From an uncultured Mycoplasmatota bacterium (GTDB lineage: Bacteria; Bacillota_I; Bacilli_A; RF39; UBA660): 32,895 nt of DNA. Made by a program: the position numbers and the translations under genes. Shown piece by piece: positions 1 through 32,895 of the stretch; positions within the stretch are counted from its first letter, which is position 1, and each line of letters starts with the position of its first letter. Location of the stretch: assembly GCA_948469065.1 (NCBI GenBank), contig CAOKKL010000003.1, positions 1-32,895 on the forward strand, read 5' to 3'. The notes beneath the pieces were generated by a model, which searched no databases, had not been told where the DNA came from, and saw only the letters and a program-made list of their open reading frames with translations.

Positions 1-80
1 AAGATTAAATGTCTATTTACTACTTGATTTTGTCATTTACTTTTTCATTTAAATTCTTTTTTAAAAATTCTTCTAAATTG

Positions 81-109
81 TTGCAATTATCAATAATATT
101 TGTTAAGAT
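81..109 (+). promoter_or_regulatory. Promoter of the tRNA-His gene
   Basis: TTGCAA at 81-86 and TAAGAT at 104-109 are separated by 17 bases, and the tRNA begins 11 bases after the -10 box. Bases 1-80 upstream hold no gene that I can see. Confidence 0.55.
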
Positions 110-120
110 ATTTTTGTTAT

Positions 121-197
121 GGCGGAATTGGTGAAGTGGTTAACACGCCGGATTGTGGCTCCGGTATGCATGGGTTCGATCCCCATATTTCGCCCCA
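121..197 (+). tRNA. tRNA-His (anticodon GTG), CCA encoded
   Basis: The cloverleaf folds fully. G121 is the extra G-1 typical of tRNA-His and faces C194, the discriminator. The 7-bp acceptor stem is 122-128 with 187-193 and contains one G-T pair. The anticodon GTG sits in the loop ATTGTGGC, the T arm reads GGGTTCGATCCCC, and CCA is encoded at 195-197. The gene strongly resembles the Bacillus-type tRNA-His. Its 3' end abuts an integrase remnant, so it is probably the attachment site of a lost element. Confidence 0.95.
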
Positions 198-258
198 TTT
201 TAGATTTAAACGTATCAAACCGTTTAAATATATATTGTTTTTAAGACCTTGCAGGGAA

Positions 259-499
259 TTATAAAAACAATCTGAGGAAAGGAATACTTGGTATTCTTTT
301 TTCTTGGTGTAAATATACATCACAAGTCATTGATACTTTGCTATGTCCCATTACTTCTTGATACATAATCGATTGATACTCCTTTATGTATCAAACGAGT
401 AGCATAACTATGTCGAAATTCATGTTGTGTTATTTCTTGCATATGAACTTTCTCACAAGCTATTTTTTTATGCCTATCTATCGTTGATATATTCTCTAA
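259..499 (-). pseudogene. Tyrosine recombinase (phage-type integrase), C-terminal remnant with frameshift
   Basis: Reading the minus strand from about 499 down gives the C-terminal catalytic part of a phage integrase. It includes the box HEFRHSYATRLIHKG (catalytic H-x-x-R) and, after a one-base frameshift near 380, MGHSKVSMTCDVYLHQEK, with the second His of the GHS motif and the Tyr nucleophile. It ends at a TAA at 259-261. Everything before the H-x-x-R box is missing, and an in-frame stop lies at about 500-502, where an unrelated gene fragment begins. The remnant points its 3' end at the tRNA-His gene, the usual arrangement for an element integrated in a tRNA 3' end. It cannot make an active enzyme. 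Bases 198-258 between the tRNA and the remnant hold nothing recognisable. Confidence 0.85.
282..302 (+). terminator. Possible rho-independent terminator after tRNA-His
   Basis: A 6-bp perfect stem GAATAC/GTATTC with a 3-base loop is followed by six T on the plus strand. It lies inside the integrase remnant (antisense), about 85 bases after the tRNA, so its function as the tRNA terminator is inferred. Confidence 0.4.
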
Positions 500-500
500 T

Positions 501-944
501 TACCATTCAAAGGAAGAAGATAGAATCATTTATACAGATATTTTATTTTCAGAAAATAGTGCTGTTGATGAAAACGGAAAAGAGAAAAAAGATTTTGTCC
601 CTAAATATCCTAATGAACAGCTACTAATAGAACAATTAGGTGATGTTGAAGAATTGGTAATTGGTGGATATCACTTTTCTGATTGTGTAAAAAGAGTTGG
701 AGAAACGGCTCTGAATATGGGAATAAATACAGTTATTGATTTAGATTTAACTGACCTTTTCTTTAACCTATACAAACAAGAAGAATATTTTGATCTTAAG
801 GAATATAATCCTGAAAAGTTTAAAAGGCAAATGATGAAATACGATTTAAAATATGGTGAGGAAGTTGCATTAGAACAATTTAATTTTGTTTATTCTAGTC
901 CAGTTTATGGTTTTTCTAATGAAGAAAGGAAACATAAAAAATAG
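501..944 (+). pseudogene. 5'-truncated gene of unknown family
   Basis: An open frame runs from the integrase junction (about 500) to the TAA at 942-944, 147 residues, without an initiation region. The only start-like codon in the conserved part is a TTG at 654 with no ribosome binding site, so I read this as the 3' part of a longer gene whose beginning was lost at the junction. The segment around 650-770 (IGGYHFSDCVKRVGETALN) has a Cys and helix pattern vaguely like the late nucleophile loop of isochorismatase-fold hydrolases, but I do not recognise the family with confidence. The C-terminus is rich in Lys, Glu and Tyr. It ends 14 bases before the Nudix gene and was probably co-transcribed with it. 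Confidence 0.5.
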
Positions 945-958
945 AAAGGAATTTTAAA

Positions 959-1444
959 ATGGAACAATATTATTGGAAAAAAGAAGATGTTCCACAGAAT
1001 TTAATTATCAAACAAGTCTATGGAGTCGCATTTTCTAATGACGGCAATATTCTTTTGCGAGTAGAAGATAATAAATATAAATTAACAGGTGGAAAGCCTG
1101 AAAAAAACGATAAAAATTGTGAAGAAACATTAAAAAGAGAATACTTAGAAGAATTAAATGTTACACTTGTAGATGTTTACTATTTAGGATATTTACTTGT
1201 TGAAGATGATAATAATGAAAAATATGCACAAGTTAGAATGGTGGCAAAAATTAAAAATATTGGAGAAATCAAACCAGATTCAGATAATGGAAAAATTTAT
1301 AAAAGATTTATGTCAAATATAGAAAATGTTAAAGATTATTTGAATTATGTTGATTTAGCTGGTAATCAATTAATTGATGATGCTATTACTATGGCAAAAG
1401 AAAAATATGAACTAAATTTTAATAACAAAGAATATTTTATATAA
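959..1444 (+). CDS. Nudix hydrolase
   Basis: A 161-residue protein with a Nudix box at about residues 43-68: GGKPEK, a loop, then CEETLKREYLEELNV. The metal-binding R-E-x-x-E-E core is intact. The loop between the Gly and the REYLEE core is one residue longer than the standard GX5EX7REUXEEXGU pattern, so the usual first Glu is not in register. Family members hydrolyse nucleoside diphosphate derivatives; the substrate cannot be read from sequence. The start ATG is preceded by AGAAAGGAATTTTAAA, a good ribosome binding site. It lies 14 bases after the truncated gene and just before an IS256-type element end. With the integrase scar it looks like leftover cargo of an integrated island. Confidence 0.8.
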   Translation: MEQYYWKKEDVPQNLIIKQVYGVAFSNDGNILLRVEDNKYKLTGGKPEKNDKNCEETLKREYLEELNVTLVDVYYLGYLLVEDDNNEKYAQVRMVAKIKNIGEIKPDSDNGKIYKRFMSNIENVKDYLNYVDLAGNQLIDDAITMAKEKYELNFNNKEYFI

Positions 1445-1504
1445 ATTATTTAGAATTTAATTGGAGTGTGTCCTAAAATCTGTGTAAATGATACTTTCCA
1501 AGAT

Positions 1505-1534
1505 AGAAGCAAGATACTATTTTGCTTCTTTTTA
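1505..1534 (+). terminator. Rho-independent terminator
   Basis: A perfect 8-bp stem AGAAGCAA/TTGCTTCT with an 8-9 base loop is followed by TTTTTATT on the plus strand. It lies inside the IS end, downstream of the Nudix gene, and probably now terminates that transcript. Confidence 0.7.
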
Positions 1535-1574
1535 TTATCTAAATAATAACATTTCTTTTAAAATTGTTAAAGAA

Positions 1575-1889
1575 CTAAATTCTTCCATCAAACATTATGG
1601 ATAGTTCTGATAATATAGGTCCCCAATTTTGATAAGGAGCAGTCCACTTTTTTGTAATATTTTTAGTAGATAAATATAGACATTTTAATAAGGACATTTC
1701 TGTTGGAAAAACAGATTTCGTTTTTGTATATTTTCTAAATTGTCGGTTTAAAGATTCAATCGTATTTGTAGTATACATTATCTTTCTTATTGGCTCTGAG
1801 AATTGAAAGAATGGACAAATAGCATCCCAGTTTTCTTCCCAGGTCTTGAATGCTCCAATATATTTATCTTTCCATTTTCTTCTCTTCTT
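1575..1889 (-). pseudogene. IS256-family transposase, C-terminal fragment
   Basis: The minus-strand frame gives about 104 residues that match the end of mutator-type (IS256) transposases: KWKDKYIGAFKTWEENWD, then MYTTNTIESLNRQFRK, which carries the catalytic Glu of the DDE triad, and the tail KWTAPYQNWGPILSELS. The two Asp of the triad and the DNA-binding region are absent. Upstream the frame dissolves into a Lys/Arg-rich low-complexity tract, so the gene is truncated, not merely mis-started. It is related to, but clearly a different copy from, the transposase at 30640-31845. Confidence 0.85.
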
Positions 1890-2042
1890 TCTTTTCTTCT
1901 TTTTATTATAATCTGTCCTTTTCTTTTTTGTCTAATTTATTGTAACCAATCCAATATGTATTTATAATAATATTAATATGATAAAAAAGTGATTAAAAAA
2001 TTGATGATAATAATTTTATTGAAAGCTTGTAGGAGGTTTTAA

Positions 2043-3533
2043 ATGATACAAATATTATTAGATACAAGTATAATTGTATATATGAAAAGCGATAATGCTT
2101 ATAAAGAAAAAATTGAAGAATTATTTAAAATAATAGACAACACTCCTAATTTGTATAAGTACATACATCCAGTAATTAGAAAAGAATTATTACAAAATGT
2201 TGATAATGAAACAAGAAATTTATTATTTGATAGATTGAAATCCTATAATATTTTAGAAAATTACAGAATGATTGATTCTAAATTAAAAGCTATAACAAAT
2301 CCTTTAAATAAAACGGTCAATGATCAATTAGATGATATCATTTTAAATGAACTATATGTTGGTAAAGTAGATTTTTTAATCACTGAAGATAACAAAATAA
2401 AAGAAAAGTCAATCTTATTAGGCATAGGTCAAAAAGTAATGAATATTAATGAATTCATTTTTCTAAATAGAAATGAGAAAGATATAAACTATAATATTAT
2501 GGATATTTATAAAGTTAAGTTTGGAGATTTAAATATAAATGATTCTTTTTTTGATTCGCTAAAAAAAGACTATCCTGAATTTTTAGATTGGTATGAAAGA
2601 AAGGTCAATGAAGATGTATATTGCTATAAAGACCAAGATAAGATATTAGGATTATTAATTCTTAAAAATGAGGAACCTGAATCAGAAGATTATTCTGACA
2701 TTAAACCCATGATGAAACTAAATAGAAAATTAAAAATTTCAACTTTTAAAGTAGATATTAGTGGCAAAAAAATTCGAGAAAGGTTTATGAAAATAATATT
2801 TGATCAAGCATTATTTTCCATGGTAGACGAGATATATTTTACTATATATGATAATAATGATAAAAAGATAAATTTAATAAGATATTTTGAAAAATTTGGT
2901 TTTAATTATTATGGAAAAAAGAATAATGAATTAGTATATATTAGGAGTATGAAAAAGAATTTTGATAATAAAAATCCTTTGATAAATTATCCATACATAA
3001 AAAGAAATAATGATACATTTGTTATTCCAATCAATCCTAATTATTATACATATTTATTTCCTAATTCGATATTATATAGAAAATCATATAAGGATATTCA
3101 TATACCAGTTGAATATACTATAAATAAATATTATATTACAAATGATAAGTGGTTAGAGATTCCAAAAGTTGGAGATAACATTGTCTTTTATCGTAGTCGA
3201 CAAAAAGGTGCTACTGCTAAATATTCAAGTGTATTAACAACTATTGGTGTTGTTACCAATCTATTTATTCCAAAAAATGAACAAGAGTTAATTAATAAAG
3301 TTTCTGGGAGAACAATGTATGATACAAAGGAATTAAGAAAAATATATAGTAAAAACACTTATGTAATTGAATTTGCATATATAACTACTTTAGATAAAAA
3401 ATTAAATTATGATTTTTGTAAAACAAATGGCATATTAGAAGTAATCCCACGAGGAGTTACTAAAATTGATAACACACAATTTCAAAAAATAATTGAATTT
3501 GGTAAAGTTGATTCGACTCTAATTATTAAATAA
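2043..3533 (+). CDS. PIN domain - GNAT - PUA/EVE-like fusion protein
   Basis: A 496-residue cytosolic protein with three apparent domains. Residues 1-135 look like a PIN ribonuclease domain: LLDTS with D7, E48 in VIRKELL, D97/D98 in QLDDIILNEL, and D110 and D116 in VDFLITEDNKIKEKS, which is the expected order of acidic metal-binding residues. Residues about 225-325 read as a GNAT acetyltransferase core (KISTFKVDISGKKIRERFM, a Q/R-x-x-G/A-like acetyl-CoA loop, and the FEKFGF motif near the end). Residues about 370-490 resemble a PUA-like (ASCH/EVE) fold: IPKVGDNIVFYRS, then TIGVVTNLF and YVIEFAYI. PIN plus acetyltransferase suggests a toxin or defence RNA enzyme with an RNA- or modified-base-binding module, but that is inference. 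It has a perfect AGGAGG ribosome binding site 7 bases before ATG, stands alone, and is more AT-rich than the chromosomal genes. Bases 3534-3772 downstream hold no convincing gene. Confidence 0.7.
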   Translation: MIQILLDTSIIVYMKSDNAYKEKIEELFKIIDNTPNLYKYIHPVIRKELLQNVDNETRNLLFDRLKSYNILENYRMIDSKLKAITNPLNKTVNDQLDDIILNELYVGKVDFLITEDNKIKEKSILLGIGQKVMNINEFIFLNRNEKDINYNIMDIYKVKFGDLNINDSFFDSLKKDYPEFLDWYERKVNEDVYCYKDQDKILGLLILKNEEPESEDYSDIKPMMKLNRKLKISTFKVDISGKKIRERFMKIIFDQALFSMVDEIYFTIYDNNDKKINLIRYFEKFGFNYYGKKNNELVYIRSMKKNFDNKNPLINYPYIKRNNDTFVIPINPNYYTYLFPNSILYRKSYKDIHIPVEYTINKYYITNDKWLEIPKVGDNIVFYRSRQKGATAKYSSVLTTIGVVTNLFIPKNEQELINKVSGRTMYDTKELRKIYSKNTYVIEFAYITTLDKKLNYDFCKTNGILEVIPRGVTKIDNTQFQKIIEFGKVDSTLIIK

Positions 3534-3772
3534 AATTCATTAATTTATTTATTACTTTCAATTTACTAACAAATTCTAAAGATTTAAGTTCCTTTTATTT
3601 AAATTATAAATATAATTTTTTAACTTGCTTGATCATGAATTACTGTAAATGCATTATATCCATTCTTCAGTTTTCCAATAAAACTTAATATTGACTATCA
3701 TTAGATTCATTTTACACACTTAAAATGTAAAAAATTCTTTATTTACAATTATTAAAATGAAAAGTTGTATTT

Positions 3773-4720
3773 TCAATCATTTATTCTCCATTTTGGAGGA
3801 TAAAAATAATCAATTGGTTCTTTTTTGGCAATATATCTTTTTTTTATTTTTTTTCGATTGGATTTTAATTCTGGAAATGCTTCTCTACAGTATTTATCAA
3901 TTTCGCAAAAAAGACCTTGGCAATCAATTAATTGAAGCTTTCTATTACCAATCATTTTAAAATCATATCCTAATCGCTTCAATTCTTCTTGATGATCATA
4001 CATATATTTTATAATTTCTTCATTTGAATAGTCTCCAGTACTAATAAAACATTTTGCAATTCCTCTTTTTGAACCTGGACCTACTACAGTAAATTCATTT
4101 TCTTTAAAATTTACTACATCACTATAATTGATATCTGTAACTAATTGGTAAGCTAAAAAGTTGCCAATTAAAGGATATGATTTTAAAATATCAAATGCTT
4201 CTTTCATATTTTTACAAGCCAATAATCTTTTATCAATTTTATCTTCAAAAAACATTTTTCTTAACAATGCTAAATGATTTTCATGTTTTCGCTCATAACC
4301 AAAGGCTTTATTTGCACAACTTATATAAGCGTCATTATAAATTGCTTTGCCATTTATGATTGCATTTTCTAAAATTTTCGAAAAAATATTAAAATCAAAT
4401 TTAATTAAAGTGATATCTCCAATTTCTTTTTCTAACAATTCCCAAGTAAATTCTTTATTAAATAATTTAAATAAAATAATACGAAAAATTATATCTTCAT
4501 CTTTATATTTTTTCCCATTATAAATAATATTGCGCAGCAAATACTGACTTATTCGATCATTTACTCGATAGGTATTACAAAATTTATATTCTTGTAAAAT
4601 CTTATCATTTGTCCAAGGAGCAGGTTTCTTTTGCTTCTTTTTAAAAAAAATATTTTGTCTTTCAAATGCAAAATACCAATACAAATCATAAATCTTATCT
4701 CTTTTTATCAGTTTATTCAT
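3773..4720 (-). CDS. Putative DNA base hypermodification protein (5-hmdU DNA kinase helical-domain-like)
   Basis: A 315-residue protein. Residues 28-70 (KKPAPWTNDKILQEYKFCN, then TYRVNDRISQYLLRN) together with the later FRIILFKLFNKEFTWELLE and AYISCANKAFGYERK follow the pattern I recall for the helical domain attached to phage 5-hydroxymethyl-dU DNA kinases (Pfam HMUDK_hel, formerly aGPT-PPlase clade 2). The fold is predicted to be related to helix-hairpin-helix DNA glycosylases. There is no P-loop, so the kinase half is absent. In phages such proteins act on thymine derivatives in DNA; as a free-standing bacterial gene the function is unknown, possibly base modification or removal. The family call is from memory of conserved motifs and would need a profile search. 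It sits next to the PIN-GNAT gene in accessory DNA, convergent with it. Confidence 0.6.
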   Translation of the reverse strand: MNKLIKRDKIYDLYWYFAFERQNIFFKKKQKKPAPWTNDKILQEYKFCNTYRVNDRISQYLLRNIIYNGKKYKDEDIIFRIILFKLFNKEFTWELLEKEIGDITLIKFDFNIFSKILENAIINGKAIYNDAYISCANKAFGYERKHENHLALLRKMFFEDKIDKRLLACKNMKEAFDILKSYPLIGNFLAYQLVTDINYSDVVNFKENEFTVVGPGSKRGIAKCFISTGDYSNEEIIKYMYDHQEELKRLGYDFKMIGNRKLQLIDCQGLFCEIDKYCREAFPELKSNRKKIKKRYIAKKEPIDYFYPPKWRIND

Positions 4721-4807
4721 TTAAAGTCTCTTTCTTTTTTTTATTATATCAATTTTTTATCTTATAACGCAAAAGTTAAAGTTATTGTAGACATAAAATA
4801 CAAAATT

Positions 4808-5177
4808 TTACTTTTTTTCTCTTTTTTTAGAATATGCTATTTCTTCTTCTCTTTGTTTTTTTTGAGTTGCTTCTTGATATAATCTATAGAGTAAAGAATT
4901 GTTATCGAATTGATTTACAGATTGGTAAATATCATGTAAATTAGAGCCTGTCAATTTTTCTTTTCTTATTTGATCTCCTCTTCGTGCTATTTCATAGATT
5001 TCCCAAATTGTTGATTTTGGTTTTGCCTCTATACTTTGTTCTTTTTTTTCTTCCATCATAAACTTTTTTTCATTCTCTTTTGAATTTTTTCTTTGTTGAG
5101 AAGAATTTTCCTTGTTTGGAAATCTTGAAACAGGTTTTGTTGTTTCTATATTTGCAACAGAAAATTTTTTTTCCATT
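4808..5177 (-). CDS. Small charged hypothetical protein
   Basis: A 122-residue protein that I do not recognise. I chose the ATG at 5177 because GGAGG lies six bases upstream; longer readings from 5218 have no ribosome binding site. It is rich in Lys, Glu and Gln with no membrane segment. Residues 1-60 look disordered (repeated Asn, Ser, Gln, Lys). Residues 62-100 form a likely ordered core (TIWEIYEIARRGDQIRKEK, then LHDIYQSVNQFDNNSLLYRLYQEA). The tail, KKQREEEIAYSKKREKK, is a charged helix. It is divergently transcribed from the LigD-like gene, 117 bases away; any link to DNA repair is speculation. Confidence 0.65.
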
Positions 5178-5294
5178 TTATCCTCCATTTTAATTTGATT
5201 ATAAGAAAGTAAGAGCATTTCGTCAAGGATGTTACGTTTTTTATACTTGCATAACTTATTATAATTTTCGCAAACTATCAGTGAGGGATTAAAA

Positions 5295-6710
5295 ATGAAA
5301 GATAAATTACAAAAGTATCAAGAAAAACGAAATTTTAATAAAACAAAGGAACCCTTTGGAAAAGTGGAAAAAAGACAAAAAAAATTACGTTTTGTTGTTC
5401 AACACCATTTAGCAAGACGAGATCATTATGATTTTCGCTTGGAGTGGGATGGCACTTTGAAAAGCTGGGCTGTTCCCAAAGGACCATCTTTTCAAAATAA
5501 GGATAAACGTTTAGCAGTTCATGTTGAAGATCATCCTCTTTCTTATCGCCATTTTGAAGGAACGATTCCCAAAGGAGAATATGGTGGTGGAACTGTAATG
5601 CTATGGGATGAAGGATTTTGGGAACCTATTGAAGATCCAAAAAAGGGATTTCAAAATGGTTCTCTTAAGTTTGTATTAAAAGGAAAAAGATTAAAAGGAT
5701 TATGGACATTAATTTTTTATAAAGAAAATCATTGGTTATTAATAAAAGAAAAAGATGAATATGAAAAAGATATTGACATTTCAAAATGGAATATTAGTAT
5801 TAAAACACAACGTACTATGGAAGAAATTGAAAATGGGTTAAAGAAGAAAAAAACTTCTATAAAAGAATCTATTGTAGAAAATATATTAATTACACATCCA
5901 AAAAAGTTAATTTATAAACGTCCTAAAATTACCAAAATGGATATTGCATTATATTATCAAAAAGTAGCGAAAAGAATGATGCCGTTTCTTGAAAATCGTA
6001 TTGTCAGTACCATTCGTGCTCCAGAAGGAATTGAATCAGAACAGTTTTTCAAAAAGCATTTCGATAATAAAAATCCGGGAATAGGAAAAAAGATAATACC
6101 TAGTGAAAAAGGAAATGCAGAAGATTACTATTATTTTAAAAATATGGAAGGATTACTTTCTGAAGTCCAGCAAAATAGTTTTGAATTTCATGTTTGGGCT
6201 AGTAATATTAAATCTATTAATCATCCCAATATTCTAGTATTCGATTTAGATCCAGATGAAAAGATGAGTTTAAAAAAAGTACGGCAAGGTGTTATGGATT
6301 TAAAAAGTATTTTAGATGAGTTATCGATTACTTCTTTTTTAAAAACAAGTGGTGGAAAAGGTTATCATGTTGTAGTACCAATTTCATCTTTAAAAAATTG
6401 GAAGAGCTTTAAAACATTTGCTCAAAATATTGCGAAATTAATGGAGACGAAATGGCCAGATAAATACACGAGTAATGTACGAAAAGAAAGCCGAAAAAAT
6501 AAAATATTTATCGATTGGATTCGTAATGCCAAAAGTGCTACAAGTGTCGCTCCATATTCTCTTCGTTTACGTTCTGGAGCTCCAGTTTCTATGCCAATTT
6601 CTTGGAATGAGTTAAATAAAGTAAAACCAAATTCTATTAAAATGAAAGATGCTATTCTTAGATTAAAAAGGAAAGATCCTTGGGAAAATTTTTTTAATAT
6701 AGCACAATAA
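5295..6710 (+). CDS. ligD: LigD-type protein: 3'-phosphoesterase + polymerase domains, no ligase domain
   Basis: A 471-residue protein of the bacterial non-homologous end-joining family. Residues 30-155 form the 3'-phosphoesterase domain with its metal ligands and active-site residues in place: H38, H44, D46 and R48 in QHHLARRDHYDFRLE, and H80 and Y84 in VEDHPLSY. Residues about 195-465 form the archaeo-eukaryotic-primase-like polymerase domain with the D-x-D pair in DLDPDE (about 317 and 319), the His in GKGYHVVVP (about 358) and the third Asp in FIDWIRN (about 406). The ATP-dependent ligase domain (KxDG motif) found in typical LigD is missing, and no ku gene lies in the window. The protein would process and extend broken 3' ends and need a ligase in trans. 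Start ATG follows GAGGGATTAAAA. Confidence 0.92.
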   Translation: MKDKLQKYQEKRNFNKTKEPFGKVEKRQKKLRFVVQHHLARRDHYDFRLEWDGTLKSWAVPKGPSFQNKDKRLAVHVEDHPLSYRHFEGTIPKGEYGGGTVMLWDEGFWEPIEDPKKGFQNGSLKFVLKGKRLKGLWTLIFYKENHWLLIKEKDEYEKDIDISKWNISIKTQRTMEEIENGLKKKKTSIKESIVENILITHPKKLIYKRPKITKMDIALYYQKVAKRMMPFLENRIVSTIRAPEGIESEQFFKKHFDNKNPGIGKKIIPSEKGNAEDYYYFKNMEGLLSEVQQNSFEFHVWASNIKSINHPNILVFDLDPDEKMSLKKVRQGVMDLKSILDELSITSFLKTSGGKGYHVVVPISSLKNWKSFKTFAQNIAKLMETKWPDKYTSNVRKESRKNKIFIDWIRNAKSATSVAPYSLRLRSGAPVSMPISWNELNKVKPNSIKMKDAILRLKRKDPWENFFNIAQ

Positions 6711-6738
6711 AACAGAGATTTTTGTCTCTGTTATTTTA
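6711..6738. terminator. Bidirectional terminator between ligD and the dehydrogenase gene
   Basis: Perfect 8-bp stem AACAGAGA (6711-6718) with TCTCTGTT (6725-6732), directly after the ligD stop and overlapping the stop region of the converging gene. The T-rich flank ATTTTATT on the plus strand serves ligD. Confidence 0.75.
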
Positions 6739-7810
6739 TTACATATGAATTTAAATCATTTTTACGATATTCTGGGGATGGTAATTTACTGGTTGAAATA
6801 AATCCACTATCTGCATTTAATACATCTGGAATACGATTTACCACATCTGCACATGTTAATTCTGCTGTTTTTGGTTTTTCAATTACAACTGTCGTATCGG
6901 GTTGTCCATAAATAGTCCATTCATTGCGATCAAATTCATGTTCCGTATAAATTTTGCCAATACATTCTGCTTCAATGGTAATACCTTCTTTTGTTTCTGC
7001 AGTAACTATTGCACTCATACCTCGAACGAATCCTTTTTCGACAATCATATCTAATGTTTCGGAATAAAGATTTTCGTCTGAAATGATCGGGATACATTTT
7101 TGATTAATTTTTTTGATTGTTAATTCTAATTTATCTGCTAACCATCCTACTACATTCCACATATAACTTGCTACAAATTCACGATTGTTGATTAATTCTT
7201 TTCTTTCTTCTTCACTGATATTATCTATGGAAGCTATTTCTTCTTCAAAACGTTTTGTTGTAAATCCTGCTCCGTGTGCATCTGCTAATGCAATTCCATA
7301 ATCTTCTACATTATAACTAGAACTTCCTTTTATTTTTGTAATTTGGTGAGTGGACCCTGCTAAAGTAGTAATTAAATTACCCCAAAAGACATCTTGATAA
7401 CCACAACCAAGTATCGTACAATTGGTTGCTTTTGCTAAGCGATTGATTTCTTCATATAAAGTTGGATTTGAATTTAAAGCAAAAAATGCTTCTTCACAAG
7501 TTGTAATAGTATTAATTCCATTTTTTGCACAAATTCTTAAAATATCTCCAATATCATTCAACACACTCATTGTAGTTAAAATGGCTATATCTGGTTTGGT
7601 TTTATTTAATAAACTTTCTAATTCACTACTTTCTGAAATTGTAATTCCTAAATTTTCTTGGTCAAACAAACTTCCAACGTCTTTTCCAATTAACTCTTGG
7701 TTACAATCTACCGCTCCTACTATCTCGCAATTTTTTTCTGTAGCATATTTTAAAATCAATTTACTCATTTTGCCACAGCCAATTTGAAAAATTCTAATCT
7801 TTCGTTCCAT
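6731..7810 (-). CDS. ord: 2,4-diaminopentanoate dehydrogenase-like NAD(P)-dependent enzyme
   Basis: A 359-residue protein with an N-terminal Rossmann fold (IRIFQIGCGKMSKLIL, then GAVDCN as the end of beta-2) of the DapB_N type. The C-terminal part carries CGYQDVFWGNLIT, SSYNVEDYGIALADAHGAG and EWTIYGQPDTTVVI, patterns I associate with 2,4-diaminopentanoate dehydrogenase, the enzyme of oxidative ornithine fermentation that releases ammonia from 2,4-diaminopentanoate. The length fits that family (about 358). The other ornithine-fermentation genes (ora, ort, orr) are not in the window, so the substrate remains open. It is the second gene of a two-gene minus-strand unit, 14 bases after the AAA+ ATPase gene, with GGAATAAAA before its ATG. 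Confidence 0.65.
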   Translation of the reverse strand: MERKIRIFQIGCGKMSKLILKYATEKNCEIVGAVDCNQELIGKDVGSLFDQENLGITISESSELESLLNKTKPDIAILTTMSVLNDIGDILRICAKNGINTITTCEEAFFALNSNPTLYEEINRLAKATNCTILGCGYQDVFWGNLITTLAGSTHQITKIKGSSSYNVEDYGIALADAHGAGFTTKRFEEEIASIDNISEEERKELINNREFVASYMWNVVGWLADKLELTIKKINQKCIPIISDENLYSETLDMIVEKGFVRGMSAIVTAETKEGITIEAECIGKIYTEHEFDRNEWTIYGQPDTTVVIEKPKTAELTCADVVNRIPDVLNADSGFISTSKLPSPEYRKNDLNSYVIK

Positions 7811-7824
7811 TTTTATTCCTCTTC

Positions 7825-8754
7825 CTATTCTATTTCCTCTAAATTTACATTTTCATCTATAATTATATCGGAAAACTCTATTTTAAAGCGTTCTATTTCT
7901 TTTTTCTTTACATCCTCATAGACATTTCTGGCATTACAAATTGCCTTATAAATATGTTTTATTTTTACTTCATTTGCATTTTCATAGAGTGCAAATGTAA
8001 AGGCATTTGATAATATTGTTAAACAAATATCAGGATAACGACTAGCCACTTCATAAATTCTTTTATATTCATCCGTCATTTCTACAATAAATGCCATAAT
8101 TTTTTCTTTAATAAAATCGGTATAATTTAGTTTCACTCCAATTTGATTTTCTAACTTTGGATAAGTTCCCATTAGAATTTTAACCGTATTTTCTTTATTG
8201 GTTTCCATCACATCTATTTTTTGGAATCTTCTTAAAAAAGCTCTGTCTCGTAAAATATATGTTTCGTATTCTTCTGTGGTTGTAGCACCAATCATTTTAA
8301 TGGTACCCCGATCAAGCCCAGCTTTCAACATATTGGCAAAGTCAATTCCACTATTTTCGGTAGTATTTTTATTTACTAAAACATGTGTCTCATCAATAAA
8401 TAGAATTGTTTTACTAGTCGTTGCTAATTCTTTTACTAACAAGTCAATACGATTTTCAATTTGTCCGTTATTATTAGTTGTTCCAAGTAAGCTAGTAATA
8501 TTAATTTTTATAATTTTCCAATCTAATAATACGTTAGGAACTAAAGATTTTTGAATGCGATATGCAAGACCTTCTACTATTGCAGTTTTACCGATTCCAG
8601 GTTTTCCTACTAAAAGTGCACTTTTTTCTGGTGTTAATAAAGTTAAAATACATTGCTTTATTTCATCATCTCTAGCTATCGCTGGATCTGTTATATAAGT
8701 TTTATCAGTTAAATTTTCACCATAACGTTCTAACATACTAATTTTTTCTTCCAT
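7825..8754 (-). CDS. Stand-alone ClpB/ClpC-D1-like AAA+ ATPase
   Basis: A 309-residue protein consisting essentially of one AAA+ module: PAIARDDEI (N-linker), Walker A GKPGIGKT (about 52-59), Walker B ILFIDETH (about 118-125), sensor-1 region [11 protein letters not shown] and an arginine-finger region [10 protein letters not shown]. The order and spacing match the first ATPase ring of ClpA/B/C, but the N-terminal Clp repeat, the middle domain and the second AAA+ ring are all missing. The C-terminal lid helices are present and the tail is acidic. It may remodel a dedicated protein partner rather than feed ClpP; no ClpP-binding loop is visible. SD GAGGG lies eight bases before ATG, with a TAAAAT -10-like box just upstream. 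It heads the unit with the dehydrogenase gene, which is an odd pairing. Confidence 0.8.
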
Positions 8755-8817
8755 ACTTTTTACCCTCTTTTATATTTTAACACAAATGAGAGAAGATTAC
8801 ACATTAGATTTTCATAC

Positions 8818-8838
8818 AAAAAAAGGATTATTCATCCT
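8818..8838 (-). terminator. Terminator of the PadR-HAAS operon
   Basis: On the minus strand AGGAT-GAATA-ATCCT is followed by seven T. The hairpin overlaps the last codons and stop of the HAAS gene. Confidence 0.7.
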
Positions 8839-10297
8839 CTTCATAATTTGTCATGGATAACACTTCTTTACAATAAGAACTTAATGAATTATATCCATAA
8901 TGATTTAATTGTCTTCTACAACTGTTTAAATTATTTCTTTCCTCTTGTTTGATAACAGAATAATTTTTATAATTTTGTTTTAGTTGTTCAATATTTTTAC
9001 TACTGCTACTTACAATAATTTTTGGAGTCATACTATAATTATGTAGACGATGATTTTTTAAATCGTGAATAATATCACTCATTATTTTATGATTCCAAGA
9101 ATGATTCCAATAATTCCAACTTATGTATACTCTATTTTGAGTTCCATAGGAAATATCTGCACTTAAATTAGAAATATTTTCATTATAAAGATAAGTTATT
9201 TTTAATTCATTTTCTAAGGATTCATCAATTTCATAATCCAAATCACCCATTAATATCATATCTTTCTCATACGATATGGTTTCTTCTAATTGTTTGGTTT
9301 GATAATTTTCATGATATTCATCAATATATTCAATATTCATAATTTCAAGAGAAGCATAACTAAAACTAATTCCCAATAATATAAAAGAGGCTAAAAAACT
9401 TATTAATAACACTTTTAAATTATTTTTACGACCAGTTATCCAATTAAATATTAGAATAAATGAAAAAACTCCCAACATTAATAAAATAAAGATTGATAAA
9501 TAAATTCCAAAGAAAGTAACTCCACATGCTAATAAATAAATGCTGATTCCAAAAGCAATTCCCATTCCTAAAAGATAACATCCAATTCCTAAAAGAATCC
9601 ATATTGCAATAAATTTAATAAACCAAATACAAATTGATGTAAGTAAATCAATTACTCCAGATTTCTTTTTTTCAATTACTATCGATTCTATTTTTTCTTC
9701 CTTTTCTTCTTTTATTTTTTTTCTTTGAGGAACTATTCTCTCTTTATTTACTTTTTTTACTTCGTTGGATAAATATCTTTTTTCAAATATTTTTACAAAG
9801 AGAACAATTGCAAAAATAAAATAAGCAATTTCCATTATAAATTTCCAAGTTTGATAAAATATATTCCCCAAACTACTGTGGAAAATTGAAAATACTTCTC
9901 TTCCTATATTTTCTAGAAAATGAAACGGTATTTTACATAAGCTAATTCCAATTAAAATAATACATATTTCAATAATTAATCTTAATATTTCTCTACTATC
10001 TTTTTCAGATAAAAATTGAATCATTTGGTCGATACCTTGATTTATTTTTTCTACGGCTACATTAATCCAATTTTTATCATTTTTCTTTTTTTCTACATTA
10101 ATTTTATAAGCTTTTAATAATTCGGTAGCCAATTCATCTATATTGCCAAAATCTTTAATTGCTTCTTCTTCTGTAGCACCATTTTTTATTTTTTCATCAA
10201 TATACCCAGAATACTCTTCTACAATATCATTGATTTCTTTTTCTTCTAAAATATCTAGCTTTTTTTTAAGTTCTTTTATAAATTCTTCTTTTTTCAT
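8828..10297 (-). CDS. HAAS-domain (DUF1700-type) multi-pass membrane signalling protein
   Basis: A 489-residue protein. Residues 1-65 are the HAAS domain (MKKEEFIKELKKKL, then YIDEKIKNGATEEEAIKDFG and a helix), the cytosolic module that pairs with PadR regulators. Residues about 100-125 and 140-170 are membrane spans, followed by a Lys/Glu-rich cytosolic linker, a block of three or four spans at about 215-290, and another at about 298-318. The C-terminal 165 residues are outside the membrane block, hydrophilic, Asn- and Tyr-rich, and of no family I know. Its start overlaps the padR stop by four bases (ATGA), showing translational coupling. HAAS proteins are thought to sense envelope state and control or be controlled by PadR; the details here are inferred. 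Confidence 0.85.
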   Translation of the reverse strand: MKKEEFIKELKKKLDILEEKEINDIVEEYSGYIDEKIKNGATEEEAIKDFGNIDELATELLKAYKINVEKKKNDKNWINVAVEKINQGIDQMIQFLSEKDSREILRLIIEICIILIGISLCKIPFHFLENIGREVFSIFHSSLGNIFYQTWKFIMEIAYFIFAIVLFVKIFEKRYLSNEVKKVNKERIVPQRKKIKEEKEEKIESIVIEKKKSGVIDLLTSICIWFIKFIAIWILLGIGCYLLGMGIAFGISIYLLACGVTFFGIYLSIFILLMLGVFSFILIFNWITGRKNNLKVLLISFLASFILLGISFSYASLEIMNIEYIDEYHENYQTKQLEETISYEKDMILMGDLDYEIDESLENELKITYLYNENISNLSADISYGTQNRVYISWNYWNHSWNHKIMSDIIHDLKNHRLHNYSMTPKIIVSSSSKNIEQLKQNYKNYSVIKQEERNNLNSCRRQLNHYGYNSLSSYCKEVLSMTNYEEDE

Positions 10298-10614
10298 TTT
10301 TTTACACTCCCTTTTACAAAATCATTTACACTACTAGCAAAAGCAGTCCATTCTTTTAATACATTTTCACTTTGTTTCATCCCTAAAGCAGTAATATGAT
10401 AATATTTTCTGACAGGACCTTCTTTCGATTCTTCTAAATAAGTTTCAAAATAGCCTTCATTGCTTAATCTTTTTAAGATGGGATAAATAGTTCCTTCATT
10501 TACATCTACAATTTTACTAACTGCTTCCACTAATTCATAACCATATCTATCTTTTTCTTTAACTATTAGTAGTACTAGTAGTTCTAATACACCTTTTTTG
10601 AACTGCGTATTCAT
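10294..10614 (-). CDS. PadR-family transcriptional regulator
   Basis: A 106-residue winged-helix protein: QFKKGVLELLVLLIVKEKDRYGYELVE (helix 1-2), then VDVNEGTIYPILKRLSNEGY (recognition helix), YLEESKEGPVRKYYHITALG (wing) and a short C-terminal helix for dimerisation. This is the full length of the PadR-s1 subfamily. PadR proteins normally repress their own operon and are relieved by a ligand or partner. It is the first gene of the operon with the HAAS membrane protein (4-base overlap). A perfect inverted repeat overlaps the -35 box of its promoter, consistent with autorepression. The ATG is preceded by AAGGAAATAGT. Confidence 0.93.
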   Translation of the reverse strand: MNTQFKKGVLELLVLLIVKEKDRYGYELVEAVSKIVDVNEGTIYPILKRLSNEGYFETYLEESKEGPVRKYYHITALGMKQSENVLKEWTAFASSVNDFVKGSVKK

Positions 10615-10635
10615 ACTATTTCCTTTCTTAAATTT

Positions 10636-10670
10636 ATCATATCTCTAGTACTATGTATTGTCAAGTACTA
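10636..10670 (-). promoter_or_regulatory. padR promoter with overlapping PadR operator
   Basis: Minus strand: TTGACA at 10664-10659, 17-base spacer, TATGAT at 10641-10636. A perfect 7-bp inverted repeat, TAGTACT (10664-10670 read on minus) and AGTACTA (10646-10652), with an 11-base gap brackets the -35 box. The position and symmetry suit a dimeric PadR repressor. Confidence 0.75.
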
Positions 10671-10720
10671 AATATTATTCATATCGCATTGTAAAAATAC
10701 TATTTTTTTTATAAATAAAT

Positions 10721-10747
10721 AAAAAAACTCAATCACTTGAGTTTTTT
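10721..10747 (-). terminator. Terminator of the 508-residue surface protein gene
   Basis: Stem ACTCAA/TTGAGT with a 4-base loop, flanked by A- and T-tracts; on the minus strand it ends in seven T and starts at the gene's stop codon. Confidence 0.8.
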
Positions 10748-12272
10748 AAGAAATCTTATAAGGATTATCTTTACTACCATCCCCACTTTTATAAAGTACA
10801 TTTTCTTTTAAATAAAAGGTAGGACGAATACTATATAAATTATCAGAATGTGATATCCCAGCTAAAGCGTGTCTACCCACATAAGCTATTATCCAAGCAG
10901 CTGGACCATAAGCATTAGTATAACTTGATTCAGGATTAATCGTCCATTCCGAATAATTTCCACCTTGCAAATTATATAACCAAGCATTCGTAATATAACT
11001 ATTTTGTTTTTCATAAAGCGTTTCGGTTGTATAAATTTTATTATTTTCTCCACCATCCAATGAATAACCATAATCACTAAGATAAATTAAACCAATATTT
11101 GCAATGAAAGAAGTTAAGCCCCCACTTTTACATGCAACATTACTTCGTTCCATATTATAAAAATCTTCTGTTTTATAATTCGTCGCACTATCGCGTTCTA
11201 AAGCACCTAAATACCATTTTACTGGTTCAATATATTTTTGATATTCTGTTAAGGAATTGTAAAATTCCGTGTTTAGAATTTGTTGTAAACTACTTTCTTC
11301 CCATTTGTTAACTCCACCAGAATTCCAACGATACCCTTTTCCACTTGGCGTATTTTTGGTAGGACTTTCAATTGTTTTTCCTTCCCAATTCGTGGCTTTA
11401 ATCAGTTTTATTCGATCCACATACTCACTTGTTTCGCTATTTTGAGTTGGAATGATTCCAATAATTCGATACAAATCTTTTGTTTCACAATTTTCTTCAC
11501 AGCCGAAATAGATATAATTATTTGGGTCGGCTCCAACATAACGATAATCTTTTTGTTCTTTCGTTTGAACTGTTGTTAAATGTTGAATTTTTTTAATGGA
11601 AGGATTGTTTTGACTTCTTGAAATGATATAATCTACTAAAGTATTTTCTTTTTGCTCGGAATATCCAATATTAATAGAAAAACTTTTACCTTGTTCTTCA
11701 TCTTGAGGCTTTGTATCATTTAAATATTCTACTAAAATATAGTATGTTTTATTCGTATTGTATTCGACTAAGGTGTTCGTGACTATCTTTTTTTTATCTT
11801 CAAAAATTCCACTTTTAATTTCTTCTCCAAGACTAGATGTATCACATGTCATACTATCATAATATTGTCCTGCTAAGTTTGTTTGATTGGATATGGTGCA
11901 TAAATCTTCTACTCTTATATTATTATTTTCAACTTCATAAATTGTATATTTTATATGGTTTTTAAAATCTGCTACATAGGGAGTTAGTTCCATTGAAATA
12001 GAGATAGGAACTGAATTTTCTTCTCCTTTTCCTTTTATTTGAATTGTTTTTATTACTTTATATCCTGGTAATATATTTTCTGCTTCTATTTTATCTCCAT
12101 AATCCATTACGACATCTACTAAACTAGAAACATTTCCTTTTAATACATTATTATCGGCATTGATTGTATCTACATTTGAAGTAAAATAGGCAAAACTTGC
12201 TCCTATTATTACAATCAAAAGTGAAAAAATGATAATTCCATTCATGATGAATTCTTTTTTATTATTCTTCAT
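10746..12272 (-). CDS. Membrane-anchored surface protein with TasA/camelysin-like N-terminus
   Basis: A 508-residue exported protein. Residues 11-32 (NGIIIFSLLIVIIGASFAYF) form an uncleaved or SipW-type signal segment followed by TSNVDTINADNN, the layout of TasA/camelysin-type proteins. Residues about 33-215 read as one or two beta-sandwich modules. Residues about 240-508 form a second domain containing YRYVGADPNNYIYFG, LYRIIGI, KLIKATNWEG, WYLG, IGLIYLSDYGYS and the ending IRPTFYLKENV, then GDGSKDNPYKIS. I recognise this C-terminal pattern from hypothetical surface proteins of gut Bacilli but know no function. Pairs of Cys suggest disulfides. No clear ribosome binding site precedes the ATG at 12272. 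A shorter protein with the same anchor style is encoded at 24767-25414. Confidence 0.75.
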   Translation of the reverse strand: MKNNKKEFIMNGIIIFSLLIVIIGASFAYFTSNVDTINADNNVLKGNVSSLVDVVMDYGDKIEAENILPGYKVIKTIQIKGKGEENSVPISISMELTPYVADFKNHIKYTIYEVENNNIRVEDLCTISNQTNLAGQYYDSMTCDTSSLGEEIKSGIFEDKKKIVTNTLVEYNTNKTYYILVEYLNDTKPQDEEQGKSFSINIGYSEQKENTLVDYIISRSQNNPSIKKIQHLTTVQTKEQKDYRYVGADPNNYIYFGCEENCETKDLYRIIGIIPTQNSETSEYVDRIKLIKATNWEGKTIESPTKNTPSGKGYRWNSGGVNKWEESSLQQILNTEFYNSLTEYQKYIEPVKWYLGALERDSATNYKTEDFYNMERSNVACKSGGLTSFIANIGLIYLSDYGYSLDGGENNKIYTTETLYEKQNSYITNAWLYNLQGGNYSEWTINPESSYTNAYGPAAWIIAYVGRHALAGISHSDNLYSIRPTFYLKENVLYKSGDGSKDNPYKIS

Positions 12273-12455
12273 ATTTTTATTACTTTTTATATATTAATAT
12301 ACTAACATTTTATAATAAAAATACAAATGAATTTTTTGAAATTTAAAAATTATTTAATTTTATTTTAAACATTGGTTCTTTCATCAAAAGATTCTCATAT
12401 TCCAACTATTTTTAATAATTAAAATTCTATATTTCTTGTCACTAATTTTACAGGG
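12273..12455. other. Intergenic stretch without visible gene
   Basis: AT-rich DNA upstream of the surface protein gene. I see no open frame with a ribosome binding site and no strong promoter; the 5' leader of the surface protein mRNA must lie here. Confidence 0.4.
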
Positions 12456-12500
12456 TTACTATTAATCACTACGTAACTTCTGTTAAGTAATTAATAGTAA
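12456..12500. repeat. Long imperfect hairpin (inverted repeat)
   Basis: TTACTATTAAT at 12456-12466 is the exact reverse complement of 12490-12500. The arms continue inward with a three-base bulge, one mismatch and a four-base loop, making a 45-base hairpin. No T-tract follows on the minus strand, so it is not a simple terminator. Confidence 0.6.
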
Positions 12501-12502
12501 TT

Positions 12503-12652
12503 AAAAAAGATAACCAAGCGGCTATCTTTTTTTCATTCTTATCTTATTTTTGAAGTATTGGGTATGTTTATTGCAAAAAAATTATAAATATAGATCGAGT
12601 TTGTGTGTAGAGTTTATATTTAGATAAGAATGAGTCCAGAATTCGTTCTGGC
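12503..12652 (-). ncRNA. Candidate structured small RNA
   Basis: On the minus strand a promoter-like pair (TTGTGA at 12689-12684, 18-base spacer, TATAGT at 12665-12660) precedes about 150 bases with no open frame but ordered helices. These are a CCAGAA/TTCTGG hairpin near 12635-12650, a perfect 10-bp long-range stem ATTCTTATCT (12622-12631 read on minus) with 12535-12544, and an inner stem TAAATATA (12585-12592)/TATATTTA (12615-12622). It ends in a terminator at 12506-12529 whose stem is fully paired only on the minus strand, through a G-U pair, and is followed by six T. That pairing asymmetry favours transcription from the minus strand. No known RNA family is recognised. Confidence 0.45.
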
Positions 12653-12672
12653 ACGATATACTATAAAAGAAA

Positions 12673-12701
12673 CCTCTTGTTTTCACAAGAGGCTTTTTTT
12701 G
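12673..12701. terminator. Terminator of the ABC transporter gene
   Basis: Perfect 8-bp stem CCTCTTGT/ACAAGAGG with a 5-base loop; T-rich on both sides (TTTCTTTT on minus, seven T on plus). It lies just after the ABC gene stop, and its arm also contains the -35-like box of the small RNA candidate. Confidence 0.85.
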
Positions 12702-12719
12702 TCTTTTTTTGTCGAATGA

Positions 12720-15029
12720 TTATTCTGTTCTTAGTGCTTCGACTGGATCTTTTTTACTAGCAAGTTTTGCTGGAATCCATCCACCAATGAGCGTTAATAT
12801 TACACTAATAGTAATTAATATCAGTGCATGAATTGGATTTAAAATTGCTACATTGTCAAGTGATGTTAATTCTTTTAACAAAGAGTTTACTGGGAATAAT
12901 AGAAGCCAAGCAATGAAAATTCCAATAAGTCCAGAACTTACTCCAATAATAAATGTTTCAGAATTGAAAACTCTTGCAATATCTTTTTTTCTCGCTCCAA
13001 GACTTCTTAAAATTCCTATTTCTTTTGTTCTTTCTAATACTGAAATGTACATAATAATTCCTATCATAATAGATGAAACTATTAAAGATATACTACTAAA
13101 AGCAATTAATACAATCGTAATTGCATCCATAATGTTACTGGATAAAGAACTCATTAAGTTTGCTTGATCGATATAGGCTATTTTTTCTGTTTCTTTCTTT
13201 CCTTCATTATATTTATCTAAATATTCCAATATATTGCTTTTGCTATCAAAATCTCTTGGATATACTTGAATCACATATGGAATCGATTTATCTCCTAAAT
13301 AAGCTAGCATATTTTCTTTTTGTTCTTTTCCTTCTTTGGTATTTAAATCAAAATTTTCTCCAGAAATTACACTATAATTTGCTTTTTTTTGTGCTTCTAC
13401 TACTTTGGAAGTCGAATTTTTTTCTATGATATGATTTAATAAATCATTATTATAATAAATACCAGGATTGGAAGCCATACTTGGATAATCTTTTTTTAAT
13501 CGTATAATTCCAACTACTTTCAGGGTCGTATTATTTTTATTATCATATACTTTTTCTAAATCATTATTTGGAATAAAATAATTACCTGTTTTTTGATAAT
13601 AATCATCATTGTAGACTAACTTTAAATTACTATTTAAAATATCATCAAAAGAAATATTTTCATTGGTTGTAAAGCCTAATGCTTCTAATAAATCTTTTGA
13701 CATTCTATTTTTGCTATCAATTTCAATCACAATTTCTTCTTTTTTTTCAGGTTCTTTTCCTGCTAATATGTCAAATCGCTCTTTGATTACACTTGGCGTA
13801 TTTTCACTAAGTGTATGAGGAAACATATAGAAGTTTAATTCTCTTGTATTAATTTGTTTTACTTTTCCATCTACTTTTTGAAGTAAATTAAGTCCAGTGC
13901 CATATACATAATTGATTCCAGATACATCATCAGCAGATATTTTTTCAATATAATCGATGTAATCGTTAGTAATTTGATTGATATGCGTATACTGTTCTAC
14001 GTCGGTAACACTTGGGATGACATATTTCTTATCTGAGTACGCTTCTTCACTACTTGTCATATCATTTTGCATTTTTTCCATTGTTTCTTCATCTAAGTTC
14101 ATACTCTGCTTACTAATTACAATTGGTAGTGCACTCAAGGTATTTTTTTCAAAAGAATCAATTTGTTTATCGAATCCATTGGATAAACTTAAAATTAAGG
14201 AAATTCCAATAATTCCAATTGAGGAAGCAAATGCCGTTAAAATAGTTCTTCCTTTTTTTGTTCTTATATTGTTTAAAGATAGATGAAGAGCTGTTTTAAA
14301 ATTCATTGATGTTTTTTTGATATTGTATTCTTGAGTGCTTTTTTCTTTTTCTTTTACTGGGTCAGAATCACTCATTAATTCTCCATCTTTCATTTCAATT
14401 ACACGTGTAGCGTAATCATGAGCAAGTTCTGGATTGTGAGTAACCATGATTACTAATTTATCTTTTGCAATTTCTTTGATAAGTTCCATGATTTGAACAC
14501 TAGTTTTTGAATCAAGAGCACCCGTTGGCTCGTCGGCTAAGATGATATCTGGATCATTTGCTAAAGCTCTTGCAATGGCAACACGTTGCATTTGTCCACC
14601 AGAAAGCTGATTTGGCTTTTTATGTGCATGATCTTTTAAACCAACTTTATTTAATACTTCTAATGCTTTTTTTCTTCTTTTTTTGGAACTTACTCCACTT
14701 AACGTCATTCCCATTTCAACATTAGATAAAATATCGATATGACTTATTAAATTATAACTTTGAAAAATAAATCCAATACAATTGTTTCGGTAGGAATCCC
14801 AATCTTTGTCTTTAAAAGATTTGGTGGAACGATTATTGATTACTAAATCTCCTTCATCGTAACGATCCAAACCTCCGATAATATTTAAAAGAGTTGTTTT
14901 TCCTGAACCACTTGGTCCTAATATGGCTACAAATTCACTTTTTCGAAACTGTAAATCAATTCCTTTTAAGGCATGTTGTGTAAAAGTTCCTGTTGTATAA
15001 CTTTTTTTAACTTTTTTTAATTCTAACAT
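12720..15029 (-). CDS. Fused ABC exporter: ATPase + FtsX/MacB-type permease
   Basis: A 769-residue protein. Residues 1-225 form a LolD/MacB-type ATPase: Walker A GPSGSGKT (about 38-45), Q-loop FQSYN, signature LSGGQ (about 143), Walker [10 protein letters not shown] and switch His in MVTHNPELA. Residues about 250-288 lead into a first transmembrane segment ([17 protein letters not shown]). About 340 residues of extracytoplasmic domain follow, and then three spans in an FtsX domain ([20 protein letters not shown], the coupling helix [18 protein letters not shown], then two more). It ends PVEALRTE, the classic MacB/FtsX tail. Such exporters move peptides, lipids or antimicrobials or drive envelope processes; the substrate is unknown. 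It overlaps the upstream marR-type gene by 23 bases, so it is translationally coupled and probably MarR-controlled. Confidence 0.93.
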
Positions 15030-15477
15030 TTTTTTCTTCCTTTTCTAATAAGATAAATTTTTTTATCATGATTTCTATTGCTTTTAACAATATATTCTGT
15101 TCTTCTTTTGTAAAATTTTTTAAGAATTCTTTTTTTCTTTTTTTGATAATTTCCTCCAGTTCTTTTGCAATGTTTTGGCCTTTTTCGGTTAAACAAATAT
15201 GATAATTTCTTTGTGAGTCTCTTTTTCGATTCCGATATATATAGTTTATTTTCTCAAGTTCACTAATATTCCTCGTCATAAGAGCATTGTCTACTTTGGT
15301 AAGACGACTTAATTCTGACATCGAACATCCATTTTTTTCTTTTTTTAAAATCATAAGTATTCCAATATGCGTACTTGAAATATTATAATGTTTTAAATCT
15401 TCGTTGACACTTTTTTGAATCTTATTTTGAAACTGGCGAAGATACATTAAAAATTGTTCATAATTTATTTTTTCCAT
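15007..15477 (-). CDS. MarR-family transcriptional regulator
   Basis: A winged-helix regulator of 156 residues: helices around YNISSTHIGILMILKKEKNG, the recognition region MSELSRLTKVDNALMTRNISELE, the wing NRKRDSQRNYHICLTEKG and long C-terminal dimer helices. I start it at the ATG at 15477, because AGAGGA lies seven bases upstream. The possible GTG at 15495 overlaps that ribosome binding site and is therefore unlikely. It is the first gene of a two-gene operon with the ABC exporter, a common MarR-transporter pairing that suggests export of the inducer or of a related compound. Confidence 0.92.
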   Translation of the reverse strand: MEKINYEQFLMYLRQFQNKIQKSVNEDLKHYNISSTHIGILMILKKEKNGCSMSELSRLTKVDNALMTRNISELEKINYIYRNRKRDSQRNYHICLTEKGQNIAKELEEIIKKRKKEFLKNFTKEEQNILLKAIEIMIKKFILLEKEEKNVRIKKS

Positions 15478-15504
15478 AAAAGAAATCCTCTTCACTTCTT
15501 GAAC

Positions 15505-15533
15505 ATTATAGTATTCTTAACTTGAGATGTCAA
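15505..15533 (-). promoter_or_regulatory. Promoter of the marR-ABC operon
   Basis: Minus strand: TTGACA at 15533-15528, 17-base spacer, TATAAT at 15510-15505, a perfect consensus. The spacer holds an imperfect palindrome around CTCAAGTTAAG that could be the MarR operator. Confidence 0.85.
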
Positions 15534-15598
15534 TTTGTTTTTATTTTATATTGAAATATTTAAAATGGAAAAATCTTCAATTTTTTGGTATATTCTGG

Positions 15599-15628
15599 TT
15601 GACATTTCACATAATTATAATATATAAT
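15599..15628 (+). promoter_or_regulatory. Promoter of the tRNA-Asn gene
   Basis: TTGACA at 15599-15604 and TATAAT at 15623-15628 with an 18-base spacer, 11 bases before the tRNA. Confidence 0.8.
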
Positions 15629-15639
15629 CAATTTGTAAT

Positions 15640-15715
15640 GCTTGATTAGCTCAGTCGGTAGAGCAAACGGCTGTTAACCGTTGGGTCGTAGGTTCGAGTC
15701 CTACATCAAGCGCCA
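15640..15715 (+). tRNA. tRNA-Asn (anticodon GTT), CCA encoded
   Basis: Seven-bp acceptor stem GCTTGAT/ATCAAGC, D arm AGCTCAGTCGGTAGAGC, anticodon loop CTGTTAA with GTT, T arm GTAGGTTCGAGTCCTAC, discriminator G and CCA at 15713-15715. It is a single-gene unit with its own promoter and terminator. Confidence 0.96.
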
Positions 15716-15726
15716 TTAAGAATATT

Positions 15727-15760
15727 AAAACCTCGACAACGATTAATTTCGAGGTTTTTT
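15727..15760 (+). terminator. Terminator of tRNA-Asn
   Basis: Perfect 10-bp stem AAAACCTCGA/TCGAGGTTTT with a 12-base loop, closing in a T-tract. It lies 11 bases after the tRNA. Confidence 0.85.
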
Positions 15761-15893
15761 CATGATTTAAAATTTTATTCCTTTGTTTCAATTATAAAGT
15801 AAAAAACTATTTTCTATAAAATCATCTTTTAATATATTTTTAAAGCCCTCACCACTTCATTATACTTCCATACGATATATAAGGTGACTTGAT

Positions 15894-16400
15894 ATGATGT
15901 TATTAATTAGTTCTTTTGTAGCAAGTTTAGATGGATTCATTATAGGAATAGGCTTAAAAGGAAATCGAATCCAATTAACTTACAAAGAATTTTTCATTTT
16001 ATTTTTTGAAAATATTATACTGTATTCTATTTTATTGTTTCTTTATTCTTTTCTCCAATTTCAATTTATTACAAATTTTATTTCAACATTATTCTATCTT
16101 ATACTGGCTTTTTTATCGTTTCGAAATAAAGAGGAAGAAACTACTATTTTTTCAAAAAAGTTAAATTTATTATCTTGCTTTTTCCTAACATTATCTCACT
16201 CGATGGATGGAGTTTTGGTTTCTTTAGGATTTGTTTACGAATATCCCTTAGGGATAATTGTATTTTTATTTAGTTTTATGGCTGTTTTATTAATTGTTTT
16301 GGGATATTTTTTTGCAAATACGTTTTCAATGCCCAAAAAAAGCAACTATATTAGTGCTTTTCTATTTCTCTTATTAGCAATATGGAATCATTTTTTTTAA
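15894..16400 (+). CDS. MntP/YtaF-like membrane protein (putative cation efflux)
   Basis: A 168-residue integral membrane protein with about six spans. Two related half-motifs are visible: SSFVASLDGFIIGIGLKG at the start and TLSHSMDGVLVSLGFVY in the middle. They correspond to the conserved Asp-containing helices of MntP (Mn2+ efflux) and YtaF (sporulation membrane protein), where the usual Asp-Ala-Phe/Met reads Asp-Gly-Phe/Val here. Length fits a compact member. Manganese export is the likely role by family, but the Asp-Gly change leaves ion specificity open. AAGGTG lies seven bases before the ATG at 15894; a second ATG follows directly. Stands alone, convergent with dusB. Confidence 0.7.
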   Translation: MMLLISSFVASLDGFIIGIGLKGNRIQLTYKEFFILFFENIILYSILLFLYSFLQFQFITNFISTLFYLILAFLSFRNKEEETTIFSKKLNLLSCFFLTLSHSMDGVLVSLGFVYEYPLGIIVFLFSFMAVLLIVLGYFFANTFSMPKKSNYISAFLFLLLAIWNHFF

Positions 16401-16411
16401 AATCTTATTTT

Positions 16412-17398
16412 TTATTTTATGTTTTCTAAACTATTTTCATATGTATTTAAAATAGAAAATAGTTCTTCTTCTGTTTTTGCGGTGCAAACTTTTATTTTCG
16501 TTTCTTTACTGTTGGGCATATTCTTTAAATAATATAAAATATTTGAACGAATTTCTAGTAAAGCAGTTTTTTCATTTTTATCTTCTTTTAATAATTGATA
16601 ATGATATTTCATCATTTTTATTTTTTCATAATTAGAAACCAATTTTGGATGAGTCCCATTTTCTAAATAGTCAACACATTCTTTTATTAGCCATGGATTT
16701 CCTAAGGCTCCTCTTCCAATCATTACAGCGTCGCAGCCGGTTATTTCTAACATTTTTTTAGCATCGTAACAGCTTAAAATATCTCCATTTCCTATAACTG
16801 GAATCGAAACGCTATTTTTTACTTGTTTAATAATATTCCAATCGGCATGTCCTGTATATCCTTGTGATCTCGTTCTACCATGAATTGTTATTGCACTTGC
16901 GCCTGCCTTTTCACATATTTTAGCAACTTCGACAGCATTAATCGATTGTTCATCCCAACCACTTCTTATTTTTACTGTTACAGGGATCGAAACGGCATTT
17001 TTGACAGCTGATACAATTTCATAAATTTTTTCTGGATTTTTTAAAAGAGCACTTCCAGCCTGAGCTTTTAGAGCTACTTTTGGAACTGGACACCCCATAT
17101 TAATATCAATAATATCTGGATGCATAGTGTTTTCGATTTCTTTTGCAGATAAAACAAAGGATTCTTTGTCACTTCCAAAAATTTGTTGCGCAATTGGCCT
17201 TTCTTCTTCACTCATTTTTAGTAAATCAAATGTTTTTTTACTTTTATACATAATTGCTTTGTCGCTTACCATTTCCGCGTAAATGAGTCCACAGCCCATA
17301 CTTTTAATGATTTTTCGATAAGATGTATTGGAAAAACCAGCCATAGGGGCTAGAACAACTTGATTTTTTATGGTTATATTTCCGATTTTAAAAGGCAT
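16412..17398 (-). CDS. dusB: tRNA-dihydrouridine synthase (DusB type)
   Basis: A 328-residue FMN-dependent TIM-barrel enzyme that reduces uridines in the D-loop of tRNA. Visible landmarks are VVLAPMAGFSNTSYRKI at the N-terminus (FMN contact), the catalytic Cys region INMGCPVPKVALKAQAGSALL, VTVKIRSGWDE, ITIHGRTRSQGYTGHADW (FMN phosphate and tRNA contacts), IPVIGNGDI, and MIGRGALGNPW. The C-terminal helical domain (EIRSNILYYLKNMPNSKE) contacts tRNA. Length is normal. GGGGGAATAAA precedes the ATG. It is the second gene of a unit with the PduL-type gene, 23 bases after it. Confidence 0.95.
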   Translation of the reverse strand: MPFKIGNITIKNQVVLAPMAGFSNTSYRKIIKSMGCGLIYAEMVSDKAIMYKSKKTFDLLKMSEEERPIAQQIFGSDKESFVLSAKEIENTMHPDIIDINMGCPVPKVALKAQAGSALLKNPEKIYEIVSAVKNAVSIPVTVKIRSGWDEQSINAVEVAKICEKAGASAITIHGRTRSQGYTGHADWNIIKQVKNSVSIPVIGNGDILSCYDAKKMLEITGCDAVMIGRGALGNPWLIKECVDYLENGTHPKLVSNYEKIKMMKYHYQLLKEDKNEKTALLEIRSNILYYLKNMPNSKETKIKVCTAKTEEELFSILNTYENSLENIK

Positions 17399-17421
17399 TT
17401 TATTCCCCCTATCATTTTAAT

Positions 17422-17991
17422 TTATTCATCTATTATTAATGTTACTTCATCCTCATTATTTAATAAAAAAGCATTGGCTTCATCACGATCAATATGTATT
17501 TCAAAATAGCCATTTTCACTAATTTTAATAAATGTGTCTAAAAATGCTTGACGAGGTCCAGGTATTAATACTTTTACAATTTGTCCATCTTGAAGACCAT
17601 ATTTTTTTTGTTCATTTGTATTAATATGAATATGCCTTTGAGATAAAATACAAACATTTTCTAAATATATTTCACCTTTTGGACCAATTATTGTTACATG
17701 TTCTGAATTTTTAAGATCTCCACTTTTTCGAACAGGAGGATTTATTCCTAATTTTATCGCATCACTTTTACTAATTTCTACTTGATTGTAAGTACGAAAT
17801 GGTCCAACTATTCTAACATTTTCTAAAATTCCTTGCTCTGTTTTTATTAAAACACATTGATTGGAAGCAAATTCTCCAATTTGATGAATTTCTTTTTTTA
17901 TGGTGAGAGGTTCATCAAATAATTGTTCATAAGTTTCTTTTGTTAAGTGAACATGCCGATTACTTATTCCTACTTTTACTTGATATTTCAT
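17422..17991 (-). CDS. pduL: PduL-type phosphate acyltransferase (phosphotransacetylase)
   Basis: A 189-residue zinc enzyme that converts acyl-CoA and phosphate to acyl-phosphate and CoA. Two tandem PduL barrels are visible: VKVGISNRHVHLTKE with zinc-binding HVH, and ILSQRHIHINTNE with the second HIH, plus EIHIDRDEANAFLL at the end. The N-terminus starts directly at the first barrel and lacks the extension that targets PduL to microcompartments, and no shell genes are near. So a cytosolic acetyl-phosphate-forming role, replacing Pta in fermentation, is the best guess. It is upstream of dusB in the same orientation. Confidence 0.92.
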   Translation of the reverse strand: MKYQVKVGISNRHVHLTKETYEQLFDEPLTIKKEIHQIGEFASNQCVLIKTEQGILENVRIVGPFRTYNQVEISKSDAIKLGINPPVRKSGDLKNSEHVTIIGPKGEIYLENVCILSQRHIHINTNEQKKYGLQDGQIVKVLIPGPRQAFLDTFIKISENGYFEIHIDRDEANAFLLNNEDEVTLIIDE

Positions 17992-18152
17992 TTTTTCATA
18001 CTCTTTTCTATTTTTTGATAATTTAATTTTTATAAAAAAATAATGCTTTTTTGCTAAAGGTACAATGTTTTATTTTTCTTCTCATTTTTCGTAATTCTTT
18101 CTTTGTATGTTTTTTCTTTTTTTGTCTAAATTATTATTAGGAGGGATTCTTT

Positions 18153-18344
18153 ATGAAAAAACCAGGTTGTAGTAAATGTAGTGAAACAACACTTCAAGGA
18201 CGTGCATATATGGATCAGGAAACTGGTTTGTTATGTGTTTCTTTAGAAGAAAAATATGATAAACCAAAAGGAAAAAAAGTTTTAGTACCTTTTGTTTGTA
18301 CTACTTGTGGTACTACAGAATGGAAAACAATTGAAGATGAATAG
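18153..18344 (+). CDS. Zinc-ribbon miniprotein
   Basis: A 63-residue protein with two Cys pairs: PGCSKCSE near the N-terminus and VCTTCGTTEW near the C-terminus, separated by about 40 residues. That is the layout of a small rubredoxin-like or zinc-ribbon fold. The middle, LEEKYDKPKGKKVLVPFV, is basic. A strong AGGAGGGATTCTTT site precedes the ATG, so it is certainly translated. The family is unknown to me; nucleic-acid or ribosome binding is a guess from the fold and charge. It is a single-gene unit divergent from pduL and ends in its own terminator. Confidence 0.8.
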   Translation: MKKPGCSKCSETTLQGRAYMDQETGLLCVSLEEKYDKPKGKKVLVPFVCTTCGTTEWKTIEDE

Positions 18345-18366
18345 AGCTTTTATGGCTCTTTTTTTA
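18343..18366 (+). terminator. Terminator of the zinc-ribbon gene
   Basis: AGAGC/GCTCT stem with a 7-base loop and a T-run, starting at the stop codon; it also sits at the end of the converging gene. Confidence 0.75.
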
Positions 18367-18993
18367 TTCATTTTTTGAAAGCCAGGTCATATTTACTAGT
18401 TTCATATCATCAAATTCTAATTTAAAAATACGAAAAGGATGAAATACTCCATCGATTATAACTTCTTCTTTGAAATTTAAAATCATCTGATTATCTAAAT
18501 TATATCCTTTTTCACACCAAGTTGCAAAAAGTGCAACTAATGCAATATCATGTGTAAACACAGCAATCGTTTTATCGGGATGTCGAAATAAAATATCTTT
18601 TAATATTTCTTTCATACGATTTTGAGTACTTTGTAAAGATTCTCCATTATGAAATTTATAATCAAAATCATGTTCTTGCATTTCTTTTAAAAAATGTTCA
18701 CTATTTGAACCCAATATTCCTATTTTTCGTTCTTTTAGTTTTTCATCAATCCATATTGGTACATTTAATTCTTCACTTAAATATTTTGCAGTATTAATCA
18801 TAGCAACATGATTGGAAGCGTAAATTACTTTTGTTTTTTTTATCCCTTCAATTTTTAAAAATTCTGAAGCTGTTTTTTCTCCTTTGAAACTTAAAGGTAA
18901 TAATTCTTTTTGTTTTTCTTTTGGTATTTCTTTTAAGTAACGAATTTCATTTTTAAATAAATAATTATTGGTAAGAAAGTAAACGGTTGTCAT
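18364..18993 (-). CDS. Histidine-phosphatase-fold protein with degenerate active site
   Basis: A 209-residue protein with the phosphoglycerate-mutase layout: a first strand VYFLTNNYLF, LSFKGEKTASEFL, KVIYASNHVAMINTAKYLSEEL, NRMKEILKDILFRHPDKT and IAVFTHDIALVALF. The signature R-H-G of the family, whose His is the phosphorylated nucleophile, reads T-N-N here. The Arg expected in the SSxLxRAxxTA motif is Ala. Only the second His (in FTHD) remains. It is therefore probably a pseudophosphatase used for binding or regulation, unless the reading is misaligned. It overlaps the upstream membrane protein gene by four bases (ATGA) and so is coupled to it. Confidence 0.75.
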   Translation of the reverse strand: MTTVYFLTNNYLFKNEIRYLKEIPKEKQKELLPLSFKGEKTASEFLKIEGIKKTKVIYASNHVAMINTAKYLSEELNVPIWIDEKLKERKIGILGSNSEHFLKEMQEHDFDYKFHNGESLQSTQNRMKEILKDILFRHPDKTIAVFTHDIALVALFATWCEKGYNLDNQMILNFKEEVIIDGVFHPFRIFKLEFDDMKLVNMTWLSKNE

Positions 18994-19505
18994 TCTATCA
19001 CTCTTCCTAAAATTCCGTAAGATAAAATTAGCATGATAATTCCTGCTAGTAAGACACCAAAAACAGCTGCTAGAAGGGATTTTTTCTTATCAAGATTCAA
19101 TAGTGCTGCTATTAAACAACCCGTCCATGCTCCGGTTCCAGGAAGAGGAATTCCTACAAATAAAAATAATCCCCAATATTTTAATTTTTCGATTTGTTCT
19201 TTTTTGGAATTTGCTTTTTTTTCACACCAAGTAACAAACTTTCCTACTCCAGGCCATTTTCTCATGTATCGAAATAATGGGTTAATCAACCACAAAATAA
19301 ATGGAATTGGAAGTAAATTTCCTAATAAACAAATTCCATAACTTTGCCACATGGGAAGACCTAGGATACTAGCAGCAAGTAGTCCTCCTCGTAATTCTAA
19401 AATTGGAATCATCGAAATAAAAAATATAATGAAATATTTTCCCATCATTGTTCCAGCCCAAGCTCCAAACAAGCTTACTACAAATTTTGTTATTTTATCC
19501 GTCAT
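18990..19505 (-). CDS. COG2426 / Sm_multidrug_ex family membrane protein
   Basis: A 171-residue integral membrane protein with about four spans. The family hallmark is ISMIPILELRGGLLAASI, followed by LLGNLLPIPFILWLINPLF and LFLFVGIPLPGTGAWTGCLIAALLN. These proteins are annotated as small multidrug exporters, but transport is unproven. AGGAGC lies about nine bases before ATG. It is the first gene of a coupled pair with the degenerate histidine phosphatase. Confidence 0.85.
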   Translation of the reverse strand: MTDKITKFVVSLFGAWAGTMMGKYFIIFFISMIPILELRGGLLAASILGLPMWQSYGICLLGNLLPIPFILWLINPLFRYMRKWPGVGKFVTWCEKKANSKKEQIEKLKYWGLFLFVGIPLPGTGAWTGCLIAALLNLDKKKSLLAAVFGVLLAGIIMLILSYGILGRVIE

Positions 19506-19712
19506 ATTATTTTGCTCCTTATTTTTTTATTATATCATGTATCTTGCATTCTAAAAAGAAAAGAAGCGATTGTATTTATTGTATATGAATAAATGATTGG
19601 TTTCTTTCATTTTTTTGAAAATTATTTTACTTTCTTTTTACATATCAAACATCATTTTATCCATCTAAGATTTTTTTATAGGAATGTATTTAATCATTTT
19701 ATATTTTAATAT
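19506..19712. other. Intergenic stretch without visible gene
   Basis: AT-rich sequence between the COG2426 gene start and the terminator at 19713. It must contain the COG2426 promoter; no open frame with a ribosome binding site was found. Confidence 0.4.
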
Positions 19713-19743
19713 AAAAAAGAAAAGAAGATGATTCCTTCTTTTC
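19713..19743 (-). terminator. Terminator of the tiny unit / two-component operon
   Basis: Perfect 9-bp stem GAAAAGAAG/CTTCTTTTC with a 7-base loop, followed on the minus strand by TTTTTTAT. Confidence 0.85.
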
Positions 19744-19847
19744 CAAAGTGTGAGTTTGAGTTTATATGTTATTTATATTGTATAGAGTTTTTATATATTC
19801 ATAAATATATTTCATAGCTTACTTTAAATTATCACTTCTCCTTTCGT
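19713..19847 (-). ncRNA. Tiny transcription unit downstream of the sensor kinase (small RNA or 17-residue peptide)
   Basis: The minus strand between a -10-like TAAGAT (19859-19854) and a strong terminator (19713-19743) forms a unit of about 135 bases. It contains an AAAGGAG at 19844-19838 and a 17-codon frame at 19815-19762 (MKYIYEYIKTLYNINNI). The spacing of 22 bases between them is too long for normal initiation, so a non-coding RNA is equally possible. Three 11-bp-spaced repeats lie directly upstream and match those in front of the response regulator gene, which suggests activation by this two-component system. Confidence 0.45.
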
Positions 19848-19853
19848 AGTTTT

Positions 19854-19897
19854 ATCTTACTAAATTTTTATGAAGTTTGTGTGAAGTCCCAGTGAAA
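19854..19897 (-). promoter_or_regulatory. Triple 11-bp direct repeat: response-regulator binding site
   Basis: Read on the minus strand: TTTCAC (19897-19892), CTTCAC (19886-19881) and CTTCAT (19875-19870), each starting exactly 11 bases after the last, then 10 bases to the -10-like TAAGAT. Tandem 11-bp repeats ending about 10 bases before the -10 are the geometry of PhoB/PhoP (OmpR family) sites. Confidence 0.6.
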
Positions 19898-19914
19898 GAA
19901 TAGCAAACTTTACA

Positions 19915-21315
19915 CTACTTTTTTTTCTTTTCTTTTTGACATTTAAAATAAAAATTTGTTCCTTTTCCTTTTTCACTTTTTACGCCATATTCATAATGAT
20001 GTTTTTCTAATATATTTTTTACAATCGATAATCCAATTCCAGTTCCAACAATATTTCTTTGATGATTTTTTTCATTTTTATAATATTTATCCCAAATTAA
20101 ATTAATTTCTTCTGGGTCAATTCCTTTTCCACTATCCATGATTTCAATTAAATATTTACTTTTTTCTTCGGTAATACATATCTTCACCGTTTTATTTTCT
20201 CCAGTATAATTGATGGCATTATTAATTAAATTATAGATAACTTGGTTAATTTTATTTTTATCTGCCGTTATAAAAGCTTGAGGTGGCATTTCTATAATAA
20301 ATTTATAATTTTCCGTTTCTTTCATAATTTCATAACGCTTTAGTATTTCTTTAATTTCTTTTGTTAAATCAAAGGTTTCTTTTTTTAAAATATCAGCATC
20401 TGCTTGCATTTTGGATAAATTTAAAATATCGTTTACTAATACATTTAAGCGATCGGTTTCTGAAATAATGATGTTTAAATGTTCTTGTCTTTTTTGTTCA
20501 TCTTGAAATGAGATATCACGTATCATTTCAGCGTAAGCTTTTATCATCGTAAGTGGTGTTTTTAAATCATGAGAGACATTTGCCATCAAATCTCTTCTTA
20601 GTTCATCCGTTTTAAAAAGTTCTTTTTGAGCATTGTTTAAATTTTCCGCTAAATCATCAATTTCTAAGATTCCATTTTTTTCAAATTGGATTTCATGATT
20701 CCCATATCCAAGTTTCTTAGCTTTTTCAGATATGTCAATAATTGGTTTGGTAATTTTATGGGATAAAAAATAAGCAATCGCACAAGAAAAGATAATAGCA
20801 ATAAATGTTAAATATATTAGTTGTTGTTTTAACACAATCGACGCATTACTTAAATCTTCTAATGTACTATAAATATAAATATATCCATTATTTTTTTGAA
20901 TTCCATATAAGTAAGCTTTGGCTTTGTACTCTTGATTTACCAAGCGAATTGCTTGCGTCTTATTTCCTGATTTTATGATTTCTAATTTTGCTTTATTAAT
21001 ATCTTGATTGTCTTTTCCAAGTTCGCAACCAATCATTCTTGTATTATATCCAATGGTTTCATAAGAAGTGATGTATTCAATACACACTTCGTTTTCGTAT
21101 GCAATTTTTTCTAAGTTTTCTGCTAATTTATATTCATTGGATTGTTCTACGGAAAGTGCTAATTTATCAATTGTTTTTACTTGAAGATACTCATAAGATA
21201 CGGTTAAATAAACGATTTGAAAAAACCAAAGAAGTAAAAGAATAGATACACTAAATAAAACTAAGTAAAGTAAAACTTTAAAATTTAAACTACTTGTTTT
21301 TTTCTTTGTATTCAA
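19915..21315 (-). CDS. Membrane sensor histidine kinase
   Basis: A 466-residue protein. The first membrane span is at about residues 12-36 (KVLLYLVLFSVSILLLLWFF), then an extracytoplasmic sensor of about 125 residues with an isolated pair of Cys (about 78 and 97), the second span at about 166-184, HAMP (SHKITKPIIDISEKAKKLG), the HisKA dimer helix with H-box NVSHDLKTPLTMIKAYAE (phospho-His about 249), N-box NNAINYTGENK, G1 DSGKGI and G2 GTGIGLSIVK. The TTG start lies inside the end of the response regulator gene (26-base overlap), so the two are coupled. The ligand is unknown; the architecture is that of PhoR/VanS-type kinases. Confidence 0.93.
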   Translation of the reverse strand: MNTKKKTSSLNFKVLLYLVLFSVSILLLLWFFQIVYLTVSYEYLQVKTIDKLALSVEQSNEYKLAENLEKIAYENEVCIEYITSYETIGYNTRMIGCELGKDNQDINKAKLEIIKSGNKTQAIRLVNQEYKAKAYLYGIQKNNGYIYIYSTLEDLSNASIVLKQQLIYLTFIAIIFSCAIAYFLSHKITKPIIDISEKAKKLGYGNHEIQFEKNGILEIDDLAENLNNAQKELFKTDELRRDLMANVSHDLKTPLTMIKAYAEMIRDISFQDEQKRQEHLNIIISETDRLNVLVNDILNLSKMQADADILKKETFDLTKEIKEILKRYEIMKETENYKFIIEMPPQAFITADKNKINQVIYNLINNAINYTGENKTVKICITEEKSKYLIEIMDSGKGIDPEEINLIWDKYYKNEKNHQRNIVGTGIGLSIVKNILEKHHYEYGVKSEKGKGTNFYFKCQKEKKKK

Positions 21316-21976
21316 ATTTATAACCTACTTTTCGAATCGTGGTAATAAAATCACGATATTTTCCTAATTGATTTCGTAATGTTTTTACATGTGTATCAAC
21401 AGTTCTATCATCTCCATAAAAATCATATCCCCATATATTTGTTAAAAGTTGTTCTCGGGTTAAGGCAATGTTTTTATTTTCAATAAAATATTTTAACAAT
21501 TCATATTCTTTCGGTGTTAAATTAATTTTTTGATGATCAACAGTTACTTCATGAGCAGTAATATCAATTTTTAAACCATCAAATTCATAGGTATCTGGAT
21601 TCATATTTTTTTCATTACGCTTCGTAATTGCTTTAATCCGAGCAACCAATTCTTTTGGACTAAAAGGTTTACTCATATAATCATCAATGCCTATTTCAAA
21701 ACCGAGTAATTTATCAATTTCATCTTGACGTGCAGATAACATCAAACATGGAATATCTTTGATTTTTTTGATTTCTTTAATGGATTGATATCCATCCATT
21801 TTCGGCATCATAATATCCATAATAATAAAATCTGGTAGCTCTTTTTCAACCATTTCTTTTGCTATTAATCCATTTTCAGCTTCTAAAACTTCATATCCTT
21901 CCATTTTTAAATATTCTTTAATAACTTCACGAATTAATACTTCATCGTCACATATTAAAACTTTGATAAGAATCAC
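21290..21976 (-). CDS. OmpR/PhoB-family response regulator
   Basis: A 228-residue protein with receiver domain (acid pair in LICDDE, phospho-acceptor Asp about 54 in FIIMDIMMPKMDG, Lys in MSKPFSPKEL) and a C-terminal winged helix (INLTPKEYELLKYFIEN, REQLLTNIWGYDFYGDDRTVDTHV, then RKVGYKFEY). The start is uncertain. GTG at 21976 overlaps the ribosome binding site GAGAGGTGAT. The better-spaced codon, eight bases after AGAGG, is ATC at 21967, which would give the family-typical MKVLICDDE. The same kind of 11-bp repeats lies before this gene and before the tiny unit downstream of the kinase, suggesting autoregulation. Confidence 0.93.
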   Translation of the reverse strand: MILIKVLICDDEVLIREVIKEYLKMEGYEVLEAENGLIAKEMVEKELPDFIIMDIMMPKMDGYQSIKEIKKIKDIPCLMLSARQDEIDKLLGFEIGIDDYMSKPFSPKELVARIKAITKRNEKNMNPDTYEFDGLKIDITAHEVTVDHQKINLTPKEYELLKYFIENKNIALTREQLLTNIWGYDFYGDDRTVDTHVKTLRNQLGKYRDFITTIRKVGYKFEYKEKNK

Positions 21977-21992
21977 CTCTCGTTTCTTTAAT

Positions 21993-22023
21993 ATTATAGC
22001 AAAATTGTGAAATTAAAATGAAA
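21993..22023 (-). promoter_or_regulatory. Response regulator promoter with 11-bp direct repeats
   Basis: On the minus strand TTTCAT (22023-22018) and TTTCAC (22012-22007) start 11 bases apart and are followed after 8 bases by a perfect TATAAT (21998-21993). There is no good -35 box, as expected for activator-dependent promoters. Confidence 0.6.
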
Positions 22024-22027
22024 TTTA

Positions 22028-22053
22028 TAAAAAAAAGAAGAATTTTTTCTTCC
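22028..22053 (-). terminator. Terminator of the yebC-type gene
   Basis: GAAGAA/TTCTTC stem with a 4-base loop followed on the minus strand by eight T, about 60 bases after the stop codon. Confidence 0.7.
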
Positions 22054-22112
22054 TTTTTCACAAAATTATTTTTATCATTGTAAATCTATTTATTTTAATT
22101 CATTTTTTTGTT

Positions 22113-22856
22113 TTAATCTTCTAATTCAACGTTATGATAAATTTCAGTAACATCTTCAATTTCATCTAGCATTTTGTAAAGTTTTTGAAAAGTTTCTAAA
22201 TCTTCTTGTTCTAACTTGACTTTATCTTTTGGATACATTCCAATTTCATCTAATTCATAAGTAGCATTGGGAATTATTTGCTCGATTGCATCTTTTACTT
22301 TATTATGATCCGTTGGTTTTACGGTGATAATGATTTCACCATTTTCATTTTCAAAGTCAATAAAATCAATATTGTTTTCAACTAAAGCATTAAATAATTC
22401 TTCTTCTTTGTCACTTTTGACACTTATAATAGCTAAATAATCATAATTATAAGAAACTGAGTTGGTTACTCCTAAAGATTTATGTACTTTATTAAAAGCA
22501 GCTCTTACAAAACCAACTGTACGATTTACATTATCCGTAAGCGTTTTAATAATTAAAGTAGAAGCACCAGGCCCAAATCCTTCATAGATTACGGTTTCAT
22601 AATCTTCTCCTCCAGCACCTTTGGCTTTATCAATAGCCCGATTGATAATATCATTTGGAACTTGTTCTTTTTTCGCTTTTTCTACAATTCGCTTTAAGGA
22701 AACATTACTTTCAATTTCTGGAGTTCCTTTTGTGGCTGCTAAGTAAATTTCTTTGGCATAGGTAGAATATAATTTTGCTTTGGCAGCTCCAGATTTTTGA
22801 ATACTTGCTTTTCTTACTTCATAAGCTCTACCAAATAGTTGAATATTTAATTTCAT
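22113..22856 (-). CDS. YebC2-type (YeeN-like) YebC/PmpR/TACO1 family protein
   Basis: A 247-residue protein of the YebC/TACO1 family, closer to the YeeN/YebC2 branch. Landmarks: YSTYAKEIYLAATKGTPE, VSLKRIVEKAKKEQVPNDII, AIDKAKGAGGEDYETVIYEG, FGPGASTLIIKTLTDNVNRT and the acidic ending VTEIYHNVELED. Members were long called transcriptional regulators, but this branch and mitochondrial TACO1 are now linked to relief of ribosome stalling at difficult (for example proline-rich) stretches. The N-terminus, MKLNIQLFGRAYEVRKAS, has a short extra segment in front of the usual start and lacks the common MGRKW. Length of the rest is normal. Confidence 0.88.
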   Translation of the reverse strand: MKLNIQLFGRAYEVRKASIQKSGAAKAKLYSTYAKEIYLAATKGTPEIESNVSLKRIVEKAKKEQVPNDIINRAIDKAKGAGGEDYETVIYEGFGPGASTLIIKTLTDNVNRTVGFVRAAFNKVHKSLGVTNSVSYNYDYLAIISVKSDKEEELFNALVENNIDFIDFENENGEIIITVKPTDHNKVKDAIEQIIPNATYELDEIGMYPKDKVKLEQEDLETFQKLYKMLDEIEDVTEIYHNVELED

Positions 22857-22887
22857 ATAAACACCTTTTCTCTCGTTATTTAGTATA

Positions 22888-23943
22888 CTACAAAAATTTT
22901 AAACTTCCTACAAAATCATATACAAAATGTTGTTTTTTATTTGCTTTTTTTAAATAAGCAATTACTTTTCTAACATTATAAATTTGATAGTAATATATTT
23001 TTTCTTTTTCCATAATATATTCTATTGCTTTGATAACTGTTTCTCGTATGGATTTTGTTCGAAAGAAATTTTTTACTCTTCGATAATTTCTTTCCTCAAT
23101 TTTTCTCGTAATAAATTTAAAATAAAAATCAGATTTTTTATAAAAAGTATATTTATAACCATCATAGTTTTTTAAGACTCTTAAAGTATCATAATATCCC
23201 ATGTAAATGTTATCTCTTATTTTTTCTTCTTTGATACCTATGATTGGTCCGACACTTCTAGAAGGCTTTATCATGGTTATGTCTATTTTTTTCTTTAGTT
23301 TTCTTGTAATGTTAACACTTAGTCCAATATTAACCCGCACAACGTAAACTTTTGTATATCCTTTGTCAATTAGCATATTGACAGGACTGTTGTCGTAAAA
23401 TCCACCGTCAATATAAAAATTGCCATCTACGGTTTTTTTCATACGAAATAAAGGTAAATAACAGCTCGCCAAAATATATTCATGAATTTTTCCTGGTTTC
23501 ATATCTTCTTTAAATAAATACATGGGTTTCATTTCATTTAGTTTTACGGTACATAATCCAAAATCTTTAGAACTATTTATTAATTCTTCTTCATTAATAT
23601 GTTCTTTTAATATTTCTTCTAAACCTTCGGTTCTTACTCCTCGATTTTTTAAAATTTTCAATCCTTGTTTTAAAGTTAAACGTACCATTTTGAAATTGAA
23701 TTCTCTTTTTTTTACTTTTTGCATATATTCTTCATCAAATCCTAAGACGGACGATACGTTCACGGTTTGCCAAAATTCTAATAATTCTTCTTCTTTTCCA
23801 CAAGCAAGCATAGCACTATTAAAAGAACCAATACTTGTGCCACAAAATCCGTCAAATAAAATTCCACAATCTTTCATGGCATAGTAAGCTCCTATTTGGT
23901 AAGAACCTTTCGTTCCTCCCCCTTCTAATGCAAGTCCAATCAC
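22888..23943 (-). CDS. Patatin-like phospholipase
   Basis: A 351-residue protein of the bacterial patatin/RssA family. Catalytic elements: oxyanion loop LALEGGGTKGSYQIGAY, nucleophile elbow GTSIG (Ser of GxSxG) and the Asp of DGGFYDNSP for the Ser-Asp dyad. I start it at GTG 23943, whose bases overlap the stop of the upstream ZIP gene (GTGA) and which follows GGTGATAAT as ribosome binding site. That gives VIGLALEGGG, the normal beginning for the family; an ATG at 24021 would run deep into the ZIP gene. The C-terminal 100 residues (KIEERNYRRVKNFFRTK and on) are very basic, likely for membrane-surface contact. Probably hydrolyses membrane lipids. Confidence 0.9.
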   Translation of the reverse strand: MIGLALEGGGTKGSYQIGAYYAMKDCGILFDGFCGTSIGSFNSAMLACGKEEELLEFWQTVNVSSVLGFDEEYMQKVKKREFNFKMVRLTLKQGLKILKNRGVRTEGLEEILKEHINEEELINSSKDFGLCTVKLNEMKPMYLFKEDMKPGKIHEYILASCYLPLFRMKKTVDGNFYIDGGFYDNSPVNMLIDKGYTKVYVVRVNIGLSVNITRKLKKKIDITMIKPSRSVGPIIGIKEEKIRDNIYMGYYDTLRVLKNYDGYKYTFYKKSDFYFKFITRKIEERNYRRVKNFFRTKSIRETVIKAIEYIMEKEKIYYYQIYNVRKVIAYLKKANKKQHFVYDFVGSLKFL

Positions 23944-24710
23944 ATTATCACCATGAGTAAGGTTAATATTACTCCGAATCCCATTCCATAATAAATAAAT
24001 TTTTCTTTTCGATTCATCCAAATTTCTTTTAAAAGTTCAAATATTGCAATGTATAGTAACATTCCAAAAGTAACACACAATAAAAATGATAATACGTTTT
24101 TAGAAATCTCTTTGTTCAATAAAAATAAAATAAATGCTCCAAGAAAACTAGATATGGTTAAGAAAAACATAGTAAGAAATTTTGTTTTCTTTTTGGTTTT
24201 ACTATAACCCATTCCCATTGCAATTTCTATTCCCAAAGGAATATTATGTATAGATACGGCCAAAGACATCATTAATCCTGTTTTATAGTCTGTTAAACTA
24301 GTAACATAAATTGACATTCCTTCTATAATATTATGAAGAATTAATGACAGGGAAGTAATAAATCCTATGTGAAATAAATGTTCATTGTGTTCCACATTAT
24401 TTTTTTCATTTTCTTTATGTTCATGGTGATGATGTGGAATAAAATGATCGAATAGTTTTAATAGTCCCATACCACATAATGGTAAAATGAAAATATATAT
24501 AAAGTTTTTAAAGCGAGAATAAAAGGTTACATTTTCTTTTATTTCTGGAATTATATCAAAAAAGATCATTCCCATTATTACAATGAATGCCATACCAATT
24601 GCAAAAAGAGTTAGTTGTTGTTTTTTATTGATTCGTTTCGTAATTAAAATTCCACTTAGGAAAAAAAATCCAACGAGTAAAGTTAAAAATAATCCATTTA
24701 TATTTGCCAA
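23940..24710 (-). CDS. ZIP-family metal transporter
   Basis: A 256-residue protein with about eight spans. The ZIP metal-binding helices are clear: SLILHNIIEGMSIYV (helix 4, with H-N-x-x-E-G) and AVSIHNIPLGIEIAM (helix 5, with H-N-I-P-x-G). A His-rich cytosolic loop, HFIPHHHHEHKENEKNN, lies between spans 3 and 4. It probably moves Zn2+, Fe2+ or Mn2+ into the cytosol. The start is TTG at 24710, preceded by GGAAGTGATTTAAA; no in-frame ATG fits. Its stop overlaps the patatin start by four bases, so both are translated together. Confidence 0.9.
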   Translation of the reverse strand: MANINGLFLTLLVGFFFLSGILITKRINKKQQLTLFAIGMAFIVIMGMIFFDIIPEIKENVTFYSRFKNFIYIFILPLCGMGLLKLFDHFIPHHHHEHKENEKNNVEHNEHLFHIGFITSLSLILHNIIEGMSIYVTSLTDYKTGLMMSLAVSIHNIPLGIEIAMGMGYSKTKKKTKFLTMFFLTISSFLGAFILFLLNKEISKNVLSFLLCVTFGMLLYIAIFELLKEIWMNRKEKFIYYGMGFGVILTLLMVIM

Positions 24711-24749
24711 TTTAAATCACTTCCTGCCGTTATTATAACAAAATTATTG

Positions 24750-24782
24750 AAAAAGAAAAAGAGACTCTAATGAGATGGAGTC
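24750..24782 (-). terminator. Terminator of the TasA-like gene
   Basis: GACTC/GAGTC stem with a 10-base loop that includes the stop codon, followed on the minus strand by TCTTTTTCTTTTT. Confidence 0.6.
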
Positions 24783-25414
24783 GCTTCTATTTTTAATTTT
24801 CCTCGGAATGTACCTTCGGTTAATTCAATTTGATTATTATCTGGATCATTTTCTAGCCATAAACGGAATAATAATTGGTCCGTAGTATTTGGAGCTATGG
24901 TTAAAACCGTTGAATTTAAAGTAATGTCTTCAACTGAAGTAACAGCTTTTTCTTCTTCTATTTCACTTGGTGTATCACTTCTTGTAGCATTTTCGAAATT
25001 TCCATTTGCAATTTCACTTTCTCCATTTGAAGTAATACGAACTAATTGCCATTTAAAATATTTGCTATATAAATTTTTAGATAATTGAATATCGGTTAAG
25101 TAAATATAATATTTGCCATTGACTGTTGATGTATCTGCACTTGTAACAGAAAATTCTACCTTTTCTGCTTCAGCTACTACATTAGAAGCATCTAATAATT
25201 GTAATTTAGCATTATTAATTGCGGAAGCGGTTGTAAGAGTGCTACTTAAATCTAATCTTCCAGCGGTCGTTTCATCAATTTGGCTATTTCCACTTTTATT
25301 GGCACTATAATATGCGTAACTTAAACTTACACCTAAAACGACAATGGCTACTACTAAAATGCCGATTTTAATTGCTTGATTTTTCATTACTTTTTTTTCA
25401 TTGTTTTCATTCAT
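24767..25414 (-). CDS. TasA/camelysin-like membrane-anchored surface protein
   Basis: A 215-residue protein with a signal-anchor at residues 16-36 (GILVVAIVVLGVSLSYAYYS) followed by SANKSGNSQIDETTAGRLDL, the arrangement of TasA, camelysin and related SipW-processed proteins. The rest alternates short beta-strand-like stretches (YYIYLTDIQLSKN, FKWQLVRI, TVLTIAPNTTDQLLFRLWLE) and has no Cys, consistent with one beta-sandwich. Possibly a matrix fibre or surface subunit; function is not shown. Good site AGGGAAG six bases before ATG. It shares the anchor design with the 508-residue protein at 10746-12272 but not the second domain. Confidence 0.72.
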   Translation of the reverse strand: MNENNEKKVMKNQAIKIGILVVAIVVLGVSLSYAYYSANKSGNSQIDETTAGRLDLSSTLTTASAINNAKLQLLDASNVVAEAEKVEFSVTSADTSTVNGKYYIYLTDIQLSKNLYSKYFKWQLVRITSNGESEIANGNFENATRSDTPSEIEEEKAVTSVEDITLNSTVLTIAPNTTDQLLFRLWLENDPDNNQIELTEGTFRGKLKIEATPSH

Positions 25415-25486
25415 AAGTATCTTCCCTATCTAAATAACATTATATCGAAATTTTTTTATTAATTCAATCATCTATTATTTGTATTT

Positions 25487-26134
25487 TTAAGGTTTAAAAG
25501 AAACAATATATAGTTTTTTTTCTTTTTCAATCATTATAATCGTGCCTTTATTGTCGTATCCTAAATTTGTTTCATAATCCCAAGATAATTTTATTTCATA
25601 AGCAACATATTCCGTTTCTTCCATTTGATAATTTGTTTGTTCCATCGAATCAATTGTTACTGTTTTTACTATTGGTAGTGTTTGTGTTCTTGTTTTATAG
25701 GAGTCATCTTCTACTGTTTTATAAATGGTATCTAATACTTTTGCCCGAAAAGAATTAAGGGCATTTTCATAAATATATTCTAAACCTCCAATGTCATATT
25801 TACTTACTTTATTTTGGATGGTATATAAATCAATAACAAATAATTTTGCAAGATATTTCGCATATTCTTCCATAAATTCTTCGTTCATTTCATTTTTTGA
25901 TTCCAATAATTCTTTTAGTTCTTTAAACGTGGTTGCAAATAATTCACTATCTCGATCATCTAATGTATAAAGATATCCTTCAATTTGGTTCGTTACTTTG
26001 GCTACATTGGTAATGGGATTATCTACTACTTCTACTTTTTTAAAAAACTTCGTATATAGAAAAAAACCACACCCAGCTAGAATCAGTAGAATGATGAGAG
26101 TAAAAATAATTTTATATTTTTTTTTCATTTTCAT
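25487..26134 (-). CDS. Membrane-anchored protein of unknown function
   Basis: A 215-residue protein with a basic start and one hydrophobic segment (YKIIFTLIILLILAGCGFFLYTKFF). It contains the lipobox-like LAGC, but the residues after the Cys are hydrophobic, so an uncleaved anchor is at least as likely as a lipoprotein. Residues 40-125 are helical and acidic (LFATTFKELKELLESKNE, and so on); residues 140-215 look like beta strands (TLPIVKTVTIDSME, YVAYEIKLSWDYETN, GTIIMIEKEKKLYIVSF), a helix-plus-sheet layout reminiscent of NTF2-like domains, but this is only impression. It lies 72 bases upstream of the TasA-like gene and may be co-expressed with it. Confidence 0.6.
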   Translation of the reverse strand: MKMKKKYKIIFTLIILLILAGCGFFLYTKFFKKVEVVDNPITNVAKVTNQIEGYLYTLDDRDSELFATTFKELKELLESKNEMNEEFMEEYAKYLAKLFVIDLYTIQNKVSKYDIGGLEYIYENALNSFRAKVLDTIYKTVEDDSYKTRTQTLPIVKTVTIDSMEQTNYQMEETEYVAYEIKLSWDYETNLGYDNKGTIIMIEKEKKLYIVSFKP

Positions 26135-26241
26135 TTTTGGATCGCCTCTTTATTTCTCTTAAAGTCCATTATATCATGAGTTATTTTGTTTATCAAATTC
26201 CTTTTATGTGATATTATGTAGGAAAAATAAAAGGAGTTTTT

Positions 26242-26652
26242 ATGAAAGTAATTACAATCAAACAGCCTTTTGCAACTTTAATTGTAGAAGGAATAAAAGA
26301 GTATGAATTTCGAACTTGGAGAACAAATTATCGTGGAGAAATTTTGATTCATGCTGGAAAAAGTGTAGATAAAAAAGCTATGAAAAAGTTTGAACATTAT
26401 GGCTTTACATACCCACGTGGTTGTATTATCGGTAAAGCCTTTTTAACAGATTGTATTTTTATAGATGATAAAGCAAGAAAAATGCTACAAAACAAACATA
26501 ATCTTGTTTATGAAAGTATTATTCGGCATACTGATTGGAATGGGTATGGTTTTCAATTAGAAAAGGTTGAAAAAATAAAGCCAATTGAAATGAATGGACA
26601 TTTAAGTTTGTGGAATTATGATGATAAAGAATCAATAATGATTTCAAAATAG
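26242..26652 (+). CDS. ASCH-domain protein
   Basis: A 136-residue single-domain protein of the ASCH (PUA-like) superfamily. Conserved features: ITIKQPFATLIVEGIKEYEFR with the family's K-x-Y/E-x-R region, the NYRGEILIHAGKS motif, CIIGKAFLTDC and the closing GHLSLWNY. ASCH domains bind RNA or modified nucleosides, and some (the YqfB type) hydrolyse N4-acetylcytidine; the substrate is not determined here. Perfect AAAGGAG seven bases before ATG. It is a single-gene unit, convergent with htpG. Confidence 0.88.
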   Translation: MKVITIKQPFATLIVEGIKEYEFRTWRTNYRGEILIHAGKSVDKKAMKKFEHYGFTYPRGCIIGKAFLTDCIFIDDKARKMLQNKHNLVYESIIRHTDWNGYGFQLEKVEKIKPIEMNGHLSLWNYDDKESIMISK

Positions 26653-26670
26653 TAAAAAAGATTATAAATA

Positions 26671-26707
26671 AAAAAAGAAGAGTTTTCTACGAACTTTTCT
26701 TTTTTGT
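26671..26707. terminator. Bidirectional terminator between the ASCH gene and htpG
   Basis: Nine-position stem AGAAGAGTT/AACTTTTCT (one G-T) with A-rich and T-rich flanks; T-runs on both strands. Confidence 0.75.
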
Positions 26708-26738
26708 CTTTTTTATATTTCTATTTTTAAGTAGTCTT

Positions 26739-28622
26739 TTATTTGGATAAGAATTCACAAACCAAGTTACTAATTTCAGTTGGATTTTCAATAGTTAGTC
26801 CTTCAATTAATCTTGCTTGTGCATATAAAATTTTTGTATATTTTTCTAATGATTCAAAATCTTTTTTCTGAAATAAAGCTTCCAGTTTTTTTCCTATTTC
26901 ATGATTTTCATTAATTTCCATCGTAACTTCCGCTTTTACATTTTGATTGTTTGGCATTGCGTTTAATACTTTTTCCATCTCTACCGAAACCTCACCTTTG
27001 CTAGTTAAGCAAACAGGATGATTTTTTAAACGGTGAGTATATTGAATATCGTTTACTTGTTCTTTTAAATATTCTTTCATTTTTTGAAATAATTCTTGAT
27101 TTTTTTCATTTGCTTTTTTTAGGGCAAGTTTTTCTTCTTCACTATCTAAATTCATTTTTTCATCGGCTACATTCATAAATTTTTTGCCCGCATAGTCTTG
27201 CATTGTTTTTAACACAAATTCATCCATATAATCTGTCAAGTAAAGAATTTCAAATCCTTTTTCTTTGACACTTTCTACTTGTGGTAATAAATCTATTTTT
27301 TCAATTGTTTCCCCACAAGCATAATAAATCATATCTTGTTCATTTGACATATTTTCTAAGTATTCTTTTAAAGTAATATATTTTTTTTCTTTCGAAGAAG
27401 TGTAAAGCAATAAATCAGCCAACATTTCTTTTTTCATTCCATAACTACTATAAATACCATATTTTAATTGTGTTCCAAAGGTTTCAAAAAATTTTTCATA
27501 ATTTTCTCTTTCTTCTTGTAACATCGTTTCTAATTCTTTTTTTATTTTGGTTTCTAAAGTTTTTGCTATTTGTTCTATTTGGAAGTTTTCTTGAGTTGTC
27601 TCTCTAGAAATATTAAGAGAAATGTCTTCACTATCGACAAGACCTTTTACAAAGCTAAAGTAATCTGGTAATAAATCACTACATTTTTCCATTATCATGA
27701 CACCTTTAGAATATAATTGTAAACCTTTTTCATATTCTTTGGTGTAATAATCGTATGGAGCATGAGATGGAATAAATAGTAAACTAGTATAACTTACTCT
27801 TCCTTCTACTACATTACGAAATGTATGAATTGGCTTTTCATAATCGTAAAATTTATCCGTATAAAAGTCATTGTATTCTTCTTCGCTCTTTTTACTGTTT
27901 GTTTTTTTCCAAATTGGAATCATACTATTTAAAGTTTTGTCTTCTGTTTCGGTAACGGTTTTTTCACTATCTTCTTTTTTTGTTTCTCTAGTTATCATCA
28001 TTTTAATTGGATAACGAATGTAATCCGAATATTTTTTTATTAAACGTTCAATGGTATATTCTTCTAAAAATTCATCATAATTTACTTCTTCTGAATTTTC
28101 TTTTAGAGAAAGTACAATTTCTGTTCCATTTTCTTTTTTTTCACATTCGTTAATGGTATAACCTTCTGCACCAGTTGAACTCCAACAATATGCTTTGTCG
28201 GAATCGATACTTTTACTTTTTACTTCGACTTGATTGCTTACCATAAAAGCAGAATAAAAGCCAACTCCAAATTGTCCAATAATATCAATATCTTTCTTTT
28301 TGTCATTCTTTTCTTTAAATAACTCAGAGCCACTTTTCGCAATGGTTCCTAAGTTGTTTTCTAGTTCTTCTTCTGTCATACCTACTCCATTATCGGAAAT
28401 GGTAATAGTTCTATTTTCTTTATCTAGCGATAGACGAATTTCTAAATCTTCTTTTTTCGTTTTTATATTTTTTTCTGTTAGAGAACGATAGTATAGTTTA
28501 TCGATGGCATCACTAGCATTTGATATTAATTCTCTTAAAAATATTTCTTTGTTCGTATAGATTGCATTTATCATCATATCTAATAATTTTTTAGATTCTG
28601 CTTTGAATTGTTTTTTCTTCAT
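26739..28622 (-). CDS. htpG: Chaperone HtpG (Hsp90)
   Basis: A 627-residue full-length bacterial Hsp90. GHKL ATP-binding motifs in the N-domain: IFLRELISNASDAIDK, TISDNGVGMTEEE, NNLGTIAKSGSELF and IIGQFGVGFYSAFMV. The middle domain carries NISRETTQ with the catalytic Arg that contacts ATP, and the C-terminal dimerisation domain follows. The protein folds and protects client proteins in the cytosol. Upstream lies a CIRCE element over the -35 box, so it is an HrcA-regulated heat-shock gene. It is monocistronic. Confidence 0.97.
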   Translation of the reverse strand: MKKKQFKAESKKLLDMMINAIYTNKEIFLRELISNASDAIDKLYYRSLTEKNIKTKKEDLEIRLSLDKENRTITISDNGVGMTEEELENNLGTIAKSGSELFKEKNDKKKDIDIIGQFGVGFYSAFMVSNQVEVKSKSIDSDKAYCWSSTGAEGYTINECEKKENGTEIVLSLKENSEEVNYDEFLEEYTIERLIKKYSDYIRYPIKMMITRETKKEDSEKTVTETEDKTLNSMIPIWKKTNSKKSEEEYNDFYTDKFYDYEKPIHTFRNVVEGRVSYTSLLFIPSHAPYDYYTKEYEKGLQLYSKGVMIMEKCSDLLPDYFSFVKGLVDSEDISLNISRETTQENFQIEQIAKTLETKIKKELETMLQEERENYEKFFETFGTQLKYGIYSSYGMKKEMLADLLLYTSSKEKKYITLKEYLENMSNEQDMIYYACGETIEKIDLLPQVESVKEKGFEILYLTDYMDEFVLKTMQDYAGKKFMNVADEKMNLDSEEEKLALKKANEKNQELFQKMKEYLKEQVNDIQYTHRLKNHPVCLTSKGEVSVEMEKVLNAMPNNQNVKAEVTMEINENHEIGKKLEALFQKKDFESLEKYTKILYAQARLIEGLTIENPTEISNLVCEFLSK

Positions 28623-28645
28623 TTCATCACTCTTTTCTAATTAAA

Positions 28646-28674
28646 AGAGTATCACTCATTTTAGCACTTGTCAA
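28646..28674 (-). promoter_or_regulatory. htpG promoter
   Basis: Minus strand TTGACA at 28674-28669, 17-base spacer, -10-like TACTCT at 28651-28646. The -35 box lies inside the CIRCE spacer. Confidence 0.6.
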
Positions 28675-28687
28675 TATATAGTGCTAA
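28661..28687. promoter_or_regulatory. CIRCE element (HrcA operator) of htpG
   Basis: TTAGCACTT, nine bases, TAGTGCTAA: the consensus TTAGCACTC-N9-GAGTGCTAA with one change in each arm. It overlaps the htpG promoter. hrcA itself is not in the window. Confidence 0.9.
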
Positions 28688-28834
28688 AGAAACTTTTGTG
28701 ATTTTTTATTTGAAAAAAATTATCTTTATTTTTAACATTTTAAAAAGACCCCACAATTGTAAACTTGAAAAAAATCCTTATAACTTTTTTGCAAAGCATA
28801 GTATAATAAAGATATTGAAAAAAGGATGTTAGAT

Positions 28835-30463
28835 ATGGGAAATTGGAAAATGACAGAATATACTGTTAAAAAGTTAAATGATGATATTGAGAATAAAAAA
28901 ATTACTGTTCCAAAATATCAAAGAGGTGCTGTTTGGAATAAACAGCAAAAAGATAAATTAATTGATTCTATGAATAAAGGATATCCATTTGGTTCTATTT
29001 TACTTTATGAAAAAGATAACAATCGGCAAATTATTGATGGTTTACAAAGAAGTACCACAATTATTGAATATGTTAAAAATCCTGCTAAGTTTTTTACCGA
29101 TGAAAATTTAAACGATGAAATTATGAATGAAATTATAGAAAAATTAAATGTAGTAGGAAATAAAAATGAAATGAAATTGAAACTAATTGATATGATTAAA
29201 CAGTGGGTTTTAAATAATCATAGCACAATGCAAGATATTCAAAGAATGCAATATGGAGACTTAGCGGATGAAATTATCAAAGAATGGCCTACAGCTTTGA
29301 GCGAAAAAGATAATATTAAAACGCGAATTAAAGGAATGTTTCAAGAATTTCAAGATATTTGTCAAAATATTTCGAATGTTCCGATTCCTGCTTTAGTTTA
29401 TGAGGGTGATGAAAGCTTACTACCAGAAATTTTTGAAAGAATAAATTCTCAAGGAGCAAAATTAACCAAACATCAAATTTTTTCTGCAACTTGGCAGGAT
29501 ATTGTTGAGATTAAAGATACTCAATTTTATGAGATTTTAACTAATAATCGTGATCGATATGAGAACATGTTGGATGAAAGTATGGAATTAGAAGAATATA
29601 ATTCTATTCAATTTATGAGAGATAAAAAAGTTACTATCTTTGAACTCGTGTTTGGATTTGGAAAAATGATTAGTAGAAAATATCCTTATTTATTTAATTT
29701 TGATGAAAAAGATAAAACAAAAGTAGAGAGTATTGGTTTTAATTTGATTAATGCTTGTTTGGTACAACGAAGCTCTAATTTAAAAAGATTAAATATCAAT
29801 TTAAAAAATTATGTTGGATTGGATCAGATAGAATTATTTCTTACAAAAGTCTTATCAGCAATTGAATACGTTGATAAACGATTAGGAGCAGGAACAAAAT
29901 TTAAAGGAAATACACGTGGAAATTCAAAAATTCGACCTTTACATTCTGAATTACAAATCGTGTCTATTATTGCTACGGTTTTTATTAATCGACATGCTAA
30001 TTTTCAAACAAATGAAAAAGGAGATGTTTTAAATTTAACATTTGATATTTCTACAAACTCTAACAAATGGACAGAAATGAAAAATACGTTTGATCAAAAT
30101 ATATTAAAAATTTATGCAATGGATATATTAGGGCAAAAATGGAAAGGTTCTGGAGATAAAAAATTAGATAATATAATCATTGAAAATTATTATTATGATA
30201 GAGTCATTAGTTGGGAAAATTTTGAACAAGTATTAGATGTTTATTACAATACAATTAATAGTGAAAGAAATGAGAGAAAACAAGTTGCTAATCCAAAAGA
30301 GCCTGAAAAATTAATATTAAATTTAATTTATGCTTTTATTTTCCGTGCTTCCGATCAAAATGACGATTCAAATTATGATATTGAACATTTAGCACCAAAA
30401 GCATTGATGAAAGAAAAAATTTATACTAGTTTATTTGTTAATAATTATCGACCTATGAACTAA
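28835..30463 (+). CDS. DUF262 (GmrS/ParB-like) protein, probably truncated at its HNH motif
   Basis: About 542 residues. The N-terminal DUF262 domain is clear: KKITVPKYQRGAVWNKQQKD, GYPFGSILLYE and IIDGLQRSTTI, the DGQQR-type ParB/Srx-fold nucleotide-binding site (L in place of the first Q). The middle is helical. The C-terminus reaches YDIEHLAPKALMKEK, the opening of a DUF1524-type HNH nuclease motif, and then stops after 13 more residues, before the G-N-L and N-x-x-K parts of that motif. Such proteins belong to GmrSD-like modification-dependent restriction and other phage-defence systems. I start at ATG 28835, six bases after AGGATG; ATG 28826 is too close to that site. A decayed insertion sequence lies just downstream. 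Confidence 0.8.
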   Translation: MGNWKMTEYTVKKLNDDIENKKITVPKYQRGAVWNKQQKDKLIDSMNKGYPFGSILLYEKDNNRQIIDGLQRSTTIIEYVKNPAKFFTDENLNDEIMNEIIEKLNVVGNKNEMKLKLIDMIKQWVLNNHSTMQDIQRMQYGDLADEIIKEWPTALSEKDNIKTRIKGMFQEFQDICQNISNVPIPALVYEGDESLLPEIFERINSQGAKLTKHQIFSATWQDIVEIKDTQFYEILTNNRDRYENMLDESMELEEYNSIQFMRDKKVTIFELVFGFGKMISRKYPYLFNFDEKDKTKVESIGFNLINACLVQRSSNLKRLNINLKNYVGLDQIELFLTKVLSAIEYVDKRLGAGTKFKGNTRGNSKIRPLHSELQIVSIIATVFINRHANFQTNEKGDVLNLTFDISTNSNKWTEMKNTFDQNILKIYAMDILGQKWKGSGDKKLDNIIIENYYYDRVISWENFEQVLDVYYNTINSERNERKQVANPKEPEKLILNLIYAFIFRASDQNDDSNYDIEHLAPKALMKEKIYTSLFVNNYRPMN

Positions 30464-30530
30464 AATATTTCAAAAAAATTTTTATAAAAAAGGTATGAAA
30501 TTTACTTTTTTGATAATTATGCCTTCCAAT

Positions 30531-30559
30531 AGAATCATCAAAAATGATGGTTCTTTTTT
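30531..30559 (+). terminator. Terminator downstream of the DUF262 gene
   Basis: AGAATCATC/GATGGTTCT stem (one T-G) with a 6-base loop and six T on the plus strand. Confidence 0.75.
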
Positions 30560-30604
30560 GTCATTATAACAGTTTAATAATTGAAGTCAATATCTATTTC
30601 AGTT

Positions 30605-30615
30605 GTTGTGTAAAT
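30605..30615 (+). repeat. IS terminal inverted repeat (transposase 3' side)
   Basis: GTTGTGTAAAT, exact reverse complement of 31895-31905. Confidence 0.75.
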
Positions 30616-30639
30616 CTCCATTTTCAAAGAACATTTTTG

Positions 30640-31845
30640 TTAAATCCTGCCTTCATAGATGATAGATAGTTGGTTATAAATCATATCCCATCCATGAATT
30701 CTACCTGTCCATTTTTTTGTCACATTGATTGTCTCTAAATATAGTGTTTTTCACAAAGCTTGATCGGTTGGAAATATTGGTCTTTTTTTATTTACAGATT
30801 TATATCGATTATTAATGATTCTATTGCATTCGTTGTATACATAATTTTCCTTATTTCTGGAGTAAATTTGAAAAATGTAGATAACGATTCCAAATTATTT
30901 AACCAACTATTGATTGCATGAGGATATTTACCTTTCCATTTTTCTTCTAATTTTAACAATTCCTCATATCCAAGTTCTTCGTTAGGTGCTTGATAGATTC
31001 CTTTAAAATCCTTTGCTATCTCTTTATAATCTTTGTATGATACAAATTTTAAACTCGTTCTAATTTAATGAACAATACATCTTTGGTACTCACAACTTGG
31101 ATATACTGCTGTGATTGCTTCCTTTATTCCAGAAAGTCCATCTGCACATAGAATTAATATATCTTCTACTCCTCGATTTTTTAAATCATTTAATATATTT
31201 GCCCATACCTTTGCTGATTCATTCTCTCCAATTGTGATGGATAATACTTCTTTTTTCCCTTCTTTACTTATTCCTAGTACGATATATGCTGCTTTTTTCA
31301 CCACACTTCCATTACTTCTTACACTAAAGTGAGTGGCATCTATAAAAAGGATTGGGTAAATTCGATCTAATTTTCTTTTCTGCCATTCTTGAATTTCTGG
31401 CATGATTTTATCTGTGATATCATTAATCATATCGTCACTTAATTGACAACCAAATAACTCATAGATTTGATCCTTAATTTCATTGGTTGTCATTCCTAAG
31501 GCATACATGGATATAATTTTATCTTCGAATCCATTGATACTTTTTGCATAAGGTGGTAATAAATCACTTTTACATTCTCCCATTCGATCTCTTGGGATAC
31601 TTACTGGTATGCTTCCATAGGTTGTATTGATGTTTCTTTCTTTGTAATATCCGTTTCTACTATTTTCATTATCACTTTTTTCATGTTTCGAATATCCTAA
31701 TTTTGTTTCCATTTCTGCATCTAACATTTTCTGTAATGCTGGGGCCGAAAAGATTTCTCATCATTTCTTGCATATCATCCATGTTTTTAATCGTATGTTC
31801 ATCCATATATTCATTGATTTCTTTTGGTAATTCATTTTTTTTCAT
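30640..31845 (-). pseudogene. IS256-family transposase with multiple disabling mutations
   Basis: Read from ATG 31845 on the minus strand (after AGGAAGG), the gene matches a mutator-type transposase almost end to end, with two Asp of the DDE triad (LFIDATHFS, LCADGLSGIKEA) and the Glu (YTTNAIESL). Lesions: an extra C in the C-run at plus 31741-31744 shifts the frame within LFGPALQKMLDAEME; the Gln expected after CIVH is TAA at 31067-31065; one base is lost near 30811, just after NAIESL; and a TGA occurs at 30753-30751 before KTLYLET. The family reading resumes after each lesion, ending LSIIYEGRI. The longest intact piece is 220 residues (31065-31727). It cannot encode active transposase. Confidence 0.92.
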
Positions 31846-31894
31846 TTTAAAAGCCTTCCTTTTTCTATTTTATCATTTTGGAAGGTTTTCTTCT

Positions 31895-31905
31895 ATTTAC
31901 ACAAC
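31895..31905 (-). repeat. IS terminal inverted repeat (transposase 5' side)
   Basis: ATTTACACAAC on the plus strand, pairing with 30605-30615. Confidence 0.75.
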
Positions 31906-31926
31906 TTTTTCTATACTCTCGATTTT

Positions 31927-32025
31927 TTATCTTTTATCTTTTTTCTTTTTATTCCACCAAGTACCAGTAAGTGAACAGCCTCCACCAATAAATATAAATA
32001 CTATCATAAATATCCAAAATTCCAT
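31927..32025 (-). CDS. 32-residue membrane peptide
   Basis: A very short gene preceded by a perfect AGGAGG seven bases before its ATG at 32025. The product begins MEFWIFMIVFIFIGGGCS, one transmembrane helix, and ends WWNKKKKDKR, a strongly basic cytosolic tail; a single Cys closes the helix. It lies 29 bases after the XRE regulator gene in the same direction, so the two form an operon. Such peptides can modulate membrane enzymes or act as type I toxin-like peptides; which applies is unknown. It is too short for most gene finders. Confidence 0.7.
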   Translation of the reverse strand: MEFWIFMIVFIFIGGGCSLTGTWWNKKKKDKR

Positions 32026-32054
32026 ATTCTACCTCCTCGTATAAAATTTTTAAA

Positions 32055-32636
32055 CTATAATTTTTTCATTATAAATATTTCAATTATAAAAATAATAAAT
32101 GTTATTAAACCTGTCAAAATTGCTAACAAAATCTTTTGATAATTTCTTTTTCCTATTTCTTGTTGTACTTCTTCATAAGATAATGATTTATTTTCCATAA
32201 AAGCAATAATTTCTTTATAAGTTTGAATGTCATTATTCTTTTTAAACTTCTCAATGATTGTTGCTGTTACAATTGCTGTTACAAAAAACATTGCCCAAAT
32301 AATAGCACCAATATATCCATCTATCTTAAATAACGGATATGCACTAAACATTAAAATTAACATTTCTACTAGGAAAATATAACTTATTATATTAAACTTT
32401 TCTATTTTCTCTTTACTAATTATTTTTTTCATCTCCTCTATATCTCCTTTTATAAAATCATCTAGAGTTACATGAAAGATGTTAGATAAGATGGTTAAAC
32501 TTTTTATATCAGGGTAACTTTTACTTGTTTCCCAATTAGAAATCGTTTGTCTTGAAACAAATATTTTTAATGCTAATTCGTCTTGTGAAATATTTTGTTT
32601 TTCCCTATATTTTTTAATTCTTGCTCCAACATTCAT
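32055..32636 (-). CDS. XRE-family regulator with C-terminal membrane segments
   Basis: 193 residues. Residues 1-65 are a helix-turn-helix of the XRE/Cro type (IKKYREKQNISQDELALKI, VSRQTISNWETSKSYPDIKS, LSNIFHVTLDDFIKGD). Residues about 83-105 and 108-130 form a membrane hairpin, and a last span closes the protein at about 172-190 (LLAILTGLITFIIFIIEIFI), giving a membrane-tethered regulator. I start at ATG 32636 because GGAGG lies six bases before it; the longer reading to 32702 has no such site and runs through the promoter. A perfect inverted repeat sits on the -35 box, so autoregulation is likely. It forms an operon with the 32-residue membrane peptide. Confidence 0.88.
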   Translation of the reverse strand: MNVGARIKKYREKQNISQDELALKIFVSRQTISNWETSKSYPDIKSLTILSNIFHVTLDDFIKGDIEEMKKIISKEKIEKFNIISYIFLVEMLILMFSAYPLFKIDGYIGAIIWAMFFVTAIVTATIIEKFKKNNDIQTYKEIIAFMENKSLSYEEVQQEIGKRNYQKILLAILTGLITFIIFIIEIFIMKKL

Positions 32637-32655
32637 TTTGCACCTCCAATTACAT

Positions 32656-32698
32656 TTTATAGAAGAATGATATTTTTGTCTGTCAAAAGTCTTTGACA
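32656..32698 (-). promoter_or_regulatory. XRE gene promoter and operator
   Basis: Minus strand TTGACA at 32686-32681; -10 either TCTATA (17-base spacer) or TATAAA (19-base spacer). The -35 box is one arm of a perfect inverted repeat, TGTCAAA (32681-32687), four bases, TTTGACA (32692-32698), a likely XRE binding site. Confidence 0.7.
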
Positions 32699-32843
32699 TC
32701 AAGCTATTATAATGAATTGTAGTAAATTATTCTTCATAATTATAACAAAAAAAGAACAAATCATAAACACAATTTGCTCGTTAAATTTGTAATTTAGTGA
32801 ATAGTATGTGCAGTAATACCCTACTTTGACAGTTTTATAAAAG

Positions 32844-32865
32844 CTAGACAAAATCTAGTTTTTTT
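32844..32865 (+). terminator. Terminator near the window end
   Basis: CTAGA/TCTAG stem with a 5-base loop and seven T on the plus strand. No gene ends just before it in the window; 32703-32843 shows no open frame with a ribosome binding site. Confidence 0.55.
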
Positions 32866-32895
32866 GTCATTTATATATTGCGTACGTTTTCGTCT

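What the first reader, a model, noticed from the sequence alone, without database searches (positions are those of the whole stretch)
3773..4720. Free-standing homologue of the 5-hmdU DNA kinase helical domain
The CN-TYRVNDR region and the following helices resemble the domain fused to phage kinases that hypermodify thymine. Here it is a separate bacterial gene with no kinase partner, beside a probable RNA-targeting protein. It could edit, read or remove modified phage bases.
Basis: partly seen in the sequence, partly recalled or inferred. Interest (0 to 1): 0.6.

Follow-up and report, generated by a model that had tools for sequence, protein, structure and literature searches.

The report
Solo 5-hmdU-kinase helical-domain enzyme
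A small-genome gut bacterium carries, in a variable genomic island, an intact stand-alone protein of the family that phages use when they chemically decorate their thymines; relatives across bacteria sit in probable antiviral gene sets without the phage kinase, so it is most likely part of bacterial immunity, although its reaction is unknown.

Summary
Window 3773-4720(-) encodes an intact 315-aa, full-length PF18723 (HMUDK_hel) protein (E 1.3e-101, 340 bits). It has one copy in its genome and is under purifying selection (dN/dS 0.15). It is not an oddity: related stand-alone genes are scattered through Bacilli, Clostridia, Cyanobacteria and plasmids (20 of 291 genomes of its family), and phages too often carry the domain unfused. 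The 20 PF18723-positive family genomes lack the phage kinase (PF18748) and amino acid:DNA transferase (PF18724). The predicted fold (pLDDT 94) is of the HhH-glycosylase type, closest to the queuosine-salvage hydrolase QNG1 and then to DNA glycosylases. By motif, however, the catalytic Asp is replaced by GPG, while another residue set is invariant from phage to bacteria. Relatives are linked to an unclassified radical-SAM/SPASM enzyme, MazG/MazG_C, thymidylate-synthase-like proteins, Nmad2 and TIR/CBASS genes. In the window the gene lies in a tRNA-His integration hotspot beside a PADLOC defence candidate. Best reading: a kinase-independent base- or nucleotide-processing enzyme of nucleotide-centred antiviral systems, already predicted in outline by others. 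Base removal is disfavoured. The reaction and the in-vivo role are untested.

The parts
3773..4720 (-). CDS, 315 aa, stand-alone PF18723 (HMUDK_hel / aGPT-Pplase clade 1) protein
   Evidence: 340 bits; alignments; AF2 model pLDDT 94; dN/dS 0.15 vs L055
4553..4579 (-). CN-TYRVNDR motif, residues 48-56; N49, R52, D55 invariant from phages to bacteria
4145..4177 (-). helix-hairpin-helix, YPLIGNFLAYQ, residues 182-192; G186 and F188 invariant
   Evidence: HhH-type predicted fold
4070..4081 (-). GPGS, residues 214-217, at the place of the catalytic Asp loop of HhH-GPD glycosylases
   Evidence: motif comparison; inference, no superposition was possible
3884..3928 (-). C-terminal helix IDCQGLFCEIDKYCR, residues 265-279; C272, E273, K276 invariant
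122..197 (+). tRNA-His, anchor of the integration hotspot
   Evidence: same anchor in same-genus genome G262 (L185)
264..490 (-). remnant of a tyrosine integrase that is intact in G262 (L185 2443-3357)
   Evidence: window 68-488 is 95.5% identical to L185 2247-2671
491..5250 (.). variable cargo between tRNA-His and LigD: Nudix, PDC-M11A, HMUDK_hel, small ORF; replaced by other genes in G262
   Evidence: homology resumes at 5251; G+C 23.7% vs 27-30% in the flanks
2043..3533 (+). PDC-M11A phage-defence candidate (weak PIN at the N-terminus, acetyltransferase-like middle), convergent neighbour
   Evidence: (446 bits, 3-495)
5295..6710 (+). LigD 3'-phosphoesterase + primase-polymerase; chromosomal flank, not a partner
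   Evidence: no co-occurrence with PF18723; conserved flank in G262

Best explanation
Shown: the gene is an intact, selected, stand-alone member of PF18723 (aGPT-Pplase clade 1) with a predicted HhH-glycosylase-type fold, carried as cargo of a tRNA-His integration hotspot. Its bacterial relatives lack the 5-hmdU kinase and amino acid:DNA transferase where these were searched, but sit recurrently with a radical-SAM/SPASM enzyme, MazG/MazG_C, thymidylate-synthase-like proteins, dCTP-deaminase-like proteins, Nmad2 and TIR/CBASS genes. Inferred: the protein binds a 5-substituted deoxyuridine (5-hydroxymethyl-type) base, flipped from DNA or as a nucleotide, in the pocket of the HhH fold. It uses the family-invariant Arg/Asp/Cys/Glu/Lys set for chemistry at the base substituent rather than for cutting the glycosidic bond. 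In bacteria this serves nucleotide-centred antiviral systems; where a radical-SAM partner is present, that enzyme would process the product. In the window the gene works alone, so its substrate would have to come from the infecting phage or from oxidised thymine.
For: Family. Fold: QNG1 Z 11.2 over 1-289; AGOG 9.5, 3-methyladenine glycosylase 9.1, Mag1 8.8; phage HMUDK_hel models, E down to 1e-14. Kinase and transferase absent in 20/20 positive family genomes, with phage SN1 ringing as kinase control, and absent from 12 plasmids, LuckyBarnes and Montesquieu. Radical-SAM link: adjacent on the same strand in 25 loci, 22 immediately upstream; the orthologue occurs in only 4 of 291 family genomes, all 4 beside PF18723 (hypergeometric about 2e-5, or about 3e-4 if the two genomes of one genus count once). 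Link to conflict genes: TIR-Nmad2-HMUDK_hel-rSAM (L050), capV/MazG/TIR/Nmad2 (L042), HTH-ImmA-TS-HMUDK_hel-MazG on plasmids. Hotspot. Independent prediction: aGPT-Pplase, MazG, MazG-C and NMAD listed as predicted but unvalidated defence domains (PMC13092281). Selection.
Against: No activity is known for the window protein or, in the papers I could read, for the isolated domain. Most Firmicute members (40 of 62 tree rows), the window included, have neither the radical-SAM partner nor any shared neighbour, which weakens a multi-gene immune-system reading. tRNA proximity across the clade is only about twofold over random placement (15 vs 8.0 expected). The closest solved fold hydrolyses a glycosidic bond. 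The Z values are moderate for a helical protein. The missing Asp rests on motif alignment, not on superposed coordinates. PADLOC has no model for the protein itself.
Confidence: 0.45

Rival explanations
1. Nucleotide-level N-glycosidase: like QNG1, which hydrolyses queuosine 5'-monophosphate, it cleaves a modified nucleoside monophosphate, with MazG-type enzymes supplying the monophosphate, either as salvage or as nucleotide depletion in defence.
For: QNG1/DUF2419 is the best solved fold (Z 11.2, full length); MazG/MazG_C neighbours in 20 loci; rSAM-MazG fusions in relatives.
Against: No profile similarity to Q_salvage; the QNG1 Lys and Asp motifs (F.KRA, CADYK) have no counterpart by motif (F188, GPG); MazG_C was not found in the window's family (though without a positive control).
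Confidence: 0.15
2. Host DNA modification: a thymidine-hypermodification step acting on the bacterium's own DNA as an epigenetic or self mark, with radical-SAM tailoring where present.
For: PF18723 belongs to the phage thymidine-hypermodification cassette, which also holds a radical-SAM gene (SN1; PMC9476957); the bacterial radical-SAM link.
Against: Kinase, transferase and, in the own genome, thymidylate synthase/hydroxymethylase were not found (genome 69% complete), so no route to hmdU is visible; patchy distribution, 20 of 291 genomes.
Confidence: 0.15
3. DNA glycosylase that removes hmdU or hypermodified thymine from phage DNA (eraser or restriction glycosylase).
For: HhH-glycosylase-type fold.
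Against: The catalytic Asp position reads GPG in bacteria and phages alike, whereas ADDT keeps PVDFDNA; phages that need the modified base carry the same invariant residues.
Confidence: 0.08
4. Binding-only reader or regulatory subunit that presents the base to a partner enzyme (kinase in phages, radical SAM or an unknown enzyme in bacteria).
For: Named and found as the helical part of 5-hmdU DNA kinase, fused in phage SP10; no classical glycosylase catalytic Asp.
Against: Fourteen invariant columns, including R52, D55, D196, C272, E273 and K276, across proteins of 21-64% identity to the window suggest chemistry; it exists without any conserved partner.
Confidence: 0.14
5. Functionless relic of a phage hypermodification gene.
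For: Located in a mobile hotspot with other remnants.
Against: dN/dS 0.09-0.16 across bacterial pairs; about 70% identity and intact full length in most family members; 459 relatives among the candidates in public genomes.
Confidence: 0.03

Closest known systems
Pfam PF18723 HMUDK_hel / aGPT-Pplase clade 1 (phages SN1, ViI-like SeF6a, SP10, phiW-14)
   Same: Same full-length domain, same invariant residues, same predicted fold
   Different: 21-32% identity to the phage members aligned here; the bacterial clade lacks the kinase and transferase and has other neighbours
Predicted nucleotide-centred defence systems (aGPT-Pplase, MazG, MazG-C, NMAD; DefensePredictor 2026, PMC13092281, citing Burroughs et al. 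2015)
   Same: Relatives L042, L043, L045, L046, L050 and L117 show these combinations, several beside TIR/CBASS genes
   Different: The window gene is solo; the Firmicute clade uses a radical-SAM partner or none; unvalidated
QNG1 / DUF2419 queuosine-salvage nucleosidase
   Same: Best solved-structure match over the whole protein (Z 11.2)
   Different: No sequence similarity detected; catalytic Lys/Asp motifs not matched
HhH-GPD DNA glycosylases (AGOG, AlkA, OGG1, EndoIII)
   Same: Helical core and HhH hairpin
   Different: Catalytic Asp (and Lys) positions not conserved, by motif
ADDT (PF18724, amino acid:DNA transferase / aGPT-Pplase clade 2)
   Same: Weak fold similarity in BFVD (E about 0.04, TM about 0.5)
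   Different: No PF18724 match to the window protein; ADDT keeps PVDFDN, HMUDK_hel has GPG

Membership tests
PF18723 HMUDK_hel | Profile score above the curated cut-off over the full domain | tested here: met
   340 bits vs 25, positions 2-280 of 281
PF18723 HMUDK_hel | Residues invariant across phage members | tested here: met
5-hmdU DNA kinase (fused or two-gene) | P-loop kinase PF18748 in the protein or genome | tested here: not met
   Absent in the protein and in 20 PF18723-positive genomes; SN1 control rings. Own genome 69% complete
Phage-type thymidine hypermodification pathway | PF18724 transferase and pyrimidine hydroxymethylase alongside | tested here: not met
   PF18724 in none of the 20 genomes (SN1 rings); no PF00303 in the own genome. 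Caveat: incomplete genome
HhH-GPD DNA glycosylase | HhH fold | tested here: met
   Predicted model; moderate Z for a helical protein, but the top rows consistently show this fold class
HhH-GPD DNA glycosylase | Catalytic Asp after the HhH hairpin | tested here: not met
   GPG at that place in nearly all members (one has GIG); motif-based
HhH-GPD DNA glycosylase | Base excision activity | not testable with these tools
   needs biochemistry
QNG1 / Q_salvage (PF10343) | Sequence profile and Lys/Asp motifs | tested here: not met
   no Pfam hit; hhalign probability 0.1%
ADDT PF18724 | Profile match | tested here: not met
   not among the matches up to E 1
Anti-phage defence system | Association with defence genes or islands | tested here: inconclusive
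   PDC-M11A neighbour and tRNA hotspot; TIR/CBASS in relatives; most Firmicute loci have no shared neighbour
Anti-phage defence system | Protection against phage | not testable with these tools
   needs plaque assays

The most novel reading that the evidence does not exclude
A kinase-independent class of HhH-fold enzymes that chemically alters C5-substituted deoxyuridine in invading DNA or its nucleotide precursors. In Bacilli and Bacteroidota it would be paired with an undescribed radical-SAM/SPASM enzyme, in the latter also with Nmad2 and a ThsB-like TIR: a bacterial immune pathway built from the same chemistry that phages use to protect their DNA.
Probability: 0.25. Interest if true: 0.78.

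Novelty: new variant of a known kind. Interest (0 to 1): 0.5.

Why it matters
The family is named after a kinase complex, and NCBI labels its bacterial members 'nucleotide kinase domain-containing protein', yet most members examined here have no kinase. Showing that the domain works without kinase or transferase, naming its invariant residues and finding its radical-SAM partner gives a direct route to assay what the domain itself does, a missing step in thymine hypermodification. It also tests whether bacteria turned the phage's own base chemistry into immunity.

Tried and rejected
LigD as partner: close in the window, in L028/L090 and in L056, but LigD is in 46 of 291 family genomes and in only 4 of 20 PF18723-positive ones (3.2 expected), and tRNA-His/LigD is a chromosomal anchor in G262 and L056. 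Ku: none in the own genome. Sequence search of solved structures: nothing meaningful. Profile alignment to Q_salvage: no signal. MazG_C in the window's family: none found, but the search had no positive control. Radical-SAM neighbour as a viperin: PADLOC pVip matches cover only the N-terminal radical-SAM core (47 bits), and no NCBIfam equivalog cut-off is reached, so it is an unclassified rSAM/SPASM. Identity of the '5hmdUk' in the E. coli system validated by DefensePredictor: three blastn searches of E. coli genomes found nothing, so I cannot say whether it is PF18723 or PF18748. Key papers (Lee 2022, Iyer 2013, Burroughs 2015) are not held. The careful phylogeny did not finish; the quick tree was used.

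Full report
Observation. The ORF at 3773-4720 on the minus strand encodes 315 aa. Pfam gives one strong hit, PF18723 HMUDK_hel, E 1.3e-101, 340 bits, covering residues 9-286 and nearly the whole profile; PHROG 2396 agrees. NCBIfam and PADLOC have no model for it. It is the only copy in the held genome (1.06 Mb, 69% complete). Against its nearest relative (L055, 79% identity) dN/dS is 0.15, so it is under purifying selection.

How free-standing is it really? In phage SN1 the PF18723 protein (annotated aGPT-Pplase1) is a separate gene beside a separate kinase (PF18748), with PF18724 ADDT (annotated aGPT-Pplase2) and a radical-SAM gene in the same cassette (PMC9476957). In SeF6a it is unfused and follows a MazG-like gene, with the kinase elsewhere in the phage. 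Phages Montesquieu and LuckyBarnes have it near a thymidylate synthase/hydroxymethylase and have no PF18748 or PF18724 at all. Bacillus phage SP10 is a true fusion by length and name (637 aa, '5-hmdU DNA kinase'). So 'free-standing' is not the unusual feature; independence from kinase and transferase is.

Distribution. Twenty of 291 genomes of the window's family carry PF18723, spread over 19 of 150 genera, at about 70% identity with no common neighbours. Plasmid relatives at 38-51% identity come from Cyanobacteria, Rhizobiales, Actinomycetes and Bacteroidota, with archaeal ones near 28%. The quick tree puts the Firmicute-type proteins in one group (62 rows, support 99) near the cyanobacterial group, with the window in a small solo subgroup with L055 and L061 (support 98).

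Partners in relatives. The commonest neighbour is a radical-SAM/SPASM protein, same strand, in 25 loci, 22 of them immediately upstream, including the Bacteroidota plasmid L050 and the viral contig L135 (HTH-ImmA-TS-HMUDK_hel-rSAM), where it lies downstream. Its close orthologue (73-84% identity) is found in only 4 of 291 family genomes, and all four have it next to PF18723; by hand the hypergeometric chance is about 2e-5, or about 3e-4 if the two genomes of one genus count once. Eight other genomes have 41-45% identical radical-SAM proteins with a C-terminal extension that looks MazG-like by eye. In cyanobacteria the gene is followed by DUF1643, MazG+MazG_C (PF18722) and a dCTP-deaminase-like protein. 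On plasmids it sits in HTH/ImmA/thymidylate-synthase/HMUDK_hel/MazG cassettes, next to a CBASS phospholipase with TIR and an Nmad2-cluster gene (L042), or as TIR (ThsB-like)-Nmad2-HMUDK_hel-rSAM (L050). DefensePredictor independently lists aGPT-Pplase, MazG, MazG-C and NMAD as predicted but unvalidated defence domains (PMC13092281). It also reports validated E. coli systems whose domains include a thymidylate synthase and a '5-hmdU DNA kinase'; I could not determine whether that label means PF18723.

Window context. The tRNA-His at 122-197, with the adjacent DNA to 488, is 95.5% identical to the same place in a same-genus genome (G262, locus L185). There an intact tyrosine integrase follows, then other cargo (Ppx-like, acetyltransferase), and then the same LigD gene; homology resumes at window 5251. 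So roughly 491-5250 is exchangeable cargo of a tRNA-His hotspot, with lower G+C (23.7%) than the flanks. The cargo holds PDC-M11A and HMUDK_hel, convergently oriented. LigD is the chromosomal side, not a partner. Locus L056 shows radical-SAM, HMUDK_hel, tRNA-His and LigD in a row, so the same type of site was used there too.

Fold and active site. The AF2 model from 34 relatives has pLDDT 94.0 and pTM 0.91. Against PDB, Foldseek alone is weak (best E 0.24, MutY). The VIA second look gives QNG1/DUF2419 Z 11.2 over residues 1-289, then AGOG 9.5 and other HhH DNA glycosylases 7-9. For an all-helical protein such Z values are only moderate, but the top rows consistently show HhH-type enzymes. BFVD returns phage HMUDK_hel proteins (E down to 1e-14) and, far lower, ADDT. 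Across bacteria and phages the invariant residues are R21, F47, N49, R52, D55, G186, F188, D196, G214, G216, G220, C272, E273 and K276. By motif, the HhH hairpin is YPLIGNFLAYQ, and the loop that carries the catalytic Asp in glycosylases (VDTH in EndoIII and PVDV in OGG1, from general knowledge; PVDFDN in ADDT; CADYK in QNG1 relatives) reads GPGS here. This argues against base excision and for other chemistry or binding.

Mechanism. Shown: family, predicted fold, selection, absence of kinase and transferase in the searched genomes, a radical-SAM link in part of the clade, conflict-gene neighbours in distant relatives, and hotspot location. Inferred: binding of a 5-substituted dU, chemistry at the substituent, antiviral role, phage- or damage-derived substrate. 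Rivals are nucleotide N-glycosidase (QNG1-like), self-DNA modification, reader subunit, DNA glycosylase and relic, ranked in the rival list.

Novelty. The family and the idea that it acts in nucleotide-centred conflict systems are known (PMC13092281; Burroughs 2015 is cited there, not read here). New here, as far as I could check, are the kinase- and transferase-free Firmicute chromosomal clade, its unclassified radical-SAM/SPASM partner, the TIR-Nmad2-HMUDK_hel-rSAM arrangement, and the QNG1-like fold with a lost catalytic Asp. I therefore rate it a new variant of a known kind.

Noticed in passing
window 5295-6710: LigD with phosphoesterase and primase-polymerase domains but no ligase domain; no Ku found in the held genome. 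In L090 the LigD gene is next to a separate ATP-dependent ligase gene.
   Followed up: partly
L155-L158 and four further family genomes: Radical-SAM/SPASM proteins 41-45% identical to the HMUDK_hel-linked one, with a C-terminal extension that looks MazG-like by eye (547-653 aa), in genomes without PF18723.
   Followed up: partly
H41-H60 (plasmid records): NCBI names these PF18723 proteins 'nucleotide kinase domain-containing protein', although PF18723 is not a kinase domain and no PF18748 was found in the plasmids searched; one phage record labels the same gene 'terminase small subunit' (H99).
   Followed up: no
L047 5977-6929: Acinetobacter plasmid copy is split into two ORFs, probably a frameshifted gene.
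   Followed up: no
L060 and L069: One Clostridia MAG (BRZ_ER bin71) carries two PF18723 copies on different contigs, each with its own upstream radical-SAM gene.
   Followed up: no
L107: A MAG labelled Candidatus Saccharibacteria carries a 67% identical copy: horizontal transfer or mis-binning.
   Followed up: no
window 1500-1910: Apparent remnant of a transposase-like gene between the Nudix gene and PDC-M11A, by eye only.
   Followed up: no
L110, L112, L113, L115, L131: In five Clostridia loci HMUDK_hel lies in a conserved same-strand gene row between an unidentified ORF (about 163 aa) and another (about 230 aa), a possible operon of another kind.
   Followed up: no
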